This document shows, piece after piece, positions 1-42,464 of a DNA stretch of 42,464 nt. This DNA comes from Candidatus Parcubacteria bacterium. GTDB lineage: Bacteria > Patescibacteriota > Microgenomatia > Levybacterales > GWA1-39-11. Below the pieces are notes generated by a model that saw nothing but the letters and a program-made list of their open reading frames with translations, made no database searches and was not told where the DNA came from. Location: NCBI GenBank assembly GCA_003599595.1, contig QZIP01000022.1:1-42464 (forward strand), read 5' to 3'. How positions within the stretch are numbered: the first letter of the stretch is position 1; each line of letters starts with the position of its first letter. The translations under genes were made by a program, and so were the position numbers.

Positions 1-230
1 AATAAAACCCATAAAATAACTAATATTATCTGGACTAATACTATTTAAAAACTTTTATTATCTGTTTGTCAAGGATCCTATATCTGAAAAACATAAAATC
101 TCATCTAAAATGTACACTGCTATTACAAACTAAAAAATCTAATGGTGGGCATTTGTTTCTAGAATAAGGTGGCGTGTAAAAAAAGATTGATTTATTGTAA
201 AATAAATTTATATAAAAATTTCAAATATTT

Positions 231-770
231 ATGAAGAAAATTAGATTATTGCTTGATAATTTGGAGAGTAGTTCAAATAAAATATTTATTATCAAAATAG
301 TATTCATTGCTCTTCTTCCTAAAACTATTGTTATATTCCTTTTATTTATCGCTTATTTTCTTGGAGTAGATATAAAAAAAATTCTACAATTACAGGATCT
401 TTCATCATATTCATACTCGCTAGATAATTTACTTAATTTAAAGCAAGGGTTTTTTTCAATTTCATGGTTATTCATAATTGCTCCCTTATCGGAAACATTA
501 GTAAATCAAGCTTTAGTTATCAAATTAACGTCTTTTATTACAAAAAAAACCTGGATTCTAATATTAATATCAACAATAACTTTCATACTGATTCATGAAG
601 AAAATAATAAAGTGATACCAACATACGTAGGTACTATCTTAGCATGGAGTTATATTATAAAAAGCAAGAGTTCATTTTGGAATGGATTATGGACAACAAC
701 AGCCATTCACTCATTAATTAATATTCTCAGTGTACTCCCATTATTTATTTTTAAGTTTATAGTAAAATAA
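231..770 (+). CDS. Polytopic membrane protein, possibly a divergent CPBP-type intramembrane protease
   Basis: 179-aa hydrophobic ORF with SET, FILIHE and AIHSLIN segments that loosely resemble CPBP motifs; first motif not canonical. Confidence 0.5.
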   Translation: MKKIRLLLDNLESSSNKIFIIKIVFIALLPKTIVIFLLFIAYFLGVDIKKILQLQDLSSYSYSLDNLLNLKQGFFSISWLFIIAPLSETLVNQALVIKLTSFITKKTWILILISTITFILIHEENNKVIPTYVGTILAWSYIIKSKSSFWNGLWTTTAIHSLINILSVLPLFIFKFIVK

Positions 771-1119
771 GTGATATTAAGATTATCAGCTTATTCAATA
801 TATTCGGGGCTTTTCTAGGGATGATACTGCCCCGTCTGGAGCCGGTAACCGTAATTGGCTCGGACCCTTCGGCCTTGCTCAGGAAAAGCCTACTTGAGCA
901 CGATGACTATATCAAAACGTATCTCAATAAAGAATCCAGACTTACCTCTTGGCTCCGTCATCAAAATAGTCTTTAGCTATTGCTTCACTCAAAGGTTAAT
1001 CTCCGAAATGGAGGAATTTAAAATTTACTTTAAGGCTGTAAATTTCCTTATGTTTGAAGAAATCTTTAGAAAACTAAAGAAACCAGGCAGATACAGTTAG
1101 GATATGCTAAAATGACAGT

Positions 1120-1227
1120 ACCGAATGATCCCGGTGCCTGTCCGCCTTTGGCGGAGTGAAAGTACCTTTTTTAGGGAGCGACTGTTGGCACTAATACGCT
1201 AGTGGTCCATATTGGCTACAGGGATCG
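1120..1227 (+). ncRNA. Candidate structured RNA, copy L, in the 5' leader of the downstream GIY-YIG ORF
   Basis: Shares ordered blocks (CCGAATGATC, GTGCC, GTGAAAGTAYC, TTAGGGAGCGAMTGTTGRCA, TTGGCYAC..GGATCG) with the minus strand of 4484-4638; internal hairpins TCCGCC-TTT-GGCGGA and CACTA-ATACGC-TAGTG. Confidence 0.5.
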
Positions 1228-1239
1228 AAATTTTAAACT

Positions 1240-1965
1240 ATGTTTACAAAGGAGGATATTTTAAAAGAGATCCGCAAAGTTGCTAAAGAGAATGGAGGCA
1301 AAACACCAAGCGAGAAGGTTTTTTATGAAAGCACTGAAATAATTAGGTATAATCGCATGAGATATTGGCCGAATTATGGCGAGTTAGTAAGAGAGGCAGG
1401 GCTTATTCCTAATGAATTTGATAAAACTAAATATACCCAAAAAGAATTATGTGAGATGTTTATTGGAGTTATTCGCGAGACAGGTAAGTGGCCAACTAGA
1501 GGTCTCTTAGATGTTAAACACTTTAAAGATTCTAGCTTTCCGAACTCTAAAACTTTTTACAGCAAACTTGGTTTAACAGGTGATTTAGCGAAGACAATTC
1601 TCGGATATGTAGAAGATCGTGATGAATTTGAGGACGTTGTTAATATATGTAATTCCATTCTCAAAAAGTATAAAAATCATAGTGAAACCTCTGAAAACGA
1701 CGTCGCAAGTGGTTTTGTTTATTTGGGTAAACAACATGGTAGATATAAGATTGGCAAATCAAAAGACGCAAACCGCCGCAGAGAAGATATAACTTTATTG
1801 GGACCAGAACCATTTAAACTTATCCATGAGATAGAAACAGACGATATGAACGGCGTAGAGAAATATTGGCATGAGAGATTTAAATCAAAATGGGTAAGAG
1901 GAGAATGGTTTAAATTAAACTCTTCAGATATAAAGGCCTTTAAGTGTTGGAAGAAAATAGCTTAG
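1240..1965 (+). CDS. GIY-YIG (T5orf172/MUG113-like) nuclease with N-terminal homing-endonuclease-associated repeats
   Basis: C-terminal GFVYLGKQHGRYKIGKSKDANRR..GVEKYWHERF..GEWFKL; N-terminal repeats of the type ENGGKTPSEKVF..YWPNYGELVREAGL. Confidence 0.75.
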   Translation: MFTKEDILKEIRKVAKENGGKTPSEKVFYESTEIIRYNRMRYWPNYGELVREAGLIPNEFDKTKYTQKELCEMFIGVIRETGKWPTRGLLDVKHFKDSSFPNSKTFYSKLGLTGDLAKTILGYVEDRDEFEDVVNICNSILKKYKNHSETSENDVASGFVYLGKQHGRYKIGKSKDANRRREDITLLGPEPFKLIHEIETDDMNGVEKYWHERFKSKWVRGEWFKLNSSDIKAFKCWKKIA

Positions 1966-1992
1966 ATTTGATTTTGATATAAATTCAAATAA

Positions 1993-2664
1993 ATGAAGAA
2001 CCAAAAGTTTGTAACTGAAATTCGTTTTATACCAAAACCTCTTTTTCTTGATATAAGAGGCCAGATAACCACAGCTATGGCTTCGGAAAAATTTGATCAG
2101 TGGAAGATAGATGCAGACAGAACAGAAGTTTTTACTGATGATGGGTTAATTTTTGCCTCATATAAAAATATTGGGTTTATTACACTACGAGATCAAAATA
2201 TTGAATTGTGTATAGAGAGGATGGATGAGGCAATAAAAATAATGGGAGATCTTCCTCCTCTTAGATGGGGTGTCAGAATTTATACAATTATTCCCACTCA
2301 AAAAAAATTTACTACTCTTGTATCTGAATACAAAAAGAAGCTATTAAACTTTAACCCCAAGAATTTTTCTAAAATTAATGGGAATCTTGAAGATATTGGA
2401 ATTTCATACATCTTTAAAAATGACAAAAATAAATATCACATAATAACTGGTCCTATGGATAAAAAACAGGCAAGTCAAATTTTTGCTCCAAATGATCTTC
2501 CTAATACAGGTATTTTTATTGATTTAGATATATATAGGGAAAGCGATGATTTTTACAAAGATGATTTTAGAAGGGCACGAATCACAAGTTTTATAAGAGA
2601 TTCTTTTACAAAAGGGAAAGAAATTGTAGAAGAGTTGAAAAATAATATAGATGACAAAAAGTAA
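1993..2664 (+). CDS. Hypothetical protein (possibly TIGR04255-like)
   Basis: 223-aa ORF; stop overlaps the start of the next ORF, suggesting translational coupling. Confidence 0.6.
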   Translation: MKNQKFVTEIRFIPKPLFLDIRGQITTAMASEKFDQWKIDADRTEVFTDDGLIFASYKNIGFITLRDQNIELCIERMDEAIKIMGDLPPLRWGVRIYTIIPTQKKFTTLVSEYKKKLLNFNPKNFSKINGNLEDIGISYIFKNDKNKYHIITGPMDKKQASQIFAPNDLPNTGIFIDLDIYRESDDFYKDDFRRARITSFIRDSFTKGKEIVEELKNNIDDKK

Positions 2665-3049
2665 TACAAAAACAAACCCAGAAGTAATTACAAGCCTACC
2701 TCCTTCCCAGGGAGGAACTGGCGCTGAGGTGCAAGAACTACAACCTGCCACTATTGGTGGCAGTATAAAACCTCCAAAATACCAACAAGAGGGCCTACTG
2801 CAAATAATGAAAGATAATTGGCATCTTGTTCTTGTATTAATTGCTGCAATAAGCTTTTTTCTTTACCAAGTCTGGACGCCCTTAATAGAACTGAAACAAC
2901 GCGTAGGCGTGCTTGAAAAAACTGTGGATAAGAATTCAGAATTTATAGAAGAAGTTAAAAGAGGAAATTATTTTAATAAATTTCAAAATGAAACATTTCC
3001 TGGGACGTCAGCTCAGCCAAACTCACCTCAACCATCAGTGACACAGTAG
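2651..3049 (+). CDS. Hypothetical single-pass membrane protein
   Basis: 132 aa; one TM helix (LVLVLIAAISFFLYQVW) followed by a short coiled-coil-like segment. Confidence 0.55.
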   Translation: MTKSNTKTNPEVITSLPPSQGGTGAEVQELQPATIGGSIKPPKYQQEGLLQIMKDNWHLVLVLIAAISFFLYQVWTPLIELKQRVGVLEKTVDKNSEFIEEVKRGNYFNKFQNETFPGTSAQPNSPQPSVTQ

Positions 3050-3360
3050 CACAATCCCCAGGTTCGAATTCGGTTTCCGGTATAAAATTTCTTGAAGCTA
3101 ACAAAAAACGTCTGAAAATTTAGGCTCGAACCCTTCGATAAGTATACACTGAGTAAAATCGAAGTGCTCAGGGCTATAGCTAGAAAATCTTGCTTTGAAG
3201 GGCAGAATTGGAGGTTTTTAAAAACCATGGAGACCGATGTTTTGTAGATTTTGATCTTCCTGAATTATGCTGTTCAAAGCGCCTTTCGAAGTTGTCAGTA
3301 TAACCAACATATGTCTTGTTATCTTTTAGGCTTTGAAGAATATAAACATAATACATTGTT

Positions 3361-3420
3361 GAGGAGCGGGCCGCCCTTTGGGCGAGCCTCTCAAATTTTG
3401 CAGACAAAATTTGAGCTCCT
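3361..3420. repeat. Tandem hairpins immediately upstream of a GIY-YIG ORF
   Basis: CTCAAATTTTG-CAGA-CAAAATTTGAG (11-bp perfect stem) next to GAGG..GCCC-TTT-GGGC..CCTC. Confidence 0.75.
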
Positions 3421-3560
3421 GACGCACTCTTACACAGACTGCCAGGATTCATCCAAGAATTTAACTCTACTTCTATTTTACCAGATTTTTTGTACGAATT
3501 GGAGCCTAATTTAACCTTGAAGTTTCCTTCTTCCTCAAAATAAGCCCTAGTTACTGTTTT
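3411..3560 (-). repeat. Dispersed repeat, copy A
   Basis: Reverse complement closely matches 41160-41300 (e.g. AAATTAGGCTCCAATTC, TTAAATTCTTGG.TGAATCCTGGCAGTCTGTGTAAG-like blocks). Confidence 0.85.
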
Positions 3561-3622
3561 TAATCCTTGTTCAGTAACGGATTTTTTATGTACAATAAAG
3601 TGTAATAACAATTGTTAACTCT

Positions 3623-4459
3623 ATGAATCAAGAAATAGCTCAAGTAACTAAAATAGCAGTCTTTCGGAATAGAAAAATCCGTAAAACCATTCATGAAAAT
3701 GAGTGGTGGTTTGTAATCGTTGATGTTGTGGCTGCCCTAACTGGTTCAGTCCAACCAGAAGGGTACATTAAAGATATGCGCAGACGCGATCCAGAATTAT
3801 CCAAAGGATGGGGGCAAATTGCCACCCCCCTTTCAGTTCAAACATCAGGTGGAGTACAGAAATTAAATTGCACCAATACTGAAGGTATTTTTAGGATTAT
3901 CCAATCAATCCCTTCACCAAAAGCAGAACCTTTTAAAAGATGGTTAGCCAGAGTTGGATATGAAAGGGTGCAGGAGATAGAAGACCCAGAGTTAGCCCAA
4001 AAACGGGCCAGAGCGTTTTATAAAGCAAAAGGTTACCCCGAAGATTGGATAGAAAGACGGATGCGCTCTATTGCCATAAGGGAAGAACTGACAGATGAAT
4101 GGCAAAAACATGGTGTAGAATTGGCAAAAGAGTATGAAATACTAACAGCGGAAATATCCAAAGCAACCTTTGGTGTTACTCCATCAGAATATAAGAAAAT
4201 AAAAGGACTCAAGCGTCAAAATCTACGGGATCATATGAATGATCTGGAACTTTTGTTTTCCCAACTGGGTGAGGCTGCAACTACAGAAATTACCAAAACA
4301 GAACATCCTCAAGGTTTTGAAAAGAATAAACAAGTCTCAAGACGGGGAGGTAAAATTGCTGGAGATGCAAGATCTAATTTGGAAAAAGAAACTGGAAGAA
4401 AAGTAATTACTCCACAAAACTATTTGCCTAAAAAGCAAGGTAAAAAACTTTCAAAATGA
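3623..4459 (+). CDS. Bro-N domain protein (phage antirepressor / DinD-like)
   Basis: IAVFRNRKIRKTIHENEWWFVIVDVVAALTGSVQPEGYIKDMRRRDPEL and C-terminal DinD-like region with RRGGKIAGDARSNLEKETGRKVITPQNYL. Confidence 0.75.
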   Translation: MNQEIAQVTKIAVFRNRKIRKTIHENEWWFVIVDVVAALTGSVQPEGYIKDMRRRDPELSKGWGQIATPLSVQTSGGVQKLNCTNTEGIFRIIQSIPSPKAEPFKRWLARVGYERVQEIEDPELAQKRARAFYKAKGYPEDWIERRMRSIAIREELTDEWQKHGVELAKEYEILTAEISKATFGVTPSEYKKIKGLKRQNLRDHMNDLELLFSQLGEAATTEITKTEHPQGFEKNKQVSRRGGKIAGDARSNLEKETGRKVITPQNYLPKKQGKKLSK

Positions 4460-4483
4460 ACAAGTTCTTGCTTCGCAAGAAAG

Positions 4484-4638
4484 CGATCCTCGTGGCCAAG
4501 ATGAATCATTGATTATGATGTCAACATTCGCTCCCTAACAATAAGACCTGTCCTGAGCAAACGAAGTGAGTCAAATGGATACTTTCACCCAGTCCAAAAA
4601 GACGAGGCTCGCCTTTGGCGGCACAAAGATCATTCGGC
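4484..4638 (-). ncRNA. Candidate structured RNA, copy R (inverted relative to copy L)
   Basis: Same ordered conserved blocks as 1120-1227; equivalent hairpin has different sequence (ATCAT-AATCA-ATGAT); carries an extra TTCG..GCTCAGGAC segment. Confidence 0.45.
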
Positions 4639-4842
4639 AAAAGTATCATACAACAGATTTACTGATCGATAACCTTATCAGTTTTAAGCAATTCTTTTTT
4701 ATCTTCACCAACCTTGAAAAAATGTATCGTACCCTATTTAGCTCGTTATATCGGAATAAACGTGATTCTGGTTTACCCCTATGGAGCGGGCCACCTATGG
4801 CAAGCCTCGCTCTAAAAGAACATCTAAATATTTCCAGTTTTC

Positions 4843-5076
4843 TCAAAATATAATATTTGCTTTATCAAGCCCATCAATAAAAGTAAAAGGCCACAGCAAA
4901 GTATTTGAAAACAACCATGGGTCAGTCAGATATTGACTCAAACTCCAACATGAATACATAGGATGTTGGCATCTTAATTGCAACCCTACAAAACCTAAAA
5001 TTAGTCCCACTACAAAATATACGACAACGGCTATCAGTATTCTTTTAGCATAAAGTGTAAATTTTGTATTGCTCAT
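4843..5076 (-). CDS. Small membrane protein
   Basis: 77 aa with an N-terminal TM segment (ILIAVVVYFVVGLILGFVGL). Confidence 0.5.
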   Translation of the reverse strand: MSNTKFTLYAKRILIAVVVYFVVGLILGFVGLQLRCQHPMYSCWSLSQYLTDPWLFSNTLLWPFTFIDGLDKANIIF

Positions 5077-5136
5077 AATATTTGATCTATTTTGTATCAG
5101 TTAATGTAAATTAGTGTTTATTTCTGTCGCTTTTTG

Positions 5137-5207
5137 AGCGGGATACCAGAATCGAACTGGCTTCTCCACCTTGGAAGGGTGGCATACTACCGGTGTACTA
5201 ATCCCGC
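5137..5207 (-). tRNA. tRNA-Gly (TCC)
   Basis: GCGGGATTAGTACACCGGTAGTATGCCACCCTTCCAAGGTGGAGAAGCCAGTTCGATTCTGGTATCCCGCT; paired acceptor, anticodon stem CCACC/GGTGG, anticodon TCC. Confidence 0.93.
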
Positions 5208-5241
5208 ATAACTCTATCCCAGGCGGGGAAGAGAGCTATTC

Positions 5242-5297
5242 TCCGTCAAAAACAAGTATTTTGGCGGACCCGCTTAAATGCATTAGCTTTTAGCGGG
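5242..5297 (-). repeat. Two tandem hairpins downstream of a GIY-YIG ORF
   Basis: TCCGTCAAAA..ATTTTGGCGGA (5242-5268) and CCCGCTTAAATGCATTAGCTTTTAGCGGG (5269-5297). Confidence 0.75.
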
Positions 5298-5317
5298 TAC
5301 CACTAAACTACCACCGC
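5298..5317 (-). repeat. Partial tRNA-Gly(GCC)-like 5' fragment
   Basis: Minus strand GCGGTGGTAGTTTAGTGGTA matches 18/20 of nucleotides 1-20 of the tRNA at 39611. Confidence 0.75.
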
Positions 5318-5583
5318 ATGTCTTTCAAGTAATTTTCTAATCTTCTTTTTAAATATCCTCTACCAAAGCCTGTTTTTAATTGTAATTCTCTTTTCAAAGC
5401 ATCTGTTTTATTTAAACATGCCTCGTAGTAAATTAAAGATAGTCTATCAAATTTTTTTGTTGTTTTGACCTCTTTATTTATATGATCCTTATATCTATTT
5501 TTTAAATCTTCACATGAACCGATATAAAATTCATGCTTTATGCCTTCTGACTGACAAAGTAAAACATAAACATAATAAAACAT
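5308..5583 (-). CDS. Small GIY-YIG family protein
   Basis: MFYYVYVLLCQ..HEFYIGSCEDLKNRYKDHIN..LIYYEACLNKTDALKREL; stop codon lies inside the partial tRNA fragment. Confidence 0.85.
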   Translation of the reverse strand: MFYYVYVLLCQSEGIKHEFYIGSCEDLKNRYKDHINKEVKTTKKFDRLSLIYYEACLNKTDALKRELQLKTGFGRGYLKRRLENYLKDMRW

Positions 5584-5600
5584 AATCCATTCTTCACCTT

Positions 5601-5664
5601 GCCCAACAAAAGGACTTTTAGTCCATTTTGACGGGCCCGCCTAAATGTCATAGCTTTTGGCGGG
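5601..5664 (-). repeat. Two tandem hairpins upstream of a GIY-YIG ORF
   Basis: GCCCAACAAAAGGAC..GTCCATTTTGACGGGC and CCCGCCTAAATGTCATAGCTTTTGGCGGG; the second closely matches the hairpin at 5269-5297. Confidence 0.75.
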
Positions 5665-5701
5665 GAAGGGTGGCATACTACCGGTGTACTAATCCCGCAT
5701 A
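5664..5701 (-). repeat. Duplicated 5' half of tRNA-Gly(TCC), ending at the anticodon
   Basis: 38-bp exact direct repeat of 5173-5210 (GGAAGGGTGGCATACTACCGGTGTACTAATCCCGCATA). Confidence 0.95.
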
Positions 5702-5721
5702 TTTACTCTCAACGAGCCTTG

Positions 5722-5795
5722 TCGGGGACAGAGGACTTGAACCTCCGGCCTCGCGGTCCCAAACCGCGCGCTCTAGCCAACTGAGCTAGTCCCCG
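5722..5795 (-). tRNA. tRNA-Pro (TGG)
   Basis: CGGGGACTAGCTCAGTTGGCTAGAGCGCGCGGTTTGGGACCGCG...GGTTCAAGTCCTCTGTCCCCGA; anticodon loop TTTGGGA. Confidence 0.93.
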
Positions 5796-5860
5796 ATCAT
5801 ATACATTTTACTGATTATTAACCAAAAACTCAAGCACAATGAGTTTAAATATTTATCTTC

Positions 5861-5890
5861 TTGACAAATGCAACTCAGTTGCATTATTAT
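5861..5890 (+). promoter_or_regulatory. Promoter with perfect palindromic operator (candidate Fur/Zur box)
   Basis: TTGACA (5861-5866), 18-nt spacer, TATTAT (5885-5890); AATGCAACT-C-AGTTGCATT palindrome (5867-5885) fills the spacer. Confidence 0.75.
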
Positions 5891-5899
5891 GAAACAAAT

Positions 5900-6316
5900 A
5901 TGGAAACAGCTGAAATCATAAAAAAACTCAGAGATAACGGCTTTAAGATAACAAAAATAAGAAAAAGCATCATAAACCACTTAACCAATTGCAAATCCCC
6001 TGTATCTGTAAAAGAACTTTTAAATGAACTGAAAATTCTGGGAACAAAAGCAAACAAAAGCACAATATATAGGGAAATGAAATTTCTAAAAGATAATAGC
6101 TATATAGTAGAAACTCAATTTGAAGATAGAAAAAAGAGGTTTGAGATATCATCTGATCATCACCACCATCTGGTCTGTGAAATTTGCGGAAGAATACAAA
6201 AAGCAAAAGACTGCCTAGTTTCTAAAATAGAAAAGAGAATTAAAGCAAACCAGGGATTTCTTGTTAAAAAACATAGACTCGAATTTTTTGGAGTCTGCAG
6301 TATATGTCAACACTAG
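5900..6316 (+). CDS. Fur-family metalloregulator (Zur-like)
   Basis: METAEIIKKLRDNGFKITKIRKSIINHL..STIYREMKFLK..DHHHHLVCEICGRIQ..CSICQH; next gene is a ZIP transporter. Confidence 0.88.
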   Translation: METAEIIKKLRDNGFKITKIRKSIINHLTNCKSPVSVKELLNELKILGTKANKSTIYREMKFLKDNSYIVETQFEDRKKRFEISSDHHHHLVCEICGRIQKAKDCLVSKIEKRIKANQGFLVKKHRLEFFGVCSICQH

Positions 6317-7062
6317 AATACATTATTATTTTCACACTTATAGGAAGCGTTCTTTCTCTTGCTGGAGGAATAATCCTGCTTGCAAATGAAAAACTTACTT
6401 TAAAAATTTCACACCTGCTAATATCCTTTGCCGCAGGAACACTTTTAGGAACTGCTTTTTTGGATCTTTTGCCGGAAGCACTCCATGAAAGCGGAAAACA
6501 AGCAGAAAGCCAAATATTCACATGGACACTAGTAGGAATACTATTGTTTTTTATTATAGAAAGATTTATTCACTCAACACACAGACATGATGGAATACAC
6601 GCAAGAGAAACAAAACCAACAGTTCCACTAATAATAGTAAGCGATAGTCTCCATAATTTTATAGATGGAGTTGTGATTGCAGCAGCATTCTTGGTAAATA
6701 TACCCTTGGGAATTGTGACTGCAATAGCAGTTGGAGCCCATGAGATACCTCAAGAAATAAGCGATTTTAGCATTATGCTTCACTCAGGGGTAAAAAGACT
6801 GAAAGTAATATTTTACAATTTATTCAGTTCACTGACGGCCTTAATAGGCGCGCTTTTAACATTTGCACTAAAAGACTCTGTTGAAAATATTTTACCAGCA
6901 CTTCTTGCACTTACTGCAGGATTCTTCATCTACATAGCCGCCTCAGATCTAATCCCGGAAATTCATCATGAGAAAAGAAAGGGATTTGCCTTATATGAAA
7001 CATTATTATTGCTTCTTGGAGTAGTATTAGTCTATATACTAATCACACTTCTCCGCCAATAA
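6304..7062 (+). CDS. ZIP family metal transporter
   Basis: SDSLHNFIDGVVIAAAF and AVGAHEIPQEISDF motifs, polytopic; overlaps the end of the Fur-family gene. Confidence 0.9.
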   Translation: MSTLEYIIIFTLIGSVLSLAGGIILLANEKLTLKISHLLISFAAGTLLGTAFLDLLPEALHESGKQAESQIFTWTLVGILLFFIIERFIHSTHRHDGIHARETKPTVPLIIVSDSLHNFIDGVVIAAAFLVNIPLGIVTAIAVGAHEIPQEISDFSIMLHSGVKRLKVIFYNLFSSLTALIGALLTFALKDSVENILPALLALTAGFFIYIAASDLIPEIHHEKRKGFALYETLLLLLGVVLVYILITLLRQ

Positions 7063-7205
7063 ATACATTTTAAGAATCTTTAAATAAGATTTTATCCCAT
7101 CCGTTAAAAACTATAGCAACAACACTCCTTAGCTCTATATATAAATATATAATTTGCAAACAGTTTACCCACAAAGTTCTTTATGGGTAAATAAAAATTA
7201 AAAAG

Positions 7206-7272
7206 TGGACCGTACCAGATTTGAACTGGTGATCTTTCGCATGTCCTACGAACACCCCACACTGCCATCTTT
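7206..7272 (-). pseudogene. Probable pseudo-tRNA (Val GAC-like 3' half, unrelated 5' half)
   Basis: Intact ACCAG-TTCAAAT-CTGGT T-arm and ACGGTCC acceptor strand; no matching GGACCGT 5' strand; U33 not conserved. Confidence 0.5.
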
Positions 7273-7274
7273 TG

Positions 7275-7346
7275 TGGACCGGAAGAGATTTGAACTCTCA
7301 ACCTCCTCCATGCCATGGAGGCGCGCTACCGTTACGCTACCGGCCC
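7275..7346 (-). tRNA. tRNA-Ala (GGC)
   Basis: GGGCCGGTAGCGTAACGGTAGCGCGCCTCCATGGCATGGAGGAGGTTGAGAGTTCAAATCTCTTCCGGTCCA; loop ATGGCAT. Confidence 0.92.
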
Positions 7347-7432
7347 AAAAACATATTAATTTTATCACAAAATTATCAATTGACAATTAAACAAAATTTC
7401 ACTAAAGTATAGTTGACATTATTCAAAAAATT

Positions 7433-7969
7433 ATGCCTGCAAAACTTGAGCTAGAAAGAGGACTGACAACAGAAATACAAGATCAAACATTTGATAAAGC
7501 AATTGCAGACATAGAATTTCTCTCTGACCCCGGAATAACTCCAGCAGAAATTATGATAAAAAGTTTATCTCTGTTTTCTGATCCCGCCCCAGCATTTAAG
7601 CCCCTAAGTCTTCCATACCGCTTTAGTTCCCATCCAGGAAGAACAATATATAGAAATGGAGAACGTATCTTAAAAGATAATGGAAAAATAATTAGAGTAA
7701 ATTGTGACGGTAGAATTAAGGGAATAGAGACAGAAGATGAAAGAATTAACATTGCACATGAGGCAAATGGCTTGATACAATCAGTGCAGATTAACAGATC
7801 AAAAGATGGCCTTAGAATATATGTTGAAAGAAATAGTATTGGAAATGTTACTAGAATGGTAGCAGAGAAGTTTCCATGTGATAATTTTAGCGTATTAGGA
7901 GATCCAACCACAATACTTGATATTGATTTTATAACCCCAGATCAACTGCCACTTCCAAAATTAGATTAA
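7433..7969 (+). CDS. Hypothetical protein
   Basis: 178-aa ORF without a recognised domain. Confidence 0.6.
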   Translation: MPAKLELERGLTTEIQDQTFDKAIADIEFLSDPGITPAEIMIKSLSLFSDPAPAFKPLSLPYRFSSHPGRTIYRNGERILKDNGKIIRVNCDGRIKGIETEDERINIAHEANGLIQSVQINRSKDGLRIYVERNSIGNVTRMVAEKFPCDNFSVLGDPTTILDIDFITPDQLPLPKLD

Positions 7970-8043
7970 TTTCTTAAATAAACAATTAATCTTCAAGATA
8001 AAACAACAGACATTTTCTAATAAAAGTGCTAGAATATAGCCAA

Positions 8044-9249
8044 ATGGACATACCTCTTTCAGAAAAACTCAGACCCCAAAAGATAGATGACTTTATTGGC
8101 CAAGAACATCTGCTGGGCAAAGGAAAACCAATAAGACGCATGATTGAAGCAAAAAAAGTCAGCTCAATGATATTATGGGGACCACCAGGTACAGGGAAAA
8201 CAACCATTGCCAATATATTAGCAAAATATATTGACGCAAATTTTATTTTCTTTTCAGCAGTAACCAGTGGGGTAGAGGATGTTAGAAAAGTTATCAGAAA
8301 AGCCAAAGAAGACAATCAAACGCAAAAAAAACAAACAGTATTGTTTATTGATGAAATCCACAGATTCAGCAAGTCCCAGCAAGATGCATTTTTGCCCCAT
8401 GTTGAAGACGGAACCATAATTCTAATTGGAGCAACAACAGAGAATCCTGGATTCCGTGTAAACGCTCCTCTTATCTCAAGAAGTCAGGTTTTCACACTTT
8501 ATTCTTTAACAGAAGAAAATATTAACAAAATTGTGAACAGGGCCATAAAACAATATTCAAAACATAAATGGCAGGATGACGCGCTAAAACATATCATAAA
8601 ATATGCAAACGGTGACGCAAGAGTAGCAATTAATTCTATAGAACTAGCCTCAACTCTCAACAAAAACATAACAATCAAAGTTGCACAGGAAGCAGTTCAA
8701 AGAAAAGCAGTTTTATATGACAAAAAGGGGGATTACCACTATGACACTATCTCAGCATTTATCAAGTCTATGAGGGGCTCAGAACCAGACGCGGCACTTC
8801 ATTACCTGGCCCGTATGATAAAAAGCGGGGAAGACCCTGTATTTATTGCAAGAAGAATGCTAATATTCGCTTCTGAAGACATTGGGAATGCACAACCCAC
8901 CGCGCTTGTTCTTGCAACATCCTGTATGCAAGCAGTACATATGATAGGTATGCCAGAAGCAACCCTCATCCTAGCCCAAACTGCTGCCTACCTTGCAACA
9001 GCCAAAAAATCAATCGCCTCAACTACAGGCATCTCAGAAGCACTTGCAGACATAGATGAACAAAACTTAGACCCAATACCTCTTCATCTCAGAAATGCTG
9101 TAAATAAAGTAGTTAAAAACCTGGGCTATGGTAAAAGTCATATCAGATACCCTTGGCTAACTGAAAAACAAATAGGAGAAAAAATAGAACAGGAATATCT
9201 CCCTAAAAACCTCAAAGGTAAAAAATACTACAAACCCGATTGGAAGTAA
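8044..9249 (+). CDS. rarA: Replication-associated recombination protein A (AAA ATPase)
   Basis: [62 protein letters not shown]. Start moved to the ATG at 8044. Confidence 0.95.
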
Positions 9250-9282
9250 AACGATTCTAAAAATCAGTATTGTTTACACACA

Positions 9283-9411
9283 CTTGCCAAAGTGTGCCTG
9301 GGGCGGGACTTCCTTCGACTATGCTCAGGATAAACTTCTCGTCCCTTACCCACTTCTGCAAACTCAGTACATTTTACACTGAGCTTGCCAAAGTGTGCCT
9401 GGGGCGGGACT
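9283..9411. repeat. 28-bp direct repeats of the tRNA-Leu 3' end flanking a 73-bp CTCAG-type insert
   Basis: CTTGCCAAAGTGTGCCTGGGGCGGGACT at 9283-9310 and 9384-9411; insert contains TTCGACTATGCTCAGG and CTCAGT..ACTGAG. Confidence 0.93.
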
Positions 9412-9476
9412 CGAACCCGCATGACTTGCGCCACACGCTCTTAAGGCGTGCGTGTATACCATTCCACCACCCAGGC
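9396..9476 (-). tRNA. tRNA-Leu (TAA)
   Basis: GCCTGGGTGGTGGAATGGTATACACGCACGCCTTAAGAGCGTGTGGCGCAAGTCATGCGGGTTCGAGTCCCGCCCCAGGCA; loop CTTAAGA. Confidence 0.93.
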
Positions 9477-9503
9477 ATTATTAATCTTCTGTAACCTTCT
9501 CTG

Positions 9504-9770
9504 TTATATATAATCTATACTCTCCAATATTAATTTTAACTGTTGCCTTAATAGTCTTTTACCTTCAGTAGTCTTTAAAAATTTTTCTCTTCTTAAAGCA
9601 TCTCCCTTTTCAATATAAGCTTCATAATGAATTAATTCAACTGGTCTAAATCTCATCGTACTCTTACACTTTCCATCCTTATGCTGTTTAATTCTAGATC
9701 TTAAATTTCCACTACTACCTGTATATAGCTTATTATTTATTAGTTTTAATATGTAAACATAGTAAAACAT
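9504..9770 (-). CDS. Small GIY-YIG family protein
   Basis: MFYYVYILKLINNKLYTGSSGNLRSRIKQHKDGKCKSTMRFRPVELIHYEAYIEKGDALRREKFLK. Residues upstream of this Met in the ORF track come from hairpins and a tRNA fragment. Confidence 0.88.
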   Translation of the reverse strand: MFYYVYILKLINNKLYTGSSGNLRSRIKQHKDGKCKSTMRFRPVELIHYEAYIEKGDALRREKFLKTTEGKRLLRQQLKLILESIDYI

Positions 9771-9780
9771 ACGTGGATAC

Positions 9781-9817
9781 CCTGTCATCCGACAGGGCCA
9801 TATCGAATGATATGGCC
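9781..9817 (-). repeat. Two tandem hairpins upstream of a GIY-YIG ORF
   Basis: CCTGTC-ATCC-GACAGG (9781-9796) and GGCCATATC-GAAT-GATATGGCC (9796-9817). Confidence 0.85.
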
Positions 9818-9834
9818 ATTCCACCACCCAGGCA
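9816..9834 (-). repeat. Partial 5' end of tRNA-Leu(TAA)
   Basis: 19-bp exact copy of 9459-9477 (tRNA nucleotides 1-18 plus one flanking base). Confidence 0.9.
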
Positions 9835-9967
9835 AAATTAATTCAAAGTTCAAAATTAAAAGTTCAAAGTCACCCAATAATATTAGAAAACTAATTACTC
9901 AATTACTATTTACTAATTACTCAATTACAACCAGCCACTAATATTTTATCCTAATAAGAGGCTTGAA

Positions 9968-10966
9968 TCAAGGATGATAAGGCGGCTTTTCTCCTAAAGT
10001 TTTTAAAGAATAGTCTAGAAGTTCTTTCATCTCTTCTCTTCTATTTTGGCTATTTAGTATAACCGCAATTATCTTATGACCATTATGTTCAAGATATGTA
10101 ACAAGACAAAGACCAGCCTCATCTGTAAAACCTGTTTTTACACCCTTAACCCCTGGATAGCTAGTTAAAAGATTTGTATCGTTTCTCAAATAAAAAGCCT
10201 TATTACTTTCAGAATATGGAATCACATATTCAAAAGTTGCCGCAACCCTGGCAAACTCTTTCTTTAAAAGTCCATATCTTGTTATAACCAAAAGATCATA
10301 CACACTGCTATATTGCTTCCCATCTCCTTCAAGTCCAGACGGATTTGTAAAATGAGTATCCGTTAACCCCAGATCCTCAGCCTTCTTATTCATCATATAA
10401 ACAAAATTATCACGTCCAAATCTACTGCCTTCTGCAATTGCTTCTGCCGCATCATTACCGGAAGGCAAAACCAAACCATACAGTAAATCTTTCAATTTTA
10501 AAATCTCTCCCTCTGATAATCCCATTGAATTCTCTCCAACAGCAGCAGCTCTTTTATTTATTACAATTTCTTTTTTTATATCTTCATTCTCAATAGCAAT
10601 AATTGCCGTCATGATTTTTGTAAGCGAAGCAATGGGAAGTCTTTCTTTTACGTTTTTTTCATACAGTAATTTATTTGATGTTAAATCATAAGAAATAACA
10701 GCGTCTGCAGAAAAACTAGGCTTCTCAATCCCAATATCATAAACCTTGTCAATTTTTGGTTTCCAATAGAATAAGACGTCACCAATATTTAAACTGGAAG
10801 CAATGCTAAAAGGAAGCGGAGACAACAAAACATTTATCTTCTTATCAGTATTTGAAAAGTAATAATCTATAAAAAAACGTACTAAAAATAAAATAAAAAT
10901 AAATATTAAAAGAAAGAAGATAAGCTTAGAGCTTTTAAAATTATTGATACCGTTCTCCTCACTCAT
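9968..10966 (-). CDS. D-alanyl-D-alanine carboxypeptidase (peptidase S11)
   Basis: ASLTKIMTA, SGNDAAEAI and KTGFTDEAG motifs; N-terminal TM anchor. Confidence 0.93.
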   Translation of the reverse strand: MSEENGINNFKSSKLIFFLLIFIFILFLVRFFIDYYFSNTDKKINVLLSPLPFSIASSLNIGDVLFYWKPKIDKVYDIGIEKPSFSADAVISYDLTSNKLLYEKNVKERLPIASLTKIMTAIIAIENEDIKKEIVINKRAAAVGENSMGLSEGEILKLKDLLYGLVLPSGNDAAEAIAEGSRFGRDNFVYMMNKKAEDLGLTDTHFTNPSGLEGDGKQYSSVYDLLVITRYGLLKKEFARVAATFEYVIPYSESNKAFYLRNDTNLLTSYPGVKGVKTGFTDEAGLCLVTYLEHNGHKIIAVILNSQNRREEMKELLDYSLKTLGEKPPYHP

Positions 10967-11156
10967 AAAACATCACAAAACACAAACAGATATTTAGTAT
11001 ACTAAACAAGAAAGAAAATATACAATACATTAATTGAAGCTCCGGGCTTACACTCTGGAAATCTTTAACAACCAGGAAATTCCATGAAGGCGGATTAATC
11101 ATTTTCAATGATTAATCATTGAAAATAAAAACAATTCATTATATATTTAATATCTG

Positions 11157-12434
11157 ATGAATAAAAACACAGATGTTTACTCTCAAACTAAAGATGAAAT
11201 CCTAAAAATAGGAAAAAAATTTAAGCTTGACAAAAATAAGCTTGAAAACTTTTTGGAACCAAATAGGATTTTAGAAGTAAAAATCCCCGTTAAGACAAAG
11301 AAGGGAATCAAAATCTACAAAGGATACAGAAGCCAACACAATAACAAGCTTGGCCCATACAAGGGCGGAATCAGATTTCATCAAAACGTAGATGAGAATG
11401 AAGTTAAAGCCCTCTCACTTTGGATGACCCTTAAATGCGCTATTGCAAATCTTCCTTTTGGAGGTGGAAAAGGAGGAATCATAGTTAATCCCAAAGAATT
11501 ATCAGAATCAGAACTAGAAGAATTATCAAAAGGGTATATTAAAAAGATATATGATATTATTGGTCCCCTAAAAGACATACCGGCGCCAGACGTAAATACC
11601 AACGCCAAAATTATGAAATGGATGACAGATGAATACATTAGTCTGGCAAATGAGAAAAACAAAAAAATAAATAGAACCCTCTATTCAACATTTACAGGAA
11701 AACCAATAGAGCACAATGGACTGGAGGGTAGAGAAGAAGCAACCGGATATGGAGGTGTAATCATCCTTGAAGAGGTAATAAAAAAGCTTGGACTCAACAA
11801 AAAAACCCTTACAATGGCAATACAAGGATTTGGCAACGTAGGTTTTTATTTTGCAAAATTTGCTTCTGATCTGGGATATAAAATTACTGCATTATCAGAT
11901 TCAAAAGGAGCAATACTAAAAACCTCAAAAGAAGACTCCTTTGATATACCACTTGTCTTGGAATGCAAGAAAAAACAAGGAGTTTTAGCAGGATGCTACT
12001 GCTCAGGAGGGGTCTGCGACATAAAAAAGGGAAAAATCATTTCCAATGATGAATTGCTGGAACTTCCAGTTGATATTTTGGTACCTGCAGCTCTAGAAAA
12101 CGTCATAAATGAAAACAATATGCACAAAATCAAAGCCAAAATCATTATCGAAATGGCAAACGGTCCAATTACGCCAAACGCTTTTAACTATCTGTCAAAA
12201 AAAGGCGTAATTATTGTTCCTGACATTCTTGCAAATTCAGGCGGTGTTGCTGGGTCATATATTGAATGGAAACAAAATCTTGAGAACAAAAAATATAAAA
12301 AGAAAGAAGTTTTTACCATGTTGGAAACAATTATGAAAAAGGCCTTCTCAAATCTATGGCATGCAAAAGAAAAATACAAAACAGATCTCAAAGAAACATC
12401 CTATGTATATGCAATAAATAAAATTATAGAGTAA
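11157..12434 (+). CDS. gdhA: Glutamate dehydrogenase (Glu/Leu/Phe/Val dehydrogenase family)
   Basis: KGGIRFHQNVDENEVKALSLWMTLKCAIANLPFGGGKGGI..IPAPDVNTN..IQGFGNVGFYFAKFA. Confidence 0.93.
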   Translation: MNKNTDVYSQTKDEILKIGKKFKLDKNKLENFLEPNRILEVKIPVKTKKGIKIYKGYRSQHNNKLGPYKGGIRFHQNVDENEVKALSLWMTLKCAIANLPFGGGKGGIIVNPKELSESELEELSKGYIKKIYDIIGPLKDIPAPDVNTNAKIMKWMTDEYISLANEKNKKINRTLYSTFTGKPIEHNGLEGREEATGYGGVIILEEVIKKLGLNKKTLTMAIQGFGNVGFYFAKFASDLGYKITALSDSKGAILKTSKEDSFDIPLVLECKKKQGVLAGCYCSGGVCDIKKGKIISNDELLELPVDILVPAALENVINENNMHKIKAKIIIEMANGPITPNAFNYLSKKGVIIVPDILANSGGVAGSYIEWKQNLENKKYKKKEVFTMLETIMKKAFSNLWHAKEKYKTDLKETSYVYAINKIIE

Positions 12435-12469
12435 AACAGTTTTACAAACTTATTTTACTTAGAAAATAT

Positions 12470-12498
12470 TGACATTGACCAATAGTTTTAATATACTC
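12470..12498 (+). promoter_or_regulatory. Sigma70-type promoter for purA
   Basis: TTGACA (12470-12475), 17-nt spacer, TATACT (12493-12498), ATG at 12517. Confidence 0.6.
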
Positions 12499-12516
12499 CA
12501 GAAAGCCAAATAAATT

Positions 12517-14127
12517 ATGGCACTATCTCAAAAAACCAATACACGTCTTCAAATATTAAAAACTCAAGAGAATCTATTTTTTTATCCACATCAAGCAGTT
12601 CAAAAGGCATACGAAAGAATATATAAAAAAGGTGAGACACAAGTAGGCTGGCCTAAAGGAGTTGAAAGGTACAAAGAAAACTATGTTGATAATACCTGTG
12701 CATTTGTTGGTATAGCTCTGGGAGATGAAGGCAAAGGAAGACTTGTAGACAACAAGATTGAGGAAATGCTTCAAAACCCTGGAATTGAAAAGGTGTATGT
12801 AATCCGTTGGAATGGCGGAAACAACGCAGGGCACACTATTGAAAAAGATGGAATCAAAATAGCCCTGCACTCACTACCATCTTTTCCTCTTCATAAAAAA
12901 GCTATAGGAATAATTGACAGAGGAACAGCGGTAAATCCTCAAGACTTTGTAGATGAACTACTATATGTAGAACAAAAAACTGAAAGCCTTAAAAAAAGAA
13001 TATATATATCAGGCGATGCAATTCTCTTAACAGATTTAGAAAAAGCAGAGGAAGAATTAAATAACGGAATAGCGCAGAAATCAAAAGGTGGAACAGGCAG
13101 AGGAATTGCTCCTGCCTATGCACACAAGCTGGACAGAAAAGGACTGATGATATCGGATTTGATGGCAGAAAATTGGAAAGAAAAACTTGAAAAATATTAT
13201 GATGACAGAAAAACAATGTTCAAAGCTTATAGAAAAGACCTAGATAAATGTTTGGTTGCAGATTTTGGCGGAACAAAAAGAACAGGACATCAACAAAAAA
13301 GAGAAATTGGAAGTAAAGAACAATTTATCAAAAGACTTGCAGAAGCAAGGGCCTTTTTACAGGAAAGAAAAATAGCAACTAACACCAGATTAGTTCATAA
13401 CAGTATTTATAGGAATCCCAAGATTGGCGTAATTTTTGAAGGAGCACAAGCAATTGGGCTTCATCCGGAACTTGGCACCTACCCTGATGTCACTTCATCA
13501 AATCCAACACTTGAGGGAATAAGGGGAGGAACAGGTGTCTGGCTGCCAAATGAAATAAAAGACAAGGTTGGAGTTTTTAAACTTACCTACATGTCCAGTG
13601 TAGGAAGCAGAAAAGAAGCAATGCCAACATATATTTCCTTACCAGAAAAAGAAATTACAAAAACGGCTGGTCTAAATACGGAACAATTAAGAGCACTCTT
13701 TGTTAGAAACGTAGCAAATGAAAAGGGAACAAGTACGGGAAGATATAGGGACATATACCATCTTGACCTTGAAATGATGAGATACAACCTACGGATGTCA
13801 GGCGGTGTAGAAGTACTTACCGCAACCCATGTTGATATTGCACAAGAAAAAGAAACAATAAAAGTTTGCACTCATTATACGGATGAAAACGGAGCTTATA
13901 TGCCTTATCAACCAGGATTAAACTACATTAAAAACGCAAAACCCCATTATGTAAAACTCCCCGGGTGGGATGGAAAAGCTTGTACAAAAGCAAAATGTTT
14001 TGAAGATCTGCCTCAAAACGCAATTAAATTTTTAGCTTTTGTTCAAGAAATGACAGGTTACCCAATCACAATAGCCACAAATGGACCATTGAGAAAGAAC
14101 ATCATCTATATAAAAACAAATAAATAA
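12517..14127 (+). CDS. purA: Adenylosuccinate synthetase
   Basis: GIALGDEGKGRLVDNKI..IRWNGGNNAGHTIEKDGIKIALHSLPS..GGTGRGIAPAYAHKLDRKGL..LPGW. Confidence 0.88.
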   Translation: MALSQKTNTRLQILKTQENLFFYPHQAVQKAYERIYKKGETQVGWPKGVERYKENYVDNTCAFVGIALGDEGKGRLVDNKIEEMLQNPGIEKVYVIRWNGGNNAGHTIEKDGIKIALHSLPSFPLHKKAIGIIDRGTAVNPQDFVDELLYVEQKTESLKKRIYISGDAILLTDLEKAEEELNNGIAQKSKGGTGRGIAPAYAHKLDRKGLMISDLMAENWKEKLEKYYDDRKTMFKAYRKDLDKCLVADFGGTKRTGHQQKREIGSKEQFIKRLAEARAFLQERKIATNTRLVHNSIYRNPKIGVIFEGAQAIGLHPELGTYPDVTSSNPTLEGIRGGTGVWLPNEIKDKVGVFKLTYMSSVGSRKEAMPTYISLPEKEITKTAGLNTEQLRALFVRNVANEKGTSTGRYRDIYHLDLEMMRYNLRMSGGVEVLTATHVDIAQEKETIKVCTHYTDENGAYMPYQPGLNYIKNAKPHYVKLPGWDGKACTKAKCFEDLPQNAIKFLAFVQEMTGYPITIATNGPLRKNIIYIKTNK

Positions 14128-14167
14128 ACAGACCTTCACACAACTAATCAACTACTATCTATAACAA

Positions 14168-14482
14168 TCATTCTTTGCGCTTTATCTTTTTATTATTTTT
14201 CTTGCTTTTTCCACCTTTAATGCCATGAATACTATTAGTTGTTCGGGTGTATTGCCTATCATCCACAACATCCCGCGTTGTATCAACTGTTCTACCTCCG
14301 GGAAAACCGTTTATTCCACCAATTGGAGTATCAGATACTCCCGTGCCACCAATATCTCCAATTCCATTAGAATATGGAGGAATTCTGACAACTAGCTGAT
14401 CCGGACCCCGCCTTTTATCCCCTGTCTTATCAGAAATCTCATGTCTTGCGGCTCTATTAACATCATTCTTTTTCTTTATCAT
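14168..14482 (-). CDS. Hypothetical Gly-rich basic protein
   Basis: 104-aa ORF, low complexity. Confidence 0.4.
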   Translation of the reverse strand: MIKKKNDVNRAARHEISDKTGDKRRGPDQLVVRIPPYSNGIGDIGGTGVSDTPIGGINGFPGGRTVDTTRDVVDDRQYTRTTNSIHGIKGGKSKKNNKKIKRKE

Positions 14483-14553
14483 AATTTTATACTAAAACAT
14501 TTCAATGATAAATTCACATACTTTTTGTAAACTTTAGGAAAGAAAAACTAACA

Positions 14554-14874
14554 TTAAAAAGAAGCTGAGGAAATACTTTCACCTCTTTTAATAAATTTAT
14601 AAGAAAGTCCTGACTTGTCATCTGCACCTACTTTATATACAAACGCAAGCTTCATCTCTTCAAATTTATCAAAAAAATCACTCCAGGAAATTAGTTTTGA
14701 AATTCTATCTGTACTCAAATACTGATCATCCGCACGTCCGGCAATATCAAGCCTTATCCCAATATCATCGCTTCCGGCATCAGGATCATCAATCACTTCG
14801 GGAAGAGCATTATGCTTCTTGGCCCAATTAACAATTTCCTGATGGTCAACAGTAACCACAATATCATCTTTCAT
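14554..14874 (-). CDS. Hypothetical protein
   Basis: 106-aa ORF with normal-looking composition. Confidence 0.5.
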   Translation of the reverse strand: MKDDIVVTVDHQEIVNWAKKHNALPEVIDDPDAGSDDIGIRLDIAGRADDQYLSTDRISKLISWSDFFDKFEEMKLAFVYKVGADDKSGLSYKFIKRGESISSASF

Positions 14875-14950
14875 AAAAATAAATATAAAATGGAATCATT
14901 AGAAAAAGTGGTTAAATTAGTAATAATCAAGAAAGAGAAAAATAGAAGAA

Positions 14951-15415
14951 TTATTTAGGTTGATAACTTGTAAAAAGCTGTGTACACACCAATCCCCTGC
15001 AGTAAACACAAGAATACTTATAATCATTTTCAATTGTTTTTTTATGAATGTATGAATTTAACCACCAATTTAGCGCTTTTTGCTCTGAAAATTCATAAAT
15101 GAGGTTCTCAAAAACCCAATAAGGCAAATTCCTATTATAAAGACCACTATGGAGTCTTCCTGTCACAAAAATCTCTCTATACATCTCATGTTCCCGTGAT
15201 TTAGCAACTTCACACAAATTATCATTCTTTACAAACTTTTTAAGACTTAACTTGGCTCTGTAATCATTAACTAAATCAAAGAGGGTATTGGAGTCTAGAT
15301 TATTTGGAGTATTTGAATATACAAACCCACTCTCTGCTTTTACAAGAGTAACGACAGCAAGTTCCAAAGTTATTAGGATAACCAAAATAACCAATATTTT
15401 GACTAACTTCCTCAT
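14951..15415 (-). CDS. Secreted CAP (SCP-like) domain protein
   Basis: N-terminal signal/TM, LFDLVNDYRAKLSLKKFVKNDNLCEVAKSREHEM..ENLIY..WLNS. Confidence 0.8.
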   Translation of the reverse strand: MRKLVKILVILVILITLELAVVTLVKAESGFVYSNTPNNLDSNTLFDLVNDYRAKLSLKKFVKNDNLCEVAKSREHEMYREIFVTGRLHSGLYNRNLPYWVFENLIYEFSEQKALNWWLNSYIHKKTIENDYKYSCVYCRGLVCTQLFTSYQPK

Positions 15416-15544
15416 GAACGGCCTATATTATAATATAAATACTAAAAGAAGTCAAACTTATAGTATTAATATTAATCATCTAGCTTATTATCCTATATAA
15501 ATATTGGGGGAAGACAATAATATTGTAGTAAAAATGAAAGAAGC

Positions 15545-16051
15545 TTACTTAGTCTCAAGCTCAAAATCTAAAAGAGAATCATTTTTACCAAACATAAAAT
15601 GAGCCTCAACAAACTCATTACTAAGCACTTTTGGCACCCAATGAACATCATCCGGCCACATTTTATCAAAGGGTAGACTATTCAAATCAAACCACTTAGG
15701 AATCATCTCATTTGACTCTTTTGGTGAGCCTTGCCACTTGTCAATTAAATACACAAAAACCTGCTGATTCCACATTTCTTTAGGATCAACAAGTGGGAAA
15801 TAAAAATGTAGTAATGCATAATGCTTATATTTAACCCCTCTAACCCCAGATTCTTCCTCCAATTCTCTCAAGGCGGACTCAAACTCATTTTCTCCTATTT
15901 TTACCTTGCCTCCAAAACCATTCCACCTTCCTTTGCCAAAACCAATTTTCTTCATTCCTAAAAGGACTTTATCCTTTTTAACTAAAAAACATAGGGTAGT
16001 CTTTTTAAGAGGAATTTTAAGGGTGCTGCGGTATTCTGTTAATGTTATCAT
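15545..16051 (-). CDS. NUDIX hydrolase (8-oxo-dGTP diphosphatase-like)
   Basis: NUDIX box GGKVKIGENEFESALRELEEESGV with WNGFGGK. Confidence 0.9.
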   Translation of the reverse strand: MITLTEYRSTLKIPLKKTTLCFLVKKDKVLLGMKKIGFGKGRWNGFGGKVKIGENEFESALRELEEESGVRGVKYKHYALLHFYFPLVDPKEMWNQQVFVYLIDKWQGSPKESNEMIPKWFDLNSLPFDKMWPDDVHWVPKVLSNEFVEAHFMFGKNDSLLDFELETK

Positions 16052-16067
16052 AACAGAACATTTTAAT

Positions 16068-16523
16068 TTATCTTCTTATCAGTTTGGCAAAATAAACAAT
16101 TTCTCTTACATCACCGTTTTCATCTTCAATTTGCCTTGAACCTGACATCCTTTCATATTCCTGAAGATACTCTGATAGAGATTCTTGAAGTTCTTTTATT
16201 TCTGCCCTTACTGACTTCATTTTATTTGCAATATTAAGCATACCAGGTCTTTTCATCACTTCAGCTTTAGTTGAAGACTTGATTTTGTTTGCCTCCTTGG
16301 CCGCCTCACTATGCTTTCTATATACTTCATCGCTCTCAAGTTCACTTTCAATTGTATCTCTATGATCAGTCATTTCATTTCTTAATTTTTCAATATTTGC
16401 AACACTAGACCTAATCATATCTTCCAGGTTTTTAAGGATAATGCCTTGACTCATGTCGGCACCTACCACTTCCTCACCTTCTTGAATGTTTTCTGTATTT
16501 TCTTGAATATCACTTTTATCCAT
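16068..16523 (-). CDS. Hypothetical coiled-coil protein
   Basis: 151 aa, highly charged and helical. Confidence 0.55.
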   Translation of the reverse strand: MDKSDIQENTENIQEGEEVVGADMSQGIILKNLEDMIRSSVANIEKLRNEMTDHRDTIESELESDEVYRKHSEAAKEANKIKSSTKAEVMKRPGMLNIANKMKSVRAEIKELQESLSEYLQEYERMSGSRQIEDENGDVREIVYFAKLIRR

Positions 16524-16590
16524 ACATATTAATATATAAAACTTTTAACCAACAAATCAAGTAGCATTTTTCCTGACCCATCTGCACCTT

Positions 16591-16617
16591 TGTCATCCTG
16601 AATTTATTTCAGGATCC
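16591..16617. repeat. Intergenic palindromic repeat TGTCATCCTGAA..TTTCAGGATCC
   Basis: CCTGAA-TTTA-TTTCAGG hairpin; related sequence at 37905. Confidence 0.6.
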
Positions 16618-16662
16618 AAAAAGACTAACAATAAAATAAAAATATTCACTATAATCAAATAT

Positions 16663-16986
16663 ATGATTACAATTAAAGCAAAAAACTACAAAGACCTAAA
16701 ACAAAAAACAATAGGGCTAATAGGCAAAGACAGGGCAGAAAATATATATTTTGAAACCCGCTCCGGAATCCATACATTCGGACTCAAGTTCCCAATCGAC
16801 GTATTGGTTCTTGATGAAAAAAACAAAGTAGTCAAGCTGAAAGAAGAACTTATTCCAAACTCTCTTTTCTTTTGGAACCCAAAATACAAAAAAGTCCTCG
16901 AACTCCAACCAGAAACCATATCCAAACAAAAAATTAAAACCGGAAGCAGTATAAATATTGAATTAATAAACCAAACTAAACGCTAA
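16663..16986 (+). CDS. DUF192 family protein
   Basis: IYFETRSGIHTFGLKFPIDVLVLDEKNKVVKLKE..VLELQPETI. Confidence 0.75.
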   Translation: MITIKAKNYKDLKQKTIGLIGKDRAENIYFETRSGIHTFGLKFPIDVLVLDEKNKVVKLKEELIPNSLFFWNPKYKKVLELQPETISKQKIKTGSSINIELINQTKR

Positions 16987-17198
16987 CCACAGTCTCATAG
17001 TAATTGACTATCTCTCTCTTTTATGCTAAAATCCTATCTTACATTGGCAAATGTTTCCACCTGATACGCTTAGGTGTGAATTCTATGCCCTTGCTCAGGG
17101 AAGTTTGACTTTCTGAAGGAAAGCTTAACTTCCCCTTGACAATCCGGCTGTTCAATCATAAAAAAGGAGAGTAGACCATATACATCGTATCGCTCATT

Positions 17199-17390
17199 GT
17201 GGGTATCACCGGAACAATGGTAAGTGTATCAATTAGCATGCTCGCATGCGCGGACATGACCAAAGCAATTGTGGAGGCAATAATGAGAAACGAGAGGAAG
17301 ACAATCTCAAGTCTCCCACTCTTTTTATCAATCCTGTCAACGCTCATCTTCACGGGAATGACCATCATCTCTATAGTGAAACTAAGCTAG
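17199..17390 (+). CDS. Small two-TM protein, loosely similar to ATP synthase subunit c; may start at ATA 17178
   Basis: AAAAGGAG at 17161-17168; translated from 17178: IYIVSLIVGITGTMVSVSISMLACADMTKAIVEAIMRNERKTISSLPLFLSILSTLIFTGMTIISIVKLS. Confidence 0.5.
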   Translation: MGITGTMVSVSISMLACADMTKAIVEAIMRNERKTISSLPLFLSILSTLIFTGMTIISIVKLS

Positions 17391-17427
17391 GGAGCACAAC
17401 CTCAGAAAGGAGTAGCATCAAATCACT

Positions 17428-17450
17428 TTTGCAAGGGGACGCCTTGCAAA
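17428..17450 (+). other. Hairpin between two small ORFs
   Basis: TTTGCAAGG-GGACG-CCTTGCAAA, 9-bp perfect stem. Confidence 0.7.
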
Positions 17451-17502
17451 TAGCACCCGCGTTCTGACACCACGATCATACTCAAACGAAAGGAGACAAG
17501 AC

Positions 17503-17805
17503 ATGAACTCACTGTTCACCCCTGGCGAACTACGCCAAGCACTGAAAGAGCTCATGGGAAGAATGGTCATCTTTTCCATGTGCCTACCAGGAGGACACAT
17601 GGAAGGAGTATTCGTAAGAAGCAAGGTTTTCGTGGCGAAAGGTGACGAGCCTAGCTTCACCATTACCATATGGAGCGTCGGAGAGAATTTCTCCTTCACA
17701 TACAGGGTATCCTCAGTAGAAATCATAGAGGATGACGAAAAAGGAGGAACAACAATCATCGTCCATCAAGGAGCAGGAGAATTCGAGTTCTTCTTCACAA
17801 GATAA
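17503..17805 (+). CDS. Hypothetical small beta-rich protein
   Basis: 100 aa, AAAGGAG Shine-Dalgarno then ATG; composition richer in GC than the surroundings. Confidence 0.65.
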   Translation: MNSLFTPGELRQALKELMGRMVIFSMCLPGGHMEGVFVRSKVFVAKGDEPSFTITIWSVGENFSFTYRVSSVEIIEDDEKGGTTIIVHQGAGEFEFFFTR

Positions 17806-17887
17806 TTCCACCCCTCAGAATGAACAGTCGGGCTTGCCCGCCGGTCACGGCACAAAAACACACCGTGGGCGGAATTGTCAATCAGGC

Positions 17888-17925
17888 CTGGTCCTGGAGT
17901 GATCTCTGATCATCTTCAGGACCAG
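17888..17925 (+). terminator. Strong hairpin without a T-tract downstream of the small ORFs
   Basis: CTGGTCCTG (17888-17896) pairs with CAGGACCAG (17917-17925). Confidence 0.4.
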
Positions 17926-18053
17926 CCACTCCCAATTATTATTAAAATTTTGAAACTTATAAAACATCACGCCAAGCAGAACACAATAGTTTTGCCTGTG
18001 CTGAGAAGCGTAAGCGACGAAGGAAGTTTTGCACTTTGAGCTTTAACTTTTTA

Positions 18054-19328
18054 CTACGTTCCTTCCTGCCAACTGGAGAGATATTTCTTTTGCTCAGCTG
18101 TAAGTCTATCAAAAGAAACACCCATTGAGAAAAGCTTTAGACTTGCAATCGAGTGGTCAATTTTTTCAGAAAGCGCATACACTTTATTCTTCAGCTTACC
18201 CTTGTTATCCAATAACCACTCACAAGCATAAGCTTGATTTGCAAAACTCATATCCATTACCTCTGCGGGGTGTCCTTCTGCAGCAGCCAGATTTACAAGC
18301 CTTCCATCTGCCAAAAGATATACCTTCTTTCCATTTCTAAGAACATATTCATCCAAAGAATTTCTTAAATTTCTCTTTGATTTTTTAACTTTTTCAAGAT
18401 ATTCAGTATTTATTTCAACATTAAAATGACCTGTATTTGCCAAAACTATACCATCTTTCATGTTCTCAATCATTTTTTCAGAAATTACATTTTTGTTGCC
18501 CGTTGCAGTTATGGCTATATCGGCAACCTTTAAAGCTTTACCAATCTTCATAACCTGAAACCCATCCATTACCGCCTCAAGCGCTTTCACAGGATCTATT
18601 TCTGTTACTATAACATTTGCACCCATTCCCTTTGCTCTCATAGCAACACCCTTAGAACACCACCCATATCCACAAACCACAAAATTTTTCCCAGCAAGCA
18701 ATAAATTTGTTGCCCTTATTATCCCATCAATTGACGACTGTCCTGTGCCATACCTATTATCAAACAAATGCTTAGTATCTGAATCATTAACCGCAACTAC
18801 GGGAAAAAGCAATTCTTTATCTTTTTCCATAGCTTTTAGTCTTATTACACCAGTAGTTGTTTCTTCAGATGATCCGATAATATTTTTTGCCTGCGGCCTT
18901 CTTTCTTTATGAAGCATAGAAACAAGATCAGCCCCATCATCCATAGTTATCTGAGGATTGGAATCCAAAACTTCATTTAAATGCTTATAATAAGTCTTGT
19001 TGTCTTCTCCTTTAATTGCAAAAACTGGAATTTCAAAATCTTTAACCAAAGAAGAAGCTATATCATCCTGGGTAGAAAGTGGATTAGATGCACAAAGAAG
19101 TATATTTGCGCCTCCCTCTTTTAATGTTAGAACAAGATTTGCAGTTTCCTTAGTAACGTGAAGACACGCAGCGATAGTCAATCCTTTCAGGGGTTTTTCT
19201 CTAGAAAAACGTTTTTTTATGATATTCAATACAGGCATTTGCTGAGCTGCCCATTCAATATTTAACTTTCCCTGTTCTGCTAGAGAAAGATCTTTTACAT
19301 CATAATTTATTTTATTCACCTTTTTCAT
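18054..19328 (-). CDS. ahcY: Adenosylhomocysteinase
   Basis: [81 protein letters not shown]. Start chosen at [20 protein letters not shown]. Confidence 0.95.
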
Positions 19329-19384
19329 AATTACCAGGAACACTTATACTAACAAATCAAACAAGCCGGTTGCAACTGGAAAAA

Positions 19385-20392
19385 TCATTTACACTCAAAC
19401 AATTCAAAATTCCAAGCTTCACCAAAAGCCGTTTTATATCTATTTCCAAAATTACTTAAGCTAATCTTATGATTTTGGGTGCCATATTCTTCAATAACAA
19501 AAGAGGATAGGGTAGCACCAATTTTAGCACAACTCTTAACATCCAAATTCTTAACATATCCCGCAACAAACCCTGCAATATAAGCGTCCCCCGCGCCAGT
19601 TGTATCAACCAATCGTAAAGGTTCTGCAACACCAATGTTATGCTTGTCATTATCTGACTCAACAAGTGAACCTTTTTCACCTAAAGTCGTAATCAAAATT
19701 CTAGATTTAGCAATTAAATCATTGTTAGAATATCCTGACTTGTTGTTTATTAAAGATAATTCATAATCATTTCCAATAATAATTTCAGCACCATCCAATG
19801 CATATCTCAAATCGTCCCGGCTTACACTTGGAATTTGTTGCGCAGGGTCATAAAGATAGGCAATATTATATTTTTTTGCAAGCTTGACAGCAGAATTCAT
19901 CGCCTCAGGAACAGTAGGACCCACCACAATTAAATCAAACATCTTCATCTTCTCACCCAAACTTTTTATCAAATCATTATCTCTTAAAAGAGCTCCAGGG
20001 TAAAAAGCAGAAATCTGACAGTTATTTCTATCTGAAACAATAAAAGCGTTTGCACAAAACTCATTCTCCACTTCTTCAACAAAAGAAATGTCAACATTCA
20101 TCTTCTTTAAATGTTCTCTATATAAAGAAAAATCAGCTTTTCCCGCACAAGATATTATTGAAGAAGAACAATTTAACAATGAAAGGTTATAAGTAATATT
20201 TCCAGCCACGCCTCCAAAATTTTTACATAATTTCTCAGCCAAAAAAGACACTGAAAGATTCTTTATCTTATCAGGCAATATATTTTCTTCAAACGTTTGG
20301 GGAAAATCAAATATATAATCAAAAGCAAGAGAACCAACAACTGCAATTTTTTTCACAACAACTAGTATATTATTGAAAAAGTCAAAATTCAA
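19385..20392 (-). CDS. PfkB family carbohydrate/nucleoside kinase (adenosine-kinase-like)
   Basis: NFGGVAGNITYNLSLL..LVDTTGAGDAYIAGFVAGY; translation start uncertain. Confidence 0.85.
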   Translation of the reverse strand: MNFDFFNNILVVVKKIAVVGSLAFDYIFDFPQTFEENILPDKIKNLSVSFLAEKLCKNFGGVAGNITYNLSLLNCSSSIISCAGKADFSLYREHLKKMNVDISFVEEVENEFCANAFIVSDRNNCQISAFYPGALLRDNDLIKSLGEKMKMFDLIVVGPTVPEAMNSAVKLAKKYNIAYLYDPAQQIPSVSRDDLRYALDGAEIIIGNDYELSLINNKSGYSNNDLIAKSRILITTLGEKGSLVESDNDKHNIGVAEPLRLVDTTGAGDAYIAGFVAGYVKNLDVKSCAKIGATLSSFVIEEYGTQNHKISLSNFGNRYKTAFGEAWNFELFECK

Positions 20393-20409
20393 GGAGAATT
20401 TTATAAACT

Positions 20410-21519
20410 TCAGCTTTTATACAAAAGATATAAGTTTAAAACCCAAATCACAAAAGCACCCATTAACACATGGGATTGGAAAAGCAGAGGAACAACACCC
20501 GGATCACTAAAATTTAATGATGTAAGTAAGAATCCAAAGAGTAAAACAAGTAAATATTTTTTTGATAGCTTATTCTTAAGTATATAAAACAATGTAAAAA
20601 GACCTGGTATCACAAGCCAAACAAAATGATGCTGCCAGGAAAACTTATTAACCATCAAGCTTAAAACTATAAGTGTAGACAAGTGCAGATTAATCAAATA
20701 TTTTTTTTCTTTAATATTTTTATAAATTACAGCAAAAGTAACCAATAACAAAATTAAAGCTGTTACCAAAACGGATCCTGAACTAAAACTATTTTGCCCA
20801 AACATTCTAAGAAATGACCCATCCAGAGACTGATTATAGTAATAATCTTTGGATGATCTAACAAGGTCTAAAAAAATATTTTTCCAAAAATAGATTGTAA
20901 TATCACTTTTCAAAAAAACAAATGTAACAGCATTTAGTATTACAGTTGAAAAAACAAAAGATATCAAAACTTTCCATCTTCTTATTAACAATAAATATGG
21001 AATAAAAAGAACGGGAAAAAATTTTAAAACAAAAGAAACTGCTAGAAAAAATCCTGAAAGATAATCCTGCTTCTTATTTAATAAATATATCGACAGTGTA
21101 ACTAGAAACAAAATTAGCAGGTTTATTTGCCCCATCCCCAGACTAAACTTTAAAGGAAAATAAAATATAAAAAACCAAGCTGTGAGAGTAAGACCCATCA
21201 AAGAAGAATACTTTTTATTCAATGTTTTAAAAATCAAATAAATTGAGGCAGTAAAAAACATTAAAGACATCACAATCCAAACCTTTTGGGCAACTAAAAA
21301 CGGTAAAAAAGTAAATGGTAAAAAGAAAAGCAACCCAAAAGGCGGATACACATACTGGGTAAAAAAGCGGTCCTGCACTACATATGGGTTTAATCCTTTT
21401 AAAACTAGTCCAGGAGCATAATAATGAATATTAAAATCAGGATAACCTGGAAGCAACAAAACTTTAACTGCAAAAAAAAGCCCAGCAAAAATTATAACAG
21501 CACACAAAATACGGATCAT
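20410..21519 (-). CDS. GT87/DUF2029 family integral membrane glycosyltransferase
   Basis: PDFNIHYYAPGLVLKGLNPYV..YVYPPFGLLFFLPF..LGMGQINLLILFLV..VSFVLKFFPVLFIPYLL. Confidence 0.82.
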   Translation of the reverse strand: MIRILCAVIIFAGLFFAVKVLLLPGYPDFNIHYYAPGLVLKGLNPYVVQDRFFTQYVYPPFGLLFFLPFTFLPFLVAQKVWIVMSLMFFTASIYLIFKTLNKKYSSLMGLTLTAWFFIFYFPLKFSLGMGQINLLILFLVTLSIYLLNKKQDYLSGFFLAVSFVLKFFPVLFIPYLLLIRRWKVLISFVFSTVILNAVTFVFLKSDITIYFWKNIFLDLVRSSKDYYYNQSLDGSFLRMFGQNSFSSGSVLVTALILLLVTFAVIYKNIKEKKYLINLHLSTLIVLSLMVNKFSWQHHFVWLVIPGLFTLFYILKNKLSKKYLLVLLFGFLLTSLNFSDPGVVPLLFQSHVLMGAFVIWVLNLYLLYKS

Positions 21520-21559
21520 TAAATAATTTTACTTTATAATTTATTACCAAACAACAAAA

Positions 21560-22720
21560 CTATTTTAACTTTGCGTAAAAAGCAGCGAGTAGTGTAGTTA
21601 TTGGCACAGCAAATACAAGACCTATGCTTGCAACCAAAGTTCTAATAATTTCCTCCGCAATGATCTCATGGTTAATCACCTGGGTAAAAGGTGTTGGATT
21701 ATCAATAAACAATAACAAAAGTGGAAGAGAAGCTCCAGTATAAACCAATATTAAAGTATTAACCATAGATGCAATATGATCTTTCCCAACAACCATAGCT
21801 CTTGTATACAGCTCATAAAAAGAGAGCTTGGGGGAAGCCTTTTTGAGCTGAAATACAATTGATGCTTGGGAAATAGTTATGTCATCAATCACACCTATTA
21901 TTCCTATTAAAATTCCTGCCAAAAGCAAACCTCTCATATTTATCATATCTGGATTTAAAGCCTGTATAAACCCCGCCTCTTCACTTGCAAGGCCGCTGAG
22001 TCTTGCAAGATCAAGAGAAAAATAAGCCAAAATACCGGAAAATACTAAAGTAATAACTGATCCAACAATCGCAATATTTGTCTTAAGATTAAATCCATGA
22101 GATAGATAATATGTAGCAGGAATTATGAAAGTGGAAGCAATTACTGTAATTAACACAGGATTTTGTCCCTGAATAATACGTGGAAGTATAAAATAAAAAA
22201 TAATCAGAAAAGAAACAGCCATCCCCGCTAAAGATCCCAATCCCGTTTTTCTACCAACAATAAAAACTAAAATAACAAATGCTAAAAAGAGCCACATTAT
22301 TGAATCTCTTCTTATATAATCCTCAATAAAAAACACTTCTTTTGCACCGGGACTTTGATAAGAAGCAACAATTATTTTATCTCCAACCCTAAATTCAGAT
22401 TTTTTAACTTGCCCTACATTCTGTGAATTAATTGTCAACTCCCTGCCTTTAAAATAACCATTTACTGCCTTAACCTTATATGATAATTTAGTTTCCTCTT
22501 TACCTTCCGCATCAATTATTGTCTCCCTATCCACTCTTAAAATTTGCGCCTCAAATCTTTCTTCTTTTGGAACGGAAGAAGTATCTGAAATAGCAAAAAT
22601 AATTTTAGGGAAAAAAGACAATAAAAACAATAAAGCAATAAAAATAACAAAAATTTTTCTATTCATAATAAAACACCCAAAAAATTGTACCACAAATTGA
22701 AAAATTATAAGCTTTAACAA
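21560..22720 (-). CDS. YibE/F family membrane protein
   Basis: Polytopic; GVIDDITISQASIVFQLKK and IIAEEIIRTLVASIGLVFAVPITTLLAA. Confidence 0.85.
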   Translation of the reverse strand: MLKLIIFQFVVQFFGCFIMNRKIFVIFIALLFLLSFFPKIIFAISDTSSVPKEERFEAQILRVDRETIIDAEGKEETKLSYKVKAVNGYFKGRELTINSQNVGQVKKSEFRVGDKIIVASYQSPGAKEVFFIEDYIRRDSIMWLFLAFVILVFIVGRKTGLGSLAGMAVSFLIIFYFILPRIIQGQNPVLITVIASTFIIPATYYLSHGFNLKTNIAIVGSVITLVFSGILAYFSLDLARLSGLASEEAGFIQALNPDMINMRGLLLAGILIGIIGVIDDITISQASIVFQLKKASPKLSFYELYTRAMVVGKDHIASMVNTLILVYTGASLPLLLLFIDNPTPFTQVINHEIIAEEIIRTLVASIGLVFAVPITTLLAAFYAKLK

Positions 22721-22727
22721 TCAAAGC

Positions 22728-22756
22728 TTACAGAATTAAAACTGACATAGTATAAT
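22728..22756 (+). promoter_or_regulatory. Promoter for the response regulator, apparently leaderless
   Basis: TTACAG (22728-22733), 17-nt spacer, TATAAT (22751-22756), ATG at 22763. Confidence 0.6.
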
Positions 22757-22762
22757 ATAGCT

Positions 22763-23437
22763 ATGAAACTATTGTTTATTGAAGATGATCAAGTATTGTT
22801 AAAAAACCTCAAGCAAATCCTTGAAAAAGAAGGTTTTGCAATTGATACGGCTCAATCTAAAAATGATGGTTTAGAAAAAACAGAAATCAATGAATATGAT
22901 TGTATAATTTTAGACATAAATCTTCCGGACGGAAATGGACTAAATCTGCTTCGTGACTTAAGAAATTCTGAAAATAAAACTCCAATTATTGTAGTAACAG
23001 CTCAAGGCCAAGTAGAAGATAGGATAAAAGGTCTTAATTTAGGAGCAGATGACTATGTTCCAAAACCCGTTGACTCAATTGAGCTCATAGCACGTATCAG
23101 AGCCATAATCAGAAGAAACACCTTCAATTCCCTACCCGTAATCAAGGTTGGAAACTTGATAGTAAAACCGTCAGAACATATTGCTTCTATAGGAAATCAC
23201 ACTCTTATTCTTACTGCCAAAGAATTTGCAGTGCTTGAATATCTAGCACAACACCACAGCCAAGCAATCACAAGATCTATGCTTATGGAACATGTGTGGG
23301 GAAGTGACTTTGAAACCTTCTCAAATGTTATAGATGTTTACATTAGGAACCTAAGAAGGAAAATAGAAAAACATACAAAGTGCAATATTATTAAAACAAT
23401 CAGGGGAAAAGGTTATATTTTAAAGAATGAAAAATAA
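22763..23437 (+). CDS. OmpR-family response regulator
   Basis: Receiver LFIEDDQVLLKNLKQIL..IILDINLPDGNGLNLLR plus winged-helix LTAKEFAVLEYLA..VIDVYIRNLRRKIE. Confidence 0.95.
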   Translation: MKLLFIEDDQVLLKNLKQILEKEGFAIDTAQSKNDGLEKTEINEYDCIILDINLPDGNGLNLLRDLRNSENKTPIIVVTAQGQVEDRIKGLNLGADDYVPKPVDSIELIARIRAIIRRNTFNSLPVIKVGNLIVKPSEHIASIGNHTLILTAKEFAVLEYLAQHHSQAITRSMLMEHVWGSDFETFSNVIDVYIRNLRRKIEKHTKCNIIKTIRGKGYILKNEK

Positions 23438-24788
23438 ACTATTACAGAAAACAACCAATACATTAAGGGGTCGCCTTTCCTTATGGTATATATTGTCTGT
23501 TAGCTTAATCATTTTACTATCTTTAACAGCCGTAAGCACTTTATTTTGGATAACACTACAAGATCAAATAGATCATCATGTTCACACCGTAGTAAATGAG
23601 GCCAAACAAATTGTAGAAAATTATCAGGGTAAAGAACGTGATGAATTGATCAAAAATTTTGTAACCGTCAGAGGAATGACAGTTGTCGTACTATCTCCCG
23701 ATGGATCTGCCATACTTGAAACCAACAGCCCGGATATTGCCTCTGTTACAGAACATCAACTACAAAAAATCCTCACACTTAGAAGTTTATATGAATCCAC
23801 TCCCGCACACTTCACAGAAAACAATATACGCTTTGCCGCTCTTCCCGCTAAGATCAATGCCGGAAAAGGAATCGTTGCCGTAGGTTATTCTACACAAATA
23901 CTTTACGCTACGTTCTATAAGTTAATTAGCATTATAATTGCAGTAGCAGTGTTTTTGATCATTCCCATTACTGTTATAGGTTATAAGTTTCTTAAAAAAC
24001 AATTGCTTCCACTAGAAAACATTGCAAACCAGGCAAGATTAGTATCCGGAACCTCATCTCTTTCTAAACGGATAAATATAACTTCTCCCACAGAAGAACT
24101 TAAAACAATCCAAGAGGCGCTAAACACTATGCTCACAAAACTTGAAGAGATTTTTAAAAGTGAAAGGGAATTCTTCTCAGATGCAGCCCACACTCTAAAA
24201 ACCCCTCTAGCAATACTTAAATCTCAAATTGAAAATTCAAATCTAATACAAGGAAAGCGGGAGGAAATGCTAAAAACCATAGACAACGCAAATGAAACCG
24301 CCCAAGACTTAATACTGTTATCAAAAATCAACAATAAACCCCAAAAACTGGAAACGGTCTCTCTCACAAATCTTATAACTGACCTTTCGGAACTGGCTGA
24401 AACATTAGGAGAAAACAAAAAATTAAATATCTCAAAGGACATTGAAACCAATATATTACTTAAAGCAGATAAAAGATTGTTGCAGCGCGCCCTAAGCAAT
24501 ATTATATTCAACTCAATTATCTACAATAAAGAATTTGGAAATGTTCATATAGGATTGGGAAAACAAAAAAATAAGATTATTGTCATAGTCAAAGATACTG
24601 GCATAGGAATAACAAAACATGACCTTCCTTTAGTATTTTCACGCTTTTTTAGAGGCTCCAACAACATAGACAAGGGATCAGGATTAGGCCTTGCTATTTC
24701 AAAAGCCATTCTTGAATCGTTTGGTGCAAAAATAAATATCAGCTCATCCATCAACAAGGGCACAACAATCTCTATTATATTCTCATAA
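23427..24788 (+). CDS. Sensor histidine kinase
   Basis: FFSDAAHTLKTPLAILKSQIE H-box, VKDTGIGI and GSGLGLAISKAI; overlaps the response regulator gene. Confidence 0.95.
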   Translation: MKNKLLQKTTNTLRGRLSLWYILSVSLIILLSLTAVSTLFWITLQDQIDHHVHTVVNEAKQIVENYQGKERDELIKNFVTVRGMTVVVLSPDGSAILETNSPDIASVTEHQLQKILTLRSLYESTPAHFTENNIRFAALPAKINAGKGIVAVGYSTQILYATFYKLISIIIAVAVFLIIPITVIGYKFLKKQLLPLENIANQARLVSGTSSLSKRINITSPTEELKTIQEALNTMLTKLEEIFKSEREFFSDAAHTLKTPLAILKSQIENSNLIQGKREEMLKTIDNANETAQDLILLSKINNKPQKLETVSLTNLITDLSELAETLGENKKLNISKDIETNILLKADKRLLQRALSNIIFNSIIYNKEFGNVHIGLGKQKNKIIVIVKDTGIGITKHDLPLVFSRFFRGSNNIDKGSGLGLAISKAILESFGAKINISSSINKGTTISIIFS

Positions 24789-24842
24789 AATTTCATCTTC
24801 TTTTCATCTTTACTTTGATAAATTTTAAATACATTTAAAACC

Positions 24843-25898
24843 ATGAAACGCAAAACAGCTGACATCACTGAAAATATTGAAGCATCAGATGAATTTAATT
24901 CAGAGGAGATAAAAAGTCTTCCCGGAGAAAACCAACCAAATCTAATAAATAAAATTTTCCAGCAAATGGACAAAACAGACTTTTGGAAAACAACAGCCGC
25001 ACTTTTATTTATAATTATTATATTAACTCAAATTTTTGAGATATCTATTGCCCCAAAGGCTCCATTTCTCAAAAAATTATTAACCAAAGAAGCAACCTTG
25101 GCAACTCAAACATCTACTGAAACCACAGCCAAAATAGACACCGCTTCCATTGCACAAGCAGTCTTACCTGAAAAAGGTATCACCCTACCAATCACCTGGG
25201 GAGATTTAGGCAAAAGGATGATTAATGATGGAGTTATAGATGAGCAAAAATTTAGAGCCTTATTTGAAAACGGTCTAACAGACACTGAAGAACAAATGCT
25301 AACCGGCAAAATGAATCAACCCATTATTATGAATCAGCAAAACAGCCGCTACCTGCTGGATCTTTTATGGGCTTTTGGTCTTGCAAACAAAAATGATATA
25401 TTAGACAACGGGGAAATGACAGATGAAAAATATGGAGGAGCTGGAAACTTTGCCTCAACCGGCGGCTGGACTCTGGCAAAAGGTGCAGGATTTGATCATT
25501 ACAGCAAGCACGCTTATCTCTCTTTAACAACTGAAGAACAAGCATTAGTAGACAAAGTATCTAAAGGAATCTATAGACCTTGCTGCGGCAACTCAACTCA
25601 CTTCCCCGATTGTAATCACGGTATGGCAATGCTTGGACTACTGGAGCTTATGGCCGCAAATGGTGCAGATGAACAAGAAATGTATAAAGTAGCGCTAACA
25701 GTCAACTCTTTCTGGTTTCCTCAAACATACATTGACCTAGCTACATACTTTAAAGAACAGGGAAAAGAGTGGAATGAAGTAGATGCCAAAACAGTATTGG
25801 GCAAAGAATACTCAAGTGCACAAGGATATCAGCAAACCCGTCAACAAATCAAAAGTCTTCCCAAACCTCAACAGGGCGGCGGCGGGTGCGGAGCCTAA
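24843..25898 (+). CDS. Hypothetical membrane-anchored protein with Cys/His cluster
   Basis: TM anchor, central YRPCCGNSTHFPDCNHGMAMLGLLELMAANG, C-terminal GGGGCGA. Confidence 0.75.
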   Translation: MKRKTADITENIEASDEFNSEEIKSLPGENQPNLINKIFQQMDKTDFWKTTAALLFIIIILTQIFEISIAPKAPFLKKLLTKEATLATQTSTETTAKIDTASIAQAVLPEKGITLPITWGDLGKRMINDGVIDEQKFRALFENGLTDTEEQMLTGKMNQPIIMNQQNSRYLLDLLWAFGLANKNDILDNGEMTDEKYGGAGNFASTGGWTLAKGAGFDHYSKHAYLSLTTEEQALVDKVSKGIYRPCCGNSTHFPDCNHGMAMLGLLELMAANGADEQEMYKVALTVNSFWFPQTYIDLATYFKEQGKEWNEVDAKTVLGKEYSSAQGYQQTRQQIKSLPKPQQGGGGCGA

Positions 25899-25901
25899 AA
25901 A

Positions 25902-26696
25902 ATGAAAATATTAATTCCTGTATCATCAACAAAGCTATTCTGGCAAATTGCAACCATTATTGGTTTGGTGATTGTTTTTTCAAGTCCTATAAATGCCGCC
26001 CTGCAAAATCTAGGCATAAAACAGGAAGTAAAAATACCTGCAGTAATTGAAAAAGCCAAGGCAAATGAAATCTACCCTATGTTTACCTGTCCCTGTTGTG
26101 GAGAACCCTTAAACAAAGAAGAACCCTGCTGCGGATCCATGACGCAAATGATTGATTTTATAGACCAGAAAATCTATACTGGCGCAAGTAAAGATGAAGT
26201 TATATTTGCAACCGCTCAAGAATTTGGAATTGAAAGACTGGCAAATGAATCAGACAGGGATAATCTACGTGCAAAATTACTAGCAAATGCACCAAAAAAT
26301 GCTCCCAAAATCAGTATTCCCGAACTTAAAAAAGATCTGGGAATAGTAAGCATAGCAAAAGGAACAGTATCTACAGAATTTACTATTAAAAATGAAGGGA
26401 AATCAAATCTCACAGTCAACAAACTCTCATCTTCCTGCGGATGTACATCTGCCAGCCTTACTTATAAAAATATTGAGGGGCCCAGATTTTATATGGCAGG
26501 ACACGGTTTCCCTGAAAATGATCCTAATTGGAAAGCAGAAATTGCTCCTGGAGACACTGCCAAAATAAAAATATATTATGACCCAACCGTTCACACAGAT
26601 TTAATTGGACCAGTTACTAGAACCATATCTATTCACTCAAATGACCCAGTAGAATTTGAAACCAAACTAACAATAACTTTGGACCAGCAAAATTAA
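25902..26696 (+). CDS. DUF1573 protein with N-terminal Cys-rich module
   Basis: FTCPCCGEPLNKEEPCCGSM; DUF1573-like EFTIKNEGKSNLTVNKLSSSCGCTSA..TRTISIHSNDP. Confidence 0.8.
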   Translation: MKILIPVSSTKLFWQIATIIGLVIVFSSPINAALQNLGIKQEVKIPAVIEKAKANEIYPMFTCPCCGEPLNKEEPCCGSMTQMIDFIDQKIYTGASKDEVIFATAQEFGIERLANESDRDNLRAKLLANAPKNAPKISIPELKKDLGIVSIAKGTVSTEFTIKNEGKSNLTVNKLSSSCGCTSASLTYKNIEGPRFYMAGHGFPENDPNWKAEIAPGDTAKIKIYYDPTVHTDLIGPVTRTISIHSNDPVEFETKLTITLDQQN

Positions 26697-26745
26697 GCAA
26701 GATTAGGTATAATATTAACAAAAGTATTTTATTTTTGTTCTAATT

Positions 26746-27291
26746 ATGGATAAAAGCTGCTGCAACACAATGAACAACAAAGATCAAAAGAAGAGTAAAA
26801 TAGACCCATTTTTGGCAGGGATTATTATTATCACCGTATTTTTGCTTGGTGCGGCTGTCTATTTTGGCACACAAATGGGAACAACCACTACAGTCACAAC
26901 AGACAACCAAGTACAAATAGCCGTAGATTCTTACAGGCACAACTGGGAAACCATTGACTATGATAACGGAATGGCTACCAAAGAATTCAGCATCAAAAAC
27001 ACGGGAAAATCACCTCTTAAGATATATAATGTTATAACATCTTGTATGTGCACCACTGCGCAGCTCAAAACATCCGGTATCACATCAGAAAAATTTGGAA
27101 TGCATGAAAAATCAGCCGGTGTTTTTGAAATAAAACCAGGACAAACAGCAAAACTTATGATTGAATTTGATCCTGCCTTTCACGGACCAAGCGGTGTGGG
27201 ACCGGTAACAAGAATCATAACCATGGACACAAATGACCCCCAAAACCCCAAGCTCTCTTTTGAACTTATTGGAAATGTAGTCAAAAAATAA
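26746..27291 (+). CDS. Membrane-anchored DUF1573 protein
   Basis: MDKSCCNTM..TM..KEFSIKNTGKSPLKIYNVITSCMCTTA..TRIITMDTNDPQNP. Confidence 0.8.
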   Translation: MDKSCCNTMNNKDQKKSKIDPFLAGIIIITVFLLGAAVYFGTQMGTTTTVTTDNQVQIAVDSYRHNWETIDYDNGMATKEFSIKNTGKSPLKIYNVITSCMCTTAQLKTSGITSEKFGMHEKSAGVFEIKPGQTAKLMIEFDPAFHGPSGVGPVTRIITMDTNDPQNPKLSFELIGNVVKK

Positions 27292-27306
27292 TTAAACTTT
27301 CAAGAA

Positions 27307-28059
27307 ATGAATAAGAATTTTGCAGTCATAGGAGCAATCACAATAATTACGGGTATTGGACTTTCAATTTATCAAAAGCAAAATCCTTCAAATAATAACT
27401 CAATCAATACAAGTCAATATGAAAAGAATAATGTAGTAAAAGTTATTTCAGCTCAAGAATTTGCAAAATTAGTCAAAACTAAAAATACTTTTCTCCTAGA
27501 CGTTCATACACCAGAGCAAACACATATTCCAGATACTGATGCATTTATACCCTTTGACAAAATTAAAGAAAATACAGACAAGCTACCGCAAGATTTATCA
27601 ACTCCAATTCTAATTTACTGCAGATCAGGAGGAATGAGCCAACAGGCATCCAAAGAAATCGCCTCCTTAGGTTACACAAATATATATGAATTAGAAGGCG
27701 GAAGTGATGTATACAAAGAGAGCAACGTAAACGTTTCCCTAACCCCAAACACAAAAAACCTTGGAACAGTAACATATGGAGACATAGCTACCACAACCTT
27801 TACTTTTACCAATTATTCGCCAATGCCCGTTAAAATCACCAGAATTTCAACTTCTTGTGGCTGTACAAAGGCAAGTGTAAAAAAGGAGAAACTTGAAGCA
27901 TATGAAAGCACAATAATTAACGTTTCTTTTGATCCCGCAGTTCACAAAGATGATACTGATTTAGGAGAACTTACCCGCACAATATATATTGAAACAGATA
28001 ATCCGAATTTCCCCAGTCTAGAAAGTTCATTTACTGCAACGGTAATCAAAGAAAAATAA
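27307..28059 (+). CDS. Rhodanese-DUF1573 fusion protein
   Basis: Rhodanese-like AQEFAKLVKTKNTFLLDVHTPEQ..ILIYCRSGGMSQQASKEIASLGY, then RISTSCGCTKASVKKEKL..LTRTIYIETDNP. Confidence 0.85.
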   Translation: MNKNFAVIGAITIITGIGLSIYQKQNPSNNNSINTSQYEKNNVVKVISAQEFAKLVKTKNTFLLDVHTPEQTHIPDTDAFIPFDKIKENTDKLPQDLSTPILIYCRSGGMSQQASKEIASLGYTNIYELEGGSDVYKESNVNVSLTPNTKNLGTVTYGDIATTTFTFTNYSPMPVKITRISTSCGCTKASVKKEKLEAYESTIINVSFDPAVHKDDTDLGELTRTIYIETDNPNFPSLESSFTATVIKEK

Positions 28060-28063
28060 GTTT

Positions 28064-28906
28064 ATGGAAGCATTGTTTCAATTATCACTTTTAGCATCAT
28101 TTATAGCAGGAATGGTTGCGCTTTTTGCTCCCTGCTGTATTACCTTCCTTCTGCCTGCATATTTTGCAAATGTCTTCAAGGAAAAAAAGCAGGTAGTCCT
28201 TATGACATTCATCTATTCTCTTGGAATCTTTACTGTTATGCTCCCTGTAGTTCTTGGAGCCCGTGCTCTAAGTCAATTATTCTATAGCCTTCATGATCAA
28301 ACTTATATAATTGGAGGATTATTTTTAATATTTGTTGGCTTTTCGGCATTGCTTGGCTTCAAACTGCCAATGCCCCGTTTCAAATTCACCAAAAAGGCAG
28401 ATGACCCACTATCTACATATATTCTTGGAATTATTTCAGGCATCACCAGCGCCTGCTGTGCACCGGTTCTTGTAGGAGTTCTTGCACTATCATCATTAAG
28501 TCCTACTATAGCTCAATCACTCCTAGTTGGCTTCTTCTACGTATTGGGAATGGTAGCGCCTCTTTATCTGGCAAGCTTGCTTATAGACAAACGCAACATA
28601 CTGGAAAAACCTTTATTCAGAAAGCCTTTCAGGGAAATCACCATAGGAAATAGAACCAATATGGTTACCATATCAAATCTTATATCTTTTGCTATGTTTG
28701 TAACCATAGGACTTTTAACTATCTTTCTCTCTTTGTCAGGAAAACTGGCAATGGATACGGGTGAACAAAACGTTACACAAACAATTCAATCAGTTGCAAT
28801 CTCAACAACATCATTTGTACAAAACATCCCAGGCCTAGACTACATTTTTCTAGCCTTTGCTTTCTGGCTTCTTTACAAACTTGTAAAATACATTCAAAAA
28901 AATTAA
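28064..28906 (+). CDS. CcdA/DsbD-like membrane thiol transporter
   Basis: LFAPCCITFLLPAYFANVF and GITSACCAPVLVGVLALSS in a polytopic protein. Confidence 0.82.
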   Translation: MEALFQLSLLASFIAGMVALFAPCCITFLLPAYFANVFKEKKQVVLMTFIYSLGIFTVMLPVVLGARALSQLFYSLHDQTYIIGGLFLIFVGFSALLGFKLPMPRFKFTKKADDPLSTYILGIISGITSACCAPVLVGVLALSSLSPTIAQSLLVGFFYVLGMVAPLYLASLLIDKRNILEKPLFRKPFREITIGNRTNMVTISNLISFAMFVTIGLLTIFLSLSGKLAMDTGEQNVTQTIQSVAISTTSFVQNIPGLDYIFLAFAFWLLYKLVKYIQKN

Positions 28907-29049
28907 TCTTTCTCAAAAAAAGCAGGGAAAAAATAATGTAGCGGGCCCAGAAAACTTTTTTATTTTTTCCTCACGCCTATACTTGAAAAAAAATAACATC
29001 TCTTAAGCAATCAGTTGTTAAAAATACAGCAATCACCAACAATCACTTA

Positions 29050-29331
29050 TTACTTTTTCTTCTTCCCCATAACATCCCATGACCATCCCAACAACCAACC
29101 AGTACCCCATGCGGCTGCAACAGCTGTGACTCCTCCCAAGAAAAAGTTGTCAAAAGATAAGCCCCAATTTCCCATCGTGTTTGAAAGCATCATTCCATGC
29201 ATCCACCACCTTGTCACTTGTAAAGAGAAGACAGGAAACATCCACACCACAGCACTGCATAGTACCCAGAGGATAACCATAGCCAAAGCAAAAACATTGG
29301 CTAATCTCATTGTGTTTGACATAATTCTCAC
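29050..29331 (-). CDS. DUF5676-like membrane protein
   Basis: MRLANVFALAMVILWVLCSAVVWMFP..WWMHGMMLS..LGGVTAVAAAWGTGWLLGWSWD. Confidence 0.7.
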   Translation of the reverse strand: MRIMSNTMRLANVFALAMVILWVLCSAVVWMFPVFSLQVTRWWMHGMMLSNTMGNWGLSFDNFFLGGVTAVAAAWGTGWLLGWSWDVMGKKKK

Positions 29332-29382
29332 CCCCTTTCCCTGCCTATATATTCCTGAAACCCGCTACAAAGCCCACAGCAC

Positions 29383-29832
29383 CTATAACTGCCAAATAAA
29401 AGCCTCTGATTTATTATCAACACCATTAAGTGTTAATATCAAGCTTTTTGGCATCTTGGAAAGAGAAGGAAATATAAGCTCGCCCTTAATATGATGACCA
29501 CCCCCACTTCCCGTCCAGCTCTGTGCCTTATATGAATTACCCCTGTCATCAGTCAAAGTTGCTATTTTTAAAAAATCGTAATCTAAATCCACAGAATGAT
29601 TATCCATTACAAGAGAAAAAGTAATATTCTTGCCAACGGCTACTGAAACTGGTACAACCTCAATCTCTATCTCTCCCACCGTTTTTACCTGAGGAGACAA
29701 AGCTCCTAATTGTTCAGATGAAGCTTGATTAAGATTTTGAGCTTGAAGCGGTTGTGCTGGCTTAAATACCAAACCAGATATTATTATTCCACCTAAAATC
29801 AGCAAAATTACAAAAAAAAGTTTTGCACTCAT
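29383..29832 (-). CDS. Hypothetical exported protein
   Basis: N-terminal TM/signal then beta-rich region; overlaps the upstream gene by 4 nt. Confidence 0.65.
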   Translation of the reverse strand: MSAKLFFVILLILGGIIISGLVFKPAQPLQAQNLNQASSEQLGALSPQVKTVGEIEIEVVPVSVAVGKNITFSLVMDNHSVDLDYDFLKIATLTDDRGNSYKAQSWTGSGGGHHIKGELIFPSLSKMPKSLILTLNGVDNKSEAFIWQL

Positions 29833-30347
29833 ACAGCACTCCTTATTTTATCAGTAATAAAGCTTACAATAGTTTCAGTTTTTGGCTTGCCTGAAATAAA
29901 CCAGGTCATCATAACAATTCCCAAAAAATTAGTCACTACTCCGAAAATGAGCAATTGTTCCTGATATTCACTTAAAAACAGAGTAGCAGCAGATACTCCT
30001 AAGATTGGCAATATATCTACCGCATGATGTGCACAGCAAGCAACCATCGCCACCCCAGACACTGCAGTTCCTGTTCCGGCCGCAAATCCAGCATCCCCTA
30101 TGTCCTTTGCGCCAAGACAAAAACCGTTTCTCATCAACCAAAACAAACCTGTTTGAATACCAAAACCTATTATAAGAAAACTCATCCATGGCTGAAATAG
30201 TTGAAACTGATTAAATGGGTGTAGTAAATCCCGGGTAACGGCAAAAAGAAGAAGAAAATAAAAAGAACTTAACCCAAATACTCCTATCAAAAATCCCTTA
30301 GAAAAAATTGGAAACCAAAATGTTTTATGCATACGCGCGCTAACCAT
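29829..30347 (-). CDS. Membrane protein with CCAHH motif
   Basis: Polytopic; GTAVSGVAMVACCAHHAVDILPILGVSAATLFLSEYQEQLL. Confidence 0.7.
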   Translation of the reverse strand: MVSARMHKTFWFPIFSKGFLIGVFGLSSFYFLLLFAVTRDLLHPFNQFQLFQPWMSFLIIGFGIQTGLFWLMRNGFCLGAKDIGDAGFAAGTGTAVSGVAMVACCAHHAVDILPILGVSAATLFLSEYQEQLLIFGVVTNFLGIVMMTWFISGKPKTETIVSFITDKIRSAV

Positions 30348-30391
30348 ATACCCTTAGAATACAAGAAACAACATGAAGTTAAAATGAAATA

Positions 30392-32713
30392 TTATTGAAC
30401 TTCCAACTTAGCTTTCCTTAAAGTCATAGCATTTATTACCACAATTACACTAGACAAGCTCATAAGCAGCGCTCCAGCGGCAGGAGTAAGCTTAAAGCCT
30501 AAAGGTATAAACAAACCAGCCGCAGCAGGAATTGCCAAAACATTATAACCCACTGCCCAAAATAGATTTTCAAGCATTTTTCTATAAACAATTTTAGACA
30601 AAACAATTAAACGTACCAGATGCTGTGGATTGCTCTGCGTTAAAACAACATCTCCAGCTTCCACTGCAACATCCGTACCTGCCCCAATTGCAACCCCTGC
30701 ATTAGCCTGAGTAAGAGCAGGAGCATCATTTACTCCGTCTCCCGCCATTAAAACTATATTTCCTTCATTCTGTAGTTTTCTAATATGCTTGTATTTATCT
30801 TCAGGTAGAACCTCAGCAAAAACCATATCAATACCCAATTCCCGTGCAATAGGAGCCGCAGCAGCCTTTGTATCACCTGTAAGCATAGCAACCTTCACTC
30901 CCAACTTATGAAGCTCTTGAACCGCCTGTCTAGATTCTTCTTTAATTTCATCACTTAAAGCAATAACGCCAATAATTCCATTCTTGCCACCCACAAAAAC
31001 AGGAGTTTTACTTTCATTAGATAATTCTAAAAGGGCATTTTCTGCCTCCTTTGTCCAAACATCTTTTTCTTCCATCAACCGTTTATTACCTACAAAGTAA
31101 TTTTTACCTGAAACTTTTGCCTCCATTCCACGTCCGGATAGATTTTTAACATTAACTGCTTCAGAAATTTTTATTCCCTTCTTCTTTAAATAATCAACTA
31201 TAGCCATACCAATCACATGGGAAGAATGTGACTCAATTGCACCCGCTATTTTTAAAAGATCGGCCGCAGAACCGGTAAATGTCTTTATACCGGTAATTCC
31301 AAATTCACCACGTGTCAATGTACCAGTCTTATCAAAAACTACATAATCTACGTTTTTAATTATTTCTATCTTACTCATATCTTTTATAAAAACACCGTTC
31401 TTAACCGCCAAACGGGTAGCAATAGTAGAAACTGTAGGAATTGCCAATCCCAACGCATGAGGACAAGCAATTACAAGCACAGTAATTGCTAAGGTTGCAG
31501 CAAATATAAATGGTTGTCCAACAATAACTGACCACACAATTAAGGCAGTAAATGAAACCGCAAGTGCAGAAAAGGTTAGCCATTTAGAAGCACGGTCTGC
31601 TAATTTTTGAACCGAAGGTTTAGTTTGCTTAGCGGAAGCAATTAGGCTTTGAATTTGACCAATTGTAGATGATTCTCCAACCCGCAACAGCTCTACTTCT
31701 ACAGAACCATCAATACTAATTGCCCCTGCTGGAACTTCTGCTCCCACACCCTTTTCAACAGGCTTGGATTCTCCTGTAAGATGAGCCTCATTAAAATTAC
31801 CGCTTCCTTTAATAATCTTTCCATCTGCAGGAATTTTCTCTCCAGGCTTAACAATAACAACATCTCCTACTTTTAATGAAAGTATTTCTACATCTTTAAC
31901 TGTGCCGCCTATTTTAAGATGAGCCTCTTTAGGTAAAAGCTTTGCAACCTCTTGTAGCGCATCTCCTGCTGCAGTAGAGGATTTTGCTTCCAAATAATGT
32001 CCAAACAACAATACCCAAATCAAAGAAGAAATCTCAAGATAAAACTCAGCCTGTATTGCAGGAATAAATGTTGAAGCAGCTGAAAAGAGATAACCTGCGC
32101 CAACGCCCAGAGAGACCAAAGTCATCATGCCATATTGGCGCATCATAATCTCATGGCGCGCATGCTGGAAAAAGACAAAACCAAAATAGAAAATAACTGT
32201 AGCTATACCAAATTCAACAAATGGCCGCAGAGCAAAATCAGGAGTACCCAAAAATTTAACTGCCGGTTCAGAAAAAAAAGCAAGAGGAATTAAAAGAGCA
32301 GTTACTATAAAAAATCTCCTTAAAAAATCAGCTGCAGCCTCAGGACTAGCCATCATACCCGCATGGTCATGCTCAACGTGACCACTGTCCAATCCGCTTT
32401 TCTTTACCAGCTCCATACCTCCACACTTTGGACATTTCCCTCGTTTATCTTGCATAATTTCAGGATGCATCGGACAGGTATAATAATCTTCTTCTACATG
32501 AGCGTGATTATGGCCTGTTTCTACTTCATGTAGCATATGTGCAGACTTATCTCCGGGATGACCCCCTTCTTTCCTCAATATCAAATCCATACCTCCACAC
32601 TTTGGACATTTCCCTGGTTTATCTGCTTTTATTTCTGGATGCATTGGGCAGGTATAATATTCTTTTTTATTTTCCTTCATGTCTTTATCATTATTGTTAT
32701 GTTTATTATTCAT
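30392..32713 (-). CDS. CopB-like heavy-metal P1B-type ATPase (CPH motif) with two heavy-metal-binding zinc-ribbon-like N-terminal domains
   Basis: Two copies of YYTCPMHPEI..GKCPKCGGM; CPHALGLAIPT; DKTGTLTRG; GDGVNDAPALTQA. Confidence 0.93.
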   Translation of the reverse strand: MNNKHNNNDKDMKENKKEYYTCPMHPEIKADKPGKCPKCGGMDLILRKEGGHPGDKSAHMLHEVETGHNHAHVEEDYYTCPMHPEIMQDKRGKCPKCGGMELVKKSGLDSGHVEHDHAGMMASPEAAADFLRRFFIVTALLIPLAFFSEPAVKFLGTPDFALRPFVEFGIATVIFYFGFVFFQHARHEIMMRQYGMMTLVSLGVGAGYLFSAASTFIPAIQAEFYLEISSLIWVLLFGHYLEAKSSTAAGDALQEVAKLLPKEAHLKIGGTVKDVEILSLKVGDVVIVKPGEKIPADGKIIKGSGNFNEAHLTGESKPVEKGVGAEVPAGAISIDGSVEVELLRVGESSTIGQIQSLIASAKQTKPSVQKLADRASKWLTFSALAVSFTALIVWSVIVGQPFIFAATLAITVLVIACPHALGLAIPTVSTIATRLAVKNGVFIKDMSKIEIIKNVDYVVFDKTGTLTRGEFGITGIKTFTGSAADLLKIAGAIESHSSHVIGMAIVDYLKKKGIKISEAVNVKNLSGRGMEAKVSGKNYFVGNKRLMEEKDVWTKEAENALLELSNESKTPVFVGGKNGIIGVIALSDEIKEESRQAVQELHKLGVKVAMLTGDTKAAAAPIARELGIDMVFAEVLPEDKYKHIRKLQNEGNIVLMAGDGVNDAPALTQANAGVAIGAGTDVAVEAGDVVLTQSNPQHLVRLIVLSKIVYRKMLENLFWAVGYNVLAIPAAAGLFIPLGFKLTPAAGALLMSLSSVIVVINAMTLRKAKLEVQ

Positions 32714-32978
32714 TTCTTCTCTTTTTTTTATAAACCTCTAATAATTCCTTAACCGCCTTATCTTTATCACTGCTAAATTGATTGGAAACGTGAATTTTTA
32801 AGTGCCGTTCCAAAATAAGAGCATCCAAACTCTTAAGTGAATTTTGTATAGAAAGACTTTGATCCAAAATATCAGTACAGTACTTACCATTTTCAATCAT
32901 CCTATACAAACCATCAAGTTGACCCTTAATAATATTTATTCTTTTATTCGCTTTATTTATTATTTCATCTATTCTCAT
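32706..32978 (-). CDS. CsoR/RcnR-family metal-sensing repressor
   Basis: NIIKGQLDGLYRMIENGKYCTDILDQ..LILERHLKIHV; overlaps the ATPase gene. Confidence 0.88.
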   Translation of the reverse strand: MRIDEIINKANKRINIIKGQLDGLYRMIENGKYCTDILDQSLSIQNSLKSLDALILERHLKIHVSNQFSSDKDKAVKELLEVYKKKRRNE

Positions 32979-32984
32979 ATATTA

Positions 32985-33016
32985 ATACCATACACCCCCA
33001 TAGAGTATATTGTCAA
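32985..33016 (-). promoter_or_regulatory. Promoter and candidate CsoR-type operator
   Basis: Minus strand TTGACA followed by ATATACTCTATGGGGGTGTATGGTAT with a central G-tract and partial dyad. Confidence 0.6.
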
Positions 33017-33102
33017 GCCACAAAAATACTATAAATAAAACTATTATAAAGGGAAGACTAAGGAAGAGTATAAAAAAACTTAAAAATACCCAAATAACTT
33101 TT

Positions 33103-33357
33103 TTAAACTTTCTTTTTTCTATTATTCTGGGCATTTCTTGCTCTTTCTTCTTTTGCGGCCAATATCGCCATACTTTTCTGCTTCTGTATCTCAAGATGTT
33201 TTTCTACAATCTTTTGACACTCAGCATTAGGACAAACAGTATCCGTATAGGTTATCTGTGTCTCTCCATAAAAAGTCTGCAAGGTTTCGGTCCAAGTTTT
33301 AGCATCAATACGCTCCTTACCACACCTTGTGCAAACATTCGTTTTATTTATACCCAT
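33103..33357 (-). CDS. Small zinc-ribbon-like hypothetical protein
   Basis: VCTRCGKER..VCPNAECQKIV, basic C-terminus. Confidence 0.65.
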   Translation of the reverse strand: MGINKTNVCTRCGKERIDAKTWTETLQTFYGETQITYTDTVCPNAECQKIVEKHLEIQKQKSMAILAAKEERARNAQNNRKKKV

Positions 33358-33360
33358 AAA

Positions 33361-33699
33361 TTACCACCTCTTTGATCTTCTATCATCTCTCTGTCTACTA
33401 TCTCTTCTATCTGCGCCTCCATATCCAAAACCACTTCCACTGGGTCTACTTTGCTGAGGATGGGCCTCCTTCACATTAATAGTTCTTCCTGCAAGTTCTG
33501 TATTATCAAGTGTTTTCATTGCATTCTCTGCTTCTTCTGGAGTACTCATTTCAACAAATCCAAAACCTCTGCTTCTTCCAGTCATTTTATCTGTAATAAT
33601 ATTTGCAGAAACCACAGTCCCTGCTTTGGAAAAATATTCACTAAGCTGATCCTGTGTTAAATCATAAGAAAGACCTGCTACAAAAAGTCTGTTACTCAT
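33361..33699 (-). CDS. RRM-domain RNA-binding protein
   Basis: RLFVAGLSYDLTQDQLSEYFSKAGTVVSANIITDKMTGRSRGFGFVEM; Gly/Arg-rich tail; AGGAGG Shine-Dalgarno. Confidence 0.95.
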   Translation of the reverse strand: MSNRLFVAGLSYDLTQDQLSEYFSKAGTVVSANIITDKMTGRSRGFGFVEMSTPEEAENAMKTLDNTELAGRTINVKEAHPQQSRPSGSGFGYGGADRRDSRQRDDRRSKRW

Positions 33700-33893
33700 A
33701 TCGCTACCTCCTTTCTGAAAAATTTATCAATACAGTAATTACAAAATGGAGAAAATAATAAATTATATGTACAAGAGTGTTTCACGGTTTATATAAGCTT
33801 AGCTGGGAGGAAAATCAACTTATATGTATATTATACTCCCACCATCACTAAAAAACAACTACCATAGTAGAAAACCAACATTCACCAGATCTC

Positions 33894-33945
33894 CCTAGGT
33901 TGCCTAGCTAATCAACCTCCCAGGTTGATTACGTTCAAACCTAGG
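33894..33945 (-). promoter_or_regulatory. Nested hairpin upstream of the RRM gene
   Basis: Outer CCTAGGTT/AACCTAGG (33894-33901, 33938-33945); inner AATCAACCT-CCC-AGGTTGATT (33910-33930). Confidence 0.65.
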
Positions 33946-34065
33946 AAGTTATAAATAGTTACATGATTTTCTAACGATTTCTAACTGTGAAAGGTGTATA
34001 CGATCCGCTAGCTCACCTACATTTTCTTATTGACACTCATAATAGGAAAAAGTATTATTATAATT

Positions 34066-34446
34066 ATGATGTCTAAAAATGACTTAATTCAAATAAGCAA
34101 GATCGTACAGGAAGCTCTAAAACCTCTTAATCAGAAAATCAATAAGCTTGATTCCAGAATGGGAAAATTTGATTCAAAAATGGATAAGCTTGACTCCAGA
34201 ATGGACAATCTTGATTCAAAAGTTAACAAGCTAGATAAAAAAATTGACACCGTGGACCAAAAGCTTAGCAATAGAATTGACAATGTTGAGAAGGGTATTA
34301 ACGATAAAATTAACAATATAGATAAAAAGCTAGACAAAGCTCAAGAAGACATTTCAGACATTCTTACAGAAGTTATCAGACATCATAGTAGTCTCTCAAA
34401 ACGTGTTGACCGCATTGAAGATCATCTTGGCTTCACAAAATCTTAA
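34066..34446 (+). CDS. Coiled-coil protein
   Basis: Heptad-like repeats KLDSRMGKFDSKMDKLDSRMDNLDSKVNKLDKKID. Confidence 0.7.
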   Translation: MMSKNDLIQISKIVQEALKPLNQKINKLDSRMGKFDSKMDKLDSRMDNLDSKVNKLDKKIDTVDQKLSNRIDNVEKGINDKINNIDKKLDKAQEDISDILTEVIRHHSSLSKRVDRIEDHLGFTKS

Positions 34447-34457
34447 AATTCAACCAC

Positions 34458-35648
34458 TTAGTCTACAAAGGTTAAAGCAATACCTTTTTTATTTGCTCTT
34501 CCCGTTCTGCCAATTCTGTGAACATAATCCTCATAAGACATTGGCATATCATAGTTAATAACATGAGTAACATTTTCTATATCCAAACCTCTGGAGGCAA
34601 CATCCGTAGCAAGTAAAATACGTATCTCACTTCTCTTAAACTGATCAAGAGTCTTTTGTCTTTGATTTTGGCGTTTGTTTCCATGAATCGCTCCTGCTTT
34701 AAAACCTCTTTTCACAAGCTCATCAGATAGTTTTTGTATTCCCCATTTTGTTCTGCCAAAAATAAGCACCTTATCAAACCCTTCTTTAATCAACAGCTCA
34801 TGGAGCTGATCTAATTTTCTGCCTTTGTTCTGCACCTTAACAATACTCTGATCAATATTATCTGTCACTTCTTGCAGTTTTACAGACACTGTTACGGCAT
34901 TATTGCTGACAAAAGTCTGTAAAATTTCCTTGACCTTTCCGGAAACCGTAGCTGAGAAAAACATAGATTGACGGACCCTAGGCAAAAGTAGAATAAAATT
35001 CTTGATTTCTTGAATAAAACCAATATCAACCATTCTATCTGCTTCATCCAAAACAACATTGTTGAATTGAAACATATGTAAAGATTTTTTGTTTATCAAA
35101 TCCTTAATTCTTCCGGGAGTTCCAATAACAAAATTAGGACTTTGCCTTAAATCATTTCTCTGTCTGTTTATACTTACTCCACCAATACAAAGAGCGCTAC
35201 GTATTCCCAAACCATATGAAAGCTGACGTAATTCACTATCTATCTGAAGAGCAAGCTCACGTGTTGGAGCAATAATAAGCACCTTCTCAACTTTATTTTT
35301 TACAACCTTGTCAATTAAGGGAATCAAAAAAGCAGCAGTTTTACCCGTACCTGTATTTGCTATTCCAATAATATCCTTTCCTGACAAAATAACAGGAATG
35401 GACTGGTCTTGGATTGGGGTAGGGGATAAGTATTTTTTAACTAAAATGTTTTTCTTTATTTGTTCAGAAATTTCAAAATCCTCAAACCTGTTTTTTGCAA
35501 CAAAACAGTCACTATCTTCTGTATCGTTAATTTTACCTGAAGACTGGAAAGATCTTATTGCATCAACTATTTTTGCAGTATCTTTTGGGTTATTAGAAAA
35601 TCTTCTACCAAACCCTCTTTGTGGTTGTGATCTAAATCTATTATTCAT
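34458..35648 (-). CDS. DEAD-box RNA helicase
   Basis: ANTGTGKTAAFLIP, PTRELALQI, VLDEADRMVD, FSATV, HRIGRTGR motifs. Confidence 0.95.
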   Translation of the reverse strand: MNNRFRSQPQRGFGRRFSNNPKDTAKIVDAIRSFQSSGKINDTEDSDCFVAKNRFEDFEISEQIKKNILVKKYLSPTPIQDQSIPVILSGKDIIGIANTGTGKTAAFLIPLIDKVVKNKVEKVLIIAPTRELALQIDSELRQLSYGLGIRSALCIGGVSINRQRNDLRQSPNFVIGTPGRIKDLINKKSLHMFQFNNVVLDEADRMVDIGFIQEIKNFILLLPRVRQSMFFSATVSGKVKEILQTFVSNNAVTVSVKLQEVTDNIDQSIVKVQNKGRKLDQLHELLIKEGFDKVLIFGRTKWGIQKLSDELVKRGFKAGAIHGNKRQNQRQKTLDQFKRSEIRILLATDVASRGLDIENVTHVINYDMPMSYEDYVHRIGRTGRANKKGIALTFVD

Positions 35649-35943
35649 AATAATATTGGGATTGAATCAATAGAACTGCTTAAGTGAGAAATATATTAAG
35701 TAGCGAAAGATACAAAGTAAAAATAATTGAGGTATCTTTATCTATCTAAAACTTATTCAAAACTAAGCAGATTTATTAATTCAATCTGCCAACAATTTGG
35801 TATTATATCATACTTTAATTTAAATGTCAATAACTATAGGCCAAATAGACTCCTCTCTATAAAAACCGTTCACAAATCCGTAGAAATCAAAAAATAAAAA
35901 AATACCTCTTTCATTAAAATAAAAAAGATGATATTCTAGATAA

Positions 35944-36468
35944 ATGGAAGATATTCAAAACTGTCCCAAATGCTCAGCACCTCTTGGAGGAATAACAGAA
36001 ACCCCAACCGGAAGAAAACTTCAAAGATGCTCCAAAGGATCCTGGAACTCTGAAACCAAAAAAAATGAGGGATGCCCCTTCATAAAATGGTTACCGGTAG
36101 AACCCAAAGAACTTGATGAAAAATGCCCAAAGTGTGGCGCTCCTTTAGCTTTGCAAGTTACCCGTTTTGGCAAAAAAATGAAAAAGTGTTCAAAAGGCGG
36201 CTGGGACAAAGAAGCCAAAAAACCAACAGGATGTGAATACGTAGAATGGATCAATGGCACCACAGAAGCTCTAAATGAAGAATGTCCCGACTGCGCAAAG
36301 CCCCTGGTTCTATACACAACTGCAAATGGAAAAAGGATGAAAAAGTGTTCAACAGCAGGGTGGGATAGGGAAGCAAAACAACCAACAGGCTGCACTTATG
36401 TTCAATGGCTAAAAAACAATGAAGAATATGACAATGGCGGTGAAGAATTTCTCCCACCGGAAGAATAA
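35944..36468 (+). CDS. Three tandem topoisomerase-type zinc-ribbon-like repeats
   Basis: CPKCSAPL..KLQRCSKGSWNSETKKNEGCPFIKW; CPKCGAPL..KMKKCSKGGWDKEAKKPTGCEYVEW; CPDCAKPL..RMKKCSTAGWDREAKQPTGCTYVQW. Confidence 0.8.
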   Translation: MEDIQNCPKCSAPLGGITETPTGRKLQRCSKGSWNSETKKNEGCPFIKWLPVEPKELDEKCPKCGAPLALQVTRFGKKMKKCSKGGWDKEAKKPTGCEYVEWINGTTEALNEECPDCAKPLVLYTTANGKRMKKCSTAGWDREAKQPTGCTYVQWLKNNEEYDNGGEEFLPPEE

Positions 36469-36473
36469 AAGTT

Positions 36474-37220
36474 TCAAACTTCAATAACTGCAGATATTGG
36501 TAAATGATCAGAGGCCTTTGATTTTTCTACATTAAACATCTCAACCTTTATATCCTTACTCACAAAAATATTATCAATCCTGTATTTCAACCCTTCCACC
36601 TTAAACCCCTTGTAATTAACAGGATAAACACTCCAAGTCGGCCTTAACACTTCCTCATTATCAGCTAAAATAAGCTTTTCATTTATCTTTTCAAGCTCAC
36701 CCCCACCTTTAACCTCAGCATTAAAATCTCCAACCAATATCATACTCACCGTATCACCCAGAAGACTCACTAATCTGTCAATTTGCTTAGCTCTTAACCT
36801 TGAAGGAAGAAGTTTAAAAGAATAAGACAAATGAGTATTAAAAACTTTCAAAATTTTATCGCCAAACTTAAAATGCGCCTCAATTACACCACGCGGCTCC
36901 GTTGCAGAATCACCTTCATAATCTTCCAAATCACTTAACGTATGACACGCACTCGCTTCAATCTTATACCTACTCAACACCGCATTTCCTATATCATAAG
37001 AAGGAGTATGTCTATCAGTAGTAAAAGCCTTACAATAAAAAAAATTATATCCTAACTCACCCGCAATAATTTCAGCCAAATTTTCTCTTTTGCCTCCTGC
37101 ATCTTTTTCAATAACCTCCTGCAGTCCAATAATATCCGCATCTTGCCTTCTTAAATATTCAATAGCATCTTCAAGATGTTTCCCTCTCCAAATATTCCAA
37201 GACAAAATCTTAATCTTCAT
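36474..37220 (-). CDS. Endonuclease/exonuclease/phosphatase family protein
   Basis: ILSWNIWRG..ADIIGLQEV..LVGDFNAE..ASDHLPISAVIEV. Confidence 0.92.
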   Translation of the reverse strand: MKIKILSWNIWRGKHLEDAIEYLRRQDADIIGLQEVIEKDAGGKRENLAEIIAGELGYNFFYCKAFTTDRHTPSYDIGNAVLSRYKIEASACHTLSDLEDYEGDSATEPRGVIEAHFKFGDKILKVFNTHLSYSFKLLPSRLRAKQIDRLVSLLGDTVSMILVGDFNAEVKGGGELEKINEKLILADNEEVLRPTWSVYPVNYKGFKVEGLKYRIDNIFVSKDIKVEMFNVEKSKASDHLPISAVIEV

Positions 37221-37246
37221 AAGATGAATTATAAAACTTAAATTTT

Positions 37247-37280
37247 GTCATTGCGAGGAATAAAATGACGAAGCAATCTC
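37247..37280. repeat. GTCATTGCGAGGA..GACGAAGCAATCTC intergenic repeat
   Basis: Palindrome-like motif familiar from many bacterial intergenic regions. Confidence 0.65.
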
Positions 37281-37382
37281 ATAATTATAATCTAAAATCG
37301 GCTGGCGGCTCTGATTAAATCGGATTCTTTGCAGTAACAAATACATATAAACCTTGCTCTGTAATTTCGTAATCATTATTAA

Positions 37383-37859
37383 TTAATCAAACTTATACCT
37401 GTAACAATTAGTGTCCCGTTTTTCAAACCCCATCTTAATATACAAGAAATTAGCCTCTTTCCTGGTTGGGCTTGAGGTCAAACTAATTATCTTAATCTTT
37501 TCTTTTTTTGCCTTTTCAAGCGCAACCTTTATAAGGTTTTTTCCAATTCCTTGCCCCCTGCAATTCTTATCCACCACAACATCTTCAATCCAAGCCTTCT
37601 CATATCCCTCAAGATACCAATAACTTACCAGAGTCAATGTTCCAATAATTTTCCCATCCGTATTCCTTGCAACAAAAACATAAATTCCCCTGGTTTCTAT
37701 GGTTTTTTTTAGTACACCTTTAGAAAGTTTCTGAATAGAAGAATCCAGCTGATACAAAAGTCCAGAAATATCACTCAAATCCTCAGAAGAAACACCCTTT
37801 AAAATCTCAATCTTATAATCTAACATAATCTCCTTAATTATACCAACTAAAATTATCAA
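37383..37859 (-). CDS. GNAT-family N-acetyltransferase
   Basis: AWIEDVVVDKNCRGQGIGKNLIKVALEKAKKEKIKIISLTSSPTRKEANFLYIKMGFEKR. Confidence 0.92.
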   Translation of the reverse strand: MIILVGIIKEIMLDYKIEILKGVSSEDLSDISGLLYQLDSSIQKLSKGVLKKTIETRGIYVFVARNTDGKIIGTLTLVSYWYLEGYEKAWIEDVVVDKNCRGQGIGKNLIKVALEKAKKEKIKIISLTSSPTRKEANFLYIKMGFEKRDTNCYRYKFD

Positions 37860-37904
37860 CTAACAAGCTTTTACAAATTATAGAAGTTCAGGAATAACCA
37901 AAAT

Positions 37905-37980
37905 TGTCATCCCGAACTTGTTTAGAAATCTATCCTGCAAACAAGTGAAGATGCTGAAACGAGTTCAGCAAGACGTGATT
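37905..37980. repeat. TGTCATCCCGAACTTG.. dispersed intergenic repeat
   Basis: Motif related to 16591-16617; distal GAGTTCAG arm. Confidence 0.5.
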
Positions 37981-38053
37981 TAATATAGTCCTTATCAAGT
38001 CCTTCTGCTACAAAAGATATTGAATTATTATAGTTTTTAGATATAATTACAAT

Positions 38054-38584
38054 ATGGATAATATGGAAAAAGATACAAGCATAGAACCAAAAATAGCAAT
38101 AAAGGGTGCTGATCTTCCAGATATAACAGGCGGACAAAAAGAAACACTTCCCGCACTTAAACCTAACAGAGTTGTAATTTACGGATCTCGTTTGAGCGGA
38201 GGCCCACTACTTGCAAAAGAACTGCAGGACTATTTAGAACAAGCGGGCGTAGAAAACCCTGAAGCCATAATTATTAGAGATGTTGACCTTATCGCAAGAG
38301 CTTTTTATAACGTTCCCCCGAATGCTGACTTTGATCCCAAAAATCCACCCAAAAACAATCTCCCGAAAGGAGTAATAATACTACCTGAGATGAGACAATA
38401 TCATAATGGTTGGGGAATGACAGTAAGCATGGATGCCACAAATTTAAGTGGAAAAACATTAAAAGAATACATTACAGAACTTTGCGACAATAATGGTGTA
38501 CCCAATATAACAGTAGAACCATCCACCCCTAATGATAAATTACCTGAAATGATTAAATCTCTACTTCCTCCTCAAACAAAATAA
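38054..38584 (+). CDS. Hypothetical protein
   Basis: 176-aa ORF without a recognised domain. Confidence 0.6.
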   Translation: MDNMEKDTSIEPKIAIKGADLPDITGGQKETLPALKPNRVVIYGSRLSGGPLLAKELQDYLEQAGVENPEAIIIRDVDLIARAFYNVPPNADFDPKNPPKNNLPKGVIILPEMRQYHNGWGMTVSMDATNLSGKTLKEYITELCDNNGVPNITVEPSTPNDKLPEMIKSLLPPQTK

Positions 38585-38728
38585 GCTCACCTCTTATATA
38601 AAAACTTATTAATACAAAACATGGCTTACAGTATAAAAACAGCATAACTACCTAAGATAAAACATAACCATCTATGGATTCATTGATATTGAGTCCAGGT
38701 TTTTGATAAAATATTAGGGTAAGTCTTT

Positions 38729-38809
38729 GGGTCGGTGGCGGAATGGTATACGCGTACGCTTGAGGTGCGTATGGGGAAACCCGTGGAGGTTCAAGTCCTC
38801 TCCGACCCA
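38729..38809 (+). tRNA. tRNA-Leu (GAG)
   Basis: GGGTCGGTGGCGGAATGG...TACGC-TTGAGGT-GCGTA...GGTTCAAGTCCTCTCCGACCCA. Confidence 0.94.
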
Positions 38810-38824
38810 CAGAAACTTAGCTGG

Positions 38825-38901
38825 GGGCGCTTAGCTCAGTTGGCTAGAGCGTCTCGTTTACACCGAGAAGGTCTGGGGTTCAAGTCCCTAAGCGCCCACC
38901 A
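38825..38901 (+). tRNA. tRNA-Val (TAC), CCA encoded
   Basis: GGGCGCTTAGCTCAGTTGGCTAGAGCG-TCTCG-TTTACAC-CGAGA...GGTTCAAGTCCCTAAGCGCCCACCA. Confidence 0.95.
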
Positions 38902-39007
38902 TTTTCGTACTAGTAAAAACTAAAAACTTGGAACTGAGAACTAAGAATGATAGAATATTTGTTCTAGGTTCATAATTTACTGTTCAAAGTTTTTATAAAA
39001 CAAAAGA

Positions 39008-39080
39008 GCTGGGATGGCCGAGGTAGTCAAGGCGCGTGTCTGAAGAACACGTAATCCGGGTGCAATTCCTGGTCCCAGCA
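39008..39080 (+). tRNA. tRNA-Phe (GAA)
   Basis: GCTGGGA...CGTGT-CTGAAGA-ACACG...TCCCAGCA; unusual T-loop TGCAATT. Confidence 0.85.
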
Positions 39081-39237
39081 CTAACATTCTCTTACTTCAG
39101 CTTCTGCTAAAGCAGCACGCCTGAAGAGCGCTTCGTTAGTGCAAGCACTATCGATTAAATTGCGAATGTTAGCCGTATTGAAATGCTCTTTGTTGAAGCA
39201 AAATGAAACAAAGTAAATGAATAATACGGCAGAACAA
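39081..39237 (+). repeat. Nested/tandem hairpins between tRNA-Phe and a GIY-YIG ORF
   Basis: CTAACATTC..GAATGTTAG enclosing CTTCAG..CTGAAG and TAGTGC-AA-GCACTA; then CCGTATT..AATACGG enclosing CTTTGTT..AACAAAG. Confidence 0.75.
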
Positions 39238-39525
39238 ATGTTTTACGTTTATATATTGTTGAGCAAAAGAAATAACAAGTTTTATATTGGATTTACAAAA
39301 GATTTAAAGAGAAGGAGAAAAGAACACTCAAATGGACTAGTTGAATCAACTAAAAATAGAAGACCATTACTATTAATATATTATGAGGCGTATTTGAAAA
39401 CAGAAGATGCTCAAGCAAGAGAAAAATTTTTCAAAACAACCAAAGGCAAAATGCAATTAAGAAAACAATTAAATAATTCCCTTTCGGAAAACACACCAGA
39501 TTTGTTTTGTCCCAAACTATGTTAA
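39238..39525 (+). CDS. Small GIY-YIG family protein
   Basis: MFYVYILLSKRNNKFYIGFTKDLKRRRKEHSNGLVESTKNRRPLLLIYYEAYLKTEDAQAREKFFKTTKGK; may start at 39217. Confidence 0.88.
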   Translation: MFYVYILLSKRNNKFYIGFTKDLKRRRKEHSNGLVESTKNRRPLLLIYYEAYLKTEDAQAREKFFKTTKGKMQLRKQLNNSLSENTPDLFCPKLC

Positions 39526-39545
39526 CGGTGGTAGTTCAAGGGTAG
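39526..39545 (+). repeat. Partial 5' end of tRNA-Gly(GCC)
   Basis: CGGTGGTAGTTCAAGGGTAG versus CGGTGGTAGTTCAGGGGTAG in the tRNA at 39611; abuts the GIY-YIG stop codon. Confidence 0.88.
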
Positions 39546-39568
39546 CCGCCAAAATACTTGTTTTTGGC
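39546..39568 (+). repeat. Hairpin shared with 5242-5268
   Basis: CCGCCAAAATACTTGTTTTTGGC; minus strand of 5242-5268 reads TCCGCCAAAATACTTGTTTTTGACGGA. Confidence 0.85.
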
Positions 39569-39583
39569 AAAGAACGCAAAACA

Positions 39584-39610
39584 ATATATTATGCTTATAT
39601 TCTAAAAAAC
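39584..39610 (+). pseudogene. Relic of a GIY-YIG start fused to tRNA-Gly(GCC)
   Basis: ATA TAT TAT GCT TAT ATT CTA AAA AAC = (I)YYAYILKN, matching MYYVYIL-type starts; ends at the base before tRNA G1. Confidence 0.65.
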
Positions 39611-39685
<75 letters not shown>

Positions 39686-39821
39686 TAGGAATTTTATCGA
39701 ACTCGTGGATTTCAGCTTCAGAAAGTTGTTAAAATTCACAAAAATATATTCCTATAACCTAGTACTCTAACGGAAATCGAACTAGCCTTAAGCTCGTTAT
39801 TTCTCCTCTTGATCAAATTCT

Positions 39822-39962
39822 TCAAAACCACCCATCTAATCCGACCCATAAAATTGCTGCGTAACTGCACAAGCCAAAAAGATAAACAATTTCTTGTATT
39901 TCTTTTAGTTCTTCTTCCGATAAATCTGGATAATATTTTCTAATAACTTCTAAAGGTAACAT
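39822..39962 (-). CDS. 46-aa hypothetical protein (below the ORF-track cutoff)
   Basis: MLPLEVIRKYYPDLSEEELKEIQEIVYLFGLCSYAAILWVGLDGWF; AGGAGG upstream on the same strand. Confidence 0.65.
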   Translation of the reverse strand: MLPLEVIRKYYPDLSEEELKEIQEIVYLFGLCSYAAILWVGLDGWF

Positions 39963-40050
39963 TTATTGTCATCGCCTCCTACAATCACTTTATATATTCT
40001 GATGTTTTAACCCACAACCGAGGTTTAAAAAGTATATAATTAATTTTAGT

Positions 40051-40497
40051 ATGCTTATTACTCCACATTCGTTAACAGGTGCAACAATTGCGATATTAGT
40101 ACCTAATCCCGTTATTGCTATTCCACTCTCAATCAGCAGTCATTTTGTTCTTGATATTATTCCTCACTGGCAAGAAACCTTATATCCGTATGTACCTACT
40201 AAAACAACTTGGGTTAGAATACTAGTCGATTTATTATTAAGCTTCTTTTTAGTCTCTTGGATTATTCAATCTCATCCAAATATTTCTTCTTTAATATGGT
40301 TAACCGCTTTTACCGCCAATATTCCAGATTTAGATTCAGTCGCTTCTGTTATACCGAGCATATCTAAAATAAAGTTATTTAAAAAATATTATGATTGGCA
40401 TAATGAAATTCAAAAAGAAACAAGTTCCTTAATTGGACTGATCCCTCAAATTACTGTTTCCGCTCTTTGTTTACTGGTTGGCAAGCTCAATCTTTAA
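40051..40497 (+). CDS. YdjM/DUF457-like membrane-bound hydrolase family protein
   Basis: ITPHSLTGATIAILVP..SISSHFVLDIIPHW..ANIPDLDS. Confidence 0.7.
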   Translation: MLITPHSLTGATIAILVPNPVIAIPLSISSHFVLDIIPHWQETLYPYVPTKTTWVRILVDLLLSFFLVSWIIQSHPNISSLIWLTAFTANIPDLDSVASVIPSISKIKLFKKYYDWHNEIQKETSSLIGLIPQITVSALCLLVGKLNL

Positions 40498-40540
40498 ACT
40501 TGAGTATAAGAGTAAATTAGGGGTTGAAAACTATAAGACA

Positions 40541-40569
40541 TTGACTTTTGAGAGGGATTTTGATACTAT
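40541..40569 (+). promoter_or_regulatory. Sigma70-type promoter
   Basis: TTGACT (40541-40546), 17-nt spacer, TACTAT (40564-40569). Confidence 0.65.
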
Positions 40570-40575
40570 ACTGGT

Positions 40576-40624
40576 GGAGTCGAAAGATTGTGTTTACCGC
40601 CCGTTGCAAAAGACGGGCTTTTTT
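40576..40624 (+). ncRNA. Candidate ~50-nt transcript ending in an intrinsic terminator
   Basis: Promoter at 40541-40569; terminator GCCCGT-TGCAAAAG-ACGGGC-TTTTTT at 40599-40624; no ORF between them. Confidence 0.5.
40599..40624 (+). terminator. Intrinsic terminator
   Basis: GCCCGT TGCAAAAG ACGGGC followed by six T. Confidence 0.85.
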
Positions 40625-40633
40625 ATGCCCTTT

Positions 40634-41098
40634 TTACCTCTTGGTTAAAAACTCCTGTTTAAGCTTTAAAATATCAAAATATTTATCACAACTTCCAATT
40701 AATTCTTTGGCTACATGAAATCTGGTAGAAAAAACTAACACTCTTTTACCCCTTTCATTTAATCTTCTAATTAAGTAATCAAAATTAGCTTTGTGAACTT
40801 CTTGGCTGTTTTTGTGATCCCATATTACCTTTAAGGGTTTTGTAACAATAGTGTATTGTTTGGCTTTTAAAGCTTTTAAGAATTCCTGATGAACTTTAGA
40901 AGAAAACGCCACTGTATAAAATCCTAAATAAACCAGATTACAGTCTTTTTGAAAGAATCGTCTTAATTTTCGGTAATTCACCTTAAAACCAGCTCCTTCA
41001 ACTGATTTGGAAAGGTTAGCAGCATCAATCAAAACTGCCGCTTTACCAGTTACAAATTTCTCAAGCATAAAATTATTATAAACAAATTTAGTTAACAT
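40634..41098 (-). CDS. NYN/LabA-like domain protein
   Basis: KAAVLIDAANLSKSVEGAGFKVNYRKLRRFF..LVYLGFYTV..RVLVFSTRFHVAKEL. Confidence 0.7.
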   Translation of the reverse strand: MLTKFVYNNFMLEKFVTGKAAVLIDAANLSKSVEGAGFKVNYRKLRRFFQKDCNLVYLGFYTVAFSSKVHQEFLKALKAKQYTIVTKPLKVIWDHKNSQEVHKANFDYLIRRLNERGKRVLVFSTRFHVAKELIGSCDKYFDILKLKQEFLTKR

Positions 41099-41159
41099 TA
41101 GCTATTGCACTTTATTGTACATAAAAAACCGCAACAACAAAGGGTTAGAAGGGAAGAAA

Positions 41160-41300
41160 TGTAGCTTATATTGAAGAAGGAGGAAACTTTAAGGTAAAAT
41201 TAGGCTCCAATTCATACAGAAAATCTGGTAAAAATGGGGGTGGAGTTAAATTCTTGGAAGAATCCTGGCAGTCTGTGTAAGATCTCGTCAGGAGCTCCAG
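41160..41300 (+). repeat. Dispersed repeat, copy B (inverted relative to copy A)
   Basis: Closely matches the reverse complement of 3411-3560; reading frame shifted by an extra base after GGTAAAA. Confidence 0.85.
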
Positions 41301-41324
41301 GGGCGGCAGTGTCTCCAGAAAGGA

Positions 41325-41983
41325 TTATTGAAGTGATTCTTCTTTTAACTTCTGAGCCTCTTGAAGCCAAAAATCTTGCCATTCGTGTTCCGGAAGATCA
41401 ATAGCCATGGTTGGAAAATCAAATACCCCATTTACTTTTAAGAGTTGTTGTCCCATCTGGATAGGATCAATAACCGAATCAAACTTAGCCCTGGTTTTTT
41501 TTGTCAGTTCCTTAAACTCCCATCCCTTTGACTTGATAAGTAGGTATAAATCTATAAAATGGCGACTTGCCGGCTGCTGGTAAATTGTAAAGGTTTTATT
41601 GACCGCTATATATCTATTAGGCTATCAATTTTAATACCATTAATAATTTGTGGCTCTTCAATTTGAGGGAACGGGTAATAAGTAAATTCTGTCTTGATAA
41701 CTCCGTCTTTATGGTGAAGGAAAAACAAGTTTCTATTGAAACTCTGTTGAAAATCAATTTTGGTTATTCCGGCTTGATCTTGAATTTTTTTAGATTTACC
41801 TGTATAAATATGGGATCGATTTCTTTCAGGCTAAAGAAATCTAAGTCTTCTGATAATCTGTGTTGAAGATAATATTCTGCTAAAGCTGTACCCCGATAAA
41901 TAGAAGTTATTAGTAAGATCTTTCTGCCTAGATAGAAGATCCAGAAGTAATCTTTGTTTATTAGTTAAGATTGTTTTGGCCAT
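41325..41983 (-). pseudogene. AbiEii-family nucleotidyltransferase (toxin-like), frameshifted
   Basis: Spliced translation across frames: MAKTILTNKQRLLLDLLSRQKDLTNNFYLSG / AEYYLQHRLSEDLDFFSLKEIDPIFIQVNLKK / IDFQQSFNRNLFFLHHKDGVIKTEFTYYPFPQIEEPQIINGIKIDSLIDI / AVNKTFTIYQQPASRHFIDLYLLIKSKGWEFKEL...EESLQ stop. Confidence 0.8.
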
Positions 41984-42168
41984 AACCACATTTTAAGAAG
42001 TTTTTTTCTTTGAGGGTCGATTATTAATTTATTCCAATATTTTTTTAATTTTTCAATATTAATTTTTTGACCGTTAAGACCAAAATTAATCCTCTGCTCA
42101 AGCTTCCAAATAGCATATCTTTCGGGATTTTTCTTTAATTTATTAATATCTATATTCCAGTTATACAT
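41965..42168 (-). CDS. Small protein upstream of and overlapping the AbiEii-like gene; candidate antitoxin
   Basis: MYNWNIDINKLKKNPERYAIWKLEQRINFGLNGQKINIEKLKKYWNKLIIDPQRKKLLKMWLWPKQS. Confidence 0.7.
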   Translation of the reverse strand: MYNWNIDINKLKKNPERYAIWKLEQRINFGLNGQKINIEKLKKYWNKLIIDPQRKKLLKMWLWPKQS

Positions 42169-42464
42169 GTTTATATTGTATCAGCTTTAAAAGCATTTAT
42201 CCTCCTCCGTTTGATACACCAGCATCAATTTTTTAATGTGGGTGAGGATTTGATCCAAAAGAGGTTTCAAATCAAATGCATCTCCCGCTCCATATTGAAC
42301 CTTTTGAAGAATTAGCTTCATATATCTCATAAATATTGAGGTATCCCGTCTCCCACCCAGTAAATTTAGGGTATTATGTACTTACGGGACGAGATATAAT
42401 GAATCGTGTCGGCAATTAAGACTGTCTATTCAAGCAAATTAAGCGATAGGGACATACTTTTACA

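Follow-up and report, generated by a model that had tools for sequence, protein, structure and literature searches.

How does a bacterium come to carry a tRNA gene that breaks off at its anticodon and, further along, an intact gene for the same tRNA, with a small nuclease gene between them? The question is raised by a locus in a stretch of 42,464 nucleotides (contig QZIP01000022.1, hereafter the window) from a Candidatus Parcubacteria bacterium, a member of the Patescibacteria, which are an ultra-small, uncultured lineage. The locus lies on the minus strand, downstream of tRNA-Pro(TGG). It opens with a 5' half of tRNA-Gly(TCC) and continues through twin hairpins and a GIY-YIG ORF to a second 5' half, further hairpins, and an intact tRNA-Gly(TCC):

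5698-5664, minus strand: displaced 5' half A of tRNA-Gly(TCC), 35 nt, tRNA positions 1-36, stopping right after the anticodon
5663-5637, minus strand: hairpin 1 of the twin hairpin, beginning at the break, 27 nt, CCGCCAAAAGCTATGACATTTAGGCGG
5636-5601, minus strand: hairpin 2 of the twin hairpin, 36 nt, GCCCGTCAAAATGGACTAAAAGTCCTTTTGTTGGGC
5600-5591, minus strand: tRNA-like continuation AAGGTGAAGA after the hairpins, 10 nt
5583-5308, minus strand: GIY-YIG ORF, putative homing endonuclease, 91 aa, PF01541 E=2.4e-11
5317-5227, minus strand: displaced 5' half B, from a second tRNA-Gly(TCC), with a twin hairpin in the D-loop, ending after the anticodon (TTCC)
5297-5269 and 5268-5242, minus strand: D-loop hairpins of half B
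5226-5208, minus strand: probable left end of the cassette bearing the intact tRNA, CCGCCTGGGATAGAGTTAT
5207-5136, minus strand: intact tRNA-Gly(TCC), putative replacement copy (ARAGORN; Rfam 60 bits)

This order of parts had been given in a preliminary description of the DNA and was confirmed on the sequence, as was the 38-bp exact direct repeat shared by the half-tRNA and the intact tRNA (5701-5664 / 5210-5173), which takes in three leader bases. A base-by-base check also bore out that half A ends exactly after the TCC anticodon, and it is identical to the intact tRNA at 35/35 positions. Beyond the hairpins, AAGGTGAAGA matches at 9/10 positions the continuation of tRNA-Gly itself from position 37 on, AAGGTGGAGA. 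The twin-hairpin stretch after half A folds better than dinucleotide shuffles (z = -3.2), and the second set, in half B, gives the same value (z = -3.2), with 0/200 shuffles folding as well. The loop of hairpin 1 is related to those in half B and at two loci elsewhere, L269 and L277, whereas its stem is different. Half B had been taken for a fragment of tRNA-Gly(GCC), and it does open like that gene (GCGGTGGTAGTTTAGTGGTA), but past the D-loop hairpins it reads GAATAGCTCTCTTCC (5241-5227). Without the hairpins it fills 7+2+4+7+4+1+5 standard positions before the loop CTTCC and stops at position 36, which identifies the anticodon as TCC and half B as another displaced half of tRNA-Gly(TCC). Its acceptor strand, GCGGTGG, fits the 3' strand of the intact tRNA at 5/7 positions only.

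The intact tRNA is identical at 72/72 positions to one in G038, a genome from a different family, where TTCC-CCGCCTGCCATAGCTAT precedes it (locus L317); this is our basis for reading 5226-5208 as the probable cassette end. We found no 3' half of the displaced glycine tRNAs in the window. The GIY-YIG ORF is the sole ORF between the tRNA copies, and no integrase was found there, nor did a scan of the seven neighbouring ORFs yield a recombinase or a transposase, which leaves the contrast that had been drawn with the polarity of integrase elements beside the point. An Rfam scan of the window matched tRNAs only, with no group I intron or other catalytic intron RNA. The genome, a draft of 1.4 Mb in 52 contigs with an estimated contamination of 2.7%, holds three quite different tRNA-Gly(TCC) genes (window 5136-5207, L023 2645-2717, and L026 3846-3916), a sign of repeated import or else of a contaminated bin.

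The same plan is repeated twice more in the window, at tRNA-Leu(TAA) and tRNA-Gly(GCC), and the window also contains a remnant of another tRNA:

9816-9833, minus strand: displaced 5' part of tRNA-Leu(TAA), 18/18 identical to the intact tRNA-Leu
9780-9815, minus strand: twin hairpin of the Leu(TAA) element, perfect
9504-9767, minus strand: GIY-YIG ORF of the Leu(TAA) element, PF01541 E=2.1e-15
9395-9476, minus strand: intact tRNA-Leu(TAA) (ARAGORN, Rfam)
9294-9310, minus strand: displaced 3' end of tRNA-Leu lying beyond the intact copy, whose own 3' end it matches at 17/17 positions
39238-39522, plus strand: complete GIY-YIG ORF upstream of the Gly(GCC) instance
39526-39568, plus strand: 5' part of tRNA-Gly(GCC) with a D-loop hairpin, 19/20 positions matching the intact tRNA-Gly(GCC)
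39611-39685, plus strand: intact tRNA-Gly(GCC) (ARAGORN, Rfam)
7205-7233, minus strand: orphan 3' fragment resembling tRNA-Ala, lying behind an intact tRNA-Ala(GGC) at 7274-7346

The Leu(TAA) element (9294-9833) is complete, with both displaced ends flanking the intact tRNA, while at Gly(GCC) the GIY-YIG ORF after the 5' part is truncated to its first codons. The loops of the Leu(TAA) twin hairpin, ATTC and GGAT, are mutually complementary if G-T pairs are allowed. Other genes of a mobile type lie at 1240-4459, namely those for a MUG113/T5orf172 protein (a weak match to a homing-endonuclease repeat) and a BRO-N protein, together with a GIY-YIG fragment at 3225-3356.

The association of such ORFs with tRNA genes extends well beyond the window. 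There are 19 GIY-YIG matches in the focal genome, many of them adjoining tRNA genes, and relatives of the nuclease are present in 8/8 genomes of the family, 77/82 of the order, and 286/389 of those sampled from the phylum. Among 138 GIY-YIG copies with flanking sequence, 53 have an intact tRNA on the same strand within 150 nt downstream, another 37 have a same-strand tRNA within 200 nt upstream, two have an antisense tRNA only, and 45 have no tRNA nearby, so that same-strand tRNAs outnumber antisense ones by 90 to 2. When loci that had been picked because of a tRNA are excluded, 46 of 124 copies have a downstream and 33 an upstream tRNA, and an unselected sample from the phylum (25 loci, mostly from other families) gave ten downstream, five upstream, and no antisense cases. 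We estimate that, at a density of about 45 tRNA genes per 0.9 Mb, chance would put a tRNA start on the same strand within 150 nt downstream of far fewer than 1% of positions.

At 25 of the 53 loci with a downstream tRNA, the ORF is preceded, at a distance of about 50 to 125 nt, by a 5' part of a tRNA that shares the anticodon of the downstream one. Shuffling the tRNA labels, which leaves the relatedness among loci in place, gave a mean of 2.7 such cases and a maximum of 7 (500 shuffles), and the remaining GIY-YIG copies gave 0/85. At nearly all of the 29 loci that we inspected, the tRNA copy breaks off where the hairpin begins, and the breaks fall in the D-loop, the anticodon loop, or the T-loop (L174 and L352). 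With dozens of such loci across independent assemblies, the plan is neither chance nor the isolated assembly error that had been considered at the outset. A search for twin hairpins with the loops CATNCG/CGNATG recovered only some of the families; the hairpin families vary between tRNAs. In a second class of loci (37/138; for example L093, L100, L118, and L021), hairpins and a GIY-YIG ORF lie directly 3' of an intact tRNA, often one for Ser, Met, Arg, Glu, or Trp, and the hairpins are stronger still (z below -2 in 30/35). GIY-YIG ORFs with no tRNA nearby (L104, L111, L330, L333, L338, and L348) often follow a palindrome or a motif like CCCGTTAGA, and at L104 and L111 the ORF is located in the loop of a palindrome.

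What such a gene looks like before insertion can be seen among three congeneric genomes, G016, G029, and G017, which we compared at nearly all of their tRNA loci. In several cases, a resident tRNA gene that is whole in G017, a genome very poor in elements, is split in G016 or G029 by an insert containing a second, complete tRNA of the same anticodon. At tRNA-Thr(TGT), for example, alignment of the outer halves to the G017 gene scores 35/35 and 38/39, whereas the inner tRNA is 63% identical to it; the corresponding values are 36/38, 35/37, and 71% for Val(CAC), and 32/35, 39/39, and 72% for Glu(TTC) in G029. The tRNAs Arg(TCG), Pro(TGG), Asp, Leu(TAG), Leu(CAG), and Val(TAC) behave in the same way, and the displaced native part is closer than the imported part to the intact gene of relatives at the Thr, Val, Glu, Arg, and Ile loci. 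Where a resident tRNA matches an intact orthologue, the cut falls in the anticodon loop or the D-loop. Because tRNAs resemble one another, controls with nested tRNAs of other isotypes had a high background, and we therefore take the comparison of congeners as our main evidence. In these alignments, the same point of orthologous genes is occupied in one congener and empty in another at the Ile, Val(CAC), Glu, Asn, and His loci, and resident 3' parts persist downstream at Val, Thr, Pro, Glu, Arg, Leu, Ile, and Asn loci.

Some of these inserts carry a GIY-YIG ORF, namely those at Ile, Glu, and Asn in G016, with resident 3' remains downstream, and the one at Val(CAC) in G029. Others, of about 110 bp, have none; they consist of a tRNA enclosed by inverted-repeat arms and join the resident halves without a target duplication:

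L120, L124, L128, L143, L144, L145, L315, and L318: nested complete tRNAs of about 73 nt with inverted-repeat arms and no nuclease ORF

Within the tRNA set of G016, each of the inner tRNAs named above for that genome is the sole intact gene that was found with its anticodon. About 33 loci, the one in the window among them, have the tRNA-Pro(TGG) gene in one piece and with a nearly identical 5' half, whereas in G005, G016, and G070 a complete foreign tRNA-Pro interrupts the anticodon loop of this gene; the Pro cassettes of G016 and G070, which belong to two genera, are nearly identical.

For the focal gene, synteny around a Fur protein gave no empty site, as the Fur genes of relatives are distant, but the neighbourhood of tRNA-Pro and tRNA-Gly did. 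In G005, a genome of the same family, tRNA-Pro(TGG) and tRNA-Gly(TCC) are neighbours, and the Gly gene runs uninterrupted past the anticodon up to the end of the contig. The empty sites, both here and at the many congener tRNAs, support the view of the preliminary description that an element with a GIY-YIG ORF split the tRNA at the anticodon and that its function was restored. The two tRNAs adjoin in G007 as well. There (L316) and in G038 (L317), a type-B half whose D-loop contains a hairpin ends at the anticodon directly before a type-A tRNA-Gly(TCC), with no GIY-YIG ORF between them; L317 lies in another genomic setting, and its displaced half differs from the focal one though the tRNA is identical over 72 bases. 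We conclude that the inner step at the focal locus, from half B to the type-A cassette, was an event involving a tRNA only, and that the outer step, which left half A, its hairpins, and the ORF, was a GIY-YIG event; the nesting suggests the order in which they took place. The GIY-YIG event is found alone at L277, in another genus, where the displaced half differs from the intact tRNA (25/34) and is followed by a twin hairpin in reverse orientation, a related ORF, and the intact tRNA. The stretch after the L277 hairpins matches the imported tRNA rather than the displaced one. We also considered the shared flank AAAGCGACAGRAATA behind the L277 tRNA as the right end of the element, and this was ambiguous, with a third copy lying behind a decayed Gly 3' end in L270.

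The residues Y, Y, G, R, H, E, E, and K are conserved in the focal ORF, and Y, Y, G, R, H, and E are invariant across 12 relatives, so the element carries an endonuclease ORF with intact catalytic residues. An AlphaFold2 model of the 91-aa protein (pLDDT 91) is predicted to have the GIY-YIG core fold, and its nearest matches in the PDB are the UPF0213 protein BH0048 and Slx1. Small GIY-YIG proteins of the UPF0213/COG2827 type and Slx1, which are bare nuclease domains or a subunit of a resolvase of branched DNA, have the fold and the active-site residues in common with the focal nuclease, but they are not known as parts of elements that restore a tRNA. The named records with protein relatives are mostly from Patescibacteria, and others come from Lentisphaerae, Ignavibacteria, Bacteroidales, Desulfobacterales, and further groups. 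On a nuclease tree that is short and weakly resolved, the target isotype changes 25 times, compared to 35-43 times in shuffles, and the focal nuclease forms a Gly-specific clade with those of L269 and L277 (support 99). The phylogeny of the nuclease therefore appears to follow the target tRNA across hosts, which is what would be expected of homing into the same tRNA of other hosts. Similar nucleases are also found at tRNAs for different amino acids (Ile L127 and Val L150), and homing alone is therefore insufficient, as the matching tRNA must sometimes have been newly acquired.

Relatives of the nuclease are found outside tRNA genes as well, in a 16S rRNA gene (L062 1501-1734), apparently in the 3' part of another (L082 1549-1755), and behind tmRNA (L101 and L116). 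In G016 and G017, an HNH endonuclease ORF separates an intact tRNA-Phe from a decayed tRNA-Phe 5' part:

L125, about 5861-6295, minus strand, and L154, 4394-4822, plus strand: HNH ORFs at tRNA-Phe, PHROG match E=2.1e-30

As this is the same plan with another nuclease, the strategy is not bound to one nuclease family. An ORF at tRNA-Arg(CCT) in G017 was considered as a LAGLIDADG gene, and this identity was not confirmed, with an HTH_38 domain as the only match.

Taken on these comparisons, which are made entirely among sequences and, within the order, among draft genomes mostly from environmental samples, the account that we favour and consider probable is that a single tRNA-Gly(TCC) was invaded at least twice by elements resembling homing endonucleases that brought a spare tRNA with them and did not rely on splicing. 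The small GIY-YIG nuclease would cut the tRNA gene in a loop, in the focal case in the anticodon loop between positions 36 and 37 and elsewhere in the D-loop or T-loop. Repair from a donor bearing the element, with the halves of the same tRNA serving as homology arms, would then bring in the twin hairpins along with the nuclease ORF and a working tRNA of the same anticodon. Dead halves of the resident tRNA would stay behind outside the insert, and the imported or re-completed tRNA would keep the cell alive, so that the intact copy is presumably the one in use. On the right-hand side, the exchange could end just past the cut, which would join a new 5' half to the old 3' half, or beyond the tRNA, which would replace it whole, and both outcomes seem to occur. 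Some cassettes may have lost the ORF, or may never have had it, leaving a complete tRNA between inverted-repeat arms within another tRNA. The hairpins may protect the dead copy from cleavage or shape the folding of the ORF's mRNA, and the simplest guess is that they destroy the cut site in the element's own arm. Several observations weigh against this account: the similar nucleases at tRNAs for different amino acids, the 45 of 138 copies with no tRNA nearby, the detection of a 5' part at only 25-29 of the 53 loci with a downstream tRNA, the lack of a resident 3' half in the focal window, and an acceptor strand shared between the displaced part and the intact tRNA at 15 of 29 loci, focal half A included, which simple duplication would also produce.

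That last observation bears on the best of the alternatives, in which only a new 5' half was supplied at the anticodon, or the 5' half was duplicated in the manner of a long target duplication, with the intact tRNA keeping the resident 3' half. At the focal locus, this would fit the identity of half A to the intact gene over 38 bp, with the three leader bases, and the lack of a 3' remnant downstream, and it would fit the identical acceptor strands of the 15 loci. At the other 14 of the 29 GIY-YIG loci that have a displaced 5' part, this part and the intact tRNA differ in the acceptor strand, and the 3' strand of the intact tRNA pairs with its own 5' strand at 7/7 positions and with the displaced one at a mean of 4.8/7. 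As the 3' strand fits only its own partner, the whole tRNA was replaced at these loci. Resident 3' parts also lie downstream at loci of eight tRNA types and at Leu(TAA) in the window, and focal half B cannot be where the intact 3' half came from. We consider this alternative unlikely. The proposal in the preliminary description that the element supplied a new 5' half accordingly fails as a general rule, and it may still apply to half A.

Somewhat less likely again is a separate mode of transposition, based on hairpins and single-strand insertion into loops, that would mobilize the hairpins and tRNA cassettes, with the GIY-YIG ORF as a passenger or another user of the same loops. The tRNA-only cassettes and cargo-free hairpins of G016 and G029 do share the ends CCCGCCTG/CGGGCAGG, in either orientation, and these cassettes join the resident halves with no target duplication; the presence of GIY-YIG ORFs in a 16S rRNA gene and behind tmRNA, and the resemblance of the nuclease fold to Slx1, a cutter of branched DNA, point the same way. 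Against it, we saw no transposase adjoining the focal locus, the hairpin families vary between loci, and the isotype-specific clades of the nuclease suggest site-specific homing. It is very improbable that the outer halves are alive, with the nested unit acting like an intron and the outer tRNA being rejoined at the RNA level once the inner one is excised: some outer halves are nearly perfect (Thr, Val, and Glu) and the break in the anticodon loop is near the canonical site of archaeal introns, but many outer tRNAs lack a 3' half (as at the focal locus and at Val(TAC) in G017) or carry hairpins in a second loop, the window has no group I intron, and the matching anticodon of the inner tRNA would serve nothing. 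Ordinary decay, in which the outer copies of tandem tRNA duplications decayed and selfish ORFs drifted in, would suit genomes rich in palindromes and GIY-YIG ORFs, where tandem tRNAs do exist, but we give it hardly any credence, as it is strongly disfavoured by the empty-site comparisons and at odds with the breaks in loops at the start of a hairpin, with one tRNA lying inside another between both resident halves, and with the strand bias.

The closest known principle to the spare-tRNA elements that we favour appears to be the mobile-ORF gene hybrids of fungal mitochondria (Allomyces atp6; Glomus atp6, atp9, cox2, and nad3), in which an endonuclease ORF (LAGLIDADG, or GIY-YIG in atp9) and a foreign replacement part are inserted in a gene, the displaced native part is nearly identical to the intact gene of a relative, the imported part is diverged, and splicing is not needed (PMC3630166). 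A nuclease, a replacement part, and a displaced native part are common to both. The hybrids replace the C-terminal parts of mitochondrial protein genes, whereas the elements described here affect bacterial tRNA genes, break them in a loop marked by hairpins, and can carry a complete tRNA, even with no ORF. As to fusion of the imported part with the resident rest, the whole tRNA is replaced at 14/29 loci, and the 15/29 with the same acceptor strand would fit fusion and full replacement alike. In phage T4, the free-standing GIY-YIG nuclease SegB homes in the tRNA region and, like the present nucleases, lies beside tRNA genes, promoting the inheritance or amplification of that region (PMC2988022, PMC13096335). 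Its target is an intergenic stretch of the phage tRNA cluster, and the passages considered describe no displaced halves, insertion in the anticodon loop, or replacement by a tRNA of the same anticodon (PMC2988022, PMC13096335).

A plan like the focal one has been reported at a tRNA-Thr locus of Caldiarchaeum, where a 5' tRNA fragment is followed by a recombinase-bearing mobile element and an intact tRNA of the same kind (PMC3293823). This is a single archaeal locus that was ascribed to an integrase and attachment-site recombination and linked to intron gain (PMC3293823), and it differs from the present elements, with their nuclease ORF, hairpins, many target tRNAs, and nested complete tRNAs. 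The rRNA genes of CPR bacteria, the same radiation as most of our named relatives, contain insertions at stem-loops with GIY-YIG and LAGLIDADG ORFs; the GIY-YIG proteins were judged to lie outside homing, and the word tRNA is absent from the main text of that study (PMC11270868). The focal nuclease family is also found in 16S genes, but the tRNA loci, unlike those insertions, have target-specific nuclease clades. In the literature covered, outside which fall most subscription journals and preprints, we found no description of tRNA genes split by replacement tRNAs of the same anticodon.

Insertions with a spare copy recur at many tRNA genes, and they would represent a little-known route by which a parasite can enter essential genes without killing its host. 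They would also be an answer to an old problem of parasitic DNA, that of living in an essential single-copy gene with no splicing machine, which is to bring a spare. As the target, the cut site, and the donor can be read from the displaced halves, direct tests are possible. If the account is true, it explains why small GIY-YIG proteins crowd the tRNA genes of these genomes, and it accounts for foreign-looking tRNA genes and the horizontal replacement of tRNA genes. More tentatively, and with rather less confidence than we have in the history of the focal gene, these insertions may belong to a general class of mobile elements, in Patescibacteria and a few other phyla, that target the loops of essential tRNA genes and, rather than splice, carry a complete tRNA of the same anticodon. 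In its smallest form, such an element would be a tRNA gene of about 110 bp that enters another tRNA gene, and the tRNAs of these bacteria would then be swapped for foreign ones by their parasites.

Follow-up and report, generated by a model that had tools for sequence, protein, structure and literature searches.

Small GIY-YIG genes in the window lie among interrupted tRNA gene copies

The window, that is, the whole 42,464-nucleotide stretch of DNA analysed here, carries three complete small GIY-YIG open reading frames (ORFs), named G1, G2, and G3. G1 lies in the tRNA-Gly(TCC) region (5136-5698), where all features are on the minus strand. Reading that strand from 5698 to 5591, nt 1-35 of a broken tRNA-Gly(TCC) copy (5664-5698, identical to 5173-5207) were followed by the hairpin HPa (5636-5664), placed 3′ of the anticodon of this copy, by the hairpin HPb (5601-5636), and by a resumption of the tRNA-Gly sequence at about nt 36-45 (AAGGTGaAGA, 5591-5600). 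Next came G1 itself (5308-5583), which encodes 91 aa and matched Pfam PF01541 with an E value of 2.4e-11. The same order recurred from 5317 to 5227, where nt 1-20 of a second tRNA-Gly (5298-5317) were interrupted within the D-loop by HPa′ (5269-5297), then HPb′ (5242-5268), then an apparent resumption at about nt 21-35 (GAATAGCTCTCTTCC, 5227-5241; recognized by inspection with no separate score), and finally the complete tRNA-Gly(TCC) (5136-5207). HPa and HPa′ differ by a compensatory T-A to C-G change that keeps the stem, and the sole match to the strict HPb pattern in the genome was the HPb′ copy at 5242/5243. The segment 5227-5317 is an ORF-less relic unit, situated between the ORF and the intact tRNA-Gly, in which a 5′ piece of tRNA-Gly leads into hairpins and the tRNA then continues.

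The tRNA-Leu(TAA) region (9294-9833, minus strand) has a similar layout. The 5′ piece of tRNA-Leu(TAA), nt 1-18 (9816-9833), was interrupted in its D-loop by two tandem hairpins (9798-9815 and 9780-9797, together 9780-9815) and resumed with nt 19-26 (TATCCACG, 9772-9779). G3 (9504-9770; PF01541), a complete tRNA-Leu(TAA) (9395-9476), and a tRNA-Leu 3′ piece, nt 66-82 (9294-9310), then followed. For G3 we took the ATG start; the listed GTG start falls inside the tRNA-Leu piece. In the tRNA-Gly(GCC) region (39217-39685, plus strand), G2 (39217-39525; PF01541, E value 7.6e-16) is flanked by tRNA-Phe and tRNA-Gly and was followed by a tRNA-Gly(GCC) 5′ piece (39526-39544), a copy of HPb in its D-loop (39545-39568), a short tRNA-Gly resumption (AGAACG, 39571-39576), an N-terminal remnant of a lost GIY-YIG ORF (YAYILKN, 39590-39610, frame assigned by inspection), and a complete tRNA-Gly(GCC) (39611-39685). 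The segment 39526-39610 is a second ORF-less unit, between G2 and the intact tRNA-Gly, that has retained a GIY-YIG N-terminal remnant. Elsewhere in the window, an inverted repeat of approximately 210 nt (3413-3620 and 41090-41297, with pieces 76-90% alike) adjoins a truncated GIY-YIG ORF (3180-3611) and an NYN-domain gene.

A sequence-only reading of this DNA had proposed that the hairpin pair at 5242-5297 recurs in related form at 5601-5664, that one of its hairpins recurs 34 kb away, and that tandem or nested hairpins precede each complete GIY-YIG ORF. All three observations were reproduced: the related pair stands in the same order, the distant HPb-type hairpin lies at 39545-39568, and paired or nested hairpins were found upstream of 5308-5583 (minus), 9504-9770 (minus), and 39217-39525 (plus). 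Its broader statement that the hairpins accompany GIY-YIG ORFs was correct in general, but those at 5242-5297 and 39545-39568 belong to the ORF-less units and are not upstream of complete ORFs. That reading overlooked the main feature, namely, that the hairpins interrupt broken tRNA gene copies.

The linked proteins are minimal GIY-YIG domains

The small GIY-YIG proteins have 80-105 aa and a single GIY-YIG domain. The motif residues, comprising the GIY and YIG tyrosines, the glycine, and the Arg, His, and Glu (Y, Y, G, R, H, E), were invariant among 29 relatives, and the predicted model showed a GIY-YIG fold with a pLDDT of 88. Sequence and model together thus place the predicted products of the window ORFs in the GIY-YIG nuclease superfamily. 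Their nearest solved sequences and folds were UPF0213 proteins (1zg2, 1ywl) and SLX1; the likeness is one of sequence and fold, and the descriptions of these hits recorded no association with tRNA or hairpins. Patescibacteria often have small GIY-YIG ORFs of this kind, most of them annotated under vague names.

Small GIY-YIG genes are generally associated with tRNA genes

The source genome, a member of the Patescibacteria with Levybacteria-type relatives, has 45 tRNAs. Of its 14 small GIY-YIG loci, 10 were tRNA-adjacent (binomial P about 5e-13). We assembled ORFs from relatives of the same order and from 80 loci of named genomes, mostly Patescibacteria; the set comprised 206 unique ORFs and drew on about 100 genomes. 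Such ORFs occurred in 38 of the 41 relatives. A tRNA was present within 400 nt of 139 of the 206 ORFs, and the ORF and the tRNA had identical orientation in all 139 cases. Eighteen tRNA isotypes were represented. Where the tRNA was downstream, the ORF stop codon often fell within tRNA nt 8-15, and commonly within the first 15 nt.

When other RNA genes were considered, 97 of 125 ORFs in the source genome and its relatives lay at a tRNA, tmRNA, or rRNA gene (87 at tRNAs called by ARAGORN, 3 at tRNAs that ARAGORN missed, 4 at tmRNA, and 3 at rRNA). The same was true of 47 of 54 ORFs from other named Patescibacteria; beyond the Patescibacteria the figure was 3 of 16. No RNA gene was detected near the other 28 of the 125 and 13 of the 16. 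A tmRNA gene was directly upstream of the ORF at nine loci (L140, L027, L025, L095, L133, L152, L149, L208, and L091), on the strand of the ORF in the listed coordinates. At two loci (L053 and L127) the ORF began about 25 nt past the 3′ end of 16S rRNA, and ORFs were found within 16S and 23S rRNA genes at L112 (ORF about 1975-2241) and L170 (ORF about 2010-2264). A longer GIY-YIG protein of 279 aa, encoded about 540 nt from tRNA-Gly in G000 (C1:59565-59804; L014, L224), is possibly a conventional homing endonuclease.

tRNA genes are broken, split, and replaced beside the ORFs

Partial tRNA copies near the ORFs numbered 57, compared with 0-1 when shuffled tRNA sequences were used, and 54 of the 57 shared the ORF orientation. 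Both 5′ and 3′ pieces occurred, and one piece type consisted of a 3′ piece alone; most ORFs located downstream of a tRNA had no tRNA pieces. In 19 of 30 5′ pieces the tRNA sequence picked up again past the hairpin (2.2 expected). Breaks in these pieces were located in the D-arm or the anticodon loop, and in L051, L081, L105, and L123 the hairpin replaced the anticodon arm. Overall, disrupted tRNAs carried their hairpin modules in the D-arm, in the anticodon arm, or at the 3′ end. In L081, L088, L105, and L123 the hairpin-in-tRNA block was duplicated, with one copy on each side of the unit. The complete tRNA beside the ORF was of the same isotype as the disrupted one.

Only a minority of loci retained both halves of the old tRNA. 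When loci were screened strictly for a complete tRNA bracketed by complementary acceptor halves, eight were returned, compared with 0-1 in shuffles. At L089/L230, for example, a native tRNA-Val (GGACTCT...AGAGTCC) was split around a different, complete tRNA-Val (GGACCCG...CGGGTCC). Such split halves around a complete tRNA match the layout of free-standing homing endonucleases with target restoration, in which the ORF sits in a conserved gene and sequence carried by the element would restore that gene's function. The congener G029 has the orthologous tRNA-Val gene intact; in G016 the gene is split and the ORF is present, and in G017 the gene is replaced. In G017 the 5′ piece and the substitute tRNA-Val remained and the ORF was lost, and the same pair was found in a rearranged setting in G042. 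This tRNA-Val locus (filled in G017, intact in G029) was the only one at which occupied and empty states could be compared across relatives; no clean orthologous pair was found in the genera of G037 and G033 or at the tRNA-Asn locus. In G041 and G042, ARAGORN reads the tRNA-Asn copies that are split near nt 34/35 as intron-containing, and these copies were excluded from the analysis. Intron-bearing tRNAs were also seen among the loci, with an intron called by ARAGORN in tRNA-Asn of G041 (L249, L252), a group I intron in L071, and intron-like sequence ahead of the 3′ tRNA half in L004.

In the source genome, tRNA-Asp and tRNA-Gln both had the two old halves around a complete tRNA as ORF-less relics, and the halves of the tRNA-Gln relic differed from the substitute tRNA. 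Past replacements may be under-counted, because GIY-YIG-free loci of tRNA-Asp, tRNA-Leu, and tRNA-Gln in the source genome (L210, L219, and L227, respectively) keep pieces of older tRNAs. As the origin of the tRNA pieces, simple target-site duplication could account for the type with a 3′ piece only; it does not explain loci whose halves are mutually complementary and distinct from the complete tRNA. Assembly error was rejected, because the same arrangement was found in dozens of independent assemblies.

Hairpin type follows the nuclease

Hairpins were enriched upstream of the ORFs, at 0.88 per 110 nt compared with 0.12-0.17 in dinucleotide shuffles (204 unique ORFs), and tight hairpins reached 7.1/kb in the first 100 nt upstream versus about 0.7/kb in the far flanks. 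Two main types, with 7-bp stems, were distinguished by the triloop apex, GCTNAGC or GTNNNAC. The five outer stem pairs covaried; beyond the apex, pairing was at chance from the sixth pair on. Mapped on the nuclease tree, apex type changed only 3 times over 54 tips (shuffles, at least 17), and the isotype of the adjacent tRNA changed 70 times over 133 tips (shuffles, at least 94). Apex type is thus stable and tRNA isotype labile on the protein tree, so hairpin and nuclease stay together and the host tRNA changes. This tracking is what would be expected if the nuclease recognized the hairpins. The link between hairpins and nuclease that the sequence-only reading had drawn was therefore borne out by upstream enrichment, covarying stems, and apex type tracking protein phylogeny.

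The same reading had held that hairpins spread evenly through the genome without association to GIY-YIG ORFs would refute the link, and the two hairpins scanned in 41 genomes behaved differently. The GGTCGCCTNAGGCGACA hairpin had 11 copies genome-wide, and 10 of these adjoined both a GIY-YIG ORF and a tRNA, so that this type passes the check set by that reading; the lone off-site copy (L265; G005 C1:2798) lay in a sequence that resembled a T-box leader by eye. For the CCGMGTCAAACKCGG hairpin such spread was partly seen: it occurred at 52 sites in 18 of the 41 genomes, and among 30 sampled sites 5 were near a GIY-YIG ORF and 4 more had only a tRNA nearby; the remaining 21 had neither, and many of them were inside protein genes. 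No site with the CCGMGTCAAACKCGG stem and another loop was found in the 41-genome scan. The CCGMGTCAAACKCGG sites (L276-L305) are a 15-mer present in up to 9 copies per genome, many in protein genes and apparently in frame, and this dispersed repeat is reminiscent of Rickettsia palindromic elements. The association of hairpins with ORFs is thus strong, not exclusive, because one hairpin type is also dispersed away from ORFs. An Rfam search of the window returned tRNAs only, and the hairpins matched no known RNA family.

Discussion

We consider it reasonably probable, with some reserve, that a minimal selfish homing-like element, made up of the GIY-YIG ORF with its hairpins plus one complete tRNA gene, lives in tRNA genes, and more rarely beside tmRNA or at rRNA genes. 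In favour of this are the association with tRNA genes and the uniform orientation, the tRNA pieces, the split tRNAs with substitutes, the intact tRNA-Val orthologue, and hairpin stems that covary and an apex that co-evolves with the protein. Such an element would enter at a tRNA-gene loop or 3′ end, oriented as its host gene, and would therefore probably be transcribed from the tRNA promoter; the tRNA gene could serve at once as landing site, promoter, and disguise. The nuclease would cut the tRNA gene, and the element would spread by being copied during repair. The old tRNA would be left split or truncated, and the same-isotype complete tRNA beside the ORF, presumably immune to cutting, would take over, a course that may be called "home and rescue". 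The short apex-specific hairpins would most likely be bound by the nuclease, as DNA ends or as extruded or single-stranded sites. Subsequent decay of the ORF and the old tRNA halves would leave only scraps of hairpin and tRNA beside a substitute tRNA, as may be the case at 5227-5317 and 39526-39610. Several points count against this scheme: few loci keep both old halves, most ORFs downstream of a tRNA have no pieces, 28 of the 125 ORFs in the source genome and its relatives and 13 of the 16 outside Patescibacteria have no RNA gene detected nearby, one hairpin type is dispersed away from ORFs, and the intact tRNA adjoining the ORF should be a target too. Moreover, at tRNA-Val the ORF lies outside the split, so substitute tRNA and ORF may sometimes move separately.

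Ssn proteins of Neisseria are GIY-YIG site-specific single-strand nucleases, and the sequence-only reading had pointed to them. An immobile system of this kind, in which sequence-specific single-strand nucleases police or shape DNA uptake via dispersed hairpin repeats and tRNA genes are merely tolerant, well-transcribed sites where gene and hairpins accumulate, is unlikely in our judgement. The dispersal of CCGMGTCAAACKCGG, its frequent occurrence in protein genes, and the absence of its stem with another loop agree with such a system, as does the co-evolution of hairpin apex and protein. It leaves unexplained the split tRNAs with substitutes, the uniform orientation of ORF and tRNA, and the ORF ends inside tRNAs, and the GGTCGCCTNAGGCGACA type keeps to GIY-YIG ORFs.

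Less likely still is that the hairpins act as RNA, either as 5′ leaders through which the nuclease mRNA is autoregulated or in the processing of a shared tRNA-ORF transcript, with the tRNA pieces as recombination by-products. Hairpins directly 5′ of start codons and the shared transcript orientation would fit such roles, and stem covariation is expected from selection on RNA as well; this reading does not account for the hairpin-in-tRNA blocks on both sides of the unit in four loci, nor for hairpins that persist without ORFs. It is very improbable that another agent split the tRNAs, whether an integrase, a different element, or simple recombination among tRNA genes, and that the GIY-YIG gene is a passenger at a tRNA hot spot: integrases often target tRNA genes and leave fragments (PMC9897764), some split tRNAs now have no GIY-YIG ORF, and at tRNA-Val the ORF is outside the split, but the units are integrase-free and only a few hundred bases long, their ORF and hairpin order is the same at 18 isotypes, and hairpin type tracks the nuclease.

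Several known identities were rejected. A self-splicing group I intron holding a GIY-YIG endonuclease does not apply, as Rfam found no intron in the window and the tRNAs that serve as substitutes are complete. Near some loci, group I introns do occur. An integrase-type tRNA island was dismissed because the units hold a GIY-YIG ORF only, with no tyrosine integrase, and both 5′ and 3′ pieces are present. RAYT and IS200/IS605 transposases are of the HUH type, and a relationship to IS200/IS605 or REP-associated transposases, raised as an inference by the sequence-only reading, had to be abandoned, since the linked ORFs are GIY-YIG only and include no HUH (Y1) protein.

The proposed homing-like element nevertheless shares features with known systems. 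Like the Ssn family, it has a small single-domain GIY-YIG protein tied to specific repeats; in the Ssn system some repeats are dispersed, whereas here one hairpin type is dispersed and another is confined to the ORFs. The Ssn system is not known to split or replace tRNA genes. Like REP/REPIN sequences with RAYT and like IS200/IS605, it has short, often paired hairpins tied to a nearby nuclease gene, and ORF-less copies; unlike them, it has a GIY-YIG protein in place of an HUH-type transposase, and tRNA gene targets. T4 SegB is likewise an intron-less endonuclease gene adjoining tRNA genes, and differs in being a phage gene; it is not known to have hairpins in tRNA copies or a substitute tRNA. 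SegB is described as a homing endonuclease of the free-standing kind from the tRNA region of phage T4 (PMC13096335).

In fungal mitochondrial mORFs (Glomus atp6, atp9, cox2, and nad3; Allomyces atp6), an endonuclease ORF, of GIY-YIG type in atp9, enters an essential gene, and foreign sequence that comes with it replaces the displaced gene end (PMC3630166). The entry into an essential gene and the replacement are alike; mORFs replace the C termini of mitochondrial proteins, whereas the elements here would replace whole tRNA genes of bacterial chromosomes and have apex-specific hairpins. In tRNA-dependent lysogeny, some phages disrupt a tRNA gene on integration and carry a complementing tRNA (PMC10865867); a phage and a tyrosine integrase act there, whereas here a unit of a few hundred bases has a GIY-YIG nuclease and no integrase. 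Integrating elements also leave tRNA fragments (PMC9897764). None of mORFs, tRNA-carrying phages, and integrating elements unites the replacement of tRNA genes with a GIY-YIG nuclease and hairpins of specific apex, and in the literature searched we found no earlier description of this arrangement.

On a wider view, which we hold only tentatively and regard as possible, short of probable, hairpin-bounded GIY-YIG elements may form a new class, distributed across Patescibacteria and beyond, that splits tRNA, tmRNA, and rRNA genes, forces their replacement by element-borne copies, and is a chief cause of the turnover of tRNA genes in such small genomes. If the homing-like reading is right, the small GIY-YIG ORFs would be natural "home-and-rescue" elements that follow the logic of engineered gene drives, and their targets would be the cell's most conserved genes. 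They would supply numerous nuclease-hairpin pairs, differing in specificity, on which single-strand or structure-specific cutting could be tested, and would warn annotators of false tRNA pieces. They would also account for broken tRNA copies and for tRNA genes with foreign sequence where genomes are reduced.

Follow-up and report, generated by a model that had tools for sequence, protein, structure and literature searches.

Why should an intact tRNA gene be accompanied by a partial copy of itself, with a nuclease gene lodged between the two? The question is raised by a tRNA-Leu(taa) locus on the minus strand of the window, by which we mean the whole 42,464-nucleotide stretch of DNA analyzed here. 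In our reading, the locus likely belongs to a large family of small, selfish homing elements with a GIY-YIG nuclease, which break tRNA genes but also leave a working copy behind or bring one with them. Cutting, homing, mobility and selection for the rescue copy are all inferred, there being no cleavage, homing or transcript data. What is established at the sequence level is the adjacency of nuclease and tRNA genes, the partial tRNA copies (hereafter relics) and their hairpins, a split native tRNA with a different tRNA inside it, presence and absence in relatives, the matching of nuclease lineages to targets, and tandem arrays.

The tRNA-Leu locus of the window

Read along the minus strand, positions 9283-9834 begin with tRNA-Leu nucleotides 1-18 and two hairpins. 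A degenerate stretch then continues the copy, followed by a GIY-YIG ORF, the intact tRNA-Leu and finally a repeat of its 3' end. An earlier note had claimed the 18-nt copy, the two hairpins, the ORF and the intact tRNA in this order, and all of these parts are present; the 3' copy is an addition to that layout. The 5' relic, taken with one preceding T, spans 9816..9834 (-). Its exact 18-nt match, GCCTGGGTGGTGGAATGG at 9816-9833, occurs in the window only there and in the intact tRNA. Hairpin 1 (GGCCATATCATTCGATATGGCC, 9796..9817, minus strand) lies in the D-loop of the relic and has a perfect 9-bp stem, and hairpin 2 (CCCTGTCGGATGACAGGG, about 9780..9797, minus strand) is recognized by sequence and fold. 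A search of the whole 1.4-Mb genome with three mismatches permitted recovers hairpin 1 a single time, and the idea that the palindromes are a dispersed repeat of this genome was rejected on that evidence.

The earlier note placed the breakpoint in the D-loop after GG, and here it needs correction. The sequence 3' of the hairpins, TATCCACGTATG at 9768..9779 (-), agrees with tRNA nucleotides 19-30, TATACACGCACG, at 9 of 12 positions and runs into the start of the ORF. Because of this resemblance the copy probably does not end in the D-loop; more likely, the relic extends to about nucleotide 30 and its D-loop is interrupted by the hairpins, a layout shared with the other loci.

The GIY-YIG ORF (about 9504..9770, minus strand) specifies 88 aa comprising the catalytic domain only (PF01541, E 1.1e-15) and is separated by 27 bp from the intact tRNA-Leu(taa) at 9395..9476 (-), which is detected by both ARAGORN and Rfam (RF00005, 59.7 bits). 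The 3' copy stands about 85 bp past the intact gene and could be a 3' relic: it repeats tRNA nucleotides 66-82 at 9294-9310 together with 11 bp of flanking sequence down to 9283 (feature 9283..9310, minus strand). As the relic sequences equal the working copy in nucleotides 1-18 and in the 17 nucleotides of the 3' end, it cannot be told which copy is older. A replacement is indistinguishable from a native copy here, and the locus is grouped with those whose relic and tRNA are near-identical.

As a side observation, the repeated tRNA 3' end with its 11-bp flank brackets, within 9283-9394, a stretch with the palindrome-like CCTGAGCATAGTCGAAGG; akin TCGAAGG/CTCAGG palindromes adjoin several other elements (such as L001 and L110).

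A minimal, free-standing GIY-YIG protein

Membership of the GIY-YIG superfamily is secure, the PF01541 score being 58.1 bits against a cut-off of 22.6, and the motif residues Y6, Y16, G18, R26, H30 and E62 are invariant in 12 relatives. The AlphaFold2 model of the 88-aa protein has a pLDDT of 90.6. By sequence (E 2.6e-5) and by fold the nearest solved structure is the UPF0213 protein 1zg2, with Slx1 next and weaker. UPF0213 and other minimal GIY-YIG proteins likewise consist of the catalytic domain only; to our knowledge, no tRNA adjacency has been noted for UPF0213 proteins. Recognition of DNA structure is one conceivable way in which so small a protein could choose a tRNA gene. The earlier claim that this protein is clearly unlike the one encoded at 5308-5583 held, with about 40% identity between them.

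The ORF is free-standing in the sense that it lies outside any intron: the Rfam scan of the window found no intron and no group I (RF00028) match. A group I intron with a GIY-YIG ORF was accordingly rejected for the window, as the scan matched no catalytic intron RNA there. Between the relic and tRNA-Leu there is no integrase, the GIY-YIG gene being the only substantial ORF on the coding strand; an element of the tRNA-restoring type with a tyrosine integrase was rejected for the window on this account.

Association of small GIY-YIG genes with tRNAs and their relics

The earlier note had suggested a shared tRNA-targeting layout, to be checked by a scan for small GIY-YIG ORFs beside partial tRNA copies and refuted if no enrichment was found. 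The enrichment is strong, and the idea of a shared layout is supported: small GIY-YIG genes are enriched at tRNAs with relics of the same isotype, across phyla. Our scan covered sampled genomes rather than all CPR, and its controls were other-isotype tRNAs, the reverse strand and the distance background, not shuffled gene positions.

Adjacency was assessed in 80 stretches of up to 20 kb each around GIY-YIG matches in 40 Levybacterales relatives. Of 106 small GIY-YIG genes in these stretches, a tRNA lies no more than 250 bp upstream in 41 cases and no more than 250 bp downstream in 46, and these nearby tRNAs are on the strand of the GIY-YIG gene in 86 of 87 cases. The density of tRNAs in this range is 1.55 (upstream) and 1.74 (downstream) per kb, as opposed to mostly 0.05-0.3 beyond 1.5 kb; same-strand tRNAs within 250 bp thus stand about tenfold above background.

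For the relic test, 206 distinct small GIY-YIG genes from the relatives' loci and from loci of named genomes were classed. A 5' copy of the gene's own tRNA precedes the nuclease gene in 41 of 62 genes with a tRNA only downstream, and a 3' copy lies beyond the nuclease gene in 13 of 54 with a tRNA only upstream. The crosswise arrangements (a 5' copy with an upstream tRNA, or the reverse) were absent among the classed genes. Controls with other-isotype tRNAs gave 3.0% relics for the upstream-type genes, which precede their tRNA, and 0.7% for the downstream-type genes, which follow it.

The nuclease lineages also track their tRNAs. Across 58 relic-bearing elements, the nearest protein neighbor at another locus shares the isotype in 24, against 3.7 in shuffles (maximum 12). 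In the protein tree, which rests on 80 columns and leaves many forks unresolved, Asp-, Pro-, Glu-, Tyr- and Asn-type groups span genomes and partly phyla, and each genome has many types. Part of this matching is due to vertical inheritance.

These observations bear on the simplest rival, namely that tRNA genes passively draw integration and the GIY-YIG genes are mere passengers beside tRNA pseudogenes. tRNA genes are indeed integration sites for many elements. Against this account stand the lack of an integrase between relic and tRNA at the window's Leu locus, the same-strand abutment within a few bases, the absence of crosswise relics and the match of nuclease lineages to isotype, and we regard it as very unlikely.

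A point against the preferred reading is that no same-strand tRNA occurs within 300 bp of 68 of the 206 genes; some of these lie at contig ends and many belong to one large protein clade. An Rfam search covering 20 loci where the GIY-YIG gene has no tRNA close by returned nothing except tRNAs and two group I introns, giving no support to other structured-RNA genes as targets. The two introns (RF00028; L050 1892-2090 and L057 1847-2043) are close to GIY-YIG genes of a tRNA-Met-associated clade, and could hint at a link between the tRNA elements and introns.

Hairpins in the tRNA relics

In most relics, an arm of the tRNA (D, anticodon or T) is swapped for, or split by, a perfect hairpin. The anticodon arm gives way to TCCCGAT..ATCGGGA or a similar sequence in Met, Ala, Glu and Gly relics, and to GTCGCCTNAGGCGAC in Val, Ile and Gly relics of several genomes; D-loop hairpins are seen in Leu, Gln, Asn and Glu relics, and a Pro relic has its D-arm replaced. 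A perfect stem of at least 6 bp is present in 43 of 58 relics, the mean longest stem being 5.9 bp versus 2.4 in dinucleotide shuffles.

Such hairpins raise a second rival, in which the hairpin-bearing relic is a functional RNA (an antitoxin, decoy or regulator) for the adjacent nuclease, for instance in a toxin-antitoxin or defense pair that acts on tRNA. In its favor are the prevalence of the hairpins, the Glu-type hairpins, which can be aligned over five genomes and show changes in both strands of the stem, the anticodon-like loops retained in several replaced anticodon arms, and the regulatory hairpins upstream of T4 homing endonuclease genes (PMC2988022). Against it, the relics vary by tRNA and by side, retaining 5' or 3' parts, and many are degenerate, while the covariation evidence is limited to the small Glu set. 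Hairpins also occur in relics 3' of the nuclease gene, which cannot control its translation start; hence, translation control of the nuclease cannot be their only role. On the whole, an RNA-level system appears unlikely.

Matches to a -10 promoter element are no commoner upstream of relics (41%) than upstream of working tRNAs (41%) or in shuffles (38%), and the idea of a promoter left behind at the relic was rejected. When relic, ORF and tRNA were folded together to see whether the hairpins prevent misfolding, the acceptor-stem pairing collapsed with any upstream copy, a result probably owed to the lack of a closure cost for long-range multiloops in the energy model.

Two further observations concern individual relics. 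A 17-bp palindrome, CCCCGATTAAATCGGGG, sits at the matching place in tRNA-Lys and tRNA-Arg relics of two genomes (L132 and L151), with TCAG or TCAA repeated on its two flanks, much as an insertion that duplicates a short target would leave them. At L157 (10180-10290, reverse strand), another near-complete tRNA-Asn copy with a D-loop hairpin lies past the working tRNA-Asn and forms a relic on that other side too.

Insertion into tRNA genes seen by genome comparison

The clearest view of insertion comes from tRNA-Glu(ttc) in three genomes of one genus. The gene is uninterrupted in G017. In G029, the native tRNA-Glu is split at nucleotides 36/37, in the anticodon loop; its 5' part agrees with the native gene at 34/36 positions and its 3' part at every position. 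The insert is a complete tRNA-Glu that is 54/75 identical to native, and no GIY-YIG gene is left. In G016, the native 5' end (11 recognizable nucleotides) and 3' end (25 nucleotides) flank hairpins, a GIY-YIG gene and a tRNA-Glu 62/75 identical to native. A further two-sided split occurs at a Woesebacteria tRNA-Glu (L190), where the native acceptor strands GACCCCA/TGGGGTC flank an element whose tRNA has another acceptor stem.

Spacers in tRNA clusters tell a similar story. In the conserved Leu(gag)-Val-Phe-Gly cluster, spacers of 1-26 bp in some genomes hold a nuclease gene in others, at varied positions. Between tRNA-Cys and tRNA-Leu(taa) there are 6 bp in G312, and G005 and G268 hold GIY-YIG genes there with a mutual identity of 39%. 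The tRNA-Leu relic of G005 is like the type of its own family (compare the window's tRNA-Leu), and its working tRNA encodes CCA and is a better match to other CPR families. Together with the tRNA-Glu splits that enclose a different tRNA, this indicates that the working tRNA came from outside at some loci. Presence and absence at a specific target site are therefore documented for tRNA-Glu (G016/G029/G017) and for the tRNA clusters, the window's Leu site not being included.

Most upstream-type relics hardly differ from the working tRNA of their own locus, including cases in which genomes with different tRNAs have the nuclease in common. For example, L201 and L206 have nucleases 80% identical and tRNA 5' ends 80% identical, and each relic is 100% identical to its own tRNA. 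Such identity is partly built in, the matched segments having been picked by similarity. It fits local duplication better than import of a foreign tRNA, and is also in keeping with amplification or later homogenization. Two-sided splits are seen at few loci only, and a systematic search for a native 3' part past the working tRNA came out near chance (7 of 37 with at least 6 pairs versus 4.2 expected), though it yielded a few convincing cases.

Those splits of a native tRNA that can be dated by an uninterrupted homolog lie in the anticodon loop. This is the usual place of tRNA introns, which favors a third rival: an unrecognized self-splicing or otherwise processed intron, with ORF and hairpins forming an intervening sequence in the tRNA transcript. 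A further point for it is that CPR rRNA genes hold GIY-YIG insertions matching neither group I nor group II introns (PMC11270868). Against it, a complete tRNA is present besides the relic, so that splicing is not needed; portions of the native 5' and 3' relic sequence are often missing; and Rfam finds no intron in the window. This possibility can be all but dismissed.

Spread across phyla and tandem arrays

A Glu-type protein query of named genomes returned 57 loci, 47 of them with a same-strand tRNA within 400 bp, including loci in Deltaproteobacteria/Desulfobacterota, Bacteroidota, Nitrospirota, Kiritimatiellota, Omnitrophota and Neomarinimicrobiota. The layout is likewise seen in Desulfobacterota/Myxococcota. 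Many of the relics match exactly over a long stretch (Met 1-28, Lys 1-27, Tyr 1-27, Val 1-26, Pro 26-63). In the Bacteroidota sample, 99 of 148 genomes have GIY-YIG matches; the best 30 loci include 24 with a same-strand tRNA within 400 bp, and a relic is present in 23 of 25 nuclease-tRNA pairs. The carriers include the cultured Algoriphagus winogradskyi DSM 15360 and Flavisolibacter ginsengisoli DSM 18119, and the layout therefore cannot be put down to errors of metagenome assembly. A search of plasmids with the Algoriphagus protein gave no match; phages gave weak matches, and the gene list of an annotated match that was inspected, a Rhizobium phage, is without a tRNA.

Several Bacteroidota loci are tandem arrays: three identical 323-bp units of relic and GIY-YIG gene 5' of a tRNA-Ser, three units at a tRNA-Pro, three units of GIY-YIG gene and relic 3' of a tRNA-Leu, and eight nuclease genes in another. 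Looked at locus by locus, the number of nuclease genes in the arrays at L281, L282, L283, L284 and L288 ranges from three to eight. Every one of these genes is accompanied by a tRNA relic with a hairpin, and some of the units are identical, pointing to recent amplification.

The arrays give weight to the strongest rival, segmental amplification. Here, breaks made by the nuclease would tandemly duplicate tRNA and nuclease gene, as with SegB of phage T6, and the spare tRNAs would decay to relics, no foreign tRNA being involved. Besides the tandem arrays at tRNA-Ser, tRNA-Pro and tRNA-Leu, it is favored by the usual identity of the relic to the local tRNA and by the precedent of T6, which gains 718-bp repeats of tRNA-Tyr and truncated segB via microhomology that the tRNA has at its 5' end and segB at its 3' end (PMC13096335). 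It does not account for the native tRNA-Glu that is split around a complete tRNA-Glu of another sequence, for the tRNA-Leu of G005 with its imported look, or for the fact that relics carry perfect hairpins instead of showing random decay. By a narrow margin, we are inclined against it as the account of these loci, and it may well operate alongside tRNA-breaking homing.

A model for the elements and their precedents

Under the preferred reading, tRNA-breaking homing, the element would be a minimal GIY-YIG nuclease gene of 80-90 aa with no other domain. The nuclease is predicted to cut the tRNA gene; where the split can be dated, the anticodon loop is the most likely site of the cut. The break would then be repaired from a copy carrying the element. 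A working tRNA would be kept, as a whole or partial tRNA copy arrives with the insertion or is duplicated by it. The broken native gene would persist as the relic: its 5' part if the nuclease gene precedes the working tRNA, as at the window's Leu locus, its 3' part if it follows, or both. As a guess, the relic hairpin may stop the spare copy from acting as a tRNA or from pairing with the working copy. A weakness of this model is that the working tRNA apparently still carries the target, leaving the avoidance of self-cutting unexplained. A bolder version, which we offer only as a possibility, would have these as cross-phylum home-and-rescue elements, in which a nuclease made up of the catalytic domain alone turns on an essential tRNA gene, a working tRNA is provided by the element, and the hairpin-armed relic is functional (a recognition structure, decoy or regulator) rather than debris.

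The nearest precedent is SegB of phages T4 and T6. As in the window's elements, a GIY-YIG gene sits by tRNA genes and promotes the inheritance or amplification of the tRNA region (PMC2988022, PMC13096335): T4 segB lies among tRNA genes (PMC2988022), T6 SegB is a homing endonuclease that cuts inside tRNA genes and drives amplification of tRNA-Tyr and segB (PMC13096335), and segB genes occur near tRNAs across phages (PMC13096335). By our own reading of the sequence, the SegB motif RAWTSGAAC is the complement of the conserved T-loop GTTCSAWTY. SegB differs in residing in phage genomes and in having no reported hairpin-swapped tRNA relics or split native tRNA with a replacement inside; it is also a larger protein than the 88-aa, catalytic-domain-only protein of the window.

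The order of the downstream-type tRNA elements is that of the fungal mitochondrial mORFs, in which an endonuclease ORF enters a gene together with the end of a foreign gene while the displaced native end remains as a relic, in atp6, atp9, cox2 and nad3 of Glomus and atp6 of Allomyces (PMC3630166). This arrangement, a native end persisting as a relic beside an endonuclease and a replacement, is met at the tRNA-Glu of G016 and L190, and in G029 too, with the nuclease gene lost. mORFs differ in occupying mitochondrial protein genes and being mostly LAGLIDADG, with neither tRNA nor hairpin swapping. The GIY-YIG insertions in CPR rRNA genes are alike in their hosts, in occupying structural RNA genes and in not being group I or II introns; they differ in that the paper does not mention tRNA, judges GIY-YIG to be outside homing spread and describes no gene restoration (PMC11270868). 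Fungal mitochondria also have double-hairpin elements, small tandem hairpins inserted in the loops of RNA genes. These differ in not being tied to a nuclease and a tRNA duplication, the hairpins of the window's type lying in a relic copy.

Elements of this kind in tRNA genes of bacterial chromosomes were not described in the literature searched, which excluded most subscription journals, and novelty is unproven. Free-standing GIY-YIG homing elements are known; what is likely new is their occurrence in bacterial tRNA genes, the working tRNA left or supplied, and the relic disarmed by a hairpin, with cutting, mobility and the purpose of the hairpin remaining inferred. If this reading is true, a common and apparently undescribed selfish element resides in the tRNA genes of many bacteria, cultured Bacteroidota included. 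It would overcome the problem of invading an essential gene in that a functional copy either stays or is brought along, and in this respect it would be nature's counterpart to home-and-rescue gene drives. Such elements would also account for tRNA fragments and tRNA replacement in reduced CPR genomes, and would open a path for the transfer of tRNA genes among distant bacteria. They would make available many small nucleases whose past targets can be read, since each relic records the site of the tRNA break.

Further loci in the window and its genome

The window's genome has 19 GIY-YIG matches. In addition to tRNA-Leu, tRNA 5' copies broken by hairpins occur in it at tRNA-Gly(tcc), tRNA-Gly(gcc), tRNA-Gln, tRNA-Glu and a second tRNA-Gly(tcc). 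At the tRNA-Gln locus, another nuclease gene stands after the intact tRNA, with a copy of the tRNA 3' end beyond it.

Within the window, a third GIY-YIG gene (39238..39453, plus strand, by Pfam match) lies between tRNA-Phe and the intact tRNA-Gly(gcc) (39611..39685, plus strand, ARAGORN). It is followed by a 5' relic of tRNA-Gly(gcc) (39525..39544, plus strand, by sequence), a hairpin and what is left of a decayed GIY-YIG start, no more than a few codons, so that 39238-39685 combines an intact nuclease gene with only the first codons of a deleted second one. A fourth match, at 3225-3356, has the first half of the domain only, in a 144-aa frame with no tRNA nearby, and looks degenerate.

The second locus of the same kind as tRNA-Leu is that of tRNA-Gly(tcc), on the minus strand (window 5136-5795). 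It is composite, with a 5' relic of nucleotides 1-35 (5664..5698) that has hairpins in the anticodon loop, the GIY-YIG ORF (5308..5583), a second relic resembling the tRNA-Gly(gcc) 5' end, with hairpins (5298..5317, by sequence), overlapping the end of that ORF, and the intact tRNA-Gly(tcc) (5136..5207, ARAGORN). This arrangement could represent two nested or recombined elements.
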